Assembly: GCF_002803845.1 (NCBI RefSeq)
Contig: NZ_CP024985.1
Coordinates: forward strand, 3,906,001-3,970,000
Direction: 5' to 3'
Length of the DNA stretch: 64,000 nt
Origin: Streptomyces lavendulae subsp. lavendulae
GTDB lineage: Bacteria > Actinomycetota > Actinomycetes > Streptomycetales > Streptomycetaceae
The position numbers and the translations under genes are program-made. Below, one piece after another: positions 1-64,000 of this stretch; the first letter of the stretch is position 1, and each line of letters opens with the position of its first letter. Under the pieces are notes generated by a model. It searched no databases. It was given only the letters and a program-made list of their open reading frames with translations, and was not told where the DNA came from.

Positions 1-387
1 CGGTCGGACAAGGGCCAGGCCGTCTTCAACGGGGCGGAGGCGTTCTGGCAGGGGATGGCCGGGATCGCCGACGTGGACGGGGACCAGCGGGTGTCCCGGG
101 AGGAGTTCGTCACCGGGGCGGCCAAGCGGCTGCGGGACAGTCCGCAGCGGTTCGCGGAGATCGCGCGCCCGTTCTTGGCCGCGGTGATCGCGGTGGCGGA
201 CGAGGACGGCACCGGCGCCGCGACCCCGACGGCCGCGGCCCGCGTCCTGCGGGTGCTCGGCACCGCGCCGGAGCTGGCCGGCCCGGTGGCGCGGGCGCTG
301 GACGCGGACGGCGACGGCCTGATCTCCGAGGACGAGATCCTGGCGGCCTTCGCGGGCTACTGCGGGGTGGAGGCACCCGACGCGTGA
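1..387 (+). CDS. EF-hand calcium-binding protein (5' end missing)
   Basis: The reading frame is open from the first base, so the N-terminus lies outside the window and 128 residues are visible. Two canonical 12-residue EF loops are seen. One is at visible residues 24-35 (DVDGDQRVSREE) and one at 101-112 (DADGDGLISEDE), each with Asp at 1/3/5, Gly at 4 and Glu at 12. A third loop near residue 67 (DEDGTG) lacks the final Glu and is probably inactive. This spacing fits the calerythrin-like four-EF-hand Ca2+ buffers or sensors of actinomycetes. It is cytosolic, with no signal or membrane segment in the visible part. A strong hairpin follows and separates it from the convergent purU. Confidence 0.85.
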   Translation, partial: RSDKGQAVFNGAEAFWQGMAGIADVDGDQRVSREEFVTGAAKRLRDSPQRFAEIARPFLAAVIAVADEDGTGAATPTAAARVLRVLGTAPELAGPVARALDADGDGLISEDEILAAFAGYCGVEAPDA

Positions 388-392
388 CAGCG

Positions 393-433
393 CGCGCGGC
401 GGGCCGGGCGGTGTCCGCCCGGCCCGCCGCGCG
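393..433. terminator. Bidirectional hairpin terminator
   Basis: A perfect 19-bp inverted repeat with a TGT loop lies between two convergent genes, the EF-hand gene and purU. There is no U-tract, which is usual for Streptomyces. It probably ends transcription from both sides. Confidence 0.85.
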
Positions 434-451
434 GGCTCGCTCGGTGCGCCG

Positions 452-1330
452 TCAGGCGAAGACGACGGTGCGGCTGCCGTTCAGCAGGACGCGGTGCTCG
501 CTGTGCCACTTCACCGCGCGGGCGAGCGCCTGGCACTCCACGTCGCGGCCGATGGCGACCAGCTGGTCGGGCGTGACCTCGTGGCCGACGCGCTCGACCT
601 CCTGCTCGATGATCGGGCCCTCGTCGAGGTCGGCGGTCACGTAGTGCGCGGTGGCGCCGATGAGCTTCACACCGCGGGCGTGCGCCTGGTGGTAGGGCTT
701 GGCGCCCTTGAAGCTCGGCAGGAAGGAGTGGTGGATGTTGATGATCCGCCCGCTCAGTTCCTTGCACAGGGTGTCGGACAGCACCTGCATGTAGCGGGCG
801 AGGACGACGAGCTGGACGTCCTGCGCGCGGACCAGTTCGAGCAGCTGCGCCTCGGCGTCCGCCTTGGTGTCCTTGGTGACCGGGATGTGCACGAAGGGCA
901 CGTCGTACGAGCCGACCAGCTCGGCGAAGTCGGTGTGGTTCGAGACCACGGCCGCGATCTCCACGGGCAGCGCGCCGATCCGCGAGCGGAACAGCAGGTC
1001 GTTCAGGCAGTGGCCGAACTTCGACACCATGAGGACGATCCGCATGCGCTCGTCGGAGCGGTGGATCTGCCAGTCCATACGGAAGGAGTCGCCGATCGCG
1101 GCGAAGCTCGCGCGCAGCTTCTCCACGGTGACCGCCGGCTCGGCCTCGAAGTGCACCCGCATGAAGAAGAGGCCGGTCTCCCGGTCTCCGAACTGCTGGC
1201 TGTCCACGATGTTGCAGCCGGTCATGAAGAGGTAACTCGACACGGCGTGCACGATGCCCTGCTTGTCGGGGCAGGACACGGTCAGGACGTACTGGGGCTG
1301 GGCAGTGGCCTCGGGCTGCGGGTCGCTCAT
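452..1330 (-). CDS. purU: Formyltetrahydrofolate deformylase
   Basis: PurU hydrolyses 10-formyl-THF to formate and THF, balancing the one-carbon pool. The 292-residue length is normal for the family. An N-terminal ACT domain (about residues 12-90, with SCPDKQGIVHAVS) precedes a formyltransferase fold (about 95-270). The fold carries the folate-enzyme signature INIHHSFLPSF near residue 200 and the catalytic Asp segment DLDEGPII. The start MSDPQ was chosen because alignment to the family begins just after it; the longer upstream frame has no family character. It sits directly downstream of the SCO4402-family gene, with 14 bp between, so the two are probably co-transcribed. Confidence 0.95.
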   Translation of the reverse strand: MSDPQPEATAQPQYVLTVSCPDKQGIVHAVSSYLFMTGCNIVDSQQFGDRETGLFFMRVHFEAEPAVTVEKLRASFAAIGDSFRMDWQIHRSDERMRIVLMVSKFGHCLNDLLFRSRIGALPVEIAAVVSNHTDFAELVGSYDVPFVHIPVTKDTKADAEAQLLELVRAQDVQLVVLARYMQVLSDTLCKELSGRIINIHHSFLPSFKGAKPYHQAHARGVKLIGATAHYVTADLDEGPIIEQEVERVGHEVTPDQLVAIGRDVECQALARAVKWHSEHRVLLNGSRTVVFA

Positions 1331-1344
1331 GACGGCATAGCCTT

Positions 1345-1791
1345 TCACACCGCGCGGGTGAGCATCCTCAGTACGTCGACCGAGGTGGGCGCCTCGTCCG
1401 GATCCTCCCCGTCCGCCGTCGCCATCCGTACGTGCGCCTCGCGCGCGGCCCGTACCGCCTCGGGCCAGGCGTGGTGCTCCAGGTACGTGGAGACGGGGGC
1501 GTCGGGGCCGACCTGGTGCAGGATCCGCAGCACCCGCAGGACGGCGAGGTCCACGAGGGCGGCCTCCTGTGCGTCCCGGAAGATCGTGCCGACGTACTTG
1601 TCGGCGGACCAGCTGTCGAGCCAGGTGTCCTCGACGAGCCGGTACACGGCGTCGGTGACGTCCCCGTAGCCTTCCGCGCCGGTCAGCCAGACCTCCTCCT
1701 GGAACACCGGGTCGGAGAGCATGTGCAGCGCGGAGCGCACGTTCGCGCGCCAGCGCCACCACGGCATGTCGTTGAGGGGCATGCCGCCCAT
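1345..1791 (-). CDS. SCO4402-family conserved protein
   Basis: This is a 148-residue cytosolic protein rich in Trp and acidic residues (MPWWRWRANVRSALHML near the N-terminus). I recognise it as the small actinomycete family named after S. coelicolor SCO4402, which lies next to purU there too. No catalytic motif or known fold is apparent and the function is unknown. The start is uncertain: ATG at 1791 and ATG at 1782 are both in frame and neither has a clear ribosome site, while the frame runs upstream to 1914. Conserved linkage to purU suggests co-expression but not a defined role. Confidence 0.75.
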   Translation of the reverse strand: MGGMPLNDMPWWRWRANVRSALHMLSDPVFQEEVWLTGAEGYGDVTDAVYRLVEDTWLDSWSADKYVGTIFRDAQEAALVDLAVLRVLRILHQVGPDAPVSTYLEHHAWPEAVRAAREAHVRMATADGEDPDEAPTSVDVLRMLTRAV

Positions 1792-1987
1792 GGTGGAGGA
1801 GCGGCCGCCGCGGCGGGAAGAGTTCTTCGAACCTTGGGCGAATGTCACGCTTTCGATCGTACGTTCCCCCGCGTCCCGATCTTGAAGCGCCTGTGGAGGA
1901 CGACTCCCCAGCAATTCACCTGGGCGTCACCCAATGTTGTGTACACCTCACCATCCAGTTCCCCGGCGAGCGGAATGGTCGGTGGAC

Positions 1988-3457
1988 ATGACCGATCGCC
2001 GACGCGCAACTGCCCTGTCCCGTCTGCTCCTTGCCTCGGCGATGGGCGCGTGTCTGACCACCGCGTGCGGGGTGCTCCCCGGGGGCTCGGGGGGCTCCGG
2101 GGGCACCCTCACGGTCATGACGTTCGCACCGATGGGCACGAAAGCGACGAACATGCCGGGAATGCCCGGCATGGCGAAGGCCTACGAACGCTGGGTCAAC
2201 GCCAACGGCGGCATCCACGGCCACAAGCTGCGCGTCCTGACCTGCAACGAGAAGAACACCCCGACCAGCGCCGCCGACTGCGCCCGCCAGGCCATCGCCG
2301 AGAAGGCCGTCGCCGTCGTCGGCTCGTACAGCCAGCACGGACGTGCCTTCATGGCCCCGCTGGAGGCCGAGGGCATCCCCTTCATCGGCGGCTACGGGGT
2401 CTCCTCCGAGGAGTTCCAGAGCCCCCTGTCCTACCCGGTCAACGGCGGCCAGCCCGCCCTGCTCGCCGGCGCCGGGCACCAGCTGGGCAAGGCCTGCGCC
2501 CAGGTGTCGCTGGTACGCCCGGACACCCTCGCCGGTGACACCATGCCGGTCCTGCTGAACGCGGGGCTGCGGGCCAACAAGATGCCGGACGCCTCCGACA
2601 TCCGGGCCGCCGAGGACTCCGCGGACCTGACCCCGCAGGCGCGCGAGGCGCTGGCCGACGGGTCGGCGGGCGGCCCGGCCAAGGACACGGCGAAGGGCGG
2701 CGCCAAGGACGCGGGGGCGGGGTCGGGGGCCGGAGCCGCAGCGGGGACCGGAACCGCAGCGGGGGCCGGAGCCGCAGCGGGGGCCGGAGCCGCAGCGGGG
2801 GCCGGAGCCGCAGCGGGGGCCGGCGGGGCAGCGGGGGCCGGCGGGGCCAAGGATTCCGCGCCCAAGGAGGGCAAGCCCTGCGTCACGGCCGTCCTCGGCG
2901 AGCGCACCGAGACCTTCTTCGACGCCTTCCGCCGCCTCGACACCCAGCACCGCGACCCGCAGATCGCCTCCGTCCTCGGCAGCGTCAGCCAGGCCCTCGT
3001 CGACCGCACCGGCGGCAAGGAGAGCCCCTTCGAGGGGGCCTTCGTCACCAGCTGGTACCCGGTCTCGACCGACCCGCTGTGGGCCCCGATGCGGAAGGTG
3101 ATCACCGAGCAGGCGTTCGGCGACGACACCGTCGACCCCGACGACAGCGGGGCCCAGACCACCTGGATCGCGTACACCGTGCTGAACGAGATCGTGCAGC
3201 GCTTCAAGGCCGACGAGGACGTCACGGCCCGCAAGGTGGCCCGGGCGCTCAACGAGTCCGAGGGCGTCAAGACGGCCGGCCTCACCCCCGACCTCAGCTG
3301 GCGCTACCAGGACATGCGGGCCGTGGCGGGCTTCCCCCGCCTGGTCAACGGCCGGGTCAGCTTCCAGATCGTCCGGGCGGGCCGCATCGTCGACCAGCCC
3401 GGCGAGCCTGCCCAGGACATGACCTCGACCCTGGAACAGGCTCCCCGCTCGGCCTGA
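1988..3457 (+). CDS. Solute-binding lipoprotein, branched-chain amino acid (periplasmic type 1) family
   Basis: The 489-residue protein begins with a twin-Arg/hydrophobic signal and a likely lipobox Cys at residue 27 (CLTTACG). It should therefore be a membrane-anchored extracytoplasmic binding protein. Motifs such as YERWVNANGGIHGHKL and the later VLNEIVQRFKADEDVTARKVARAL are typical of the Leu/Ile/Val-binding (LivJ-like) fold. A Gly/Ala linker encoded by seven 18-bp repeats interrupts the fold at about residues 240-290. No permease or ATPase gene is adjacent, so it is an orphan and its ligand cannot be inferred. The start at ATG 1988 precedes the signal peptide, whereas a longer frame from 1934 would spoil it. 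Confidence 0.8.
   Translation: MTDRRRATALSRLLLASAMGACLTTACGVLPGGSGGSGGTLTVMTFAPMGTKATNMPGMPGMAKAYERWVNANGGIHGHKLRVLTCNEKNTPTSAADCARQAIAEKAVAVVGSYSQHGRAFMAPLEAEGIPFIGGYGVSSEEFQSPLSYPVNGGQPALLAGAGHQLGKACAQVSLVRPDTLAGDTMPVLLNAGLRANKMPDASDIRAAEDSADLTPQAREALADGSAGGPAKDTAKGGAKDAGAGSGAGAAAGTGTAAGAGAAAGAGAAAGAGAAAGAGGAAGAGGAKDSAPKEGKPCVTAVLGERTETFFDAFRRLDTQHRDPQIASVLGSVSQALVDRTGGKESPFEGAFVTSWYPVSTDPLWAPMRKVITEQAFGDDTVDPDDSGAQTTWIAYTVLNEIVQRFKADEDVTARKVARALNESEGVKTAGLTPDLSWRYQDMRAVAGFPRLVNGRVSFQIVRAGRIVDQPGEPAQDMTSTLEQAPRSA
2726..2851 (+). repeat. 18-bp tandem repeat (VNTR-like) inside the solute-binding protein gene
   Basis: Seven consecutive 18-bp units with consensus GGGGCCGGAGCCGCAGCG encode Gly-Ala hexapeptides (GAGAAA). 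Units 3 to 5 are identical, units 1, 2 and 6 differ by a few bases, and the last is more divergent. The period is a multiple of three, so copy-number changes keep the frame. Confidence 0.95.
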
Positions 3458-3465
3458 TCACCCGG

Positions 3466-5061
3466 TCACAGCTCGGACGTGTCGCGGCGGGTGAGGCCGT
3501 ACTTGACGGCGAGCGGGTTCCACAGCGCCGCCGCCGTCTGCTTGGCCTTCGTGGCCTCACCGCTCGACTTGTTGCCGTCGGCGGCGTTGTCGGTGGCCTT
3601 GGCCTTGCCGTCCTTGCAGCCGCCCTTGTCGTGGCCCGCGTCGTCCGCCCAGTCCGCGTAGCTGTTGTCGGCGTCCGCGGAGGCCTTCCAGGCCTTGGTG
3701 AGGGCGGCCGAGAGCCTCGCGTGGTTCGGGAGCTGGTCCGTCTTGAGCTCCTGGAGCCGGGTGACCAGCTCCTCGCGCTGGCGGGCCGCGTCGCGCAGGT
3801 CCTGGGCCGCCTGACCGAGGTTCTTGCAGTCCTTGATGTCGTCCACGGCCTTGATCACCGAGGCCCGGCTGTCGTTGCTGTCCGCGAGGAGCTTGTCCAG
3901 CTGGACGGCCTGCGGGCGGGCCGGGTCCACGGGGGCCTCCCCCACCGGTGCGCCCGAGGCTCCGGAGCCCGTGCTCGCGGGGGCCACGGCGCCCGGGTCG
4001 CTGTTCGAGGCCTTGCCGTCGCTGAGCAGCGCGCCCACCCCGAGTCCGGCCACGGCCAGTCCGAAGACCCCGGCCGCGATGACCGCGGGCGGCACCCGGC
4101 GCGGGGCCGGGGCGGGGGCGGGGGGCGGCGGCGCGTACTGCTGCTGGGGCGGCTGCGGCTGCCTCTGCTGGGGCCGGCGCGGTCCGTACTGCTGGGGCGG
4201 CGCGGGCGGCGGCGTACGCCGGGGGGCCGGAGCCGTCACCGACGACATCGCCTGGGTGGGCGCCGCGGCGATGCCCTCGTCGGCCCGGAACAACGCGTCG
4301 AAGCCGTCCACGGGCGGGGGGCCCGGGGCCGCGGGGACGGGCGGTATGTACTGCGTCGCCGCCTCACCGGGGTGCGCGCCGTCGGCCGGGACGGGCGGTA
4401 TGTACTGGGTGGCCGCCTCACCGGGGTGCGGGCCACCTGCCGGGACCGGGGGAATGTACTGGGTGGCCGCCTCACCGGGGTGCGGGCCACCTGCCGGGAC
4501 CGGCGGGATGAACTGGGTCGCGGCCTCACCCGGGTGCGCACCGCCTGCCGGGACCGGGGGGATGTACTGGGTGGCCGCCTCACCGGGGTGCGGGCCACCT
4601 GCCGGGACCGGCGGGATGTACTGGGTCGCGGCCTCCCCCGGGTGCCCGCCACCTGCCGGAACCGGCGGGATGTACTGGGTGGCCGCGTCGGGCAGCGGCG
4701 GGTAGCCGTAGCCGTGCGGTTGGCCCGGCCCCTCGAAGCCCGGACCCACGACGTGCCCCTCGGGCGGGTACCCGTACGCGGGCTGCCCCTGCGGCGGGTA
4801 TCCGTACGCGGGCTGTCCCTGCTGCTGCCCGTACTGCGGCTGCCCGCCGTACGGTTCCTGACCGTACGGTTCCTGACCGTACTGCCCCTCCCCGTACGCC
4901 GGAGGCTGCGGCTGCGTCGGCTGCCCGTACGGCGCGGGCGCGCCCCACGGCTCTCCCGCCGCCGGACCCGGCTGCCCGGGGTGACCCGGGTCCGCGTCGG
5001 GCCGTGCCGGATCCGCCGCCCCGGGCCGGGGGACGCCCCCTTGTCCGCTCTGCGTCGTCAC
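3466..5061 (-). CDS. Proline/glutamine-rich single-pass membrane protein with seven ATQYIPPVP repeats
   Basis: This 531-residue protein has three parts. The cytoplasmic N-terminal region (about residues 1-320) is rich in Pro, Gln, Tyr and Gly and contains seven 18-residue repeats centred on ATQYIPPVPAGG (one copy has F for Y). One transmembrane helix follows (about 325-347, VIAAGVFGLAVAGLGVGALL). The remaining roughly 180 residues are extracellular and Lys/Asp-rich, with heptad-like spacing in the region DKLLADSNDSRASVIKAVDD. GTG at 5061 has a good ribosome site (AGAGGAG). I do not recognise a named family. A Thr with acidic residues before it and a hydrophobic at +3 is compatible with Ser/Thr kinase sites, but that is inference. 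It converges with the solute-binding gene, 8 bp apart. Confidence 0.75.
   Translation of the reverse strand: MTTQSGQGGVPRPGAADPARPDADPGHPGQPGPAAGEPWGAPAPYGQPTQPQPPAYGEGQYGQEPYGQEPYGGQPQYGQQQGQPAYGYPPQGQPAYGYPPEGHVVGPGFEGPGQPHGYGYPPLPDAATQYIPPVPAGGGHPGEAATQYIPPVPAGGPHPGEAATQYIPPVPAGGAHPGEAATQFIPPVPAGGPHPGEAATQYIPPVPAGGPHPGEAATQYIPPVPADGAHPGEAATQYIPPVPAAPGPPPVDGFDALFRADEGIAAAPTQAMSSVTAPAPRRTPPPAPPQQYGPRRPQQRQPQPPQQQYAPPPPAPAPAPRRVPPAVIAAGVFGLAVAGLGVGALLSDGKASNSDPGAVAPASTGSGASGAPVGEAPVDPARPQAVQLDKLLADSNDSRASVIKAVDDIKDCKNLGQAAQDLRDAARQREELVTRLQELKTDQLPNHARLSAALTKAWKASADADNSYADWADDAGHDKGGCKDGKAKATDNAADGNKSSGEATKAKQTAAALWNPLAVKYGLTRRDTSEL
4333..4690 (-). repeat. Seven 54-bp coding tandem repeats
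   Basis: The TGTACTGGG core, read on the plus strand, recurs at 4347, 4401, 4455, 4509, 4563, 4617 and 4671 with an exact 54-bp period. Each unit encodes one ATQ(Y/F)IPPVP element of the proline-rich membrane protein. The array is coding, not CRISPR. Confidence 0.95.
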
Positions 5062-5139
5062 CGGGACTCCTCTGCCTTCTCCGACTTTCCGGAACCAACG
5101 GAACGTCGGACCACGCTACCCGGTCGCGCCACGGGCCCG

Positions 5140-6522
5140 TCAGGCCACCTGAGCCTCCAGCCGCGAGCCGAACTCCCTGACGGCCGCTTCCTCCCGGTAC
5201 GGCTCCAGCCGCGCGCGGAAGTCCTCCAGGTACTCCGCACCCCGCCGCGACCTCAGCGTGCCCAGCAGTTCGGCGGCCGTCGTGGCCGTCTGGCAGGCCT
5301 GCTCCACCTCTCTCTGCTGCACCTGCGCCGCCGCCAGCAGCAGCAGCCCGATCGCCCGACGGCGCGCCTTGGCCGCGGGCAGCCCGCGCAGGGCCTCCTC
5401 CGCGCGCCGTGCCGCCGCCTCGGCCTGGCCGAGGTCCCGGTGGCAGTGGGCGAGCTCGTCCGCCAGGTAGGCCTGGTCGAAATGCCGGATCCACACCGGG
5501 TCGTCCCCCGACTCCGGCTCGGCCCGCTCCAGCGCCGTGAGCGCCCGCCCCGACAGCACCGCCGTGGCGCGGGCGTCGCCCAGCAGCGCGTGCCCGCGCG
5601 CCTCGGCGGCGTAGAACATGGCCTCCACCCGCGGGGTGACCTGCCCCCGCGTGCCCTCCTGGGCGGCCCGCGCCAGCTGCGCGATCTCGCGCGGGTTGCC
5701 CAGCTCGGCGGCGAGGTGGCTCATGGACGCGGCCAGCACGTAGCCCCCGTACGCGCGGTCGCCCGCGGCCTGGGCCAGGCGCAGGGCCTGGATGTAGTAG
5801 CGCTGGGCCAGGCCGGGCTGGCCCGTGTCCACGGCCATGTACCCGGCGAGTTCGGTGAGCCGGGCGACGGCCGCGAACAGGGCCCGCCCGACCGGTTCCC
5901 GGTAGGAGCCGCCGATCAGCCCGGAGACCACGGAGTTGAGGTAGTGCACGACCACGGGGCGTACGTGCCCGCTGCCGAAGCGGTGGTCGAGCTCGGTCAG
6001 CGCCTGCGTCGTCGCGCGGACGGCCTCCACGTCGGACATCCCCACCCGGGCCCCGCCGTTGCGGGCCACCTGCGGGTCGGCTCCGGTGATCAGCCAGTCG
6101 CGGCTGGGCTCGACGAGCGCGGAGGCGGCCACGCTCGAACCGGCGAGGAAGTCGCGGCGCCCGACGTCGCTGCGCCACAGCTCGCAGACCTGCTCGATGG
6201 CGCCGACGACGGTCGGGGAGAACTGCAGGCCCACGCCGGAGGCGAGGTTCTTGCCGTTCGCCATGCCGATCTCGTCGATGGTGACGGTACGGCCGAGTTT
6301 GCGGCCGAGGGCCTCGGCGATGATGCCGGGCGCCCGGCCGCGCGGCTGCTGGCCGCGCAGCCAGCGGGCCACGGAGGTCTTGTCGTAGCGGAGATCGAGG
6401 CCGTGCTCGGCCCCGCACATGTTGACGCGCCGGGCTAGCCCGGCGTTGGAGCACCCGGCTTCCTGGATGAGCGCCTGCAGCCGTTCGTTCGGCTGACGGG
6501 CGACGAGAGGCCTGGCTGCCAT
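5140..6522 (-). CDS. NsdA/NsdB-like helix-turn-helix regulator
   Basis: The 460-residue protein has an N-terminal helix-turn-helix (about residues 10-75, CSNAGLARRVNMCG then TSVARWLRGQQPRGRAP) and a long helical, TPR-like C-terminal part (about 150-440). This is the layout of the Streptomyces Nsd family, which includes negative regulators of differentiation and antibiotic production such as NsdA. ATG at 6522 was chosen because AGGGGG lies 7 bases upstream; a longer frame to 6693 has no such support. It is transcribed alone, divergent from the prim-pol-like gene. The targets are not evident from sequence. Confidence 0.85.
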   Translation of the reverse strand: MAARPLVARQPNERLQALIQEAGCSNAGLARRVNMCGAEHGLDLRYDKTSVARWLRGQQPRGRAPGIIAEALGRKLGRTVTIDEIGMANGKNLASGVGLQFSPTVVGAIEQVCELWRSDVGRRDFLAGSSVAASALVEPSRDWLITGADPQVARNGGARVGMSDVEAVRATTQALTELDHRFGSGHVRPVVVHYLNSVVSGLIGGSYREPVGRALFAAVARLTELAGYMAVDTGQPGLAQRYYIQALRLAQAAGDRAYGGYVLAASMSHLAAELGNPREIAQLARAAQEGTRGQVTPRVEAMFYAAEARGHALLGDARATAVLSGRALTALERAEPESGDDPVWIRHFDQAYLADELAHCHRDLGQAEAAARRAEEALRGLPAAKARRRAIGLLLLAAAQVQQREVEQACQTATTAAELLGTLRSRRGAEYLEDFRARLEPYREEAAVREFGSRLEAQVA

Positions 6523-6737
6523 TGAAAACCCCCTGAAGCCACGGGAGAGCGATGGAATGATCACTTCCCGCCTGATGTGCGGAGAATCTTCGTCTCTGCG
6601 TCGTGTCGTTACCCAACGTCCGCGCCCCGGCCTCCTACGCGCCCCCGTACATGCACCGGTGCGCCCCGCGTGCAGGATCGATGCACCGCCCACCGGCTGG
6701 TTTACGCCCGTAACCCCCGGTGACAGCGGGAGTTGTG

Positions 6738-7424
6738 ATGGGCGTGGAAGAGACCATCGGAGTCACGGAGACCGCGCCCATCCCCAAGCAGCGGGGGGAG
6801 CAGCTGCTGGACCATGCCGTGCGGTACGTGGAAGAGCGGCACTGGGACGTCTTCGCGGGCACCTGGCTGGAGCACGGCGACGGCCGCGAGGTGTGCTCCT
6901 GCGGTGCGGCGGACTGCCCGGCACCCGGCGCGCACCCCGCAGTGAAGGACTGGGCGGGGCTGGCCACGGGCAGCGCGGTCGGCGTGCGCCGGATCTGGGC
7001 GAAGCACCCCGGCGCCTCGATCCTGCTGCCGACGGGCCGCACCTTCGACGCGCTGGACGTCCCCGACTCCGCCGGTTTCCTCGCGCTGGCGCGGCTGGAG
7101 CGGATGCAGCGCACCCTCGGGCCGGTCACCCTCACCCCCGGTCACCGGATGCTGTTCTTCGTCCTGCCCGGTGCCGGGGCGAAGGTGACGGACCTGGTGC
7201 GCAAGCTGGGCTGGCTCCCGCACGCCATCGACCTCGTCGCGCGGGGCGAGGGCGAGTACGTGGCCGCGCCGCCCACCCGCTTCGGCGGGAAGGGGCCGGT
7301 GCAGTGGGCCCGCAAGCCCACTCCCGCGAACCGGTGGCTGCCGGACACCGAGGAGCTGATCGACGCCCTCGCGTACGCGTGCGGCAGCGAGGCCGCGGCC
7401 TCCCGGGGGCGCCGCCAGGCCTGA
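6738..7424 (+). CDS. Stand-alone bifunctional primase/polymerase N-terminal-like domain protein
   Basis: The 228-residue protein matches the prim-pol N-terminal domain family of actinomycetes, with HWDVFAGTWL, a cysteine/histidine element CSCGAADCPAPGAHP (about residues 54-68) and a WAKHPGASILLPTG segment. No helicase or other replication domain follows. The usual acidic metal-binding pair is not obvious; the corresponding stretch reads FDALDVP, so catalytic activity is doubtful. ATG 6738 has GGGAG six bases upstream. The gene is not linked to a plasmid or phage module, so a regulatory or nucleotide-binding role is as likely as DNA synthesis. Confidence 0.75.
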   Translation: MGVEETIGVTETAPIPKQRGEQLLDHAVRYVEERHWDVFAGTWLEHGDGREVCSCGAADCPAPGAHPAVKDWAGLATGSAVGVRRIWAKHPGASILLPTGRTFDALDVPDSAGFLALARLERMQRTLGPVTLTPGHRMLFFVLPGAGAKVTDLVRKLGWLPHAIDLVARGEGEYVAAPPTRFGGKGPVQWARKPTPANRWLPDTEELIDALAYACGSEAAASRGRRQA

Positions 7425-7454
7425 CATTCGTGTCCGCCGGTTCATGACATTCGT
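7422..7454 (+). promoter_or_regulatory. Direct repeats of TGACATTCGT upstream of the ABC exporter
   Basis: TGACATTCGT occurs at 7422-7431 and again at 7445-7454, 23 bp apart (about two helical turns), 76 bp before the exporter start. Two same-face direct repeats are typical of response-regulator or activator sites. The protein is not identifiable from the sequence. Confidence 0.5.
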
Positions 7455-7529
7455 AACTGCCGCCCCTCTCCCCCGTCCTCCTATCGTGAGGAAAGTAGGA
7501 CCACGGGGATCAGAACGAGAGGCAGGCGC

Positions 7530-8356
<827 letters not shown>

Positions 8357-8360
<4 letters not shown>

Positions 8361-10000
8361 GCGCCACCGGCACCCTGACCGCGACGGCTCCCGTGAGCGG
8401 AGCCGCCGAGGCCTCCCTCACCCCGCTGTTCGTCCGGCTGAAGCTCTCGCTGCTGCGCAACGGCCTCAAGGGCTCCTCGAAGCGCAGGGCCGTCTGGATC
8501 GGCAACCTGGTCTTCTGCCTCGTCGTCGGCCTCTTCGCCGCCCTGGGCCTGGCCATGCTGCACGGCCACGCCCACGCCGCCACCGCCGTCGTGCTGCTGG
8601 CCGCGCTCCTGGCCCTCGGCTGGACCTTCATGCCGCTGTTCTTCCCCACCGGGGACGAGACGCTCGACCCGAGCCGGCTCGTGATGCTGCCGCTGCGCCC
8701 GCGTCCGCTGGTACGGGCCCTGCTGGCCTCCTCGCTCGTCGGCATCGGCCCGCTGTTCACGCTCTGCCTGGCCGTCGGCTCGGTGGTGGCGGTGGCCCGC
8801 GGCGCGGCCGGCGCGGTGGCGGCGGTGGTGGCCGTACCGCTGCTGCTCCTCGGCTGCGTGGCGCTCGCCCGCGCCATGGCCACCGCGAACGTACGGCTGC
8901 TGTCCAGCCGCAAGGGGCGCGACCTCGCGCTGCTGAGCGGGCTGCTGATCGCGGTCGGCGGGCAGGCGGTCAACTTCGGCGGCCAGCGGCTGTTCCAGCA
9001 GGGCGGCCTGGGCGAACTGGAGCCGGCCGCGGCCGTGGTGCGGTGGCTGCCGCCCGCGACGGCCATCGGCATGGTCGACTCCGCCGGCCGGGGCGCGTAC
9101 GCGGAGGCGGCCGGACAGCTGCTGCTGACCCTGGCCGCGCTGGCGGGGCTGCTGTGGTTCTGGGAGCGCAGCCTGACGAAGCTGATGGTCACCCCGGACG
9201 GCTCGACCCTCGTGGCCGCGGCGCCGCGCAAGGTGCGGGACGGCGCGGGCGGCGTCTGGTCCTTCCTTCCGGCCGGGCGCACGGGCGCGGTCATGCAGCG
9301 CACCCTGCGCTACACCGTGCGCGACCCGAAGACGAAGGCCGCCTGGGTGACCGCGCTGGCGGTCGGCATGATCATCCCGGTCTTCAACGCCCTGCAGGGC
9401 AGCGGGTCCGTGTACCTGGCCTGCTTCGGCGCGGGGATGCTCGGCGTCCAGATGTACAACCAGTTCGGGCAGGACACCTCCGCCTTCTGGATGGTCGCGC
9501 AGACCATCTCCGGCCCGCGTGACGCGTACGAGGAACTGCGCGCCCGGGCGGCCGCCCTGGCCCTGGTCACCGTCCCGTACACGGCCCTGGTCACGGCCGT
9601 CACCGCCGGCCTGCTCGGCGACTGGGCCGGCTTCCCGGGGGGCCTGGGCGTCTCCCTGGCCGTGGTGGGCGCGATGCTGTGCACGGGCGCACTGGCCTCC
9701 GCGCACTACCCGTACTCCATCCCGTCGGACGGCGCCTTCAAGAACGTCGCCCCGGGGCAGGCCGGCCTGGCCTGGATGGGCATCTTCATCGGCATGTTCG
9801 CCTCGGCGGCGATCTGCTCCCCGGTGATCGCCCTGGCGATCTGGCTGAACGTCGCCGACGACCTGCACGGGCTGCGCTGGATCCTCCTCCCGGCCGGCAT
9901 CGCCTGGGGCACCCTGTCCACCTGGGCGGGCCTGCGCCTGGCGGCCCCGAGGGTGGCCCGCACCCTCCCGGAAATCCTCACGGCGGTCAGCAAGGGCTGA
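8357..10000 (+). CDS. ABC-2 type transporter membrane protein
   Basis: The 547-residue protein has about 12 hydrophobic segments, arranged as two similar halves around a central soluble stretch. It begins at the ATGA overlap with the ATPase gene and ends just before a strong hairpin, giving a clean two-gene operon. It would form the channel of an ABC exporter. The family is the large single-gene ABC-2 permease type common in Streptomyces. Nothing nearby points to a substrate. Confidence 0.88.
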
Positions 10001-10020
10001 CCACCCGCTCCCACCCCCAG

Positions 10021-10050
10021 GGGGTGGCCGGCCCCCGGGCCTGCCACCCC
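10021..10050 (+). terminator. Hairpin terminator of the ABC exporter operon
   Basis: GGGGTGGC (10021-10028) pairs with GCCACCCC (10043-10050), with further pairing of GGCC inside. It lies 20 bp after the permease stop and separates the operon from the immunity genes. Confidence 0.85.
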
Positions 10051-10118
10051 CTGCGGCGTTCCCGCGGCCGACGCCGCGATCGGCGGCAACCCGTACCCAT
10101 CCGCAAAGGACGAGAGCC

Positions 10119-10517
10119 GTGCCCATCGACTTCAACCCCGACCGCTCGATCCAGGAACTGGAGGGGGACGACTGGGGAAACCCTCCGGAGGATTCCACAG
10201 GGCTGGTCCAGGCTGTGTACACCCTTCGACGGCGCCCCCTCAGCCGTCTGTCGGCCTACGAATTGGGGAGGTTGATCGGGCAGGACGTCGGACTCCGCTG
10301 GACACTTCCCCTCGCACTGAAGGTGCTGCGCGACACGGTGGACGACCACAATCGGGGTGGCTTCTACGACGATGACCTACTGTCAGCCGTCCTCGGCCGG
10401 AAACCTGACACATGGAAGGAATTCCCCGAACTGGCGCAGGAGGCAAACGAAATCATCGACCTGCTGTCCAACCTCACTCCGAACATGGCACGCCAAGTGA
10501 AGCGCTTCCGACCCTGA
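10119..10517 (+). CDS. Contact-dependent growth inhibition immunity protein (CdiI-like)
   Basis: A 132-residue cytosolic protein starting at GTG 10119, with AAGGA upstream. The region PLSRLSAYELGRLIGQDVGL followed by LALKVLRD, then LLSAVL and a Trp-Lys helix, is characteristic of the CdiI_2-type immunity family. These proteins neutralise the toxic tip of contact-dependent or polymorphic toxins. No toxin gene, CdiA/CdiB or secretion component is in the window. Base composition is visibly less GC-rich than in the flanking genes, which suggests acquisition. The next immunity gene starts 9 bp after the stop. Confidence 0.8.
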   Translation: MPIDFNPDRSIQELEGDDWGNPPEDSTGLVQAVYTLRRRPLSRLSAYELGRLIGQDVGLRWTLPLALKVLRDTVDDHNRGGFYDDDLLSAVLGRKPDTWKEFPELAQEANEIIDLLSNLTPNMARQVKRFRP

Positions 10518-10526
10518 GGAGTGACC

Positions 10527-10883
10527 ATGGAAGCAATGACAAACGGTATGCGAACGTGGAAAACAGCCGAAGAAGTCCCACACGATTCGGCAACCGGGCG
10601 ACAGCTGAGCCTGATGGGAGACCTGTCACGGGGGTCCGTCTCCCCACCGGAATTCGCCAAGGCGTGGCTGAATTGCCGGAGAAGGGCGCTGAACGATGGA
10701 GAGCGAGTCGCGGAGGCCCTGTCGCGCCGACTGGACCAAGTCTTCTACGCCCTGGACGACTACCCGATCGACCCGGCGTTCCGGGAAGCCGGTGATGTGA
10801 CGGACGCCGAGCTGCTCTCGGTGGTGGTCACCGCGCTCGATCAGTTCCGACACGACGGAGAGCCCCGGACGGACGCTACCTGA
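10527..10883 (+). CDS. Colicin-like immunity domain protein
   Basis: The 118-residue protein matches the bacterial self-protective colicin-like immunity family. It has a short helix with SLMGDLSRGSVSPPEF, then a LDQVFYALDDYPIDPAFRE segment and a C-terminal helix DAELLSVVVTALDQF. ATG at 10527 is preceded by GAGGAG, which overlaps the stop of the upstream immunity gene. A GTG at 10521 is the alternative start. It is again less GC-rich than the chromosome around it, and no cognate nuclease or pore-forming toxin is present. Confidence 0.78.
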   Translation: MEAMTNGMRTWKTAEEVPHDSATGRQLSLMGDLSRGSVSPPEFAKAWLNCRRRALNDGERVAEALSRRLDQVFYALDDYPIDPAFREAGDVTDAELLSVVVTALDQFRHDGEPRTDAT

Positions 10884-10885
10884 GC

Positions 10886-11317
10886 ATGCTCATACGAGAC
10901 GAAAAGGACGCCCCGCGAGATCGTACCCGGTACGCACTGACGATCCTCAGGCGTTTCGCCCCGCTCGCCTGGTACCGGTCGCCCGTCGAGCGTCATGAGT
11001 TCGGGTACCTGCAGGTGGCGCATCTGGGCTGGCGTTTCACCGAGCCTCATGACGAGTTCAGGCCCGTCTTCGAGGAAACGGTGCGTGACGCACCCCTCCT
11101 GCTCGACTGGCGGTTCGAGGTCAAGAGGAACTGGCTGATCCTTCCCGTGCGCCTCACCGAGGAGACGGCGCGGTGCGGGGACAACTTCAGCGAGGCGCAG
11201 TCCCGGCTCTTGGAGGATCAGGAGTTCTGCCTCGCCACGTCTGCGGGCCTGGAGCTGATCCTGCAGGCGCTGGATGCCGCCGCGCCTCCCGCTCCGACAA
11301 CCCCTGAAACGCTTTAG
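10886..11317 (+). CDS. Unrecognised small protein in the immunity cluster
   Basis: This 143-residue cytosolic protein starts two bases after the preceding stop, so it is likely translated by coupling; there is no strong ribosome site. It is rich in Trp and Arg (FAPLAWYRSPVERHEFGYLQ, then LLDWRFEVKRNWLILPVRL), with one Cys pair far apart (CGDNF and FCLAT). I do not recognise the family. Position, size and strand suggest another immunity or accessory protein, but only by association. Confidence 0.65.
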   Translation: MLIRDEKDAPRDRTRYALTILRRFAPLAWYRSPVERHEFGYLQVAHLGWRFTEPHDEFRPVFEETVRDAPLLLDWRFEVKRNWLILPVRLTEETARCGDNFSEAQSRLLEDQEFCLATSAGLELILQALDAAAPPAPTTPETL

Positions 11318-11437
11318 GCGCTGCGGTCAGGGCCGGGACGGGGTGTTGTGGCTGCGGGCCGGGGACTCCTGGGTGTGCGTCGAGGCCTGAGGCGGGCGCG
11401 GGCGGCCGGTGTCAGTGGGGGTCGCTACGTTCGGGGC

Positions 11438-12502
11438 ATGTCGATCTCCGTACATCTGCGCGACTCCGTGGTGCTGCCGGGTGGCGGCGCCCTCGTCAAC
11501 GGCTACGGCTTCGAGAGCCGGGCGGGCGGCCCGCGCCGGGCCCTGCTGCCGCACGGGCACGAGCTGGAGGTGCACGACCTGGACGGGCTCTTCGCGGGCG
11601 AGCGCGCCCCGGCCGCCACCTTCCCGCTGCCCTGGCCCGGCTGGGACCGCGGGGTCCACTCCGTGAGTCCGGACGCCTCGTACGCCGTGTTCTCGGGCCA
11701 GCGCGCCGTCCGGGCCGTCGGCGCGGGAGGGGAGACCCTCTGGGAGTACCGGCACGACTGCTGGGGACCCGAGCTCGGTCACCCGCACACCGGGGACGAG
11801 CAGGAGGTGTGCCGGGGCCTCGAACACGGGTCCTGCCGGGTCTCGGACGACGGCCGGACCGTCTGGGCCCACGTCGTGATCGGCGAACAGGAGCACTGGG
11901 TCGTCCTCGACGCCGGGAACGGGCGGGAGCTGGCCCGCCTGCCCCTGGACAGCGCCGCCGCCGGCTCGCACCACCTCTCCCACCCCGACGGCGTGCACAT
12001 GGGCCTGTCCATCGGCATGGGCCAGGACGGCATCCTGCTCCACTGGGCCCGCTGGGACGGCACGCAGCTGGTCGACTGGGACCTCAACGAGTCGATGGAC
12101 CGCATCCTGATGGACGTCCACCCGGGCCACCGGGGCTTCCTCACGGTCGAGCACTACGGGAGCGACCTGCGCCTGCACACGCTGGACGGTGACGTCCTCG
12201 CCACGGGATCCCCGGACCCGGCCGACGCGGACGAGGACGAGGACCGGCCCTGCTGGGACTACGGCTGCGGCTTCGTCGACGCCGACACGGTCATCGCCTC
12301 CACCGTCGACTGCGACGACGAGGAGGACCCGGCCCTGTCCCGCCACTGGCTGCTCGACGCCCGCACCCTGGAGGTCCGCGGCCGCGTCACCTACCCCGGC
12401 ACCCCCGCCACCGGCTACCTGCTCCCCCTCGGCGACGGCACCTGGCTCACCCACGACGGCGAGACCCAGACCCTCAACCGCTGGACCGAAGAGACGCCTT
12501 GA
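11438..12502 (+). CDS. Beta-propeller-like protein of unknown function
   Basis: The 354-residue protein is made of repeated short beta-strand patterns with Asp/Trp turns (VSPDASYAVFSG, VSDDGRTVWAH, WDYGCGFVDADTVIAS). These resemble WD40/YVTN-type propeller blades. No signal peptide or membrane segment is seen, so it is probably cytosolic. The start at ATG 11438 removes a GC-rich upstream extension that has no propeller character. The role is unknown. It converges with the HATPase gene, whose stop lies 6 bp away. Confidence 0.6.
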   Translation: MSISVHLRDSVVLPGGGALVNGYGFESRAGGPRRALLPHGHELEVHDLDGLFAGERAPAATFPLPWPGWDRGVHSVSPDASYAVFSGQRAVRAVGAGGETLWEYRHDCWGPELGHPHTGDEQEVCRGLEHGSCRVSDDGRTVWAHVVIGEQEHWVVLDAGNGRELARLPLDSAAAGSHHLSHPDGVHMGLSIGMGQDGILLHWARWDGTQLVDWDLNESMDRILMDVHPGHRGFLTVEHYGSDLRLHTLDGDVLATGSPDPADADEDEDRPCWDYGCGFVDADTVIASTVDCDDEEDPALSRHWLLDARTLEVRGRVTYPGTPATGYLLPLGDGTWLTHDGETQTLNRWTEETP

Positions 12503-12508
12503 GCGCGG

Positions 12509-12913
12509 TCACACGCACTCGACCCACAGCAGCTTCCCCGCGTGCGCCCCGTTCAGGCGGTACGAGCCGTAGCGGTCCGCGCAGAGGCGTACGAGGACCA
12601 GGCCGCGGCCGTCCTCCGCGTCCCCGGCCGGTTCCGGGCCGAAGGGGGACGGGATGTCCGGACCCGTGTCCCAGACCCCGACCCCCAGCCGCCCGGCGGC
12701 CATCGCCCGCAGCCGGAGCGCGCAGGGGCCGCGGGTGTGGCGGTAGGCGTTCGACACCAGTTCGCTCGTGAGCAGTTCGGCGGTGTCCGCGAGAGCGGTC
12801 ATGCCGTGGCGGTGGAGCACGGCCCGCAGGGTGGTCCGGGCGATGCCCGCGGCGCGGGGATCGTGCGCGAGGTGGAGGGTGTAGGCCCAGGACGGAGTTA
12901 CGGTAGCGCCCAT
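12509..12913 (-). CDS. HATPase-fold ATP-binding protein (RsbW/anti-sigma-like)
   Basis: This 134-residue single-domain GHKL ATPase has N-box ELLTSELVSNAYRH, G1 VGVWDTGPDIP and G2 DGRGLVLVRLCAD. Proteins of this type either bind sigma factors or anti-sigma antagonists as serine kinases, or work with XRE/DUF397 partners. It is divergent from just such an XRE/DUF397 pair across a 199-bp shared promoter region. This is the familiar Streptomyces whiJ-like arrangement, in which the three proteins control development or antibiotic genes. Confidence 0.85.
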   Translation of the reverse strand: MGATVTPSWAYTLHLAHDPRAAGIARTTLRAVLHRHGMTALADTAELLTSELVSNAYRHTRGPCALRLRAMAAGRLGVGVWDTGPDIPSPFGPEPAGDAEDGRGLVLVRLCADRYGSYRLNGAHAGKLLWVECV

Positions 12914-13112
12914 GGAAGTCTCCTATCGAGGAGGAGAGTTGGACCCTGTGCATGCGGCGCCCGGTGACCAGGTCGCTCCGTCGAGCGGGGTTCTTCCAGG
13001 CGGTGGCCTGACAGCAACGATAGAGAGGTTCGCTTAATGAGTTAGGCGCTTCGCGCTAAATGCAGGCAACGCCCACTCGTGTGGGTGACACTTCCTCGCG
13101 GAGGAACGCACG

Positions 13113-13967
13113 ATGCCCATTCGCAGCAGCCCCACCGCGCGTCAACTGCGCTTCGCAGCCGAGCTGCGCCGGATGCGCGAGCGCGCGGGGCTCACGTCCG
13201 CCGAGGCCGCCGGGCTCCTCGGCATCAAGCCGAACCAGATCAGCAACATGGAGGCCGCACGGTTCGGCGTCAGCCCCGAGCGGATCCGCATCCTCGCCCG
13301 CCACTACGACTGCTCCGACACCGCGTTGGTCGACGCGCTGATCGCGATGACCGGCGAGCGCAAGGGAGCCGGCTGGTGGGAGGAGTACCGTGACCGGCTG
13401 CCCGCGGCCTGGCTGGACCTCGCGGAGCTGGAGCACCACGGGCGCATGCTCCGGGACGCCATCACCGTGCACGTCCCCGGACTGCTCCAGACGCCCGAAC
13501 ACGCACGCGAGGTCTTCCGGCAGGCCGTTCCGGCGCTCCCCCCGCCCGGCATCGAGGACCGCGTCTCGTTTCGCGTCCGACGGCAGCGGGTCCTCTACGA
13601 GGACGACCCGACCCCGTACCGGGCGACGATCCACGAGGCCGCCCTGCGCATCGCCGTGGGCGGTCCGGCCGTCTTCGCGGCCCAGTTGAAGCACCTGCTC
13701 GACATGAGCGAGCGCAGCCACATCACCCTGCGCGTGATTCCGTTCTCGGTGGGCACCTTCCCCGGATCCGGGCAGTCCGTCTACTGCGTCCACGGGACGG
13801 TGCCCCGCCTCGACACCGTCTACCTGGACCAGTCGCACGGGCTCGCCTTCCTCGACGCCGAGCCCCAACTGGCCAAGTACCGGCTGCTCTTCGACCGGCT
13901 CGACGCGGTCGCCCTGCCACCGGGGCGGACCCGCGACCTGATCCATGACATCGCCCGCAAACTGTGA
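13113..13967 (+). CDS. XRE-family regulator with DUF5753 domain (WhiJ-like)
   Basis: The 284-residue protein has an N-terminal Cro/CI-type helix-turn-helix (about residues 10-70, AGLTSAEAAGLLGIKPNQISNME) and a C-terminal DUF5753 domain (about 95-275, including VPGLLQTPEHAREVF and HITLRVIPF). It belongs to the large Streptomyces WhiJ-like family whose DNA binding is modulated by a small DUF397 partner, encoded 10 bp downstream. The ribosome site GGAGGAACGCACG precedes ATG 13113. The symmetric sequence GGCGCTTCGCGC around 13047, about 60 bp upstream, is a possible autoregulatory site. Confidence 0.88.
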   Translation: MPIRSSPTARQLRFAAELRRMRERAGLTSAEAAGLLGIKPNQISNMEAARFGVSPERIRILARHYDCSDTALVDALIAMTGERKGAGWWEEYRDRLPAAWLDLAELEHHGRMLRDAITVHVPGLLQTPEHAREVFRQAVPALPPPGIEDRVSFRVRRQRVLYEDDPTPYRATIHEAALRIAVGGPAVFAAQLKHLLDMSERSHITLRVIPFSVGTFPGSGQSVYCVHGTVPRLDTVYLDQSHGLAFLDAEPQLAKYRLLFDRLDAVALPPGRTRDLIHDIARKL

Positions 13968-13977
13968 GGGGAACCCC

Positions 13978-14160
13978 GTGCCCGAACCCGACTGGCAGCG
14001 GTCCTCGTACTGCGCCGAAGGCAGCTCCTGCGTCTACGTGGCCAGGCCCCGCCAAGACCGGGTGCTGATAGCCGACAGCCCCGCCCCCCGCACCACCCTC
14101 GCCCTCTCCCCCGCCGCCTGGGCCGTCTTCCTCGGGGCCGTCCGGGGTGGCGGGGCCTGA
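13978..14160 (+). CDS. DUF397 small protein, partner of the XRE regulator
   Basis: This 60-residue protein has the DUF397 pattern WQRSSYCAEGSSCVYVA then VLIADSP and a C-terminal helix ending in WAVFLGAV. Start GTG 13978 has GAGGGGAA in front. The family acts with adjacent WhiJ-like regulators, with some antitoxin-like genetic behaviour reported in Streptomyces. Spacing indicates co-transcription with the XRE gene. Confidence 0.88.
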   Translation: MPEPDWQRSSYCAEGSSCVYVARPRQDRVLIADSPAPRTTLALSPAAWAVFLGAVRGGGA

Positions 14161-14257
14161 AGAACGCCGACGGGGCGGCGTCTCCCGCGTCGGTGGCGGG
14201 GTACGCCGCCCCTGGGGCGGGACGGGGTGCGGGGCGTGGCCCGCGCTGTCACGGCGG

Positions 14258-15049
14258 TTACTTCGGGTCGGTGTTGAACCTGGCGGTCGACCAGAGGTAG
14301 CCGAGGGCGGTGAGGCCGACGCACCAGGCGACGGCGAGCCAGGCGTTGTTGCCGATCCCGGTGCCGAGGAGGAGGCCGCGGAGGGTTTCGATGGCGGGGG
14401 TGAAGGGCTGGTACTGGGCGATGGGCTGGAACCAGCCGGGCATGGAGTGGACCGGGGTGAAGGCGCTGGAGAGCAGGGGCAGCAGGATCAGCGGCATGGC
14501 GGAGTTGCTGGCGGCCTCGGCGTTGGGGCTGGCCAGGCCCATGCCGACGGCGATCCAGGTGAGGGCGGTGGCGAAGAGCACGAGGAGGGCGAAGGCCGCG
14601 AGCCATTCCAGGGCGGTGGCGTGGGTGGAGCGGAAGCCGATGGCGAGGGCGACGGCCCCGACGAGGACCACGCTGGTGACGCATTGCAGGACGCTGCCGA
14701 GGACGTGTCCGACGAGGACGGAGGGGCGGTGGATGGCCATGGTGCGGAAGCGGGCGATGATCCCTTCGGTCATGTCGTTGGAGACGGAGACGGCGGTGCC
14801 GATGGTGGTGCTGCCGATGGTCATCAGGAGCAGGCCGGGGACGACGTAGGCGATGTAGGCGGAGCGGTCGGGGGTGCCGCCGCCGATGCCGGCGCTCATG
14901 GTGTCGCCCAGGATGTAGACGAAGAGCAGGAGCAGCATGACGGGGGTGAGGAGGAGGTTGAGGGTGAGGGAGGGGTAGCGGCGGGCGTGCAGGAGGTTGC
15001 GGCGCAGCATGGTGGAGGAGTCGCGCAGGGCGAGGGTGAGGGTGCTCAT
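14258..15049 (-). CDS. ABC-2 exporter permease (DrrB-like)
   Basis: The 263-residue protein has six membrane segments and the ABC-2 family element AIETLRGLLLG near the C-terminus, as in daunorubicin-type DrrB permeases. It starts at an ATGA overlap (15046-15049) with the ATPase gene. With the ATPase it should export a hydrophobic compound or lipid; no biosynthetic genes are near. It is the last gene of the DUF4097 operon. Confidence 0.92.
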   Translation of the reverse strand: MSTLTLALRDSSTMLRRNLLHARRYPSLTLNLLLTPVMLLLLFVYILGDTMSAGIGGGTPDRSAYIAYVVPGLLLMTIGSTTIGTAVSVSNDMTEGIIARFRTMAIHRPSVLVGHVLGSVLQCVTSVVLVGAVALAIGFRSTHATALEWLAAFALLVLFATALTWIAVGMGLASPNAEAASNSAMPLILLPLLSSAFTPVHSMPGWFQPIAQYQPFTPAIETLRGLLLGTGIGNNAWLAVAWCVGLTALGYLWSTARFNTDPK

Positions 15050-16002
15050 CGGGTGGCCTCCGTCGGCTGGTGGGGGATGTGCGCGGTGTCGGTGAGGGCG
15101 AAGAAGACGTCGTCGAGGTCGGGGGTGTGGACGGTGAGTTCGTCGGCTTCGATGCCGGTGGTGTGGAGGTGGTCGAGGAGGGTGCGCAGTTCGTGCTGGG
15201 TGGCGCCGCTGGGGATCTGGAGGGTGAGGGACTCGTTGTCCCCGGTGGCGGTGGGCAGGGTGTGGGTGGCGGTGCGGTAGGCGGTGGGGTCGGTGAAGCG
15301 CAGGCGTACGTGTCCGCCGGGGACGAGGCGTTTGAGCTGCTCGGCGGTGCCTTCGGCGGCGATCTTGCCGTTGTTGAGGACGGCGATGCGGTCGGCGAGC
15401 TGGTCGGCTTCTTCGAGGTACTGGGTGGTGAGGAAGACGGTGACGCCGCCGGTGACGAGTTCGCGGATGATCTGCCACATGGTGTGGCGGGAGCGGGGGT
15501 CGAGGCCGGTGGTGGGTTCGTCGAGGAAGATGATGCGGGGGCTGCCGACCAGGGTCATGGCGATGTCCAGGCGGCGTTTCATGCCGCCTGAGTAGGTGGA
15601 GGCGGGCTTCTTCGCGGCGGCGGTGAGGTCGAAGCGTTCCAGGAGCTCGGCGGCGACCCGCCGGCCCTCGGGCTTGGGCAGGTGGTGCAGGTCCGCCATG
15701 AGGAGCATGTTCTCCTCGCCGGTGATCAGCCCGTCGACGGCGGAGAACTGGCCGGTGACACCGATGGCGGCACGGACGGCCTGGGGGTTGGCGGTCAGGT
15801 CGTGGCCCCCGACCCGGGCCTGCCCGGCGTCGGCGGTGATGAGGGTGGAGAGGATCTTCACGGCGGTGGTCTTGCCCGCGCCGTTCGGCCCGAGCAGGGC
15901 GAAGACGGTTCCTTCGGCGACGGCCAGGTCGATGCCGTCCAGGACGGTCTTGTCGCCGTAGGACTTGCGCAGCCCGTTCGCCGCGATGGCCAGGTCGGTC
16001 AT
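15046..16002 (-). CDS. ABC exporter ATPase (DrrA-like)
   Basis: The 318-residue ATPase has Walker A GPNGAGKTT, Q-loop GVTGQFSAVD, signature TYSGGMKRRLDIA, Walker B IIFLDEPTTGLDP and a C-terminal extension with DELTVHTPDLDDVFF. All are typical of the daunorubicin-resistance DrrA subfamily. It overlaps the permease gene by 4 bp and follows the DUF4097 gene by 28 bp. Confidence 0.94.
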   Translation of the reverse strand: MTDLAIAANGLRKSYGDKTVLDGIDLAVAEGTVFALLGPNGAGKTTAVKILSTLITADAGQARVGGHDLTANPQAVRAAIGVTGQFSAVDGLITGEENMLLMADLHHLPKPEGRRVAAELLERFDLTAAAKKPASTYSGGMKRRLDIAMTLVGSPRIIFLDEPTTGLDPRSRHTMWQIIRELVTGGVTVFLTTQYLEEADQLADRIAVLNNGKIAAEGTAEQLKRLVPGGHVRLRFTDPTAYRTATHTLPTATGDNESLTLQIPSGATQHELRTLLDHLHTTGIEADELTVHTPDLDDVFFALTDTAHIPHQPTEATR

Positions 16003-16030
16003 GAGAGGTGTTCCCTTCGGGGGCTGCGGA

Positions 16031-16702
16031 TCAGAGGCTGCGGGCGGTGATGTCGCCGTAGGAGGTGGTGGCGCGGATGTCGAGGGCGGCGTGGGCGCCG
16101 TCGGCGTTGCTGAGGCTGTTGTGGATGCGGCCGTAGGCAGTGCCGGCGTCGAGGGTGGCGGAGGTCCCGCGGGCGGCGCCGATCGCGATCTCGCCGTGCT
16201 CGGTGCGCAGTTCGACGGTGCCGCGGCGGGCCTCGTCGATACGGAGGTCGCCCTGCCGGGTGCTGATGTGGGCGGGGCCGGTGAGGCGGCCGACGGTGAT
16301 GTCGCCGGCCTGGACGGTGAGGCGGGTGCTCGCGCTCTCGTCGAGCTTGACGGTGGCCTGGGCGCCTTCGAAGGTCACGTCGCCGAGGCGTCCGACGCCG
16401 CGGAGTTCGGCGGCGGCCGCCTTCGCCTCGACGTGGGAGCCGGCGGGGAGCTGGATGGTCAGCTCGACGGATCCGGAGTTGCCGAGCAGCCGGTTCTTCG
16501 CCGGTGCGGCGGCGACGTGCAGGACGCCGTCGCGGAACTCGACGGTGATCTGCTCGGCGGCCTTCACGTCGCGGCTCTTGGTGGCGTTCGCGGGCCGGAC
16601 CTCGACGGTGGTGTCGCTCCGGTCGGCGGCGATGAGCCGGATGTGTCCCGCGGGGATGTCGAGGACGGCGGCGACCGGGGCGGGGGTGTCGAACTTCTGC
16701 AT
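16031..16702 (-). CDS. DUF4097-family beta-strand repeat protein
   Basis: The 223-residue protein consists of short repeated beta strands alternating with small residues (VTFEGAQATVKLDE, ITVGRLTGPAHISTRQGDL), the right-handed beta-solenoid pattern of DUF4097 (putative adhesin fold). The N-terminus MQKFDTPAPVAAVLDIPAGHI is characteristic of the actinomycete members linked to DrrAB-type transporters. No signal peptide is present. It is first in a three-gene operon with the ABC exporter. The small regulator that often leads this operon in other Streptomyces is missing here. The ribosome site AAGGAAA fits ATG 16702. Confidence 0.85.
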   Translation of the reverse strand: MQKFDTPAPVAAVLDIPAGHIRLIAADRSDTTVEVRPANATKSRDVKAAEQITVEFRDGVLHVAAAPAKNRLLGNSGSVELTIQLPAGSHVEAKAAAAELRGVGRLGDVTFEGAQATVKLDESASTRLTVQAGDITVGRLTGPAHISTRQGDLRIDEARRGTVELRTEHGEIAIGAARGTSATLDAGTAYGRIHNSLSNADGAHAALDIRATTSYGDITARSL

Positions 16703-16743
16703 GATGTCGTTTCCTTCAGCTCGTTTTCCGATGACTGAAAGCT

Positions 16744-16916
16744 ACGTTGCGTTCATGGATCCAGCAACACTCTCGTTGCGCAGGATCGGCATCAATGCAG
16801 GTCAAGGCTATGAAATCATTGCAACGAGTCTGAATTTAATGCAACGCCCGGCAGCACTATCGTTGCAATGGATGCGTGTGAACGCTATCGGCGGCGCGCC
16901 TGGCAGGATCGTTGCG
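16744..16916. promoter_or_regulatory. Cluster of GCAAC/GTTGC operator-like repeats between divergent operons
   Basis: The 252-bp gap between the DUF4097 gene and the alpha/beta hydrolase is AT-richer than its surroundings. It holds GTTGC at 16746, GCAAC at 16764, GTTGC at 16775, ATTGCAACGA at 16818-16827, GCAACG at 16841, TCGTTGCAAT at 16860-16869 (the exact reverse complement of 16818-16827) and TCGTTGCG at 16909-16916. The pair at 16764 and 16775 forms GCAAC-N6-GTTGC. Seven copies in about 175 bp point to cooperative binding by one regulator controlling both operons. No regulator gene is adjacent. Confidence 0.65.
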
Positions 16917-16954
16917 TCCGTCGCGTGACGGACCCGACCGCCCAGGAGAACCGG

Positions 16955-17623
16955 ATGACCACTTTCGTCCTCGTACCCGGCGCATGGCACGGCGCCTGGA
17001 CCTTCGAACCGCTCGCACGACAGCTGCGCGCCCACGGCCACCAGGCGTTCCCGCTGACCCTGACCGGGGTCGGCGACCGCAAGCACCTGATCGGCTCCTC
17101 GGTGAACCTGGACACCCACATCCAGGACGTGGTCGGCGTCCTCGCCGAGCAGCAGGTCACCGACGCCGTGCTGGTCGGCCACAGTTACGGCGGCATGGTC
17201 ATAACCGGCGCCGCCGACCGCGCCGCGGAACGGGTGGCGGGCCTGGTCTACGTCGACGCGATGGTGCCCGTCGACGGGGACTCCTGCTGGTCCCTGGTCA
17301 CCGAGCAGGAGCGCGGCTGGTACCTGAACGGCGTCGGCGAGACGGGCTACGCGAGCGCCCCGCTGCCGTTCTTCGACCCGCGGGCCACCCCGCACCCGCT
17401 GGCCTCCCTGCTCCAGGCCGTCCGCCTGGAGGCCGGGCTCGACGGCTTCCGCAGCCGGGACTACGTCTACGCCACCGGCTGGGACGGCGCCTCCCCCTTC
17501 ACCGCGACCTACGACCGCCTCACCGCGGACCCCTCCTGGCGTACGCACGCCCTCGCGTCGGGCCACAACGTGATGCGGGACGCCCCCGAGGACCTGCTGA
17601 AGGTGCTGTTGGCGGCGGCCTAA
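16955..17623 (+). CDS. Alpha/beta-fold hydrolase
   Basis: The 222-residue protein has an oxyanion segment VPGAWHGAWTFEPLA at the N-terminus, nucleophile elbow GHSYGG (Ser near 76), an acidic residue in VYVDAMVP and catalytic His in SGHNVMRDAPEDL near the end. This matches the esterase/salicylic-acid-binding-protein-like hydrolases. ATG 16955 follows CAGGAGAA. The stop overlaps the stop of the convergent DUF2182 gene (17620-17623). The substrate is unknown. Confidence 0.9.
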   Translation: MTTFVLVPGAWHGAWTFEPLARQLRAHGHQAFPLTLTGVGDRKHLIGSSVNLDTHIQDVVGVLAEQQVTDAVLVGHSYGGMVITGAADRAAERVAGLVYVDAMVPVDGDSCWSLVTEQERGWYLNGVGETGYASAPLPFFDPRATPHPLASLLQAVRLEAGLDGFRSRDYVYATGWDGASPFTATYDRLTADPSWRTHALASGHNVMRDAPEDLLKVLLAAA

Positions 17624-18447
17624 GGGCTCAGCATCTCCGTCATGGGCGACTGCGGCGGGATCAGGCCCGGCAGCAGCCAGGGCTGGAAGAGGCTCAGTAC
17701 CGCGAGCACGAGGAAGGCCGCCCCGACGGCGCGCGAGAAGACGGGGCCCAGCCGCCAGAGCTTCTCCACGAAGATCACCACGGCGACCGCGGCCATCGCC
17801 AGGACGTTCATGACGCCCAGCGGGACGAGCACGACCATCAGCCCCCAGCAGCAGCCCACGCAGTACGCCCCGTGGTGGGCCCCGACCCGCAGATCGCGGG
17901 CTCGGGGCCGGAAGCCCGCGTAGCGCACGAGCTGGCCCATCGGGCTCCGGCAGTGCCGCAGGCAGAGGTCCTTCCACGCACCGAACTGGTACAGCCCGGC
18001 GAGCAGGAAGGCCCCGGCGCCGATCCAGCGGCCGGCGCCCGGGTGCCCGTCCACCAGGGCGCCGGTCGCGGCGAGGAGCCCGTAGGCGATCAGGCCGAAG
18101 GCCGTCCAGGCCAGCAGGTACCCGCCGACGAACTGGGCGGTACGCGCCGCCCGCACCGCTCCCGTGGGCGCCTGGCGCCCGATCGCCCGTGCCCAGGTGA
18201 GGGCCACCGGGGCCACCGACGGGAACATCATGGCGATCATCATGACCAGCCACAGCAGCAGGAACAGCGGGACGCCCATGCCCATGGTCCCCGGCTCGAC
18301 CCCCATGCCGCGGGCCTGGTCGACCACCAGCACCCAGGCGAGGAGGGCGATCGACGCCATCACGGACCAGGCGAACGCGAGCTGCCGGGCCGACTGCAGG
18401 TTCGCCGGACGCAGAGGGGGTGACAGGGCCTTCCGGTCGAGGCGCAC
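17620..18447 (-). CDS. DUF2182 predicted metal-binding membrane protein
   Basis: Up to 275 residues with about seven hydrophobic segments. The Met-rich family signature WLVMMIAMMFPSVAPVAL lies at about residues 66-83. Cys pairs occur in LCLRHCRSP (about 162-170) and YCVGCCWGLM (about 194-203). These residues suggest soft-metal binding at the membrane, as annotated for the family. The start is uncertain: GTG 18447 has a GGAGG that is too close, and the family core begins roughly 25 residues later. It is divergent from a DUF1326 gene, a partner seen repeatedly in other genomes. Confidence 0.85.
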   Translation of the reverse strand: MRLDRKALSPPLRPANLQSARQLAFAWSVMASIALLAWVLVVDQARGMGVEPGTMGMGVPLFLLLWLVMMIAMMFPSVAPVALTWARAIGRQAPTGAVRAARTAQFVGGYLLAWTAFGLIAYGLLAATGALVDGHPGAGRWIGAGAFLLAGLYQFGAWKDLCLRHCRSPMGQLVRYAGFRPRARDLRVGAHHGAYCVGCCWGLMVVLVPLGVMNVLAMAAVAVVIFVEKLWRLGPVFSRAVGAAFLVLAVLSLFQPWLLPGLIPPQSPMTEMLSP

Positions 18448-18498
18448 CCCTCCAGCACATCACGGCGGACCTGCGCCTGCGCGCGGGAAGCCGGGTAG

Positions 18499-18538
18499 CC
18501 GGGTACCCGGGAAGACAGGTACCCGGGTACGCGTGTAC
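18499..18538. promoter_or_regulatory. Tandem GGTACC/CCCGGG palindromes between DUF2182 and DUF1326 genes
   Basis: The 240-bp divergent gap contains CCGGGTACCCGG (18499-18510) and GTACCCGGGTAC (18519-18530). Both are perfect 12-bp palindromes, and GTACGCGTGTAC overlaps the second (18527-18538). Their position before both genes suggests a shared operator. No metal-sensor gene is adjacent. Confidence 0.6.
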
Positions 18539-18687
18539 GCGGAAAGCACCTCCTCCGGGTGGCCCACGCGGTGGGACAATCGGGGTGGATACCCCGTACG
18601 ACCCGGGCGTGGGCCGGCGATGGTGCCCGGGGGCCCTGCCGTCCTCCCGAGACCGACGTCCCGGCACGGTCACGAGGAGGCAGGGAG

Positions 18688-19341
18688 ATGTCCGAGACGA
18701 CGGCGACCGTTCCCAGGTGGCATGTGGCGGGCGACTGGTTCGACACCTGCAAGTGCAGCGTCCCCTGCCCCTGCTCGTTCGCGCAGCCGCCCACCCACGG
18801 CGACTGCGACGGCATCCTGGCCTGGCACATCCGCGAGGGCCGCTACGGCGACGTGGGGCTGGACGGCCTGAACGTGCTGATGCTGAGCTCGTTCGTCGGC
18901 AACATCTGGGCCGAGCACACGGACACGTACGCCGCGGTCTTCGTCGACGAGCGCGCCGACGGCCCCCAGCGCGAGGCGCTCCAGATGATCTTCAGTGGGC
19001 AGGCGGGCAGCTGGCCCGCCGAGATGGTGGGCATGATGGGCGCCGAAATGCGCGGCATGGAGTTCGCCCCCATCGAGATCGAGGTCGCCGAGGACCTCGC
19101 GAGCTGGCGGGCCGTGGTGCCCGGCCGGGCCGAGGCGGGCGCGGTCGCGCTCACGGGACCCACGACCCCGCAGGGCGCGCGCGTCCAGTCGACGAACCTG
19201 CCGGGTGCGGAGACCGGACCGGGCCAGGTCGCGACCTGGGGCCGCTCGACGGTGGACCGCGCCGATGCCCACGGCTTCCGCTGGAGCCGCGAAGGCCTGT
19301 CCAGCAAGCACATCACCTTCGACTGGACCGGGCCCGACTAG
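18688..19341 (+). CDS. DUF1326 protein with N-terminal Cys cluster
   Basis: The 217-residue soluble protein begins WHVAGDWFDTCKCSVPCPCS, giving four Cys in a CxCxxxCxC pattern at about residues 23-31. This is diagnostic of DUF1326 and consistent with metal or thiol chemistry. The rest includes GILAWHIREGRYGDV and an acidic beta-rich domain. ATG 18688 follows AGGCAGGGAG. It is divergent from the DUF2182 membrane gene, and both have Cys clusters, so they may form one metal-handling unit. The reaction is unknown. Confidence 0.88.
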   Translation: MSETTATVPRWHVAGDWFDTCKCSVPCPCSFAQPPTHGDCDGILAWHIREGRYGDVGLDGLNVLMLSSFVGNIWAEHTDTYAAVFVDERADGPQREALQMIFSGQAGSWPAEMVGMMGAEMRGMEFAPIEIEVAEDLASWRAVVPGRAEAGAVALTGPTTPQGARVQSTNLPGAETGPGQVATWGRSTVDRADAHGFRWSREGLSSKHITFDWTGPD

Positions 19342-19346
19342 CCGGG

Positions 19347-20219
19347 TCAGACCGCGGTACGGGCCACCGGGATCCACAGCTGGGCGTCGGACCACGCCGG
19401 GTCGTCCTGCGAGGGACGGGTGCGCAGGATCTCCGGCCCGGGGCGGTACTCGTACGGGTTGGACGGGATCCACCGGGCGGCCACGTCCCCCCACATCTGC
19501 TGCAACGCCTCGGGGAACGGACCGGAGTTGTCGAACACGGCCCAGGTGCCGGCCGGGCAGTCCAGTACGTCGAGGTCCTCGGGCGGCTCGGCGGCGGTGC
19601 TCACCACCGCGTGGTAGTAGTCGAGTTCGCTTCCCTCCTCGAATCCGTCCGACAGGCGTACGGTTGCCGACACCACCCCCTCCGGGTCCTGGTCCGAGAG
19701 GGCGGCGATCCGCAGCATCGTCTCCGGCGGGATGCCCCGGATGTGCTCGGCGATGTGCGGGTTGACGCCCTGGTAGATCAACGGGACGCGGGCCTTCTTG
19801 CCCACGACCCGGAACGCTTCCTTCTCCACGATGCGGTACCACATGGTGCTGTTCCCTTCGACGGTGAGGCGGAAGGACAGCCGGGGCTGCGCGTTCAGAG
19901 CCGCGCCGGTGCGCCTGGCCTCGCCGGGACCGACCCCGTGCAGGGCGCGGAACGCCCGGGCGAAGGCCTCCCCCGAGGTGTAGCCGTAGCGGACCGCGAT
20001 CTCCAGCAAGGTCGGTTTCCCGGCCAGCACGTCGGCCGCCGCGACGGTGAGCCGCCGGCGCCGGACGTACTCCGACAGCGGCATCCCCGCGAGCGAGGAG
20101 AACAGCCGCCGGAAGTGGTACTCCGACGTGACCGTGATCCGCGCCAGCTCGGACACCTCGACGTGCCCGTCGAGGTGACCCTCGATGTGCTCCATGGCCT
20201 GGTTCAGCCGATCCAGCAA
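19347..20219 (-). CDS. AraC-family regulator with GyrI-like effector domain
   Basis: The 290-residue protein has an N-terminal AraC-type double helix-turn-helix (about residues 5-105, ELARITVTSEYHFRRLFSSL and LEIAVRYGYTSGEAFARAFR). A C-terminal GyrI-like/Rob-type ligand-binding domain follows (about 125-290, MWYRIVEKEAFRVVGKK). This is a multidrug- or toxic-compound-sensing arrangement. The start is TTG 20219, supported by AGGAGG seven bases upstream. It converges with DUF1326, with only 5 bp between the stops. Confidence 0.9.
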   Translation of the reverse strand: MLDRLNQAMEHIEGHLDGHVEVSELARITVTSEYHFRRLFSSLAGMPLSEYVRRRRLTVAAADVLAGKPTLLEIAVRYGYTSGEAFARAFRALHGVGPGEARRTGAALNAQPRLSFRLTVEGNSTMWYRIVEKEAFRVVGKKARVPLIYQGVNPHIAEHIRGIPPETMLRIAALSDQDPEGVVSATVRLSDGFEEGSELDYYHAVVSTAAEPPEDLDVLDCPAGTWAVFDNSGPFPEALQQMWGDVAARWIPSNPYEYRPGPEILRTRPSQDDPAWSDAQLWIPVARTAV

Positions 20220-20476
20220 CCCCGGCCTCCTTCCCTATCGATCACCGACGTTAGGAGGGGCCAAGCCTGCCGCACCCGACATCCCGTGCCCGCTCCGGTC
20301 GGGTGCGCAAGGGCCGCCCGGTTTGCACTGCGCGCAGGATGTGTTGACGATGCACGCAGATCCGGGGCCCGCGGGCAGCCGCCCCTGCCCCGATTCCCTT
20401 GTGGCGTACGGGAGTTGACGGAGGGGGCGCGGGCGGGGCGGGCCGGCGGACCTTCAAGATCATCTAGCGTCGGGGT

Positions 20477-20848
20477 ATGACCTCATCCAAGAAGTTCCTC
20501 ATGGGCCTGGCCGCCGCCGGCCTGGCCGCCTCCTCCGTCATCGGTGGCGCGGGTGCCGCCTTCGCCGGGTCGAACGGCCAGCAGATCGTCTTCCACGACG
20601 TACAGGCGCCCAACGCCCCGCACGCCTACTCGATCAAGATCACCGGCACGAACCAGAACGGCCAGCCGGTCAGCCGCTGCTTCTTCACCGAAGGTGAGGA
20701 GTGGTACAACGTCAACGGCTACTGGTGGGTCGGCCAGGTCTCCTACCAGACCTACTACAACGCCAAGTGCACCGGCGCCACGATCGTCTCGCGCACCGCG
20801 TGGATCCCCAAGGAGCGCACCGGCGACTGGGTCGCCATCGCCGGCTGA
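20477..20848 (+). CDS. Small secreted protein
   Basis: A 123-residue protein with a classic Sec signal peptide (residues 1-30; KKFLMGLAAAGLAASS core and cleavage at AFA-GS). The mature part has about 93 residues and is Tyr/Trp-rich (EEWYNVNGYWWVGQVSYQTYYN), with two Cys (about residues 66 and 97) that could form one disulfide. I do not recognise a family. It is monocistronic and followed by a strong hairpin. Confidence 0.8.
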   Translation: MTSSKKFLMGLAAAGLAASSVIGGAGAAFAGSNGQQIVFHDVQAPNAPHAYSIKITGTNQNGQPVSRCFFTEGEEWYNVNGYWWVGQVSYQTYYNAKCTGATIVSRTAWIPKERTGDWVAIAG

Positions 20849-20876
20849 TCCGCCGCCGGGCCGCCGCCCCCGCCGC

Positions 20877-20928
20877 CGGCTTCCCCGACTTCCCCGGCTC
20901 CCCCCGGACCGCTCGCCGGGGGAAGCCG
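20877..20928 (+). terminator. Hairpin terminator after the secreted protein gene
   Basis: CGGCTTCCCC (20877-20886) pairs with GGGGAAGCCG (20919-20928) around a GC-rich loop. It lies between convergent genes and may serve both. Confidence 0.7.
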
Positions 20929-20944
20929 TGGAGTGTGACGGGGC

Positions 20945-21817
20945 TCAGGGGGCGGCGGCCGTGACGGAGTCCAGGAAGGGTTCCAGGGCGGCCCGCCAGG
21001 CGGCCGGCTGGTCGTAGTGGAGGTAGTGGCCGGCGTCGGGGATCTCGGCGTACCGGCCGGCCGGCAGGACGCGGACCATCTCCTGCGCCTCCGCGCGGCC
21101 CAGCTCGCCGTCGAGACCGCGGACGACCAGGGTGGGGCAGCGGACCTGGGCCAGCTCCTCCCAGTGGGCGTCGTGGACCCAGGTCGCGCGGGCCGTCAGC
21201 ATCTGGTGGCGGGAGAAGAGCGGGCGCCAGCCGTCCGGGGCGCGGTGCATGACCTCGGCGAAGAAGGCGCCGCGGCCGGGGTCGGGGCGCTCCACCCGGG
21301 GATCGTCCTCGCCGAACCAGCGGCGGGCGGCGTCCTGGGTGGGGAAGGGCAGCGGCCAGCGCCGGAACCATTCCTCCCACTCCTGCTGCGAGGCCTCGCC
21401 GAGCGCGGAGGCCCTCATGTCGCAGATGACCACGGCCTGGACGAGCTCGGGGCGGCGGGCCGCGAGCTGCCAGGCGGTGAGGGCGCCCATGGAATGGCCG
21501 ATCAGGACCACGGGGGCGAGGCCGAGCCGCTCGATGACGGCCTCGGCGTCGGCCACGAAGGCCTCGCGGCCCAGGGCTCCGCGGAGGTCGGCGTCTGCGG
21601 GCGGCCACTCGCTCTGGCCGTGCCCGCGCTGGTCCAGGGCCACGACCCGGCGGTCCTCGCCGAGCCAGCGCGCCGTGCCGGCCCAGTGCAGGGCACGGCC
21701 CATCAGGCCATGGAGTAACAGGACCGGCGGATGCCGTGGCTCCGCGGGCGGTTCACGGAACTCCCAGGCGGCAAGGCGGACGCCGTCGGCCCCCGTCACA
21801 TCGATGCGCTGTACCAC
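20945..21817 (-). CDS. Alpha/beta-fold hydrolase
   Basis: The 290-residue protein has the oxyanion segment LLLHGLMGRALHW, VVALDQRGHGQSEWP, nucleophile elbow IGHSMGALTA (Ser near 108) and catalytic His in PDAGHYLHYDQP near the C-terminus. It is related to the haloalkane dehalogenase/epoxide hydrolase/MenH superfamily; the substrate cannot be told. GTG 21817 was chosen because the fold starts there with GAAGGGGG about 10 bases upstream. The frame is open to 21952, but that extension looks unrelated. Confidence 0.88.
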   Translation of the reverse strand: MVQRIDVTGADGVRLAAWEFREPPAEPRHPPVLLLHGLMGRALHWAGTARWLGEDRRVVALDQRGHGQSEWPPADADLRGALGREAFVADAEAVIERLGLAPVVLIGHSMGALTAWQLAARRPELVQAVVICDMRASALGEASQQEWEEWFRRWPLPFPTQDAARRWFGEDDPRVERPDPGRGAFFAEVMHRAPDGWRPLFSRHQMLTARATWVHDAHWEELAQVRCPTLVVRGLDGELGRAEAQEMVRVLPAGRYAEIPDAGHYLHYDQPAAWRAALEPFLDSVTAAAP

Positions 21818-22031
21818 CGCAGATGCACCCCCTTCGCTCCCGGCCAGACTATCGAACCCGCATTCGAAACCGGGCTTCTCGTCGACAACACCGCTCTTTC
21901 GAGTGACCTTGCTCAAGGATTGGCCGCCGCTGCCGATGGAGATCCTTTCCACAGGGAGGCGGGCCGCTCGGGGAAGACGGTCCGAAGGGGATGACCTTGA
22001 GAGCTCGGGGCTCCAGGTCAGCCGGGGGAGG

Positions 22032-22065
22032 AAGGGTCCCGGCGCCGTGAGGCGCCGGGACCCTT
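22032..22065. terminator. Perfect 15-bp hairpin terminator
   Basis: AAGGGTCCCGGCGCC (22032-22046) and GGCGCCGGGACCCTT (22051-22065) enclose a GTGA loop, just past the stop of the DtxR-family gene. The 276-bp gap 21818-22093 otherwise contains only the upstream region of the hydrolase gene; I see no gene in it. Confidence 0.88.
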
Positions 22066-22093
22066 CGCACGACCCCGCCCCGTACGGCGGACG

Positions 22094-22786
22094 TCAGCGC
22101 TTGGCGACGAAGACGTGCGAGGCGATCTCGGCGTCCAGCTCGGCGGCCTCGCCGCCGCTGCCGACCAGCACCCCGCCCGGGGACTCCGTCACGCTCACCA
22201 CCGAACCGGGCTGCACGCCCGCCCGGCGCAGCGTGTACATCAGCTGGGCGTCGGTCTGGATCGGCTCCCCGATCCGGCGGACGACGACCGTCTTGCCCTC
22301 GCTGCCCGGAGCCAGCTCCGACAGGCTGACCATGCCGTCCTCCAGGAACGGATCGGCCTCGGCCTTCTCCCCCAGTTCCTCCAGCCCCGGGATCGGGTTC
22401 CCGTACGGCGACTCGGTCGGGTGGCGCAGCAGTTCGAGCACGCGCCGCTCCACCGCCTCGCTCATCACGTGCTCCCAGCGGCAGGCCTCGGCGTGCACCT
22501 GCTCCCATTCCAGCCCGATGACGTCGACGAGCAGGCACTCGGCGAGGCGGTGCTTGCGCATCACCCGCGTCGCGAGCTTGCGGCCCTCGTCCGTCAGCTC
22601 AAGGTGCCGGTCGCTGGCGACCGCCACCAGGCCGTCACGCTCCATGCGCGCCACCGTCTGGCTCACCGTCGGGCCGCTCTGGTCCAGCCGCTCGGCGATC
22701 CGGGCGCGCATGGGGACCACACCTTCCTCTTCCAGCTCCAGGATGGTGCGGAGATACATCTCCGTGGTGTCGATCAGTCCGGACAT
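22094..22786 (-). CDS. dmdR1: Iron-dependent repressor, DtxR family (DmdR1)
   Basis: The 230-residue protein has the DtxR layout: an N-terminal winged helix (about residues 1-70, LIDTTEMYLRTILELEEEGV, LDQSGPTVSQTVARM), a dimerisation/metal domain (about 75-140, with RKHRLAECLLVDVIGLEW and HEACRWEHVMS-like metal ligands) and a C-terminal SH3-like FeoA domain. Fe2+-bound DmdR1 represses siderophore and iron-uptake genes. ATG 22786 has GAGGGG upstream and gives the expected family length. Linkage to the UPF0309 SIS gene is as in S. coelicolor. A long open frame lies opposite it (see findings). Confidence 0.95.
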   Translation of the reverse strand: MSGLIDTTEMYLRTILELEEEGVVPMRARIAERLDQSGPTVSQTVARMERDGLVAVASDRHLELTDEGRKLATRVMRKHRLAECLLVDVIGLEWEQVHAEACRWEHVMSEAVERRVLELLRHPTESPYGNPIPGLEELGEKAEADPFLEDGMVSLSELAPGSEGKTVVVRRIGEPIQTDAQLMYTLRRAGVQPGSVVSVTESPGGVLVGSGGEAAELDAEIASHVFVAKR

Positions 22787-23053
22787 TCGTGCCCCTCGGA
22801 TTGCGTGCGCTGGCCCTGTCCCCAATTCTGACGCATCGGGCCGACAACCGTCCCGCGCCGAGCGTCAAGGCATGTACGGGACATCTCCCGGGAAGCCCTC
22901 CGATACTCCCCGGGAACGGCACGCGCACGTGTACCAGGCCTTCGGTCCGCGGATTGACGTCCGTATTGACACGCCCTTGGTCCAGACCGCACGGTGAGCG
23001 GCGGACACCGACGACGCACCCACCGCACCCCACCCTGGAAGGGCCTTCGGCGT

Positions 23054-23809
23054 ATGAGCGAGAGCAAGCTGGCCGGGCAGTTCTTCGACGCCGCCATCGG
23101 CCTGCTGGAGCGGGTCCGGGACGAGGAGGGGGCCCGGATCGCCGAGGCCGGGACGGTGATCGCGGAGGCCGTCGCGGGCGGGAAGCGGCTGTTCGCCTTC
23201 GGCGCCGGACACTCCTCGCTGCCGGCCCAGGACGTGGTCTACCGGGCGGGGGGCCTCGCCCTGATGAACTTCCTGGCCGTCCCCGGCACGGCCGGCGTCG
23301 ACGTCATGCCCGCCACCCTGGGCAGCGCGCTGGAGCGGGTCGACGGCCTGGCCGGGGCGGTCCTGGACAGCAGCCCCGCCTCCGAGGGCGACGTCCTCGT
23401 GATCATCTCCCTCTCGGGCCGCAACGCGCTGCCGGTCGAGATGGCCATGAACGCGCGGGCCATCGGCCTCAAGGTCATCGGGGTGACCTCGGTGGCCTAC
23501 GCGACGGGGACCAAGTCCCGGCACGTGTCGGGCACGTACCTCAAGGACCACTGCGACATCGTCCTCGACAGCAAGATCGCGGTCGGTGACGCCGAGCTGA
23601 CGGCCGACGGCATCGACGCCCCCTTCGCCCCCGCCTCCACGGTGGTGACCAGCGCGATCATGCAGGCGGTCATGGCGGCGGCGGCCGGCGAGATCGCCGC
23701 GCGCGGCCTGGAGCCGCCGCTGCTGCGCTCGGGCAACGTGGACGGCGGCCACGAATGGAACGGCCGCGTCATGCAGGAGTACGGCGACCGGATCTTCTTC
23801 CGCCACTGA
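23054..23809 (+). CDS. SIS-domain protein (UPF0309 family)
   Basis: The 251-residue protein has a phosphosugar-binding SIS fold: FAFGAGHSSLPAQD (about residues 56-69) and VLVIISLSGRNALPVEMA (about 115-132). It is the UPF0309 type represented by SCO4393. It probably binds or isomerises a phosphosugar, but no substrate is known. ATG 23054 is the first Met before the conserved ESKLAGQFFDA. The 267-bp gap before it carries the dmdR1 promoter region and two TTGAC repeats (22956-22972) that could include a -35 element. Confidence 0.85.
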   Translation: MSESKLAGQFFDAAIGLLERVRDEEGARIAEAGTVIAEAVAGGKRLFAFGAGHSSLPAQDVVYRAGGLALMNFLAVPGTAGVDVMPATLGSALERVDGLAGAVLDSSPASEGDVLVIISLSGRNALPVEMAMNARAIGLKVIGVTSVAYATGTKSRHVSGTYLKDHCDIVLDSKIAVGDAELTADGIDAPFAPASTVVTSAIMQAVMAAAAGEIAARGLEPPLLRSGNVDGGHEWNGRVMQEYGDRIFFRH

Positions 23810-23819
23810 GGGGCGCGGC

Positions 23820-23857
23820 GCGGCGCGCAACGGGCGCACGGGGTGCCTGCGCGCCGC
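23820..23857 (+). terminator. Hairpin terminator after the SIS gene
   Basis: GCGGCGCGCA (23820-23829) pairs with TGCGCGCCGC (23848-23857), 11 bp after the SIS gene stop. Confidence 0.7.
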
Positions 23858-23932
23858 GGGTCGCCCGGGGCGGCGGGGCTTCCTACGATGGAGTGATCGC
23901 CGCTCGGGGCCCCGGGGACCGGAGGTACCCCC

Positions 23933-25186
23933 ATGCGCACGCCCCGCCCCACCCCCCGCGCACCCCGCGCCCGCACCCGCCGGGCGAGTGCGCCCGCCGC
24001 CTGCGCCGCCGCCCTCCTGCTGGCCCTCGCCGGCACCGCGGCCGCCCCGGCCGCCCCCGCCGCCGCCCCGGCCCCGGCGGCCCTCCTGACGACCGCCGCC
24101 CCCGCCCGCGACGCCTTCGACCCCGCGACCGTCCAACGGCTCGACGCCGCGATCGCCGCCGTCCTGAAGAAGACCGGCGCCCCGGGCGTCACCGTGGGCC
24201 TGTGGATCCCCGGCCGCGGCGCGTACGCCAAGGCCTTCGGGGTCTCCGACACCAGGACCCGCGCCCCGATGAAGACCGACATGTACACGCGGATCGGCAG
24301 CGTCACCAAGACCTTCGCCGTCACCGCCGTCCTCCAGCTCGTCGACCGGGGCCGGGTGCGCCTGGACGACCCGGTCTCGAAGTACGTCGACGGGGTCCCC
24401 GGCGGCGGGAACATCACCGTGCGCCAGCTCGCGGGCATGCGCAGCGGGCTCTACAACTACACCGACGACCCGAAGTTCCTCGACGCGCTGCGCGCCGACC
24501 CCCACCGCTCCTTCACCCCGCGGGAGGTCCTCGGCTACGCCTTCGCCCACCCGCCGGACTTCGCCCCGGACGCGAAGTGGCAGTACAGCAACACCAACAC
24601 GGTCCTCCTCGGCCTGCTGGTGGAGAAGGTCTCCGGGCAGCCGCTGGCCGGCTACCTCCGGGAGCACGTGCTCGACCCGCTGAAGCTGTCCGCCACCGCC
24701 CTGCCGTCCGGCAGCGAGTTCCCCGAACCGCACTCCCGGGGCTACACGGACTTCAGCCCGGACGGGGCCGTCACCGACGCCACCGACTGGAACCCCTCCT
24801 GGGGCTGGGCCGCCGGGGCGATGACCTCCGACCTGGAGGACCTGCGGGCCTGGGTGCCCGCGCTGGTCGGCGGAAAGCTGCTGAGCCCGGCGACGCAGGC
24901 GCAGCGGCTGCGCCTGCGGCCGACGGGCGTCTCCGACGTCTCGTACGGGCTGGGGATCGCGGAGTTCGACGGCTGGGTCGGGCACAACGGCGAACTGCCC
25001 GGCTACGAGACGATCGCCGTCGGGCTCCCCGGGAACAAGGGCACGCTCGTGGTCCTGGTCAACTCCGACATCGACCGGGGCGGCTCGCTCAGCGGCCAGT
25101 TCGCGCGCGCCGTGACGAAGATCGTCACCCCGGCCCACGTATGGGGTCCGCCCACCCCCGCCCCGAGCGGCCGGAGCACCCCCTAG
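23933..25186 (+). CDS. Secreted serine hydrolase (beta-lactamase / D-Ala-D-Ala carboxypeptidase family)
   Basis: The 417-residue protein starts with an Ala-rich signal peptide (residues 1 to about 45). The class C penicillin-recognising motifs are in order: SVTK (Ser near 123), YSN (near 218) and HNG (near 350). Family segments TRIGSVTKTFAVTAVLQLVD and LRQLA-type helices are clear. It could be a DD-carboxypeptidase, esterase or D-aminopeptidase; sequence does not decide. It converges with the PAS gene, 7 bp away. Confidence 0.92.
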   Translation: MRTPRPTPRAPRARTRRASAPAACAAALLLALAGTAAAPAAPAAAPAPAALLTTAAPARDAFDPATVQRLDAAIAAVLKKTGAPGVTVGLWIPGRGAYAKAFGVSDTRTRAPMKTDMYTRIGSVTKTFAVTAVLQLVDRGRVRLDDPVSKYVDGVPGGGNITVRQLAGMRSGLYNYTDDPKFLDALRADPHRSFTPREVLGYAFAHPPDFAPDAKWQYSNTNTVLLGLLVEKVSGQPLAGYLREHVLDPLKLSATALPSGSEFPEPHSRGYTDFSPDGAVTDATDWNPSWGWAAGAMTSDLEDLRAWVPALVGGKLLSPATQAQRLRLRPTGVSDVSYGLGIAEFDGWVGHNGELPGYETIAVGLPGNKGTLVVLVNSDIDRGGSLSGQFARAVTKIVTPAHVWGPPTPAPSGRSTP

Positions 25187-25193
25187 CGGCCCC

Positions 25194-26519
25194 TCAGCCG
25201 GTGCCCGGGCGCGCCGCCAGGTCGAGGTCGGCCGCGACGCGGGCCGCCACCTCCTCCGCGTACAGGGCGTCCGTGCGGTCGAAGGCGGGGCGGGAGGGGC
25301 CCCGCAGGAAGGTCAGGGTGCCCAGGGTCCGGCCGCGGCTGCGCAGGACCGTGCACAGCGCGTGCGCCGCCCCGGCCGGCCACCGCCGGGTCCGGGCCCA
25401 GTTCCCGTCCGGGCCGGTGCCGGTGGCGGGGGCGCTGGCCCGGACCGGGCCGATCCGGTCCAGGGCCTGGAACGCCGGGTGCGCCGCCTCGTAGCGGACC
25501 GGGACCGCGCCCGGTCCGGGCAGCAGCAGGGCCAGCCCGGACGGCGACGCGCCCGACCGGACGAGCCTGCGCTGCGGCCCGTCCGCCTCCAGTACGTCGA
25601 CCAGCGCGTGTTCCGCGAAGCCCGCCAGGGCGAAGTCCAGCCGGACGGAGGCCGCCTCCGCCGGGTCCTCGCACTCGGCGGCGGCCCGCCCCGCCCGGTG
25701 CAGCTGGTGGGCGCGGAAGCGCAGCTGCCCGGTGTCCAGCTCGGCCTGCCGGGCCTCGGTGACGTCCTGGAACAGCCAGCCGACCCCCAGCGGCACCGGC
25801 TCCTCCGCGAGCGGCGAGGCCAGCCGCAGGAACCCGCAGCGCCAGCAGCGCCGCCGGATGCCCTCGGGGGTCTTCACCGACACCCACAGCTCCAGCGGGG
25901 CCGGCGGCGCCCCCTCGGCCAGCACGTGCTGGAGCGCGCCCTCCAGCTCCTCGACGCCCTGCGCCAGCAGGTCCCCGAGCGGGCGGCCGAGCAGCGCGGT
26001 GCGCCCGGATCCGAAGGCGCGGGCGGCGTGCGCGTTGACCACCGCCGGGCGCAGGTCGACGTCGACGAGGACGACGCCCCAGGAGGCGTCCTCCAGCAGC
26101 GCCTCGCTGAGGGCGATGGACCGTTCCAGGTCGATCTGGGCGTGCACCTCGCTGAAGGCGCAGTAGACGCCCGCCGGTTTCCCGTCGGCGCCCGGCACCC
26201 CGGCGGACTGGGTCCGTACGAGGATCCGTCCGCCGTCCTTGGTCAGCAGGGCGAACTCGTGGACCTGGCGGCCGGGCACGTGCTGGGCGGACATCAGCCG
26301 CTCCTGCACGTCGTCCGCGTCGGCGGCGCGCACCGCCCAGCCGGCGAAGCCCTTGCGGCCGACCGCCTCGATCGCGGTCCAGCCGAGGATCCGCTCGGCC
26401 TCGCGGTTCCAGTGGGTGATCACGCCGTCGGAGTCGAACGCGCACAAGGCGGCGTCCATCCCGTCGAGCAGCGCTGCGAGCAGATCGTCGGCGGTATCGG
26501 AACGTCCGGAAGCACTCAC
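25194..26519 (-). CDS. PAS-domain sensor protein without an output domain
   Basis: The 441-residue protein has an N-terminal PAS domain (about residues 12-110; CAFDSDGVITHWNREAERILGW) and a second PAS region (about 130-240; VVLVDVDLRPAVVNAHAARAFG). The C-terminal half is GAF-like (about 260-440). No kinase, phosphatase, GGDEF or DNA-binding motif follows, so it must signal through a partner. GTG 26519 has AGGGGG 8 bases upstream. It appears to be monocistronic. Confidence 0.8.
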   Translation of the reverse strand: MSASGRSDTADDLLAALLDGMDAALCAFDSDGVITHWNREAERILGWTAIEAVGRKGFAGWAVRAADADDVQERLMSAQHVPGRQVHEFALLTKDGGRILVRTQSAGVPGADGKPAGVYCAFSEVHAQIDLERSIALSEALLEDASWGVVLVDVDLRPAVVNAHAARAFGSGRTALLGRPLGDLLAQGVEELEGALQHVLAEGAPPAPLELWVSVKTPEGIRRRCWRCGFLRLASPLAEEPVPLGVGWLFQDVTEARQAELDTGQLRFRAHQLHRAGRAAAECEDPAEAASVRLDFALAGFAEHALVDVLEADGPQRRLVRSGASPSGLALLLPGPGAVPVRYEAAHPAFQALDRIGPVRASAPATGTGPDGNWARTRRWPAGAAHALCTVLRSRGRTLGTLTFLRGPSRPAFDRTDALYAEEVAARVAADLDLAARPGTG

Positions 26520-26631
26520 CTGGCACCCCCTGCAGGTGTTCGCGTGTGCGGCACGTCAGATCATTGAACTGGAACGTGACCCACACCACACCCACTTCCC
26601 GGAATCATCCAGGAATGTCCGTTCTGCCCGG

Positions 26632-27237
26632 TCAGCTGCCGGCGATGACGACGACCAGCACGATGACGAGGGCCACGAAGAAGATCCCGCACCCCCAGAG
26701 CATCCCGGCCATCATCCGGCCCTCGCGGACCGCCTGCCGCTCCATGCGGGCCAGCGCCTGCGGATCCCGCTCCCAGTCCGGGCCGCGCAGCTCCTCCCAG
26801 GCGGCCCGGATCAGGCCGATCTCGCGCGCGACGTCGACGTGGTTGTCGTCCACGTACATGAGCTGGACGCGGCGGCCCGTGGAGTCGTAGGCGTACGAGA
26901 TCACGCGCGGCTGGTTCTTGTTCATCGCGGCATTCGGATTGGGCACGGCCCGGATCTCCTGGATCTCCTCCCAGGCCAGGCGACGGCTCCCGGTGAAGCG
27001 GCGGACCCGCACGCCCTTGAGGTCGGCGGAGGTCGCGCAGCGCTTGGAGGCCCACAGCAGCCAGCCGAAGAGGACCAGGACCACCGCGATGAGCACCAGT
27101 TTCACCCCGGCGGCCACGTCGTCCAGGTTGAGCACGGACAGGACGACGCCCGGCGTACCGATGCCGACCGCGACGTACGCGGCGGACATCTGCCGGGATC
27201 CGATCCGGTAGTCGCGCGGCAGCAGCTCGGCGCTCAT
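26632..27237 (-). CDS. Membrane protein with PH-like domain
   Basis: The 201-residue protein has two N-terminal transmembrane helices (about residues 20-64) and a soluble PH-like middle part (about 66-125; GVRVRRFTGSRRLAWEEIQEI). A helical stretch and a C-terminal transmembrane helix (about 175-199) complete it. This is the common actinomycete bacterial PH-domain membrane family of unknown function. ATG 27237 has AGGGGTG upstream. Confidence 0.75.
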   Translation of the reverse strand: MSAELLPRDYRIGSRQMSAAYVAVGIGTPGVVLSVLNLDDVAAGVKLVLIAVVLVLFGWLLWASKRCATSADLKGVRVRRFTGSRRLAWEEIQEIRAVPNPNAAMNKNQPRVISYAYDSTGRRVQLMYVDDNHVDVAREIGLIRAAWEELRGPDWERDPQALARMERQAVREGRMMAGMLWGCGIFFVALVIVLVVVIAGS

Positions 27238-27301
27238 GCACACCCCTCCCCCGATGGCGGAGGGCCAGTGTAGGGAGTAACCGCTCTGCGAAGAAGGGGA
27301 G

Positions 27302-27331
27302 TTGAGGGGGTCGATCGGAGCCCGATAAATA
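27302..27331 (+). promoter_or_regulatory. Predicted vegetative promoter for a non-coding transcript
   Basis: TTGAGG (27302-27307) and TAAATA (27326-27331) are separated by 18 bp and resemble HrdB-type -35 and -10 boxes. The region is clearly AT-richer than its surroundings. It points to the plus strand, where no gene follows before the convergent pdxH. Confidence 0.6.
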
Positions 27332-27337
27332 GGGTTG

Positions 27338-27585
27338 AGGACCTCCGGCAGGAGGCCTAGGCTCTGCCGTACACGAGAAGGGAGGTGGTTCCCGAAATGT
27401 ACGGAAACCGGACGCGTGAGGTGGCTGCGGGCTAAGGGCCCGTCGTCGCACGCACCCAGTGCGGTGCCCGGCGGGATCGCCGAGCGCCAATCCCAAGCAG
27501 TCACCCGACCCGCGGGCTCGCCGGTACGTCCGGCCGGCTCCTCTCACTGCAGGAGAGGAACCCGAGCCCGCGGGTCGTCTGCATG
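27338..27585 (+). ncRNA. Candidate structured small RNA with a 12-codon mini-ORF
   Basis: The 389-bp gap between two minus-strand genes holds a plus-strand promoter, a small hairpin CCTCC-GGCA-GGAGG (27342-27355) and a ribosome site GGGAGGTGG. A 12-codon frame from ATG 27397 to TAA 27435 encodes MYGNRTREVAAG. A final large hairpin has a 15-bp perfect outer stem pairing 27506-27520 with 27563-27577, enclosing two smaller hairpins including TCCTCTC/GAGAGGA. I see no long coding frame. The unit looks like a self-contained transcript of about 240 nt. It matches no RNA family I can name. Confidence 0.5.
27506..27577. terminator. Large hairpin ending the candidate RNA and the convergent pdxH transcript
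   Basis: Positions 27506-27520 and 27563-27577 form a perfect 15-bp stem. Inside it, CCGG(27521)/CCGG(27530) and TCCTCTC(27539)/GAGAGGA(27553) form sub-hairpins. It sits 50 bp past the pdxH stop and probably works in both directions. Confidence 0.75.
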
Positions 27586-27626
27586 TCCCGCCCCGGCGCC
27601 GCGGTACCGCCCGGGCGGGCCCGCCG

Positions 27627-28280
27627 TCAGGGGCAGAGACGGTCCACGCGCCACTTCCCGTCCTCCAGGGCGTAGCGCAGCCGGTCGTGCAGCCGGTTCT
27701 CGTGCCCCTGCCAGAACTCCACCATGTCGGGCTCCACGCGCAGCCCGCCCCACTCCGTCGGCACCGGGACCTGCTCGCCCTCCGGGTAGCGGGCCTCCAG
27801 CTCCGCGTACCGGCGGTCCAGCTCCGCCCGCGAGCCGATCACCCGGGACTGCTCGCTCGCCCAGGCGCCCAGCTGGGAGCCGTGGGGGCGGGAGCGGAAG
27901 TAGGCGGCCGTCTCGTCGCGGCCGACCCGGGAGGCCGTGCCGGTGACGACGACCTGGCGGGCGATCGGATGCCAGGGGAAGAGCAGCGAGACGTACGGGT
28001 TCGCCTCGATCTCGCGGCCCTTGCGGGAGCCGTAGTTCGTGAAGAACACGAAGCCCCGCTCGTCGAACTGCTTCAGCAGCACCGTGCGGGAGCTGGGGCG
28101 GCCCTCGGGGGTGGCCGTCGAGACGACCATCGCGTTGGGCTCGAAGACGTGCGCGTCCGCGGCCTGCTGGAACCAGCGGGCGAACTGCGCCATGGGGGTG
28201 TCGGCGAGGCTCCCCTCCTCGACGATCTCGGAGCGGTACTGCTTGCGCATGACGGCGGGGTCAAGGTCCTGATCGGTCAC
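27627..28280 (-). CDS. pdxH: Pyridoxamine 5'-phosphate oxidase
   Basis: This FMN enzyme oxidises pyridoxine or pyridoxamine 5'-phosphate to PLP. The approximately 217-residue length is standard. Family segments include [44 protein letters not shown] (about residues 60-88, FMN and substrate binding) and the C-terminal signature [20 protein letters not shown]. The start is GTG 28280 by family length; an ATG at 28289 is nine bases upstream in frame and cannot be excluded. It is divergent from citrate synthase. Confidence 0.95.
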
Positions 28281-28489
28281 GCGGGCCATCCTGCCGCAGG
28301 ACGGCACCCGGGGGTGTGCCGTATGTCACGCTTCCGAACCCCCGGTGGAACGGACAAAATCTTGGGGCCGGTCCGAGGGTCCCCGCACGGATGACCATCG
28401 GCCGTGCCGGGCATCAACGGGGATGACCGCGCCGGACCGCGAATCACGCCGGGAACCGCGCGTGTTCGCACTATCTGAGGAGCCGCCTG

Positions 28490-29596
28490 ATGTCCGATTT
28501 CGTACCCGGACTCGAAGGGGTCGTCGCGTTCGAGACGGAGATCGCCGAGCCCGACAAGGAAGGCGGATCGCTCCGCTACCGGGGGGTGGACATCGAAGAC
28601 CTGGTCGGCCACGTCTCCTTCGGGAACGTGTGGGGCCTGCTGGTCGACGGAGCGTTCAACCCCGGCCTGCCGGCCGCCGAGCCCTTCCCCATCCCGGTGC
28701 ACTCGGGCGACATCCGCGTCGACGTGCAGTCCGCCCTGGCCATGCTCGCGCCGGTCTGGGGCCTGAAACCGCTGCTGGACATCGACGAGCGGACCGCGCG
28801 CGACGACCTGGCGCGGGCCGCCGTCATGGCGCTGTCCTACGTCGCCCAGTCCGCCCGCGGCCAGGGCCTGCCGATGGTGCCGCAGCGCGAGATCGACAAG
28901 GCCGAGTCCGTCGTCGAGCGGTTCATGATCCGCTGGCGGGGCGAGCCCGACCCCAAGCACGTCAAGGCCGTCGACGCCTACTGGACCTCGGCCGCCGAGC
29001 ACGGCATGAACGCCTCCACCTTCACCGCCCGGGTGATCGCCTCGACCGGTGCCGACGTCGCCGCGGCGCTGTCCGGCGCCGTGGGCGCGATGTCCGGGCC
29101 GCTGCACGGCGGGGCGCCCTCGCGCGTCCTCGGCATGATCGAGGAGATCGAGCGCACCGGCGACGCCGTGGCCTACGTGAAGAAGGCCCTGGACAAGGGC
29201 GAGCGGCTGATGGGCTTCGGGCACCGCGTCTACCGCGCCGAGGACCCCCGCGCCCGCGTGCTGCGGCGCACCGCCAAGGAGCTGGACGCCCCGCGCTACG
29301 AGGTCGCCGCCGCCCTGGAGAAGGCCGCCCTGGAGGAGCTGCACGCCCGCCGCCCCGACCGGGTGCTGGCGACCAACGTGGAGTTCTGGGCCGCGATCAT
29401 GCTGGACTTCGCGGAGGTCCCGGCGCACATGTTCACCTCCATGTTCAGCTGCGCCCGTACCGCCGGCTGGTCGGCGCACATCCTGGAGCAGAAGCGCACC
29501 GGGCGGCTGGTGCGGCCGTCGGCCCGCTACGTGGGGCCGGGGCGCCGCAACCCCGCCGACATCGAGGGCTACGCGGACATCGCCGAGACCGCCTGA
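28490..29596 (+). CDS. citA: Citrate synthase (short type 2)
   Basis: The 368-residue enzyme condenses oxaloacetate and acetyl-CoA. It carries the N-terminal segment LRYRGVDIEDL, the active-site region GPLHGGAPSRVL (about residues 203-214), the catalytic GFGHRVYRAEDPR (His near 246) and the C-terminal Asp/Arg region NVEFWAAIMLDF. It is the short Gram-positive form, a likely second citrate or methylcitrate synthase; the main one is not in the window. ATG 28490 follows GAGGAGCCGCCTG. Confidence 0.95.
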   Translation: MSDFVPGLEGVVAFETEIAEPDKEGGSLRYRGVDIEDLVGHVSFGNVWGLLVDGAFNPGLPAAEPFPIPVHSGDIRVDVQSALAMLAPVWGLKPLLDIDERTARDDLARAAVMALSYVAQSARGQGLPMVPQREIDKAESVVERFMIRWRGEPDPKHVKAVDAYWTSAAEHGMNASTFTARVIASTGADVAAALSGAVGAMSGPLHGGAPSRVLGMIEEIERTGDAVAYVKKALDKGERLMGFGHRVYRAEDPRARVLRRTAKELDAPRYEVAAALEKAALEELHARRPDRVLATNVEFWAAIMLDFAEVPAHMFTSMFSCARTAGWSAHILEQKRTGRLVRPSARYVGPGRRNPADIEGYADIAETA

Positions 29597-29612
29597 TCCG
29601 GGCGTACGCGGA

Positions 29613-29643
29613 GGGCGCCGTACCCGGTCCGGGTGCGGCGCCC
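29613..29643. terminator. Hairpin terminator between citrate synthase and the TetR gene
   Basis: GGGCGCCG (29613-29620) pairs with CGGCGCCC (29636-29643), continuing with ACCCGG/CCGGGT inside. It lies between convergent genes and is probably bidirectional. Confidence 0.85.
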
Positions 29644-29650
29644 CCGTGCG

Positions 29651-30274
29651 TCACGTGAGCGCGTCCTCGATGATCCGGGACCACTGGGCCACCACCCGGG
29701 CCCGGCGGGCCGTGTCGTCGGTGAGGACGTTGGCCAGGCCCAGGCCCCGGGCCATGTCCAGGAGGCCCTGCACGGTCTCCCGTACGCCGGGGACCGACTC
29801 GTCCGCCCCCAGCAGCTCCACCGCGATCCGGTGCGTCTCACGGCCCACGCGGGCCTCCAGCTCGGTGACCCGGGGGCGCAGCTGCTCCTCGTTGGAGGCC
29901 GCGACCCACAGCTGGAGCGCGGCCCGGAAGAGCGCGCCCGTGTACAGGTCGACCAGGGCCTCGACGACCGCCGGACGCGGGGCCGGGGCCGAGTGGAAGA
30001 GTTCGCGCAGGGCGGTGGAGCGCTCCTCGGAGACGTACTCCACGGCCGCCGTGAAGAGGACCTCGCGGGTCGGGAAGTGGTGCTGGGCGGCGCCGCGCGA
30101 GACGCCGGCGCGTTCGGCGACCACGCCGACCGTGGAGCCCGCCCAGCCGTGCTCCGCGAGGCAGGAGACGGCCGCCTCCAGGAGGTGGCGGCGGGTGACC
30201 CGGCTGCGGGCCTGCTTGGGTTCCTGGCGGGCGCGCGGGATGCCGCCCTGCGGGGTGTCGGTCATCGTGCCCAT
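29651..30274 (-). CDS. TetR-family repressor, last gene of the acyl-CoA catabolic operon
   Basis: The 207-residue protein has an N-terminal TetR helix-turn-helix (about residues 18-65; TRRHLLEAAVSCLAEHGWAGSTVGVVAERAGVSRGAAQHHF) and an all-helical ligand domain. It overlaps the enoyl-CoA hydratase gene. ATG 30274 has AGGGA upstream; a second ATG at 30265 would give an ATGA overlap. Position at the end of the operon suggests it is the local repressor, responding to an acyl-CoA, as is common for such operons. Confidence 0.9.
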   Translation of the reverse strand: MGTMTDTPQGGIPRARQEPKQARSRVTRRHLLEAAVSCLAEHGWAGSTVGVVAERAGVSRGAAQHHFPTREVLFTAAVEYVSEERSTALRELFHSAPAPRPAVVEALVDLYTGALFRAALQLWVAASNEEQLRPRVTELEARVGRETHRIAVELLGADESVPGVRETVQGLLDMARGLGLANVLTDDTARRARVVAQWSRIIEDALT

Positions 30275-31002
30275 GACGGGTCCCTGCGCTCGAAGCGGGC
30301 GGTGATGCCCTCGCGGGCCTCCGCGGAGGCGAAGAGGCGCGCGGAGAGTTCCGTCAGGCGTGCGCCGTCCCGGTCCAGGGTCTCCCGCAGCCCGGCGGTG
30401 ACCAGGGCCTTGGTCTCGGCCAGGGCCTGCGGGGAGGCCTTGCGCAGGCCGTCCAGGACGGGGCGCAGCGCCGCGTCGACGTCGTCGGGGGCGTGCAGCG
30501 TGAGCAGGCCGATGCGGGTCGCCTCGGCGGCGTCGAAGGGCTCCGCGGTCAGGAAGTAGCGGGACGCGGCGCGCGGGTCGAGCCGCGGCAGCAGGGACAT
30601 CGAGATCACGGCGGGGGCCAGGCCGAGGTGGGTCTCGGTGAAGGCGTACGAGGATCCCGGGCCGGCGGCGGCGATGTCGCAGGCGCCGAGCAGGCCGAGG
30701 CCGCCGGCCCGGACGTGTCCGGTGACGCGGGCGACGACGGGCTTGGGCAGCTCGGCGAGTTCGCGGAGCAGGGCGAGGAAGTCGGCCGGATCGCAGGGGG
30801 ACTTGAGGTCGGCGCCCGCGCAGAAGGTGCTGCCGGTGTGGGTCAGGACGACCGCGCGGGTCCCGGGGTCGGCCGCGGCGGCGGCGAGGGCCGCACGGAG
30901 GCCTGCGACGAGGTCCGTGGAGAGGGCGTTGCGGTTGGCCGGGGAGTCGAGGGTGAGCGTGGTGATGCCGGTCGCCCGGGCGGCGTGCACTGGTGGGGCC
31001 AT
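30262..31002 (-). CDS. Enoyl-CoA hydratase/isomerase family protein
   Basis: The 246-residue crotonase-fold protein has the CoA-binding and oxyanion elements FCAGADLKSPCDP (about residues 62-74) and GHVRAGGLGLLGACDIA (about 103-119). One catalytic Glu position of classical hydratases appears as THLGLAPAVISM. It should hydrate an alpha,beta-unsaturated acyl-CoA in the catabolic operon, comparable to LiuC/AtuE. ATG 31002 has GGAGGAG immediately upstream. It is followed, with overlap, by the TetR gene. Confidence 0.9.
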   Translation of the reverse strand: MAPPVHAARATGITTLTLDSPANRNALSTDLVAGLRAALAAAAADPGTRAVVLTHTGSTFCAGADLKSPCDPADFLALLRELAELPKPVVARVTGHVRAGGLGLLGACDIAAAGPGSSYAFTETHLGLAPAVISMSLLPRLDPRAASRYFLTAEPFDAAEATRIGLLTLHAPDDVDAALRPVLDGLRKASPQALAETKALVTAGLRETLDRDGARLTELSARLFASAEAREGITARFERRDPSWAR

Positions 31003-31065
31003 GTCTCCTCCGGAGGGGGTCTGCGGGCGCCCTGGCCGGGCGGGTCGGGGGCTGGGGACGGGGCC

Positions 31066-31180
31066 GGGGCGGGGTGTCGTCCGGGACTGCATGATGTAGG
31101 GCGCCCCTCCGTATCCGAGTGTGCGGGCGGCACCTCGCGCCAACAAATCACGTTCTACGTCCCGGACGACACCCCGCCCC
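31066..31180. repeat. Perfect 22-bp inverted repeat with a 71-bp centre
   Basis: Positions 31066-31087 and 31159-31180 are exact reverse complements (GGGGCGGGGTGTCG... and its complement). The 71-bp centre is less GC-rich and holds a plausible minus-strand promoter for the enoyl-CoA hydratase gene. Beyond the perfect arms both sides continue with similar GGGG(A/C)CC runs. It could be a transcriptional barrier between acdH and the hydratase gene, a small MITE-like remnant, or a deletion scar. Confidence 0.8.
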
Positions 31181-31206
31181 GTCCCCGGCCCCGGCAGGGG
31201 CACGGC

Positions 31207-32367
31207 TCAGTAGGACTTGGGGAGGCCCAGGGACTGGTGGGAGACGAAGTTGAGGATCATTTCGCGGCTGACCGGGGCGATGCGGGCGACGCGGGACGCG
31301 GTGATGAGGGAGGCCAGGCCGTACTCGCGGGTGAGGCCGTTGCCGCCCAGGGTGTGGACGGACTGGTCCACCGCCTTGACGCAGGCTTCGGCGGCGGCGT
31401 ACTTGGCCATGTTGGCGGCCTCGCCCGCGCCCATGTCGTCGCCCGCGTCGTAGAGCTGGGCCGCCTTCTGCATCATCAGGCGGGCCAGTTCCAGGTCGAT
31501 GTGGGCGGCCGCCAGGGGGTGGGCGATGGCCTGGTGGGCGCCGATGGGCTGCTTCCAGACCTGGCGGGTGCGGGCGTAGTCCACCGCCTTGGCGAGGGCG
31601 TAGCGGCCCATCCCGATGGCGAAGGCGGCCGTCATGATGCGCTCGGGGTTCAGGCCCGCGAAGAGTTGCAGGAGGCCCGCGTCCTCGTCGCCGACCAGGG
31701 CGTCCGCCGGCAGGCGGACTTCGTCCAGGGTGAGTTCGAACTGCTTTTCCGCGGCCTGGAGTTCCATGTCGATCACCGAGCGGCCGAAGCCGGGGGCGTC
31801 GCGGGGGACGATGAAGAGGCAGGGCTTGAGGCTGCCGGTCTTCGCGTCCTCGGTGCGGCCCACGATCAGGGTGGCGTCGGCGATGTCCACGCCGGATATG
31901 AAGACCTTGCGGCCGGTGAGGACCCACTCGTCGCCGTCGCGGCGGGCCGTGGTGGTGATGCGGTGGGAGTTGGAGCCGGCGTCGGGTTCGGTGATGCCGA
32001 AGGCCATGGTGCGGGTGCCGTCGGCGAGGCCGGGGAGCCAGGTCCGCTTCTGGGCGTCGGTGCCGAAGCGGGCGATGACCGTGCCGCAGATGGCGGGCGA
32101 GACGACCATCATCAGGAGGGGGCAGCCGGCGGCCCCGAGTTCTTCGAGGACGAGGGAGAGTTCGGTGATGCCGCCGCCCCCGCCGCCGTACTCCTCGGGG
32201 ATGCTGACGCCGAGGTAGCCGAGCCGGGCGGCGTCCGCCCACAGCTCGTCGGGGTGGCCGCCCTCCCGGGCGGTGCGGGCCAGGTACTCGCGGCCGTACT
32301 TCTGGCCGAGGGCGGCCACCGCCGCGCGCAGGGCCTGGTGTTCCTTGGATTCGAGGGTGGAGCTCAT
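31207..32367 (-). CDS. Acyl-CoA dehydrogenase
   Basis: The 386-residue FAD enzyme has AFGITEPDAGSNSHRITTTA (about residues 119-138), the flavin/adenine region VWKQPIGAHQAIAHPLA and the C-terminal LGGNGLTREYGLASL. It should introduce the alpha,beta double bond (citronellyl- or isovaleryl-CoA type), ahead of the carboxylase. It overlaps the biotin carboxylase gene by ATGA at 32364-32367. Confidence 0.93.
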   Translation of the reverse strand: MSSTLESKEHQALRAAVAALGQKYGREYLARTAREGGHPDELWADAARLGYLGVSIPEEYGGGGGGITELSLVLEELGAAGCPLLMMVVSPAICGTVIARFGTDAQKRTWLPGLADGTRTMAFGITEPDAGSNSHRITTTARRDGDEWVLTGRKVFISGVDIADATLIVGRTEDAKTGSLKPCLFIVPRDAPGFGRSVIDMELQAAEKQFELTLDEVRLPADALVGDEDAGLLQLFAGLNPERIMTAAFAIGMGRYALAKAVDYARTRQVWKQPIGAHQAIAHPLAAAHIDLELARLMMQKAAQLYDAGDDMGAGEAANMAKYAAAEACVKAVDQSVHTLGGNGLTREYGLASLITASRVARIAPVSREMILNFVSHQSLGLPKSY

Positions 32368-34265
32368 CGTGGCGTTTCCTCCTGGACTACGGCGAGCAGG
32401 GCGCCGAACTCGACCTGTTGGCCGGTGGCGGCGTGGAGCGCGGTGAGCGTGCCGGAGGCCGGAGCGAGGATGCGGTGCTCCATCTTCATGGCCTCCAGCC
32501 AGAGCAGAGGCTGCCCGGCGGTGACGGCGGTGCCGGGGGCGAGTCCCTCGGCGACGCGGACGACGGTGCCGGGCATGGGGGCGAGCAGGGAGCCCGGTTC
32601 GGTGCGGTCCTGAGGATCGGGGAACCGGGGGACGGGGACGAGGGCGTGGGCGCCGAGGACGGAGTCGACGTAGAGCGTGTTCGATTCGCGTTTCACGTGG
32701 AACACGCGCCTGACGCCGTCGACTTCGAGGGTGACGAGGGTGGGCGTGGCGGCCAGGACGCGGACGCCGGGACGGTTCACGGGGTGGTACTGGACCTCGT
32801 GCTCGGTGCCCGCCGCGGTGTAGCGGCGGGTGTGGGGCCGGGAGCGGAGGTTGCGCCAGCCGCCCAGCCGGGAGGCCAGCGGGGCGTCGGCCTCCGGGGC
32901 GGCTTCGGCGAGGGCGGCGGCCAGGGCGGCCAGGGCGGGATCGGGGGTCTCCTCGGTGAGGGCGGCGAGGTGGCGGTCGTAGAAGCCGGTGTCGACGCTG
33001 CCGGAGGCGAAGTCCGGGTGGCGCAGGGAGCCCACGAGGAGTTCGCGGTTGGTGGTCAGGCCGTGGATGCGGGCGCCCGCGAGGGCGTGGGCGAGGATCC
33101 GGACCGCCTCGGCGCGGGTCGGCGCGTGCGCGACGACCTTGGCCAGCATCGGGTCGTAGTGGACGCCGACCTGGTCGCCCGCGCTGAAGCCGGTGTCGAC
33201 GCGGACCCCGGCGGGGAAGTCCAGGGTGTGCAGGACCCCGGTCTGCGGGCGCCAGTCCCTCGCCGGGTCCTCGGCGTAGAGGCGGGCCTCCACGGCGTGG
33301 CCGGAGGGCTCCGGGGGCGTGACGGGCAGGGCCGTCCCCTCGGCGACGCGGAGCTGGAGGGCGACGAGGTCGAGCCCGAAGACGGCTTCGGTGACCGGGT
33401 GTTCGACCTGGAGGCGGGTGTTCATCTCCAGGAAGTACGGGCGGCCGTCCTCGGTGACGAGGAACTCGACGGTGCCGGCGCCCCGGTAGGAGACGGCGCG
33501 GGCGGCGGCGACGGCCGCGGTGTGCAGGGCGTCGCGCAGGGCGGCGGGCAGGCCGGGGGCGGGGGCCTCCTCGATGACCTTCTGGTGGCGGCGCTGGAGG
33601 GAGCAGTCGCGGGTGCCGAGCGCCCAGACGGTGCCGTGGGCGTCGGCGAGGACCTGCACCTCGACGTGGCGGCCGCGTTCCACGTAGGGCTCCGCGAAGA
33701 CCTCCCCGTCCCCGAAGGCCGAGAGGGCCTCGGCGGACGCGGCGTCGAGGGACTCCTTGAGGGAGTCCAGGTCGCGTACGACGCGCATGCCGCGGCCCCC
33801 GCCGCCCGCCGCGGCCTTGAGGAGCAGGGGGAGGTCCGCGGGGGTGGCGCCGGCCGGGTCGACGGGGTCGAGGAGGGGGACTCCGGCGGCGCGCATCAGC
33901 TCCTTGGCCCGGGTCTTGGAGGCCATGGCCTCGATGGCCTCCGGCGGCGGGCCGACCCAGGTCAGACCGGCCGCGCGGACCTGCCGGGCGAAGTCGGCGT
34001 TCTCTGAGAGGAAGCCGTAGCCGGGATGGACGGCGTCGGCGCCCGCGGCGAGGGCGGCCCCGATGATCAGGTCGCCGCGCAGGTAGGTGTCGGCGGGGGC
34101 GGCGCCGGGCAGCCGGACGGCCGCGTCGGCCTCGCGGACGTGCAGGGCGTCCGCGTCGGGGTCGGAGTGGACGGCGACGGTGGCCAGGCCCAGGGCGCGC
34201 GCCGTGCGGAAGATCCGGACGGCGATCTCGCCCCGGTTGGCGACGAGGAGGGAGGTGATGGTCAT
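32364..34265 (-). CDS. Acyl-CoA carboxylase alpha subunit (biotin carboxylase + BCCP)
   Basis: The 633-residue protein has a biotin carboxylase N-domain (about residues 1-110), an ATP-grasp (about 115-310, including KAAAGGGGRGMRVV and FLEMNTRLQVEHPVTE) and a C-domain (about 330-440). A linker and biotinyl domain follow, with EAMKMEH near 590 and the biotin on its Lys. With the carboxyltransferase encoded upstream it forms a methylcrotonyl-/geranyl-CoA-type carboxylase. The start is 8 bp after the carboxyltransferase stop. Substrate preference cannot be read with confidence. Confidence 0.94.
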   Translation of the reverse strand: MTITSLLVANRGEIAVRIFRTARALGLATVAVHSDPDADALHVREADAAVRLPGAAPADTYLRGDLIIGAALAAGADAVHPGYGFLSENADFARQVRAAGLTWVGPPPEAIEAMASKTRAKELMRAAGVPLLDPVDPAGATPADLPLLLKAAAGGGGRGMRVVRDLDSLKESLDAASAEALSAFGDGEVFAEPYVERGRHVEVQVLADAHGTVWALGTRDCSLQRRHQKVIEEAPAPGLPAALRDALHTAAVAAARAVSYRGAGTVEFLVTEDGRPYFLEMNTRLQVEHPVTEAVFGLDLVALQLRVAEGTALPVTPPEPSGHAVEARLYAEDPARDWRPQTGVLHTLDFPAGVRVDTGFSAGDQVGVHYDPMLAKVVAHAPTRAEAVRILAHALAGARIHGLTTNRELLVGSLRHPDFASGSVDTGFYDRHLAALTEETPDPALAALAAALAEAAPEADAPLASRLGGWRNLRSRPHTRRYTAAGTEHEVQYHPVNRPGVRVLAATPTLVTLEVDGVRRVFHVKRESNTLYVDSVLGAHALVPVPRFPDPQDRTEPGSLLAPMPGTVVRVAEGLAPGTAVTAGQPLLWLEAMKMEHRILAPASGTLTALHAATGQQVEFGALLAVVQEETPR

Positions 34266-34273
34266 CTGCGGGC

Positions 34274-35872
34274 TCACATCCGGAAGACGCCGAAGCCGCC
34301 ACGGGCGCCCTCGACGGGGGCGTTGTGGACGGCCGAGAGGCACAGGCCGAGGACGGTGCGGGTGTCGCGCGGGTCGATGACCCCGTCGTCGTACAGCCGC
34401 CCCGAGAGGAAGAGGGGGAGGGACTCGGATTCGATCTGCGCCTCGACGAAGGCGCGCATCCCCGCGTCCTGTTCCTCGTCGTACGGGAGCCCCTTGGCGG
34501 CGGCGGACTGCCGGGACACGATCGAGAGCACGCCGGCGAGCTGGGCGGGGCCCATGACGGCGGACTTGGCGCTGGGCCAGGCGAAGAGGAAGCGGGGCTC
34601 GTAGGCGCGCCCGCACATGCCGTAGTGGCCGGCGCCGTAGCTGGCGCCGATGAGGACGGACAGGTGCGGGACGCGGGAGTTGGAGACCGCGTTGATCATC
34701 ATCGAGCCGTGTTTGACGATGCCGCCCTGCTCGTACTCCTTGCCGACCATGTAGCCGGTGGTGTTGTGGAGGAAGAGCAGCGGGATGTCGCGCTGGTTGG
34801 CGAGCTGGATGAACTGGGCGGCCTTCTGCGACTCGGCGCTGAACAGCACCCCCTGGGCGTTGGCGAGGATGCCGACCGGGTAGCCGTGCAGGGTGGCCCA
34901 GCCGGTGACCAGGCTGGTGCCGTACAGGGGCTTGAACTCGTCGAAGTCGGAGGCGTCGACGATGCGCGCGATGACCTCGCGGGGGTCGAAGGGGGTCTTC
35001 AGGTCCGGCGGGACGATGCCGAGCAGCTCCTCCGGGTCGTGGAGGGGTTCGGCGGCCCGCGGCGGATCGGCGTACGGCTTGCGGTGGTTGAGGCGGGCCA
35101 CGATGCGGCGGGCCTGGCGGATGGCGTCGTACTCGTCGAGGGCGTAGTGGTCGGCGAGGCCGGAGACGCGGGCGTGCATGTCGGCGCCGCCGAGGGACTC
35201 GTCGTCGCTCTCCTCGCCGGTGGCCATCTTGACGAGGGGCGGGCCACCGAGGAAGACCTTGGAACGGTCCTTGATCATGACGGTGTGGTCGGACATCCCG
35301 GGGATGTAGGCGCCGCCCGCGGTGGAGTTGCCGAAGACGACGGCGACGGTCGGGACGCCCTCGGCGGAGAGCCGGGTCAGGTCGCGGAAGACCGCCCCGC
35401 CCGGGATGAAGATCTCCTTCTGGGAGGGCAGGTCGGCGCCGCCGGACTCCACGAGGCTGATGCAGGGCAGGCGGTTCTGGCGGGCGATCTCGTTGGCGCG
35501 CAGGGCCTTCTTGAGGGTCCACGGGTTGCTGGCGCCGCCGCGCACGGTCGGGTCGTTGGCGGTGATCAGGCACTCGACGCCCTCGACGGTGCCGATGCCG
35601 GTGACCATCGAGGCGCCGACCGGGTAGTCGCTGCCCCAGCCGGCGAGCGGGGACAGCTCCAGGAAGGGGGTGTCGGGGTCGAGGAGCAGCTCGACGCGCT
35701 CGCGGGCCAGGAGCTTGCCGCGGTCGCGGTGGCGGGCGGTGTACTTCTCGCCGCCGCCGGCCAGGGCCTTGGCGTGTTCCGCGTCGAGCGCGGCGAGCCG
35801 TTCCAGGGCCTCGGTACGGGCCTCGGTGTGCTCGGGGGAGCGGGGGTCGACGGTGGTGCCGAGACGGGTCAT
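34274..35872 (-). CDS. Acyl-CoA carboxyltransferase beta subunit
   Basis: The 532-residue protein has both halves of the carboxyltransferase fold. RHRDRGKLLARERVELLLD and ESGGADLP are in the N-half; FLHNTTGYMVGKEYEQGGI and IGASYGAGHYGMCGRAYEPRF are in the C-half. The FLHNTTGYMVG and SYGAGHYGMCGRAY signatures are those of methylcrotonyl-/geranyl-CoA carboxylase beta rather than propionyl-CoA carboxylase. It overlaps atuA by ATGA at 35869-35872. Confidence 0.94.
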   Translation of the reverse strand: MTRLGTTVDPRSPEHTEARTEALERLAALDAEHAKALAGGGEKYTARHRDRGKLLARERVELLLDPDTPFLELSPLAGWGSDYPVGASMVTGIGTVEGVECLITANDPTVRGGASNPWTLKKALRANEIARQNRLPCISLVESGGADLPSQKEIFIPGGAVFRDLTRLSAEGVPTVAVVFGNSTAGGAYIPGMSDHTVMIKDRSKVFLGGPPLVKMATGEESDDESLGGADMHARVSGLADHYALDEYDAIRQARRIVARLNHRKPYADPPRAAEPLHDPEELLGIVPPDLKTPFDPREVIARIVDASDFDEFKPLYGTSLVTGWATLHGYPVGILANAQGVLFSAESQKAAQFIQLANQRDIPLLFLHNTTGYMVGKEYEQGGIVKHGSMMINAVSNSRVPHLSVLIGASYGAGHYGMCGRAYEPRFLFAWPSAKSAVMGPAQLAGVLSIVSRQSAAAKGLPYDEEQDAGMRAFVEAQIESESLPLFLSGRLYDDGVIDPRDTRTVLGLCLSAVHNAPVEGARGGFGVFRM

Positions 35873-37650
35873 GGGCGGGTCCCCTCCGGGGCGGGCGGCG
35901 GCAGGAGGTGCGTCGGGATGTCGAGGTGGCGGGCACGCAGCCATTCCCCGAGGGCCTTGGCCTGGGGGTCGAAGCGGTGTCCGGAGGCGACCCCGGCGCC
36001 GAGGAGGCCGGGGACGGTGAAGTTGAGGGCGCGGAGGTTCGGGAGCTCGTGGCGGGTGACGGGGAGGGGGGCGGTCTCGGGGAGCAGGTCCCTCAGGAGG
36101 TCGGTGGTGAGGGTGTCCCGCAGCCACTGCCAGGCGGCTTCGTCGGCGACCCAGACACCGATGTTGGCGTCGCCGCCCTTGTCGCCGCTGCGGGCTCCGG
36201 CGACGGTGCCGAGGGGGGCTCGGGTGGTGGGGGCGCCGCCGGGGCGGGCGCGGGGGGTGGGCCCTGCGGGGCTCTCCCCCACCCCGCCCCTTCCCGTAAC
36301 CGGGGGCTGCGCCCCCGGCCCCCCGTCCCGGGGCTCCGCCCCGGACCCCCGCGCCTCGAACGCCGGCGAGGCCGAATCCACCGCCACCCGCGTGCCGTCC
36401 GGGAGGGTCGCCGTGTGGGGGACGCGGGTGGCTTCGATCGTTGCCGAGGTGAAGACCCCGTACGGCTGGGCCGGGCCCGGTGGGGCCGTGACGTGGAAGC
36501 CGGGGTAGCTGCCGAGGGCCAGTTCGACCGCCGACGAGGTCAGGGCGCGCCCGACCCGGTCGGGGGACGGGTCGCGGACCACCAGACGCAGCAGGGCGCT
36601 CGCGGTCTCCTCGGTGGCGGCGTCCTCGTGGTCGGTCCGGGCCAGGGTCCAGTCGGCGGACTCCACCCCGGCGAGCGGGCCCGCCAGCTGTTCTCTCACC
36701 AGGGCGGCCTTGGCCTCGATGTCGAGGCCGGTCAGGACGAAGACGACCTCGTTGCGCCAGCCGCCGATGCGGGTGACGCCCACCTTGAGGGTCGGCGGCG
36801 GGGGCTCGCCGAGGACTCCGCTGATCCGGACCCGGTCCGGGCCGTCGGGCTCCAGGCGGACGGTGTCCAGGCGGGCGGTGACGTCGGGGCCGAGGTAGCG
36901 GGGGCCCTGGGTCTCGTAGAGGAGCTGGGCGGTGACGGTTCCGGTGGTGACGGCCCCGCCGGTGCCCGGGTGTTTGGTGATGACCGCCGAGCCGTCCTCG
37001 GCGACCTCCGCGAGCGGGAAGCCGGGGCGGCGCACGTCGTGGGCGGTGAAGAAGGAGTAGTTGCCGCCCGTGGCCTGGGTGCCGCACTCCAGGACGTGCC
37101 CGGCGACCACCGCCCCGGCCAGCCGGTCGTACGCGTCCGGCGCCCAGTCGAACCACCAGGCGGCGGGCCCGCTGACCAGCGCCGCGTCGGTGACCCGGCC
37201 CGTGACCACCACGTCCGCGCCCGCCCGCAGGCAGGCGGTGATCCCGGCGCCGCCGAGGTAGGCGTTGGCGGTGAGGGCGCCCTCCTCGTAGGGCATGAGG
37301 TCGTCGCCCTCGACGTGGGCCACGGAGACGGGGACGCCCGCCTTGGCGGCCAGTTCCCGTACGGCGTCGGCGAGGGCGGCCGGGTGGAGTCCGCCGGCGT
37401 TCGTGACGATCCGTACGCCCTTCTCGTGCGCGAGGCCCAGGCAGTCCTCCAGTTGCCGCAGGAAGGTCTTGGCGTAGCCGAGGCCGGGGTCCTTGAGGCG
37501 GTCGCGGCCGAGGATCAACATGGTGAGCTCTGCCAGGTAGTCCCCGGTCAGGACGTCCAGCGGGCCGCCGGTCAGCATCTCGCGCAGGGCGCCGAGGCGG
37601 TCCCCGTAGAAGCCGGAGGCGTTGCCGATGCGCAGCGGGCGGCGGTTCAC
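35869..37650 (-). CDS. atuA: AtuA-family protein (acyclic terpene utilisation, former DUF1446)
   Basis: The 593-residue protein has a large N-terminal AtuA domain (about residues 3-430; IGNASGFYGDRLGA, TNAGGLHPAALADAV, VTGRVTDAALVSGPAAWWF, ATGGNYSFF). It also has a C-terminal small AtuA-like domain (about 477-575; GARSGDKGGDANIGVW). In Pseudomonas atuA belongs to the acyclic terpene operon but its reaction is undefined. An interdomain insert (about residues 428-475) is encoded by REP-like palindromes. GTG 37650 overlaps the upstream stop (GTGA). Confidence 0.92.
   Translation of the reverse strand: MNRRPLRIGNASGFYGDRLGALREMLTGGPLDVLTGDYLAELTMLILGRDRLKDPGLGYAKTFLRQLEDCLGLAHEKGVRIVTNAGGLHPAALADAVRELAAKAGVPVSVAHVEGDDLMPYEEGALTANAYLGGAGITACLRAGADVVVTGRVTDAALVSGPAAWWFDWAPDAYDRLAGAVVAGHVLECGTQATGGNYSFFTAHDVRRPGFPLAEVAEDGSAVITKHPGTGGAVTTGTVTAQLLYETQGPRYLGPDVTARLDTVRLEPDGPDRVRISGVLGEPPPPTLKVGVTRIGGWRNEVVFVLTGLDIEAKAALVREQLAGPLAGVESADWTLARTDHEDAATEETASALLRLVVRDPSPDRVGRALTSSAVELALGSYPGFHVTAPPGPAQPYGVFTSATIEATRVPHTATLPDGTRVAVDSASPAFEARGSGAEPRDGGPGAQPPVTGRGGVGESPAGPTPRARPGGAPTTRAPLGTVAGARSGDKGGDANIGVWVADEAAWQWLRDTLTTDLLRDLLPETAPLPVTRHELPNLRALNFTVPGLLGAGVASGHRFDPQAKALGEWLRARHLDIPTHLLPPPAPEGTRP
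36300..36344. repeat. REP-like palindromes inside atuA
   Basis: CCGGGGGC-TGC-GCCCCCGG (36300-36318) and CCGGGGC-TCC-GCCCCGG (36328-36344) lie in a region that continues to about 36370 with CGCCTCGAACGCCGGCGAG. This combination is the typical dispersed Streptomyces intergenic palindrome, here carried in frame inside a coding region. Confidence 0.8.
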
Positions 37651-38447
37651 CGGGCGTCCCGCGGGGCGCGGCCGGAGCCCGCGGGGCCGGCGAAGGCCTG
37701 GGCGATGTCGAGCCAGCGGTCGGCGTCGGGTCCGGTGGCGGTGAGGGCGAGGTCGGCGCGGTGGGCGCGCTGGGTGACCAGCAGGCAGAAGTCCAGGGCG
37801 GGGCCGGTGACCCGCTGCGGGGCGTCGGCGGGTCCGTACTCCCACACCTCGTGGCCGTCCGGGGCGGTGAGTTCCACCCGTACCTCCGCTTCGGGCACGG
37901 GCAGTCCGCGCACGGCGTAGGCGTAGGCGCGGGCCCGTACGCCGATCCGCGCGACGTGCCGCAGCCGGGGGCCGGGGGTGCGGCGGACACCGAGGGCGTC
38001 GGCGACGTCCTGGCCGTGCGCCCAGGTCTCCATCAGGCGGGCGCTGGCCATGGAGGCGGCCTTCATCGGGGGCCCGTACCAGGGGAAGCGGGCGTCGGGC
38101 GAGGCGGCGGCGAGGGCCGCGTCGAGCGCGCGGCGGCCCTCCCGCCAGCGGGCGAGCAGGTCGGCGGGGTCCAGCCGGGCCCCTTCCTCGGCGCCCTCGT
38201 CGACGAAGGAGTCGGGGGCCTTCAGGGCCTCTTCGACCCTGAGGGCGAATCCGTCGGGGTCGGTGAGGGCGAGCAGCGCGGCCTGGTCGGTCCAGTGCAG
38301 GTGGGCGATCTGGTGGGCGATGGTCCAGCCGCTCGCGGGGGTGGGAGCGGCCCAGTCGGCGGCGGGCAACTCCCCCACGAGGGCGTCGAGTTCCCCGCTC
38401 TCCTCCCGTAGATCGGTGAAGACGGCGACGGCGGACGGATCGGGCAC
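37647..38447 (-). CDS. TIGR03084-family (DinB/maleylpyruvate isomerase-like) protein
   Basis: The 266-residue protein has the mycothiol-dependent DinB-like N-terminal four-helix domain (about residues 5-150) with metal-ligand histidines in ASGWTIAHQIAHLHWTD and LMETWAHGQDVADALG. A C-terminal beta-rich domain follows. It is the first gene of the catabolic operon. The family is often linked to acyl-CoA operons in actinomycetes; its reaction is unknown. GTG 38447 has GAGGGGAG upstream. Confidence 0.85.
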   Translation of the reverse strand: MPDPSAVAVFTDLREESGELDALVGELPAADWAAPTPASGWTIAHQIAHLHWTDQAALLALTDPDGFALRVEEALKAPDSFVDEGAEEGARLDPADLLARWREGRRALDAALAAASPDARFPWYGPPMKAASMASARLMETWAHGQDVADALGVRRTPGPRLRHVARIGVRARAYAYAVRGLPVPEAEVRVELTAPDGHEVWEYGPADAPQRVTGPALDFCLLVTQRAHRADLALTATGPDADRWLDIAQAFAGPAGSGRAPRDAR

Positions 38448-38760
38448 GGTGTGCTCCCCTCTCGGCGTGAGGGGAAGCCTGGCAGCCTCCACTTAAACAA
38501 TCAAGCATGCTTGCATGATTTTTGCAGCGCCCATCCGGTTCCCGCCACCCCATCTAACCTCGTTCGGGTGAGCGCGAGTTGACGCATTGACCGCGCCACC
38601 CGCCCGCTCCCCCGGACGCCCCCGCACCGGGCCGGGGAGGCTTTCGGCCGTCCGCCGGGAAGCCGCCGGACAGCGCCGTGCGGCCCACCGATACTGAACG
38701 CTCCGCCGCGCCCTCCCCCACAGCCGCATCCGAACACGTCCACGCCCATCGACGAAGAGG
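38448..38760. promoter_or_regulatory. Divergent regulatory region with palindrome CAAGCATGCTTG
   Basis: This 313-bp gap carries no gene. Close to the catabolic operon it holds the perfect palindrome CAAGCATGCTTG (38502-38513) inside a wider AATC...GATT frame, in a short AT-rich patch (38491-38523) that probably includes the minus-strand promoter. It is a good candidate operator for the TetR protein encoded at the end of the operon. The CocE-side half (38580-38760) is GC-rich, with no clear motif. Confidence 0.6.
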
Positions 38761-40383
38761 ATGAACGCCGTGAACCCAGCGTCCTTGCCGCTCCATCCCG
38801 AACTCGACGTGACGGCCCTCGGCGCCTTCGCGGCCGCCCTGGAGAGCGGTGATCCCGCCGGACTGGCGCCCGCCCGCGCCGCCGAGGTGGAGGCCGTCCG
38901 GGCCGTCACCGTCTTCAGCCGGGGCAAGGTGGCCGGCGCGGGCGGGGACCTGCTCGACGCCGCGCTCTGGCGGCACACCGGCTCCGGGCCGCGACCGGTG
39001 GTGGTGGTGCCCGCCTCGTGGACGGACCAGGGCTGGGTCACGTACGCCGTCCAGGCGAGCCTCTTCGCCGCGCGCGGCTACGACGTCCTCGCCTACAGCG
39101 CCCGCGGGTTCGCCGCCTCGGGGGGCCAGGTGGACGCCGCCGGGCCGCTCGACGTCGCCGACGCCGGACACGCCCTGGACCACCTGCTGGAGCGCACCGC
39201 CGGGCCCGTCACCCGGATCGGCTTCCTGGGCCACTCCTACGGCTCGGGCATCGCCCAGCTCGCCGCCGCGCACGACAGCCGGGTGGACGCGGTCGCCGCG
39301 CTCGGCGCCTGGGGCGACCTCGGCGAGGTCCTCTACGAGAACTCCACCGCCCGCGCCTCCGCCGTCCAGGCCCTCTACGCGGCGGCGGCCCGCGCCCGGC
39401 TGGGCCGGCGGACCGAGCGGGTGCTGGAGAACGTCCTGGCCGGCCGGGAGCGGGAGGAGAACCTGCGGTGGGCGGAGCAGCGCTCGCCCACCACCCACCT
39501 CAAGGAGCTCAACCGCCGCCGGGTGCCGGTCTTCCTCTCCCTCGCCTGGCACGAGACCCTCTTCCCGGTCAACCAGACGCTGAAGCTGTTCGGCGAACTC
39601 ACCGGCCCCAAGCGGCTCGACGCCTCCGTCGGCGACCACGCGGGCCGCGAGACGACCGGCCTGCTCGGCCTGCCGAACCGGATCTGGACCGACGCCCACC
39701 GCTGGTTCGACCACCACCTGCGGGACGTCGACAACGGCATCGCCGACGAGGGGCAGGTGCTCGGGGAGGTGATGTGGACCCGCGCCCTGGAACGCCACCC
39801 CACCTGGCCCTCCCTCACTCATCGCGTCCGCCGCCTGCACCTGACCGGCGGCGGGGAGCTGGCCGACGCGCCCGAACCGGGCTGGTCGGCCGGGGTGGTG
39901 TGCGGGGTGGAGACGGCGGTGCGGGTCGCCGAGGAGGTCGTGCGCTCCGGTTCCGCGGAGCTGGCCGGCCGCCCGGCGGTCCACCGGGCCGAGGCCATCG
40001 ACCGTACGGTGGCCGCCGTCTGGACCGCCCCGGCGGCGGCGGAGACCGTCCGGCTGCGCGGCACCCCCCGGCTGCGGGTGACCTACCGCGCCGCGAACCC
40101 CGGGTCCACGTTCGTGGCGTACCTCATGGACCTGGCGCCCGACGGCTCGGCGCACCTGGTCACGCACGCCCCGTTCAGCGACCTCCACTCGGCCCCGGAC
40201 AGCCTGATCGGCGCGGACATCGCCCTCCAGGCCACGGCCTACGACGTCCCGCCCGGCCACCGCGTGATGCTGGTGCTGGCCGCCCGCGACCCCTTCTACG
40301 GCGACGCCAACCTCCCCCGCGCCACCCTCTCCTTCACCTCCCCCGAGCCCACCCCCTCGTTCCTGGAGCTGCCCCTGTCCTGA
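38761..40383 (+). CDS. CocE/NonD-family (Xaa-Pro dipeptidyl-peptidase-like) hydrolase
   Basis: The 540-residue protein has an N-terminal alpha/beta-hydrolase domain with VVVVPASWTDQGWV, the nucleophile elbow GHSYGSG (Ser near 160) and ARGFAASGGQVD. A C-terminal jelly-roll domain (about residues 360-540; LRVTYRAANPGSTFVAYL, VPPGHRVMLVLAARDP) completes the S15/CocE architecture. No signal peptide is seen. ATG 38761 or GTG 38770 could be the start; GAAGAGG fits the GTG slightly better. Its substrate (ester or peptide) is not inferable. Confidence 0.88.
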   Translation: MNAVNPASLPLHPELDVTALGAFAAALESGDPAGLAPARAAEVEAVRAVTVFSRGKVAGAGGDLLDAALWRHTGSGPRPVVVVPASWTDQGWVTYAVQASLFAARGYDVLAYSARGFAASGGQVDAAGPLDVADAGHALDHLLERTAGPVTRIGFLGHSYGSGIAQLAAAHDSRVDAVAALGAWGDLGEVLYENSTARASAVQALYAAAARARLGRRTERVLENVLAGREREENLRWAEQRSPTTHLKELNRRRVPVFLSLAWHETLFPVNQTLKLFGELTGPKRLDASVGDHAGRETTGLLGLPNRIWTDAHRWFDHHLRDVDNGIADEGQVLGEVMWTRALERHPTWPSLTHRVRRLHLTGGGELADAPEPGWSAGVVCGVETAVRVAEEVVRSGSAELAGRPAVHRAEAIDRTVAAVWTAPAAAETVRLRGTPRLRVTYRAANPGSTFVAYLMDLAPDGSAHLVTHAPFSDLHSAPDSLIGADIALQATAYDVPPGHRVMLVLAARDPFYGDANLPRATLSFTSPEPTPSFLELPLS

Positions 40384-40409
40384 CCCCCGTACAGGTCGGG
40401 GTGCGAAGG

Positions 40410-40997
40410 TCAGGGCGCGAGATCGGCGACGGTGGGGACCACGACCCCGAAGACGTCGGCGATGGTGGTCAGGGCCGCCGTCCGGAGGGCGGCGGCGGGC
40501 ACGACCGTGCCGTCCGGCGCGGCCAGGGACCGGGTGGCGGTCGCCTCGGCGACGACGGTGGGCCGGTAGCCCAGGTTGAAGGCGCCCTGGGCGGTGAAGG
40601 CGACGCACATGTGCGTCATGAACCCGGCCAGCACCAGGTCGGGGCCCGCGCCCAGGTCGCGCAGGACCTTCTCCAGGTCGGTGGCGTGGAAGGCGTTCGG
40701 CACCTGCTTGACCACGACCGGCTCACCCTCCGCGGGCGCCACCTCGGCGCTGATGGAGCCGAGCTCGGTCGTGAGGTCGTAGCCGGCGTCCGCGACATGG
40801 ACGACCGGGGTGCCGGCCGCGCGGGCGGCGGCGAGCAGCCGGGCCCCGGCGGCCAGGGCCTCCTCGGCGCCGTCGAGGGCCATGACGCCGGAGCGGTAGG
40901 TGTTCTGGAAGTCGATCAGCACCAGGGTGCTCTCTGCCAGGCGGGGCGGCGTGTTGTCGAGGCCGATGACGTCGCGCAGGCTCACGGAGGCGGTCAT
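40410..40997 (-). CDS. Isochorismatase-family cysteine hydrolase
   Basis: The 195-residue protein shows the family triad: Asp in LVLIDFQNTYRSG (near 29), Lys in VVKQVPNAFHATDLE and Cys in GFMTHMCVAFTA (near 131). It hydrolyses an amide or similar bond. It lies 102 bp downstream of a GlxA-type regulator on the same strand, which probably controls it. AAGGA precedes ATG 40997. Confidence 0.9.
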   Translation of the reverse strand: MTASVSLRDVIGLDNTPPRLAESTLVLIDFQNTYRSGVMALDGAEEALAAGARLLAAARAAGTPVVHVADAGYDLTTELGSISAEVAPAEGEPVVVKQVPNAFHATDLEKVLRDLGAGPDLVLAGFMTHMCVAFTAQGAFNLGYRPTVVAEATATRSLAAPDGTVVPAAALRTAALTTIADVFGVVVPTVADLAP

Positions 40998-41099
40998 GGG
41001 GGTGTTCCTTTCGGTGGGAGGGCACGGCGGAGCCACGGCCCGCGTGCCGCGGATCGGTGAGAAGGCGGTATGAAGCGAGGGGAAGCGGTACGAAGGTGG

Positions 41100-42083
41100 T
41101 CAGGAGGCCGTGCGGAAACGGCGCCGGTAGGACGCCGGGGTGATGTCGAGCTGCTTGCGGAAGGCGCGGTGCAGGGTTTCCACCGAGCCCATCCCGGTGG
41201 CCGCCGCGACCCGTTCCAGCGGCTCGTCGGTGGTCTCCAGCAGCCTGCGGGCCGCCTCGACCCGGGCGGCCTCCACGTAGGCGGCCGGACTGGTGCCCGT
41301 CTCCTGCCGGAAGACCCGGGCGAAGTGCCGCTCGCTCAGGCACATGCGCTCGGCCAGCACGGCCGCCGACAGTTCCCCGTCGAGGTGTTCGGTGATGAAC
41401 AGGCGCAGCTCGTCGATGTCCCTGCGGGCCGCCGCGGGCCGGCTCAACGGCACGCTGAACTGGCTCTGGCCGCCCTGCCGGCGCAGGTACATCACCAGCT
41501 GCCGGGCCACCGCGAGCGCCAGCTCCTCGCCGTGGTCCTCGGCGACCAGCGCGAGCGCGAGGTCCATGCAGGCGCTGATGCCCGCCCCGGTCCACACCCG
41601 GCCGGACCGGACGAAGATCGGATCGGCGTCGACCCGTACCCGCGGGTGTTCGGCCGCGAGCTGGGCGGCGGTCGACCAGTGCGTGGTCGCCCGGCGGCCG
41701 TCCAGCAGCCCGGCCGCCGCGAGCAGGTGCGCGCCCACGCACACGGAGGCGATCCTGCGGGCGTGCGGCGCGGTGGCCCTCACCCACTCGACGACGTCCT
41801 CGTCGACCCGGGCCAGCGGCCCGTCCGGGCCCGGCCGCACCGCGCCGGGCACCAGCAGGGTGTCCACGGCGGCCCCGACCTCACCGAAGGCCAGGTCCGC
41901 GACCAGACGCACCCCGGCCGCGGTGCGCACCGGGCCGGCGTCGGGGGCCGCGAGGCGGACCTCGTAGCCCGCGCGGCCCCCGCTCTCCCGGTTGGCCAGG
42001 GCGAAGACCTCGGCCGGGCCGGTGACGTCGAGCAGGTCGACGTCCGGGAAGACCGCGATCACGACGCGGTGGGAAGGGGACAT
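41100..42083 (-). CDS. GlxA-family regulator (DJ-1/PfpI domain + AraC helix-turn-helix)
   Basis: The 327-residue protein has an N-terminal DJ-1/PfpI-like sensor domain (about residues 5-185; SVCVGAHLLAAAGLLDGRRATTHW) and a C-terminal AraC DNA-binding region (about 225-325; LAERMCLSERHFARVFRQE and VAAATGMGSVETLHRAFRK). Such regulators often control neighbouring amidase or cysteine-hydrolase genes, which fits the isochorismatase-like gene downstream. Confidence 0.93.
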   Translation of the reverse strand: MSPSHRVVIAVFPDVDLLDVTGPAEVFALANRESGGRAGYEVRLAAPDAGPVRTAAGVRLVADLAFGEVGAAVDTLLVPGAVRPGPDGPLARVDEDVVEWVRATAPHARRIASVCVGAHLLAAAGLLDGRRATTHWSTAAQLAAEHPRVRVDADPIFVRSGRVWTGAGISACMDLALALVAEDHGEELALAVARQLVMYLRRQGGQSQFSVPLSRPAAARRDIDELRLFITEHLDGELSAAVLAERMCLSERHFARVFRQETGTSPAAYVEAARVEAARRLLETTDEPLERVAAATGMGSVETLHRAFRKQLDITPASYRRRFRTAS

Positions 42084-42160
42084 GCGTCCATGGTCACGGG
42101 GGCGCCGGATGGCCGCAATGACGGCTCTCTGTCACATCCGGACACGGCCGTGCGGACCGC

Positions 42161-42520
42161 TCAGCAGACCGGTCCCGGCCCTGCCGCCGCGGTGGCGCGC
42201 AGGAGGTCGCGCAGGAGGAGGAAGTCGATGCGGTCCGGGTGGCGCAGGCGCAGACAGCCCTTGCCCATGTCGTGGCCGGCCAGCCGGTCGGCGAAGGCGT
42301 CGCGGACGTCCGTGCGCAGCAGGTAGAAGGAGACGTACTGCTTCTGGTTCGCCCAGGCGATCTCCCCGGCGGGCGCGCCGGGGCGGACGTACGCGGGCAT
42401 CCCGTACGCCATGACCTCCTCGAAGCCGGTCAGCTCCGCCCGGCACAGCTCGCGCAGCCGGGTCAGCGCGCCGCGGCGCGCGTCGGGGACGGCGGCCAGG
42501 TAGGCGTCCACGCCGCTCAC
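42161..42520 (-). CDS. DUF1801 (YdhG-like) small protein
   Basis: The 119-residue protein has the DUF1801 pattern: YLAAVPDARRGALTRLRELCR, then EVMAYGMPAYVR, then WANQKQYVSFYLLR. It starts at GTG 42520, overlapping the stop of the EamA gene (GTGA), so it is translationally coupled. The family fold is small and alpha/beta, sometimes called an iron-chaperone fold. Function is unknown. Confidence 0.85.
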   Translation of the reverse strand: MSGVDAYLAAVPDARRGALTRLRELCRAELTGFEEVMAYGMPAYVRPGAPAGEIAWANQKQYVSFYLLRTDVRDAFADRLAGHDMGKGCLRLRHPDRIDFLLLRDLLRATAAAGPGPVC

Positions 42521-43482
42521 GGCGCCGCCTGGGCCTTCCTGCCGATCTGGGAGCGGACGGCGCCCATGCTGGCGGCGATCACCAGGGCGATCGCGAGGCC
42601 GTCGAGCACCGACATCGCCTGCCCCAGCACCAGGAACCCGGCGCTCGCCGCGATGGCCGGCTCCAGGCTCATCAGGATCGCGAAGGTCGGGGCGGGCAGC
42701 CTGCGCAGGGCGAGCAGTTCCAGCGTGTACGGGAGCACGGAGGACAGCACCGCCACGCCCAGCCCGAGGGCGAGGGTGCTCGGCACGAGCAGGGCGGACC
42801 CCGACTGCGCGACGCCCAGCGGCAGCGAGATGACGGCGGCCACCGCCATGGCCAGGGCGAGGCCGTCGGCCTGCGGGAAGCGGCGGCCGGTGCGGGCGCT
42901 GAAGACGATGTACGCGGCCCACATGGCGCCCGCCCCGACCGCGAAGGCCGCGCCCGCCGGGTCGAGGGAGCCGAAGCCGAAGCCGCCCCCGCCGTGCCCG
43001 GACAGCAGGACGACGCCGGCGAGGGCGAGGCCCGCCCACAGCAGGTTCACCGGGCGGCGGGAGACGATCACCGAGAGGGCCAGCGGGCCGAGGACCTCCA
43101 GGGTCACGGCCGGGCCGAGCGGGATGCGGTCGATGGCCTGGTAGAAGAGGCCGTTCATGCCCGCCATGGCCACGCCGAAGGCGACGACCGTGCCCCAGTC
43201 CGAGCGGGTGTAGCCGCGCAGCTTCGGCCGGCACACCACCAGCAGCACCAGCGCGGCCGCGGCGAGGCGCAGGGTGACCACGCCCGCGGCGCCCGCCCGG
43301 GGCATCAGCGTGACCGCGAGGGCCGCCCCGAACTGCACCGAGACACCGGCCGAGACCACCAGGGCGACCGGCCCGAACCGGCCGCGCGAGGGGGCCGGGG
43401 CCTTCGTGGCGGGGGCCGCGGTGGTGCCGGGGGTGACGCTGGTGCCGGGGGTGGTCGTCGGGGACGAGGAGGGTGCGGGCAT
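42517..43482 (-). CDS. EamA/DMT-family transporter (RhtA-like exporter)
   Basis: The 321-residue protein has ten hydrophobic segments in two repeated EamA halves (AGAAGVVTLRLAAAALVLL in half 1, AFAVGAGAMWAAYIVFSA in half 2; TFAILMSLEPAIAASAGF near the end). It resembles RhtA-type threonine/homoserine exporters. A Thr/Pro-rich N-terminal extension of about 35 residues precedes the first helix. Overlap with the DUF1801 gene indicates an operon. Confidence 0.9.
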   Translation of the reverse strand: MPAPSSSPTTTPGTSVTPGTTAAPATKAPAPSRGRFGPVALVVSAGVSVQFGAALAVTLMPRAGAAGVVTLRLAAAALVLLVVCRPKLRGYTRSDWGTVVAFGVAMAGMNGLFYQAIDRIPLGPAVTLEVLGPLALSVIVSRRPVNLLWAGLALAGVVLLSGHGGGGFGFGSLDPAGAAFAVGAGAMWAAYIVFSARTGRRFPQADGLALAMAVAAVISLPLGVAQSGSALLVPSTLALGLGVAVLSSVLPYTLELLALRRLPAPTFAILMSLEPAIAASAGFLVLGQAMSVLDGLAIALVIAASMGAVRSQIGRKAQAAP

Positions 43483-43600
43483 GAATCCAGCCTAAGGGGT
43501 ATGTAAGGGCCATCCCTCCGTGTTTTGCCTTACAGCCACACACTCTTAACGACCTGCTCGACGGCGCGCCCGCTCACGGCTCCCCGTTCACGGCTCCTGC

Positions 43601-47554
<3,954 letters not shown>

Positions 47555-47581
47555 TCCGGCGCGCCCGGGCCTGACCGGCAT

Positions 47582-47620
47582 CCGGAGCCCCCGGCGACCA
47601 CGTGTCGCCGGGGGCTCCGG
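47582..47620 (+). terminator. Perfect 17-bp hairpin terminator of serC
   Basis: CCGGAGCCCCCGGCGAC (47582-47598) pairs fully with 47604-47620 around a CACGT loop, 28 bp after the serC stop. Confidence 0.9.
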
Positions 47621-47660
47621 CGTTCGCGGGGCCCGCCCGGGGGCGGACGCTGCACGCCGG

Positions 47661-47674
47661 GGGACTTTGGTCCC
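47661..47674. promoter_or_regulatory. DosR/DevR-like box upstream of a secreted protein gene
   Basis: GGGACTTTGGTCCC, with flanking G and GAA, agrees with the mycobacterial DosR consensus TTSGGGACTWWAGTCCCSAA at 17 of 20 positions. It lies in the 317-bp non-coding gap between serC and the secreted protein gene (47555-47871), 197 bp before the latter's start. The rest of the gap shows no clear -10 box. Confidence 0.55.
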
Positions 47675-47871
47675 GAAAATCGGGGCAAAGGGAGCGCAAA
47701 CAGACCCTCCGCACCCACCCCGCGGCCTGCGGGTTCGTGTCGCGGGACCTTCGGCAGGGGGTCCGCCGGGCCCGGAGCGCGGCCGCAACCGAACGACCTG
47801 GATGTCCCTCATGTCTGGTGTGCCGGGAAAGACCCCGGCCCGTTCAGCCGGCCCGTTCAGGAGGACCCCTC

Positions 47872-48693
47872 ATGCTCAAGGCACTCACCGTCCCCGCCCT
47901 CGCCCTCGCTTCCGCGCTGGCCCTCGGCAGCACCGCATCCGCCTTCGCGGCCACCGCCCCGACGGCTCCCGCCCCCTCGGCGAGCGCCACCGCGACCACC
48001 CCGGCGGCCGTCGTCGGCATGGACCTCCCCTCCGCCGTCAAGCCCGGCGACGCGATCGCCTTCAGCGTCTCGGCCCCCGCCGGGTCCCGGTTCGCGATCT
48101 CCTCCGCCGCCCTGGACGGCGTACGGATCACCGAGGGCAAGGGCGGCTGGACGGCCTCCGCCACGGTCGCCCGCGTCAAGGACGGCTCCTACGGCGTCTC
48201 CCTCACCGGCACCGGCCCCGACGGCGCGAAGATCCGGGCCGCCGCACAGCTCAAGGTCGGCGCGGACGCCCCGAAGCCCACCCCGGCGCCGTCCACCGTC
48301 CACCTCTCCAAGGACTTCGGCCGCCCCGGCGACCAGGTCGTCGTCACGGTCCGGACCTCCGCGAAGGACGCGTACGTCTCCTCGCGCGCCTTCGCCGGCG
48401 GCCACGTCGGCCTCAAGGGCGACGGCAAGGGCACCTTCACCGGCACCGCGACCGTCGGAGCCGACGTCACGACCGGCTACTACGGCGTCGACGCCTTCGC
48501 GGGCGGCACGAAGTTCGACACGGTGAAGTTCTCCACCGAAGCCGCGGCCACCCCCGTGAAGCCGCACGTCGACCCGAACCTCAAGCCGCTGCGCCCGGCC
48601 GAGCACCAGAAGCCCAAGGGCTCCGTGAACACCGGCCAGGCCCCCGCCGCCACCCTCGCTGCCGCCGCCACCGCCGAGACCGGCCGTGGCTGA
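47872..48693 (+). CDS. Secreted protein encoded with a class F sortase
   Basis: The 273-residue protein has a Sec signal peptide (residues 1 to about 25, cleavage near AFA-AT). Two similar beta-sandwich-like segments follow (about 40-135 and 140-230, each with a G(D/R)PGDxxxxxV pattern such as VKPGDAIAFSV and GRPGDQVVVTV). The C-terminus is Pro/Lys- then Ala-rich and contains PKGSVNTGQAP. There is no LPXTG motif and no C-terminal membrane helix. AGGAGG precedes ATG 47872. It overlaps the sortase gene by 8 bp, so it is a likely sortase partner or substrate, by context. Confidence 0.8.
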   Translation: MLKALTVPALALASALALGSTASAFAATAPTAPAPSASATATTPAAVVGMDLPSAVKPGDAIAFSVSAPAGSRFAISSAALDGVRITEGKGGWTASATVARVKDGSYGVSLTGTGPDGAKIRAAAQLKVGADAPKPTPAPSTVHLSKDFGRPGDQVVVTVRTSAKDAYVSSRAFAGGHVGLKGDGKGTFTGTATVGADVTTGYYGVDAFAGGTKFDTVKFSTEAAATPVKPHVDPNLKPLRPAEHQKPKGSVNTGQAPAATLAAAATAETGRG

Positions 48694-49324
48694 GCCCGCC
48701 CCCGCCCTCCGGGCCGGCCGCACGCGCCGTGTGCGCCGTGCGGCCGCCCTGGCCGGGGTCCCGGCCCTCGCCGTGGTCCTCCTCTCCGGCTGCTCCTCCG
48801 GCACCGCCGCCGCGCACGGGCCCGCCGACGCGGCGGCCCCCGCCCCCACCGCCGCCGCCCTCGCCCCGTCCGTCCCGGACCGCATCACCGTCCCCGACAT
48901 CAAGGTCGACGCCCCCCTCGACGCCGTCGGCCTCGACGACCGGGGCGTCATGCGGGAACCGGACTTCGCCAAACCCGACGACGCCGCCTGGTACAAGGAG
49001 GGCCCCACCCCCGGCGAACCCGGCGCGGCGGCCATCGTCGGCCACATGGACACCCCGAAGGCACCCGAAGCGGTCTTCTTCAACCTCAAGCGGCTGAAGA
49101 AGAACGAACGGATCGAGGTCCACCGCACCGACGGGACCACCGCCGTCTTCGCCGTCGACTCCGTGGACACCTTCAAGAAGGCGGCCTTCCCCACCGACAA
49201 GGTCTACGGGGACACCCACGGCACGCCCGAGCTCCGCCTGATCACCTGCGGCGGCGAACTCACCGCCGACCGCCACTGGGACTCCAACGTCGTCGTGTTC
49301 GCCCACCTGACGGGCACGGCGTAG
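48686..49324 (+). CDS. Class F sortase
   Basis: The 212-residue protein has an N-terminal lipobox-like signal (LLSGC, Cys 36) and a sortase domain (about residues 65-210). The catalytic His lies in IVGHMD (near 118) and the nucleophile Cys in LITCGG (near 186). The usual Arg near the C-terminus is not in its common place; the stretch reads DRHWDSNVVVFAHL, so either Arg in DRH serves or the site is altered. Class F sortases are actinomycete enzymes with few known substrates. GTG 48686 overlaps the secreted protein gene. Confidence 0.9.
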   Translation: MAEPAPALRAGRTRRVRRAAALAGVPALAVVLLSGCSSGTAAAHGPADAAAPAPTAAALAPSVPDRITVPDIKVDAPLDAVGLDDRGVMREPDFAKPDDAAWYKEGPTPGEPGAAAIVGHMDTPKAPEAVFFNLKRLKKNERIEVHRTDGTTAVFAVDSVDTFKKAAFPTDKVYGDTHGTPELRLITCGGELTADRHWDSNVVVFAHLTGTA

Positions 49325-49402
49325 GGGGTGCCCCCGCACGCGATACCTTCAGGCGTCCGGGGCAGGAGGTTTCCAGGCCCAGCACATCTTGGAGGCAGCG
49401 GC

Positions 49403-52400
49403 GTGAACGTGCGAGTGACGGCGGCCCAGAGCGGCATGGACCCTTTCAGCACGGCCCGGCTGCGGCGTTCGGTGCTCGACGCCTGGGGCTCGGGCCCGGC
49501 CCGCTTCCGCGAGGACGCCAACGCCGAGGAGGACCTGGCGCTCGGCGGCTACCGCGACCGGCTCGTCGTCGAACTGGCCCAGAACGCCGCCGACGCCGCG
49601 GCCCGCGCCCGGGTCCCCGGCCGGCTGCGGCTGACCCTGCACCCCGCCGGCCCGGACGGCCCCGCCGTGCTCGCCGCCGCCAACACCGGCGCCCCGCTGG
49701 ACGCGACGGGCGTGGAATCGCTCAGCACCCTGCGCGCCTCCGCCAAGCGGGAGGAGGCCCGGGACTCCGTCGGCCGCTTCGGCGTCGGCTTCGCCGCCGT
49801 CCTCGCCGTCTCCGACGAACCGGCCGTCCTCGGCCGCCACGGCGGTGTGCGCTGGTCCCTGGCCGAAGCCCGCGAAATGGCCCGCGAGGCCGCCGCGTTC
49901 AGCCCCGGCCTCGGCGACGAACTGCGCCGCCGCGACGGCCACGTCCCGCTGCTGCGCCTGCCGCTGCCCGCCGAGGGCACCGCTCCCGAGGGCTACGACA
50001 CCGTCGTCGTCCTCCCCCTGCGCGACAGCGCCGCCGAGGAACTCGCGCGGCGGCTGCTGTCCGGCGTCGACGACGCCCTGCTCCTGACCCTGCCCGGACT
50101 GCGCGAGATCGTCGTCGAGACCCCCGCCGACGGCGCCCGCACCCTCTACCGGCGCACCGAGGGCCCGTACACCGTCATCGAGGACTCCGCCTCCGGCACC
50201 CACCGCTGGCGCACCGTCCGCCACAGCGGCCCCATCGAGCGGGAACTGCTCGCCGACCGGCCCGTCGAGGAACGGCTGCGGCCCGTCTGGACCGTCACCT
50301 GGGCCGTGCCCGTGGACCCCGACGGCGCGCCCGAACGCCCCCGCACCGCCCCCGTCGTCCACGCGCCGACCCCCACCGACGAACCGCTCGTCATCCCCGC
50401 CCTGCTCATCGCCTCCCTGCCGCTGGACACCTCCCGCCGCCACCCCGCGCCGGGGCCGCTGACCGACTTCCTCGTCGAGCGCGCCGCGGACGCGTACGCC
50501 GAACTCCTGGGCGCCTGGGACCCGGTGGGCACCGCCCTGATCGACCTGGTGCCCGGCCCGCTCGGCAAGGGCGAACTCGACGGCGCCCTGCGCGCCGCCG
50601 TCCTGACGCGCCTGCCCCGCACCGCCTTCCTCGCCCCGGCCGCCCCCTCCGAGGAACTCACCCGGCTGCGGCCCTTCGAGGCCGAGGTCGTCGAGGGCGC
50701 GGGCGCCGACACCGTACGGGTCCTCGCCGAAGTGCTCCCGACCCTGCTCCCCGCAGGCCTGGAGCGGCGCCCCGAGCTGCGCACCCTGGGCGTGGGCCGG
50801 CTGCCGCTCGGCGACGCCATCGAGCGGATCGCCGGCATCGAACGCACCCCCGACTGGTGGCACCGCCTGTACGACACCCTCGCCGGGGTGGACCCCGACC
50901 GGCTGTCCGGGCTGCCCGTCCCCCTCGCCGACGGCCGCACCACGATCGGCCCCCGCCACGTCCTGCTGCCCTACGCCGACACCCCCGCGTCCCTGGCCCG
51001 CCTGGGTCTGAAGGTGGCCCACCCGGACGCCGCGCACCCGCTGCTGGAGAAGCTCGGCGCCCTCCCCGCCACCGCCCGCGCCGTCCTGACGACCCCGCAG
51101 ATCAGGGCCGCCGTCGCGGGCTCCCTGGACGCGGGCGAGATCTGGGACGAGGACGCCGACGCCCTGGACGCCGACGAGCTGGCCGAGGTGGTCCTCACCC
51201 TGGTCCGCGACTCCGCCCTGGCCCCCGGCGACGAGCCCTGGCTGGGCGCGCTGGCCCTGCCCGACGAGGACGGCGAACCGACCCCGGCCGGGGAACTCCT
51301 CCTCGCCGGAAGCCCGCTGGCCTCCGTACTGCGCGAGGACGAGATCCCGTACCTGGACGCCGACCTCGCCGAGCGCTGGGACGCCGACGTGCTGGCCGCC
51401 GTCGGGGTGCTGACCGCCTTCCAGCTGGTCCGCGCCACCGACGTGGTCCTGGACCCGGACGAACTGGAGCCCCGCGACGGGGACTTCGCCGAGCCGGACG
51501 ACGCGGGGCTGCTCGACGCGGTCGACGTGTGGTGCGAGGACCTCCTCGACCAGCTGCCCGACACCCCGGTGCCCCCGGTGGCCACCGAGCTGGTCGCCGT
51601 CCGCGACCTGGACCTCGTCGACGACGACCGGTGGCCCCGGGCCCTGGCGATGCTCGCGCAGCCCCCGCTGCGCGACGCCCTGACCCAGCCCGTGCGGATC
51701 CTGCTCCCGGACGGCACCACGCAGTCCGTGCGCCCGTACACCGCCTGGTGGCTGCGCGACCACCCCGTGCTCGACGGCCGCCGCCCCGCCGGACTGCGCG
51801 CCGCCGGCGGCGACCCGCTCCTGGAGGGGCTCTACACCCCGGCCGACGCCACCGGCTTCGAGGACGAGCAGGTCCTGCGCGCCCTGGGCGTGCGCACCAC
51901 GGTCGCCGCGCTCCTGGACGAGCCCGGCGGCGCGGCCGAGCTCCTGTCCCGCCTGGCCGACCCGGACCGCGAGGTGACCGGCCGCCAGCTGCACGGCCTC
52001 TACGGGGCCCTGGCCGATCTGGACCCCGAGCAGGTCACCCTCCCCGACGAGCTGCGGGCCGTGGTCGACGGGGAGGTGGTCGTGGTGGACGCGGCCGACG
52101 CCGTCATCGCCGACGCCCCGGACCTGCTCCCCCTCGCCGGGGGCCTGCCGCTCCTGCCGGTCGCCCCGTCCCGCGCGGCCGACCTGGCCGACCTCCTCCA
52201 GGTGCGCCGCCTCTCGGACACCGTCCCGGCGGAGGTGACCACCCCGGGCGAGGAGCACGAGGTGCCGGAGGCCGTACGGGTCCTCCTGGGCCCGGCCACC
52301 CCGCCGACGTACGTCGAGCACGAGGAACTGGTCGCGGGCGGCACGGAACTGGACTGGCGCCGCACCCCGGACGGCACCCTCCACGCGGCCACCCTGGAGG

Positions 52401-52519
52401 GCGTGGCGGCGGGCCTCGCCTGGTCCGCGGGCCAGTGGCCCCGCCGCTTCGAGGTCGCGGCCCTCCTGGAGGACCCGTCCCGGACGGCGGAACTGGCCCG
52501 CGACCGCTGGTTCGACTAG
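49403..52519 (+). CDS. Large sacsin-type (GHKL) ATPase protein
   Basis: The 1038-residue cytosolic protein has an N-terminal Hsp90/sacsin-like GHKL fold. Its N-box is ELAQNAADAAARA (about residues 57-69), its G1-like segment AANTGAPLDATGVESL (Asn replaces the usual Asp) and its G2 box GRFGVGFAAVLAV (about 125-137). The long remainder is acidic, Leu/Asp/Pro-rich and without a named domain. GTG 49403 has GGAGG eight bases upstream. By analogy with sacsin it may act as a chaperone-like ATPase, but partners and function are unknown. It is followed by a convergent serine hydrolase gene. Confidence 0.85.
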   Translation: MNVRVTAAQSGMDPFSTARLRRSVLDAWGSGPARFREDANAEEDLALGGYRDRLVVELAQNAADAAARARVPGRLRLTLHPAGPDGPAVLAAANTGAPLDATGVESLSTLRASAKREEARDSVGRFGVGFAAVLAVSDEPAVLGRHGGVRWSLAEAREMAREAAAFSPGLGDELRRRDGHVPLLRLPLPAEGTAPEGYDTVVVLPLRDSAAEELARRLLSGVDDALLLTLPGLREIVVETPADGARTLYRRTEGPYTVIEDSASGTHRWRTVRHSGPIERELLADRPVEERLRPVWTVTWAVPVDPDGAPERPRTAPVVHAPTPTDEPLVIPALLIASLPLDTSRRHPAPGPLTDFLVERAADAYAELLGAWDPVGTALIDLVPGPLGKGELDGALRAAVLTRLPRTAFLAPAAPSEELTRLRPFEAEVVEGAGADTVRVLAEVLPTLLPAGLERRPELRTLGVGRLPLGDAIERIAGIERTPDWWHRLYDTLAGVDPDRLSGLPVPLADGRTTIGPRHVLLPYADTPASLARLGLKVAHPDAAHPLLEKLGALPATARAVLTTPQIRAAVAGSLDAGEIWDEDADALDADELAEVVLTLVRDSALAPGDEPWLGALALPDEDGEPTPAGELLLAGSPLASVLREDEIPYLDADLAERWDADVLAAVGVLTAFQLVRATDVVLDPDELEPRDGDFAEPDDAGLLDAVDVWCEDLLDQLPDTPVPPVATELVAVRDLDLVDDDRWPRALAMLAQPPLRDALTQPVRILLPDGTTQSVRPYTAWWLRDHPVLDGRRPAGLRAAGGDPLLEGLYTPADATGFEDEQVLRALGVRTTVAALLDEPGGAAELLSRLADPDREVTGRQLHGLYGALADLDPEQVTLPDELRAVVDGEVVVVDAADAVIADAPDLLPLAGGLPLLPVAPSRAADLADLLQVRRLSDTVPAEVTTPGEEHEVPEAVRVLLGPATPPTYVEHEELVAGGTELDWRRTPDGTLHAATLEGVAAGLAWSAGQWPRRFEVAALLEDPSRTAELARDRWFD

Positions 52520-52520
52520 G

Positions 52521-52538
52521 CCCCGGCCCCGGCCGGGG
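52521..52538. terminator. Short hairpin between convergent stops
   Basis: CCCCGGCC and GGCCGGGG (52521-52538) form a tight hairpin filling the 19-bp gap between the sacsin-like and serine hydrolase genes. Confidence 0.65.
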
Positions 52539-53729
52539 TCAGTGCCCCTTCAGCAGGGCGCAGGCGAAGTCCTCCTGCACCGTACGGAGCCGGGCCAGCA
52601 GGGCGGGCTTGACGGCCTTGTTGGTCTGGGTGTTGATCGAGAAGGTCAGCGACCGGGAGCCGTCGGGCGTGGCGGCGGCGAGCTGCGTGTAGCCGGGGAA
52701 GTTCCCGGTGTGGCCGTACAGGACCCCGCAGCGGGTGGTGTACCGGAACAGCGCCAGCCCGGCGGCGTTGGTGCCGGGTCCGGCGGGCTCGGAGGAGTCG
52801 CCGGGCAGGAAGGCGTGCTGTTCCTCGCGGGTCCGCTCCGACAGCAGCCGGGGGCCGGCGTAGGCGCGGATGAAGGCACCCAGGTCCTCGGGGGTGGAGA
52901 CGATGCCGCCGGAGGCCCAGACCCCGGAGGCGCCGACGGCCTCGCTGATGTCCTCGGGGCGGGCGGGCGGGGTGACGTCGTAGCCGTGCAGGTAGGGCTC
53001 GGGGAGGCGGTAGCCCAGGGGCAGGCTGGTGCGGCGCAGGCCCAGCGGCCGGTAGACGAGTTCCTTCAGGAGCTCCTCGTAGCGGCGGCCGGTGACGGCC
53101 TCGGCCATGAGCGCGACGGCGATGTTGTCGGAGTTGGCGTACTCGTACAGGGAGCCGGGGCGGAAGCGCAGCGGCTCGTCGGCCACGAAGCCGAGCAGGG
53201 TGCGCGGGTCGAAGACGTGACGCGGGTCGGCGGTGAGGATCTCCAGGAACCGGGGGTCGGCCGAGTACTCCGGCAGCCCGCTGGTGTGCTGGAGGAGCTG
53301 GCGCAGCGTCACCGCGTGCCAGGCCTCCGGCTGGTCCGGGAGCAGCTCTCCGATGGTGTCGTCGAGGGAGAGCCGCCCCTGGTCCACGAGCCGCAGGGCC
53401 ACGGCCCCGCTGAAGGCCTTGGCGATGCTGGCGATGCGCATGTGGTCCTCGGGGTGCGGCGGGCGGCCGGTCCCGATGTCGCCGACCCCGGCGGTGTACA
53501 CCTGCGTACGGCCGTCCCGGGTGAGCAGGGCGATCGCCCCGGGCGGGCCGTCGTCCTGGGCGACGAGCCGGTCGAGCTGCTGCTGCAGGTGCCGGCCGGG
53601 GTCCCGGGCCGGGTCGTCCGCGGCGGCCGAGACGGGCTGGAGCAGACCTCCGAGCGCGGCGGCGGTGAGGGCGGTGGTGGCCAGTGCGGTGCGCAGGCGG
53701 CGGCGGTGGCGGGCGCGGCGGGTCAGCAC
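52539..53729 (-). CDS. Secreted serine hydrolase (beta-lactamase / DD-peptidase family)
   Basis: The 396-residue protein has an Arg-rich N-terminus and signal peptide (residues 1 to about 37). The penicillin-recognising motifs SIAK (Ser near 102), YAN (near 200) and HTG (near 339) are in order. It is paralogous to the serine hydrolase gene at 23933-25186, sharing LRQLLQHTSGLPEY-type segments. GTG 53729 has GGGAG upstream. It may be a D-stereospecific peptidase or esterase. Confidence 0.92.
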   Translation of the reverse strand: MLTRRARHRRRLRTALATTALTAAALGGLLQPVSAAADDPARDPGRHLQQQLDRLVAQDDGPPGAIALLTRDGRTQVYTAGVGDIGTGRPPHPEDHMRIASIAKAFSGAVALRLVDQGRLSLDDTIGELLPDQPEAWHAVTLRQLLQHTSGLPEYSADPRFLEILTADPRHVFDPRTLLGFVADEPLRFRPGSLYEYANSDNIAVALMAEAVTGRRYEELLKELVYRPLGLRRTSLPLGYRLPEPYLHGYDVTPPARPEDISEAVGASGVWASGGIVSTPEDLGAFIRAYAGPRLLSERTREEQHAFLPGDSSEPAGPGTNAAGLALFRYTTRCGVLYGHTGNFPGYTQLAAATPDGSRSLTFSINTQTNKAVKPALLARLRTVQEDFACALLKGH

Positions 53730-53901
53730 GTGCGTGTCTCCCGGTGTGCGGTGTGCGGCGGGGGTCGGCGACACCCGCCGGTGCGACTGCCTGCCTAGCA
53801 GCCCGCAGGCCGCGCACCCGGCACGGCACGCACCGGCACCCCCGGTCAGCGCACACGCCGCTCCCCCGTACCCCGGCGTGTCGCACCCCCGGCCGGAAGG
53901 G

Positions 53902-56361
<2,460 letters not shown>

Positions 56362-56491
56362 GTTTTCGACGGTAAAGGGCGCCGGGACGGTTCACCCGCC
56401 GAGAAGTCGGAAGATCCGACTTCAGGATGAGCGGAATCGTCCCCTGGTCGGGGTCGGGGTCGCCGTGGAGGTCGGGGCCGGCGTCCGGGCC

Positions 56492-56812
56492 CTAGCCCTC
56501 GGAGCCGGGCGCGGCGGGGGACGCCGGATCCGGGCCGGTGCCCGGGGCGGCAGCGGCGGCCGCCCGCTCGGCGGCGTGGCGCTTGAGGGCGGCGTCGCGG
56601 CCGCGGACGTACCAGATGCCGATGAGGCCGAGCCCGCCGCCGGCCGCGCAGGTCCACACCCACCAGAGCAGGTCCCGGTCCGCGAACCACCCGTAGAAGG
56701 GCAGCTGGACCAGGAACATGGCGAACCAGAGGATCGTGCCGCCGGTGATGGTGGCGACCACCGGGCCCTCAAGGGGCTCGGGCGCCTCGTGCTGAGCAGT
56801 CCACTTCGCCAT
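56492..56812 (-). CDS. DUF2530 membrane protein
   Basis: The 106-residue protein starts MAKWTAQHEAPEPLEGP, has two transmembrane helices (about residues 20-42 and 50-72; ILWFAMFLVQLPFYGWF and LLWWVWTCAAGGGLGLIGIWY) and an Ala-rich tail. This is the DUF2530 family of actinobacteria, of unknown function. It lies 130 bp upstream of the P-type ATPase gene on the same strand. Confidence 0.88.
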   Translation of the reverse strand: MAKWTAQHEAPEPLEGPVVATITGGTILWFAMFLVQLPFYGWFADRDLLWWVWTCAAGGGLGLIGIWYVRGRDAALKRHAAERAAAAAAPGTGPDPASPAAPGSEG

Positions 56813-56951
56813 GGAGACCAGTCTAGGTGGCCGGATTTGGGGTCTACGCGCGGAGATGGACTGCCTCTCGTTCATGTGTTCATACTGAAACGGTTTGCCT
56901 ACGGCCGGTTTCGTTCGTATGAACCACCCAATCAACCCGTTTGAGGACCGC

Positions 56952-58379
56952 ATGAGCACCTCGGCACCCGCCGCGGCCCCCACCACCCGCCTCGACCGCT
57001 ACTTCAAGATCTCGGAGCGCGGTTCGACCGTGGCCCGGGAGTTCCGGGGCGGCTTCGCGACCTTCTTCGCGATGGCCTACATCATCGTGCTGAACCCGAT
57101 CATCCTGGGCAGCGCGAAGGACATGTACGGGCACCAGCTCGACAGCGGCCAGCTCGTCACGGCCACCGTGCTGACGGCGGCCTTCACCACCCTCCTCATG
57201 GGCGTGATCGGCAACGTCCCGATCGCCCTCGCGGCCGGTCTCGGCGTCAACACCGTCGTCGCCCTCCAGCTCGCCCCGCGCATGAGCTGGCCCGACGCCA
57301 TGGGCATGGTGGTCCTGGCGGGCTTCGTGGTGATGCTGCTGGTCGCCACCGGCCTGCGCGAGCGGGTCATGAACGCGGTCCCGCTGAGCCTGCGCAAGGG
57401 CATCGCGATCGGCATCGGCCTCTTCATCATGCTGATCGGCCTGGTCGACTCGGGCTTCGTCACCCGCATCCCGGACGCCGCGCACACCACCGTCCCGCTC
57501 CAGCTCGGCAGCAACGGCCACCTGCACGGCTGGCCGGTCCTGATCTTCGTGTTCGGCGTGCTGCTCACGCTCGCCCTGCTGATCCGCAAGACGCCCGGCG
57601 CGATCCTGATCTCCATCGTCGTCATGACCCTGATCGCGGTCGCCGTGCAGCTCGTCGCCGACCTGCCGGACCTGGCCTGGGGCCTGACCGTCCCGCAGTG
57701 GCCCGGCAACCCGGTGGCCGCGCCCGACTTCGGCCTCGTCGGGCAGGTCAGCCTGTTCGGCGGCTTCGGCAAGGTCGGCGTGCTGACCGGCGTGCTCTTC
57801 GTCTTCACCGTGCTGCTGTCGTGCTTCTTCGACGCGATGGGCACGATCCTCGGCGTCGGCGACGAGGCCAAGCTGACGCAGCCGGACGGCACCTTCCCCG
57901 GCATCAACCGGGTCCTGCTGGTGGACGGCCTGGCCGTCGCCGCGGGCGGCGCGACCTCCTCCTCCGCCACCACCTGCTTCGTGGAGTCCACGGCGGGCGT
58001 CGGCGAGGGCGCCCGCACGGGCCTGGCGAACATCGTGACGGGCGGCCTCTTCGCCGTCTCGCTGTTCCTGACCCCACTGGCCACGATGGTGCCCTCGCAG
58101 GCCGCCACCCCCGCCCTCGTGGCGGTCGGCTTCCTGATCCTGGCCGGCTCGGTCCGGGAGATCGACTGGAACGACTTCACCGTCGCCGTCCCGGCCTTCC
58201 TGGCCATGGTGATGATGGCCTTCACCTACTCGATCACCAACGGCATCGGCATCAGCTTCATCAGCTTCAGCGTGCTGCGCCTGGCGACCGGCCGGGGCCG
58301 CGAGGTACCGGCCCCCATGTACGTGGTCTCGGCGGTGTTCGTCTTCTACTACGCGATGCCGGCCCTCGGCCTCACGTAG
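56952..58379 (+). CDS. NCS2-family guanine/hypoxanthine permease
   Basis: The 475-residue protein has 12-14 membrane segments. NCS2 (AzgA/PbuG-like) signatures include FFAMAYIIVLNPIILG (about residues 38-53), GLGVNTVV and the substrate motif VGEGARTGLANIVTG (about 350-364). It imports purine bases. GAGGA precedes ATG 56952. No purine riboswitch is visible upstream. Confidence 0.92.
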   Translation: MSTSAPAAAPTTRLDRYFKISERGSTVAREFRGGFATFFAMAYIIVLNPIILGSAKDMYGHQLDSGQLVTATVLTAAFTTLLMGVIGNVPIALAAGLGVNTVVALQLAPRMSWPDAMGMVVLAGFVVMLLVATGLRERVMNAVPLSLRKGIAIGIGLFIMLIGLVDSGFVTRIPDAAHTTVPLQLGSNGHLHGWPVLIFVFGVLLTLALLIRKTPGAILISIVVMTLIAVAVQLVADLPDLAWGLTVPQWPGNPVAAPDFGLVGQVSLFGGFGKVGVLTGVLFVFTVLLSCFFDAMGTILGVGDEAKLTQPDGTFPGINRVLLVDGLAVAAGGATSSSATTCFVESTAGVGEGARTGLANIVTGGLFAVSLFLTPLATMVPSQAATPALVAVGFLILAGSVREIDWNDFTVAVPAFLAMVMMAFTYSITNGIGISFISFSVLRLATGRGREVPAPMYVVSAVFVFYYAMPALGLT

Positions 58380-58417
58380 CCCCGCGCAACCGCCCGCACC
58401 ACACGGAGAACGCGCGG

Positions 58418-58600
58418 TCACGTCAGACCGTAGAACTTCTCCGTCTCGTCGACCGCGGTCTTGAACCGCTCGTCGAAGTCATCGCGAATGAGCGTCCGGA
58501 CGACATAGTCCTGGACGCTCATTCCGCGTTTGGCGGCATGGTTCCGGAGCCGCTCCAGCAGCTCCCCGTCTATGCGCACGCTCAGCACATGTGTCCCCAT
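58418..58600 (-). CDS. Ribbon-helix-helix (CopG/ParD-like) DNA-binding protein
   Basis: The 60-residue protein begins MGTHVLSVRIDGELLERLR, the classic RHH strand and helix, then AKRGMSVQDYVVRTLI. No partner toxin is next to it. The start at ATG 58600 matches the RHH fold; a GTG at 58657 would add a basic 19-residue extension. It converges with the permease gene. Confidence 0.8.
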   Translation of the reverse strand: MGTHVLSVRIDGELLERLRNHAAKRGMSVQDYVVRTLIRDDFDERFKTAVDETEKFYGLT

Positions 58601-58688
58601 GCCGAAAGGGTCGGGCCAGACGGCGTGGACGCGGGTCGCTTTCCGCCGCCGACTCACCCGTACGAGTGACGCCCCCCACCCCGTGTTC

Positions 58689-58716
58689 CTTAGGAAAAGT
58701 AATGAGTTATTCTAAG
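58689..58716 (+). promoter_or_regulatory. CTTAG-N18-CTAAG inverted repeat over a leaderless marR promoter
   Basis: CTTAG (58689) and CTAAG (58712) flank an AT-rich stretch. TATTCT (58708-58713), six bases before the ATG, fits a -10 box. A regulator bound here would block its own transcription; autoregulation by MarR is the simplest reading. Confidence 0.5.
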
Positions 58717-58719
58717 TAC

Positions 58720-59157
58720 ATGCCTGACCTCTCCCATGGCGACGATGCTGCCGCCGTGAACGACCTCCGCTCCGCCGTCATGCGGCTGGGCCGGCGCCTG
58801 AAGCACCAGCGCGTCGACGAATCGCTGAGCCCGACCGAGATGTCGGTGCTCGGCACCCTCGCCCGCTGCGGCCAGGCCACCCCCGGTGAGCTGGCCCGTC
58901 GCGAGCACGTCCAGCCCCCGTCGATGACCCGCATCGTCGCCCTGCTGGAGGCCAAGGGTCTGGTCAGGCTGGAGCCGCACCCCGAGGACCGCCGCCAGAA
59001 GGTGGTCAGCCAGACCGAGGAGGCCGAGGCGATGCTCGAAGAGAGCCGTCGCAAGCGCAACGCCTTCCTGGCCGGGCTCGCGGCCGAGCTCACCGAGGAC
59101 GAATGGGCCAAGCTCCGCGAGGCCGCACCCGTCCTGGAGAAGCTCGCGCACCTGTAG
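58720..59157 (+). CDS. MarR-family regulator
   Basis: The 145-residue protein has the winged helix LSPTEMSVLGTLARCGQATPGELARREHVQPPSMTRIVALLEAKGLVRLEPHPEDRRQK (about residues 35-93), with dimerisation helices at both ends. It lies 25 bp upstream of an MFS exporter gene, which it most likely controls. Start ATG 58720 has no ribosome site and sits six bases after a -10 box, so translation is probably leaderless. Confidence 0.92.
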   Translation: MPDLSHGDDAAAVNDLRSAVMRLGRRLKHQRVDESLSPTEMSVLGTLARCGQATPGELARREHVQPPSMTRIVALLEAKGLVRLEPHPEDRRQKVVSQTEEAEAMLEESRRKRNAFLAGLAAELTEDEWAKLREAAPVLEKLAHL

Positions 59158-59182
59158 GAACGACGCCAGGAGGCGAACGCTT

Positions 59183-60529
59183 TTGAGTACGGGAACCGGA
59201 GCAGACTCCGCACCCGGCCACACATCCACCCCCTCTAGCGCGGTACCCGCGGGCAGGAACTCCATGTTCAGCTCGCTGCGGATCCGCAACTACCGGCTCT
59301 TCGCGGCCGGCCAGGCGGTCTCGAACACGGGCACCTGGATGCAGCGCATCGCCCAGGACTGGCTGGTCCTCTCCCTGACCGGCTCCGCCTCCGCGGTCGG
59401 CATCACCATCGCCCTGCAGTTCCTGCCGATGCTCGTGTTCGGCCTCTACGGGGGCGTCCTCGCCGACCGGCTGCCCAAGCGGCCGCTGCTCCTCGCCACC
59501 CAGAGCGCCATGGGCCTGACCGGCATCGCGCTCGCCGTCCTCACCCTGGCCGGACACGTCCAGGTCTGGCACGTCTACCTCGCGGCCTTCCTGCTCGGCC
59601 TGGTCACCGTCCTCGACAACCCGGCCCGGCAGACGTTCGTCTCCGAGATGGTCGGCCCCGCGCAGGTCGCCAACGCGGTCAGCCTGAACTCCGCCAACTT
59701 CCAGTCCGCGCGGCTGGTCGGCCCGGCGATCGCCGGCGTGCTGATCACCGCCGTCGGCTCCGGCTGGGCCTTCCTGCTGAACGGGCTGTCCTTCGCGGCG
59801 CCCATCGCGGGCCTGCTGATGATGCGGACGCGCGAACTGCACCCCGTCACGCCGCAGCCGCGCGCCAAGGGCCAGCTGCGGGAGGGCCTGCGGTACGTCG
59901 CGGGCCGGCCGGAGCTCGTCTGGCCCATCGTGCTCGTCGGCTTCATCGGCACCTTCGGGTTCAACTTCCCGATCTGGCTGTCGGCCTTCGTCGGCGACGT
60001 CTTCCACGGCGACGCCGGCACGTACGGGCTGTTCAACACCCTGATCGCGGCGGGCTCCCTGGTCGGCGCCCTGCTGGCCGCGCGCCGGGGCCGGGCACGG
60101 CTGCGGCTGCTGGTGACGGCCGCCGCGCTCTTCTCCGTCCTGCTGGTGATGACGGCGCTCGCCCCGTCCTTCTGGCTGTTCGCGGTGCTGCTGGTGCCCG
60201 TCGGGGTGTTCGGCCTGACCGTGAACGTGGTGGCCAACTCCAGCGTCCAGATGGCCACCGACCCCGAGATGCGGGGGCGGGTCATGGCGCTGTTCATGAT
60301 GGTCTTCACCGGCGGAACCCCGGTCGGGGCCCCGCTCGTGGGGTGGATCACCGACACCTACGGAGCCCGCCTCGGCATGGCCGCCGGCGGCCTGGTCTCG
60401 CTCGCCGCGGCGCTCGGCGTCGCGGTGGTCCTCTCCCGGGTCGGCAACCTCCGCCTGCGCGTGGACCGCCGCGGCATCACCTTCGCCCCGGCCACCGCCC
60501 GCTCCGGCGCCCTGGTCAAGGCGGCGTAA
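59183..60529 (+). CDS. MFS exporter (EntS-like)
   Basis: The 448-residue transporter has 12 transmembrane segments. The MFS_3 signatures are NYRLFAAGQAVSNTGTWMQRIAQDWLVL at the start, VLADRLPKRPLLL (loop 2-3) and NPARQTFVSEMV. The start is TTG 59183, with AGGAGG nine bases upstream. It is co-transcribed with the marR gene. Substrates are probably drugs, siderophores or similar small molecules. Confidence 0.9.
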   Translation: MSTGTGADSAPGHTSTPSSAVPAGRNSMFSSLRIRNYRLFAAGQAVSNTGTWMQRIAQDWLVLSLTGSASAVGITIALQFLPMLVFGLYGGVLADRLPKRPLLLATQSAMGLTGIALAVLTLAGHVQVWHVYLAAFLLGLVTVLDNPARQTFVSEMVGPAQVANAVSLNSANFQSARLVGPAIAGVLITAVGSGWAFLLNGLSFAAPIAGLLMMRTRELHPVTPQPRAKGQLREGLRYVAGRPELVWPIVLVGFIGTFGFNFPIWLSAFVGDVFHGDAGTYGLFNTLIAAGSLVGALLAARRGRARLRLLVTAAALFSVLLVMTALAPSFWLFAVLLVPVGVFGLTVNVVANSSVQMATDPEMRGRVMALFMMVFTGGTPVGAPLVGWITDTYGARLGMAAGGLVSLAAALGVAVVLSRVGNLRLRVDRRGITFAPATARSGALVKAA

Positions 60530-60623
60530 CCCCTCCCCTGCCGGCCTCCACCGGCCTCCACCGGGCCGGGAGGGAGTGCCGGTGCGGGGCCGCGGGGACC
60601 GCGTGCGGGGATATCGTCGGGGC

Positions 60624-61178
60624 ATGAGGCTGTTCGCCGCCGTGTTGCCGTCCGACGGGGCCGTCCGGGAGTTGCGGGCCGCGCTCGCCGGGGTGCCCCG
60701 CGGGGACGGGCTGCGGTGGACCGCCGAGGCGGGCTGGCACTTCACGCTCGCCTTCCTCGGCGAGGTCCCCGACCGGCTCCTCCCCGACCTGCACGCCCGC
60801 CTGGCCCGCGCGGCCGCCCGTACCGAACCCTTCTCGCTGCGCCTGCACGGCGCGGGCCACTTCGGCGACCGCGCCCTGTGGGCCGGAGCCGCCGGCGGGC
60901 TCGACGCCCTGCGGCTGCTCGCCGAACGGGCCGACGCCGCCGCCCGGCGGGCCGGGATCCCGATGGAGCAGCACCGCCGCTACACCCCCCACCTCACCCT
61001 CGCCCGCAGCCGGGGCGCCGCCGACCTGCGGCCCTTCCTCGACGCCCTCGCGGGCTTCGAGGGCACGCCCTGGCGGGTCGACACCCTCAGCCTCGTCCGC
61101 AGCAACCTCCCCACCAGCGGTGTCCCCGGCGAGCAGCCCCGGTACGAGGTCGCCCGGGCCTGGCCCCTGACGGGCTGA
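60624..61178 (+). CDS. thpR: RNA 2',3'-cyclic phosphodiesterase
   Basis: The 184-residue protein belongs to the 2H phosphoesterase fold: HFTLAFLG (His 39) and HLTLARS (His 123), the two HxT motifs. It opens 2',3'-cyclic phosphate ends of RNA. The start MRLFAAVLP is the family N-terminus. TATCGT lies 6 bp upstream and may be the -10 box of a near-leaderless transcript. Confidence 0.92.
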   Translation: MRLFAAVLPSDGAVRELRAALAGVPRGDGLRWTAEAGWHFTLAFLGEVPDRLLPDLHARLARAAARTEPFSLRLHGAGHFGDRALWAGAAGGLDALRLLAERADAAARRAGIPMEQHRRYTPHLTLARSRGAADLRPFLDALAGFEGTPWRVDTLSLVRSNLPTSGVPGEQPRYEVARAWPLTG

Positions 61179-61253
61179 CCCCGCCCCCGACCCCGCCGGT
61201 GAGGCGCAGGGTTCCGGGACGGTTCATGTTCCGGTGGCCCGGACTTCGGGGGG

Positions 61254-61269
61254 CGGAATCCGGATTCCG
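61254..61269. promoter_or_regulatory. 16-bp palindrome CGGAATCCGGATTCCG upstream of ddaH
   Basis: A perfect palindrome in the 239-bp non-coding gap before ddaH (61179-61417), followed by an A-rich stretch GTGAAAAAGG. GTTCCGG also occurs twice just upstream. It could be an operator; the protein is unknown. Confidence 0.5.
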
Positions 61270-61417
61270 GTGAAAAAGGAGCAGTAGAGGCGATCCCGGC
61301 ATGCTCACGCCGAGTACCCGCCCGTCTCCGCCCGCTGACGCACCGTGTCCCGATGACGGCCGCCCACCCCATCCCGTGGGCGGCCCGGCCCCTCCAGTCA
61401 CCCTTGAAGGAGTCCCC

Positions 61418-62266
61418 GTGCCGTTCACCGAGCCCGCCACCACCCTCCCGGCCCCCTCCCGCGTCGCCACCCGGCGAAGGCTGCTGATGTGCCGTCCCCA
61501 GCACTACGACGTCACGTACTCGATCAACCCCTGGATGCACCCGGAGCACCGCACCGACACCGCCCTGGCCCTGCGCCAGTGGGAGCGGCTGCGCGACCTG
61601 TACCTCGACCTCGGCCACCTCGTGGAGGAGATCGACCCGGTCGGCGGCCTCCCCGACATGGTGTTCGCCGCCAACGGCGCCACCGTCGTCGACGGCAAGG
61701 TCTACGGGGCCCGCTTCCGCCACGCGCAGCGCACCGCGGAGGGCCCGGCGTACCTCGACTGGTTCGAGCGCCGGGGCTACCGCGAGGTGTTGTGGCCCGA
61801 GTTCATCAACGAGGGCGAGGGCGACATCCTCACCGTCGGCCGCCGGCTGCTGGCCGGCACCGGCTTCCGCACCGATCCGCGCTCGCACGCCGAGGCCCAG
61901 GAGTTCTTCGGCCTGCCGGTGACGAGCCTGACCCTCGTCGACCCGGAGTTCTACCACCTCGACACGGCCCTGGCCGTGCTCTCCGACGACGAGGTCATGT
62001 ACTACCCGGCCGCCTTCTCCGAGGGCAGCCGGTCCGTGCTCCGCACCCTGTTCCCCCGGGCGATCCTCGCCACCGCCGAGGACGCCGCGGTCTTCGGGCT
62101 GAACGCCTTCTCCGACGGCCGCCACGTGCTGCTGCCGGAGGCGGCGACCGGTCTGCGGGCCCAGCTCAGCGCGCGCGGCTTCGAGCCGATCGGGGTCGAC
62201 CTCTCCGAGCTCCTCAAGGCGGGCGGCAGCGTCAAGTGCTGCACCCTGGAGCTGCGCGACCGCTGA
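61418..62266 (+). CDS. ddaH: Dimethylarginine dimethylaminohydrolase
   Basis: The 282-residue guanidine-modifying enzyme has substrate-binding segments VGGLPDMVFAANGATVV and EFINEGEGDILTVG, the catalytic His in EFYHLDTALA (near 180) and the nucleophile Cys in GGSVKCCTLEL (near 273). It hydrolyses N-methylated arginines to citrulline, or acts as a related arginine deiminase-type enzyme. GTG 61418 has GAAGGAG upstream. Confidence 0.9.
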   Translation: MPFTEPATTLPAPSRVATRRRLLMCRPQHYDVTYSINPWMHPEHRTDTALALRQWERLRDLYLDLGHLVEEIDPVGGLPDMVFAANGATVVDGKVYGARFRHAQRTAEGPAYLDWFERRGYREVLWPEFINEGEGDILTVGRRLLAGTGFRTDPRSHAEAQEFFGLPVTSLTLVDPEFYHLDTALAVLSDDEVMYYPAAFSEGSRSVLRTLFPRAILATAEDAAVFGLNAFSDGRHVLLPEAATGLRAQLSARGFEPIGVDLSELLKAGGSVKCCTLELRDR

Positions 62267-62298
62267 GTCACCCGACGAAGTTTCCGGAAAGGACCGTT

Positions 62299-62823
62299 GT
62301 GACCTCTGCGACCGCGATCGCGGACAGCTACACCCGCCTGCTCGACCTCCTGGGCGACGGAGGGGCCGACTACCGGCTGCTCCACCACGCCCCGGAGGGC
62401 CAGACCGAACTCGCCAGCCTCATCCGCGGCCACCGCCTCGAAGAGGCCGCCAAGTGCCTGGTCATCAGAGTGGCGCTGGGACGCAAACGCCGCCGCTACG
62501 TCATCGCCGTGGTGCCGGGACACCGCCGCGTCGACCTGGAAGCGGTACGGGCGGCGTACGGGGGCACCAACGCCTCCTTCGCCGTGCGGGCGGTCGCCGA
62601 GGAGCTGACGGGCTGCGCCAGCGGCTCGATCATGCCGGTGAGCTTCGACCCGTCCGTGGAGGTGGTCGTCGATCCGGAGCTGCTGGAGCAGGAGGAGATC
62701 TGGTTCAACGCGGGCCGGCTCGACGTGTCGGTGGCCCTGCGCACGTCGAGCTACCTGGCACTGGCCCGGCCCCGGCCGGCCCGGATCGCCGAGGAGCCCG
62801 CGCCGGTCCCCGCGGGCGGCTGA
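62299..62823 (+). CDS. YbaK/EbsC-family (aminoacyl-tRNA deacylase-like) protein
   Basis: The 174-residue protein has the YbaK/ProX editing fold with RLLHHAPEGQTELAS, EEAAKCLVIRV (the conserved Lys near 51) and GCASGSIMPVSF (the GxxxGxxxPf loop). It removes misacylated amino acids from tRNA or acts on free substrates. GTG 62299 lies 32 bp after the ddaH stop with GGAAAGGA upstream, so the two are co-transcribed. Confidence 0.88.
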   Translation: MTSATAIADSYTRLLDLLGDGGADYRLLHHAPEGQTELASLIRGHRLEEAAKCLVIRVALGRKRRRYVIAVVPGHRRVDLEAVRAAYGGTNASFAVRAVAEELTGCASGSIMPVSFDPSVEVVVDPELLEQEEIWFNAGRLDVSVALRTSSYLALARPRPARIAEEPAPVPAGG

Positions 62824-62829
62824 GCCCGC

Positions 62830-63801
62830 TCAGCCACCGCCACCGTGGCTGAGGGTGACGTACAGGTACTCGTCGAGGACCTTGGCCAGCGGGAGTCCGG
62901 GCCGGCCCAGCCGGGCCGTCAGCTCCTCCTCGTCCAGTCCGCTCTCGGCGAGCGCGGCCCGCGCCCAGGCCCGGCCGGTGCGCAGGTGCCGGTCGAAGGC
63001 GGCGGCGTCCCGCGCACCGTGCAGCCGGGTCGCGATCGCCGCGTCCCAGGGCATCACGGTGCGCGGCCGCAGCGCGAACAGGGCCTTGGCGGCGGCGGTC
63101 GGCCCGAGGGTGCGGCGGCCCAGCGGAAGCGCCGCCAGCTCCCCGTACGCGGCCGCGAGCCGGGCCACGTCCCGGTCGGCGAGGGCCGCGAGCGGGGCCC
63201 CCGGCAGGGTGTGGCGGCCCCACCAGTCGGCGAGCCCGGCCCCCAGCGGGTCGGGCTCGCCGACCCGGGGGTAGCGGATCCGGCAGCCCCAGGCGTTGAG
63301 CCAGCGGTGCAGGGCGGCGCGGTGCGCGGCCCTGGACAGGTCCAGGCCGGGGGCGGTGTCCGCGACCAGCGCGAGCCAGCTGCGGTCGACGCCGGGGAAG
63401 GCCCCGAACACCGCGGCGGCCTCGCCCAGCCCGGCGAGACCGGGCGCGGGCGGCAGCCCGCCCTCCAGGTGAGCGCGGGCCACCTTCGCCGGTACGCACA
63501 TCCGCCAGGCGTCGGTGACCAGCTCGGCCAGCTCCCCGTGACCGAGGGCCGACATCCGGGCGTGCACCCAGTTGTAGCGCAGGTCACCGGCGCCGGGCAG
63601 GGAGAACTTCGCCGGCTCGGACGCGACCAGCGCGGCCCGCTCCTCCTTGGGGAAGGCGAACCCGAGCTCGCTCTCGTCCCGTGAGAGGGCCAGGTAGACG
63701 ATCCGCCCGATCCGGAACTTCACCCGGTCCCGGACCAGGTGCTCCTCGGTGCGCGGCAGCGCGAGCGCGAGCCGCCGTACGTCTTCCACGGTCACCACCA
63801 T
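62830..63801 (-). CDS. MmcQ/YjbR-like domain fused to a helical domain of unknown function
   Basis: The 323-residue protein has an N-terminal YjbR (CyaY-like DNA-binding) domain at about residues 1-112 (VRRLALALPRTEEHLVRDR, YNWVHARMS). A C-terminal domain of about 200 residues follows (FALRPRTVMPWDAAIATRL, LDEYLYVTLSHG) that resembles stand-alone actinomycete proteins of unknown function. Typical YjbR proteins are about 120 residues, so this is a fusion; the join is near LEGGLPPAPGLAG. It converges with the deacylase gene, 6 bp apart. Confidence 0.78.
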   Translation of the reverse strand: MVVTVEDVRRLALALPRTEEHLVRDRVKFRIGRIVYLALSRDESELGFAFPKEERAALVASEPAKFSLPGAGDLRYNWVHARMSALGHGELAELVTDAWRMCVPAKVARAHLEGGLPPAPGLAGLGEAAAVFGAFPGVDRSWLALVADTAPGLDLSRAAHRAALHRWLNAWGCRIRYPRVGEPDPLGAGLADWWGRHTLPGAPLAALADRDVARLAAAYGELAALPLGRRTLGPTAAAKALFALRPRTVMPWDAAIATRLHGARDAAAFDRHLRTGRAWARAALAESGLDEEELTARLGRPGLPLAKVLDEYLYVTLSHGGGG

Positions 63802-63860
63802 GGCGAAAGTCTCGCAGCCCCCGGCGCCGGGTGCGGGGGCGGTCGCGTTAGTCTCGACGG

Positions 63861-63950
63861 GTGGATCCGAAGACCAGAAACCGTGTCATGGCCGGTGTGC
63901 TCGTGCTGATGTTCGTCGTCGTCGCCGTGGCGGCCGCCGTCGGGCAGTAG
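63861..63950 (+). CDS. Leaderless 29-residue membrane peptide
   Basis: GTG 63861 opens a 29-codon frame with a short basic start (DPKTRNR) and one transmembrane helix (GVLVLMFVVVAVAAAVG), ending at TAG 63950. TAGTCT (63849-63854) lies 6 bp before the start codon, as for leaderless Streptomyces transcripts. No ribosome site is present. The size and composition resemble other tiny actinomycete membrane peptides; no family is known to me. Confidence 0.6.
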   Translation: MDPKTRNRVMAGVLVLMFVVVAVAAAVGQ

Positions 63951-64000
63951 GACCCGCCCGGCGACCGCCCCCGGCGGACCCGCTACCAGGCGAAGGCCTC

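Follow-up and report, generated by a model that had tools for sequence, protein, structure and literature searches.

A widespread actinobacterial small RNA, Ms_IGR-5, carries a conserved mini-ORF whose strand appears to be part of the RNA fold and may act as a ribosome-operated switch

Comparison of homologues of an intergenic element of Streptomyces lavendulae subsp. lavendulae shows a stand-alone small RNA with a conserved 12-codon mini-ORF, the strand of which also appears to be a structural strand of the RNA. The element lies within a stretch of 64,000 nucleotides, hereafter the window. The frame, start position and stop position of the mini-ORF are maintained among the homologues, the encoded peptide drifts, and covariation supports three pairings of the ORF strand, i.e., P0 with the 5' end of the RNA, P2 with the nucleotides that directly precede the terminator domain, and a pseudoknot (PK) with a terminator-domain loop. 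We propose, with a confidence just short of an even chance, that the element is a stand-alone RNA switch worked by the passage of a ribosome. The features of the locus are listed in Table 1.

Table 1. Features of the RNA locus, in window positions; RNA ends, promoter boxes and pairings are predicted
Feature	Position	Strand	Remarks
A/T tract (UP-like element)	27325-27331	+	upstream of -35; by eye
Putative -35 box TTGAGG	27335-27340	+	sequence, by eye
Putative -10 box TAGGCT	27358-27363	+	sequence, by eye; 17 nt from -35
sRNA, Ms_IGR-5 family	27371-27585	+	cmscan, fold; both ends predicted
P0 5' strand	27372-27375	+	RNA 5' end, pairs with 27415-27418
Extended Shine-Dalgarno AGAAGGGAGGTGGTTC	27376-27391	+	16 contiguous pairs possible with 16S 3' tail, G.U allowed
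P1 5' strand	27388-27391	+	may pair instead with ORF GGAC 27410-27413, leaving the start codon in the loop
Mini-ORF MYGNRTREVAAG, 12 codons + TAA	27397-27435	+	frame, start position and stop position conserved
PK ORF strand GGACG	27410-27414	+	codons 5-6, pairs with 27527-27531
P0 3' strand	27415-27418	+	ORF codons 7-8
P2 5' strand	27420-27429	+	ORF codons 8-11
P4 5' segment	27428-27451	+	holds stop codon; approximate
P4 3' segment	27462-27488	+	approximate
Conserved bulge CAATCCCA	27488-27495	+	between P4 and P2; columns around AATYCC in alignment A1, by eye
P2 3' strand AGCAGTCACC	27496-27505	+	10 nt just before terminator domain
Compound terminator-domain hairpin	27506-27577	+	predicted fold
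PK loop strand CGTCC	27527-27531	+	first terminator-domain hairpin loop

A cmscan search of the whole window returned one match above the gathering score, RF02471 (Ms_IGR-5, 'Actinobacteria sRNA'), covering positions 27371-27583 of the + strand at full length with 83.9 bits against a gathering score of 45 (E 4.4e-17). The structured RNA unit put forward in the preliminary description of this DNA is thus real, and of the refuting conditions named there, those on conservation and covariation do not hold: the RNA is present in relatives, and base-pair covariation is seen in homologue alignments for P0, P2 and PK. Profile searches with RF02471 found it in 148 of the 150 genomes of the genus, in 192 of 296 genomes of the class and in 70 of 396 of the phylum (35 of the 70 above the cut-off), and in 0 of 14 control genomes; the distribution in this sample is actinobacterial, as is that of the family. 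The window RNA shares with the published Ms_IGR-5 its full-length match, its phylum and the transcription of homologues. The S. lividans homologue (SLIV_16488) is given as transcribed (PMC8079986), and one sRNA unit reported from S. avermitilis is MS_IGR-5 (PMC8780764); S. coelicolor scr4389 (PMC8388888) may be a further homologue. Ribosomal reads cover the MS_IGR-5 homologues of M. abscessus and M. smegmatis according to the available text of PMC4974804, which itself cautions that footprints can also arise on non-coding RNAs. The available part of a survey of coding by sRNAs, S. coelicolor included, names no such RNA (PMC5521070). Our literature search found no function for Ms_IGR-5/RF02471 and no report linking Rv0812/Rv0813c with an sRNA. 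The accessible portions of the published accounts of Ms_IGR-5 do not describe the mini-ORF, P0, P2 or PK, and conservation of the ORF, drift of its peptide and the identity of ORF strand and structural strand were not found described in the literature.

The window and 156 loci, 157 sequences in all, were searched for the anchor, a Shine-Dalgarno sequence (SD) followed by GAGGTG, which was present in 153 and missed in L074, L152, L153 and L154. Among 140 distinct 5' segments, 129 have an ATG, GTG or TTG at an SD spacing of 7-11 in the frame of the motif, compared with 1 and 8 segments for the two alternative frames; if an end at the conserved place is required as well, 128 segments remain in frame and 0 in either of the others. 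A stop triplet occupied the same offset in 137 of 140 distinct sequences. Because the distance from SD to GAGGTG takes all values modulo 3 (75, 32 and 32 of 139), the start tracks the frame. The start codons of 139 sequences were ATG (59), TTG (46), GTG (24), CTG (4), ATT (3), ATC (2) and ACG (1); the ORF had 12 codons in 116 of the 139, and ended with TAG in 119, TGA in 14 and TAA in 6. Before the conserved stop, an in-frame stop occurred in 1 of 139 (L075) compared with 104 and 123 for the other frames, counts that are partly uninformative, since the motif itself supplies most of the +1 stops. When only the codons ahead of GAGGTG were considered, stops were found in 1, 5 and 63 of 129 by frame, and in this part the +1 frame is nearly as open as the ORF frame. 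By this comparison the mini-ORF is conserved as an ORF, and the 12-codon mini-ORF pointed out earlier, which runs from ATG to TAA in the window, stands. CTG, ATT, ATC or ACG starts were observed in the distant members L059, L061, L064, L062, L069, L070, L072 and L076, which have an extended SD at about the normal distance.

The codon-change analysis, limited to 237 distinct 12-codon ORFs and to changes between near neighbours, gave a different result for the peptide. Codons 2-4 are about neutral, with a synonymous fraction of 0.22 where 0.20 is expected (codon 2, 6% against 14% expected; codon 4, 35% against 23%). Changes are nearly all non-synonymous at codon 7 (0 of 76 synonymous), codon 10 (4 of 105, i.e., 0.04 against 0.33 expected) and codon 12 (8 of 156). 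Synonymous changes exceed the expectation at codon 6 (0.80 against 0.31) and codon 11 (0.67 against 0.33), an excess that is explained by the paired first and second bases of these codons, although selection on the peptide could give the same pattern. Threonine at position 6 is found in 224 and arginine at position 7 in 164 of the 237 ORFs; E8 and V9 are invariant, yet demanded by the search motif. Furthermore, 11 loci from four families (L075, L077, L309, L310, L312 and L316-L321; L309 and L310 being alike and L316 having a variant motif) reach the stop at the same place in another frame. They start 6-9 nt after the SD, with ATT, ATC or ATA in L075, L316 and L317, and encode peptides ending in SGGGSS or SGGDC instead of TREVAA; the frame shift of these loci may be a single event. 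Together these comparisons suggest that the sequence of the peptide is not what evolution keeps, with little selection beyond the RNA pairs.

Helices were examined in 128 usable homologues, from which 24 loci with a P2 partner absent or weak by eye and L051, the window's own copy, had been left out, and 79 of these, thinned by hand, formed alignment A1. All counts over homologues, those of the ORF as well as those of covariation against shuffles, are raw, with no correction for kinship. For P2, 94.8% of the cells were paired, with 49 double-change cells against 13.0 ± 2.9 in shuffles (0/500), and slid versions reached 24-59%; the number of P2 pairs with a double change (5) was not above shuffles (150/500). 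For P0, 96.9% were paired, with 38 double-change cells against 8.7 in shuffles and 9-73% for slid versions; its count of pairs with a double change was not clearly above shuffles (47/500). RNAalifold recovered both P2 and P0, the latter as the first nucleotides of the RNA with codons 6-8. P1 is mostly invariant (97.5% paired, 3 double-change cells against 0.8 in shuffles). When partners were swapped, the cognate duplex had the better energy in 63 of 73 cases for P2, 37 of 50 for P0, 106 of 124 for P4 and 55 of 92 for P1. P4, around the stop codon, is less certain as a fourth helix. The minimum-free-energy fold of the window RNA alone contains 0 of 4 P0 pairs, 0 of 9 P2 pairs and 0 of 4 P1 pairs. 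The first helix of the Rfam consensus was not adopted, as 90.5% of its cells in A1 were paired with 0 double-change cells, no better than shuffles. Some members, mostly distant, have no clear P2 partner. In family f91 (L094, L103, L104, L107 and L131), P2 grows to 11-12 pairs, formed by GGUGGCUGCUCG with CGAGCAGUCACC.

In the window, the pseudoknot would pair G27410-G27414 with C27527-C27531, all Watson-Crick. GTCC is found within the first 60 nt of the terminator domain in 125 of the 128 homologues, and in 80 of these 125 at least three of its four bases are unpaired in the predicted fold. All 123 of the 128 sequences that carry GGAC in the ORF have GTCC, and of the five with GGAT, three carry ATCC without GTCC, one has both and one has GTCC. 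The same tendency was seen among 308 distinct elements, in which a GTCC loop accompanies GGAC in 270 of 287 and ATCC accompanies GGAT in 12 of 14. Loop sites were also assigned by a rule that is independent of the ORF but was drawn up with the variants already known; it left 294 sites, 10 loci having been dropped by judgement as wrongly located and 4 having no loop site. These sites comprised GGAC-GTCC (271), GGAC-ATCC (6), GGAT-ATCC (11) and GGAT-GTCC (2), and the rarer pairs TGAC-GTCA (2), TGAC-GTCG (1) and CGAC-GTCG (1). By the rule, no loop site was found in L340 (TGAC) and L396 (AGAC), and the lone TGAC-GTCG site is that of L344, where a second alignment, A2, places GTCA instead. In 64% of cases, compared with 40% in shuffles, the third base of codon 6 is complementary to the base preceding GUCC, and the other three varying PK positions were also above all 1000 shuffles. 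On A2, which consists of 51 hand-picked sequences enriched for the GGAT, TGAC and CGAC variants, PK had 40 double-change cells against 15.5 in shuffles (0/500), and slides dropped to 19-39%; double changes were found at 4 PK pairs, a number not above that of shuffles (128/500). Considered jointly, P0, PK and P2 were 94.5% paired with 85 double-change cells against 20.8 in shuffles. Covariation thus supports P0, P2 and PK, and with them an ORF strand that is also structural. P1 was rejected as the main partner of the ORF GGAC on its 3 double-change cells against the 40 of PK, and is kept as an alternative.

The ribosome site, previously described only as good, is exceptional in that 16 consecutive nucleotides of the 16S tail can be paired; the tail sequence used is also that of the genome's own 16S ends. 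In 118 of the 128 homologues, 16 or 17 consecutive nucleotides are pairable with the tail, and of 370 GGAGG sites in the window only one, that of the mini-ORF, reaches 16. The 16-nt pattern occurs at 10 sites in the 8.93 Mb genome, six of which are on the antisense strand at 16S 3' ends; the other four are one site that is 16S-antisense-like up to a masked stretch, two with a GGGGG core, and this RNA. One of the two GGGGG-core sites is L159 (around 569-700), where GGGAAGGGGGTGGTTC precedes an ATG that opens a frame of about 32 codons (MSDAESENSSGDHV...).

Transcription is predicted to start at 27371 and to give an RNA of about 207-215 nt, the predicted fold of which is more stable than those of all 200 shuffled sequences (z -4.26). 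The AT-rich promoter of the preliminary description holds in part. An A/T tract and -35 and -10 boxes can be seen by eye, and in the 128 homologues A is found at 77% and 85% at -43 and -42, T at 65% and 59% at -36 and -35, and a TANNNT box at -13 or -12 in 117 matches (72 and 45); a scan of the window locus for an E. coli-type promoter found none. Likewise, the large compound terminator hairpin is present in the predicted fold at 27506-27577, but it has no U tract and a simple terminator scan found no match. The 5' hairpin mentioned there perhaps refers to the inverted repeat CGGCAG/CTGCCG (27346-27351/27364-27369). This repeat lies upstream of the predicted start and flanks the -10 box, for which reason it was rejected as part of the RNA; by eye it is absent from the sister locus L054, and covariation backs a different 5' structure, P0.

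The RNA unit appears to stand alone, with no conserved gene seen downstream of it. The next recognised gene on the + strand of the window is that of citrate synthase at 28490, and pdxH is convergent with the RNA. A same-strand regulated gene, as expected downstream of an attenuator, is thus absent in the window. Downstream strands are mixed at the 150 loci to which a crude ORF caller was applied: the closest downstream ORF was on the - strand at 89 loci and on the + strand at 58, and none was called at 3. Both pdxH and citrate synthase adjoin the RNA in several families. L036, taken as mycobacterial, has an Aminotran_4 gene on one side and a gene for a THAP4-type haem-binding protein on the other; in a check of 21 of 80 listed named loci (20 mycobacterial and one Rhodococcus), an Aminotran_4 gene lay at most 1.1 kb upstream in 19 of 21 and a THAP4 gene at most 2 kb downstream in 16 of 21. 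Elsewhere the neighbours are an ABC transporter, an NlpC/P60 protein or a metallo-beta-lactamase. The PH-domain gene upstream of the RNA in the window (26632-27237, - strand) is not conserved beside it, and tblastn at 153 loci found it only at the window's own copy (window, L051) and at L054.

In the mechanism that we propose, the mini-ORF strand would double as a strand of P0, PK and P2, and ribosomes would be recruited by the long SD. To read the 10-15 codons, a ribosome would have to open P0, PK, P2 and P4; the folded and translated states would be mutually exclusive, with translation as the switch and the peptide as a by-product. Because nearly every base from codon 5 on sits in P0, PK, P2 or P4, a ribosome could hardly read the ORF in the standing fold. 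Since the conserved property is readability, starting at a very strong site and ending at a fixed stop, we assign the role of switch to translation and that of output to the 3' half. The likely output would be that, in one of the two states, a partner in trans, an mRNA or a protein, gains access to the GUCC loop, the AAUCCC bulge and the GCAGUCACC strand. The comparison shows the conservation of the ORF, the helices and the stand-alone context; translation in this organism, the switching, the trans output and the direction of the effect are what we infer. We also offer, tentatively and expecting it sooner to fail than to hold, a more far-reaching version in which the RNA senses translation itself. 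It would be a peptide-agnostic ribosome sensor in much of the phylum, would read the 16S 3' tail through its 16-17-nt SD, would be under selection for translation across a short, fixed distance irrespective of the peptide, and would toggle between a pseudoknotted and a ribosome-opened form, with the ORF GGAC pairing by turns with the SD flank as P1 and with the terminator-domain loop as PK. A concrete fold and mechanism are thereby proposed for a widespread sRNA family whose function was not found in the literature, and which also occurs in named mycobacteria and other actinobacteria; if true, it would be a natural case of evolution keeping the act of translation and not its product.

The stand-alone position, the promoter-like stretch, the terminator-like hairpin and the conserved bulge and loop would also fit an ordinary trans-acting, base-pairing sRNA with AAUCCC/GCAGUCACC or the GUCC loop as its seed, the translation of which only stabilises the RNA or is incidental. 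We regard this as unlikely, since incidental translation leaves the conserved frame, start and stop unexplained, including those of the other-frame loci, as well as the long tail match found in 118 of 128 homologues, and the would-be seed, a strand of P2, changes in step with the ORF. The RNA could also be a decoy or sensor for ribosomes or the 16S tail, which would hold the 30S subunit through the tail and report or limit free ribosomes, with the ORF releasing them. Runs of at least 16 pairable nucleotides are common among the homologues and confined to the RNA's own site among the GGAGG sites of the window, and TTG and GTG starts are frequent, with CTG, ATT, ATC and ACG also occurring. Such a decoy alone does not explain PK, P2, P4 and the conserved bulge, and we consider it improbable. 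The preliminary description had left open a regulatory RNA, a dual-function RNA and an attenuator remnant, and of these a regulatory RNA with a translated ORF has the support of its conservation and covariation, along with expression and Ribo-seq data published for homologues. SgrS and RNAIII are dual-function sRNAs with an ORF, and the window RNA resembles them as a stand-alone RNA with an apparently translated ORF that has a conserved frame, start and stop and a ribosome site. It differs from them in a peptide that looks unselected and an ORF strand that would be part of the fold. A functional peptide, as in a classic dual-function RNA, could account for the frequent T6 and R7 and the synonymous excess at codons 6 and 11, but all of these fall within PK, P0 and P2, codons 7, 10 and 12 change nearly only non-synonymously, codons 2-4 are about neutral, and the 11 other-frame loci encode a different peptide. 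On the codon changes and these loci we rejected this reading as very improbable; sequence comparison does not point to a peptide with a function of its own.

A role in cis, as an attenuator or antisense element of an adjacent gene, here pdxH, has in its favour that the RNA lies near pdxH or citrate synthase in several families. However, pdxH is convergent with the RNA here, lies on its other side in L086, L093 and L095, and was not found beside many loci, and the neighbouring genes differ between loci. With the mixed downstream strands at the 150 loci, this explanation was rejected and seems to us barely credible. An attenuator remnant is not supported either, because 148 of 150 genomes keep the RNA without a consistent same-strand gene downstream. 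Leader-peptide attenuators and uORFs resemble the window RNA in having a short ORF whose translation would alter RNA pairing; the available part of PMC13009471 describes an arginine-sensing uORF, and also reports extended SDs and non-canonical starts. Unlike such leaders, the window RNA has no consistent downstream gene, and its codons 2-4 do not show the conservation of sensor codons. tmRNA combines a pseudoknotted structure with a short ORF, features that the window RNA appears to share, but it was rejected, as ARAGORN finds no tRNA-like domain and 0 tRNA or tmRNA genes in the window.

The family may extend beyond the matches of the Rfam model. A new covariance model with P0, P1 and P2, R1, which was built partly from the 396 phylum genomes searched, has matches in 137 of these genomes compared with 70 for the Rfam model, its E-values being rough and its search limited to the phylum genomes. 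Of 40 regions drawn from the R1 matches, 39 have an SD and a short ORF, with none in L311 and an uncertain one in L315. Among the genomes listed, 14 from genus g9 of family f7 have no match and six have one, and the five listed genomes of family f8 have none; these missing matches may reflect lineage-specific loss. Two matches each were found in G366, G607, G870, G078 and G069, which are possible duplicates or, in G870, overlapping matches.
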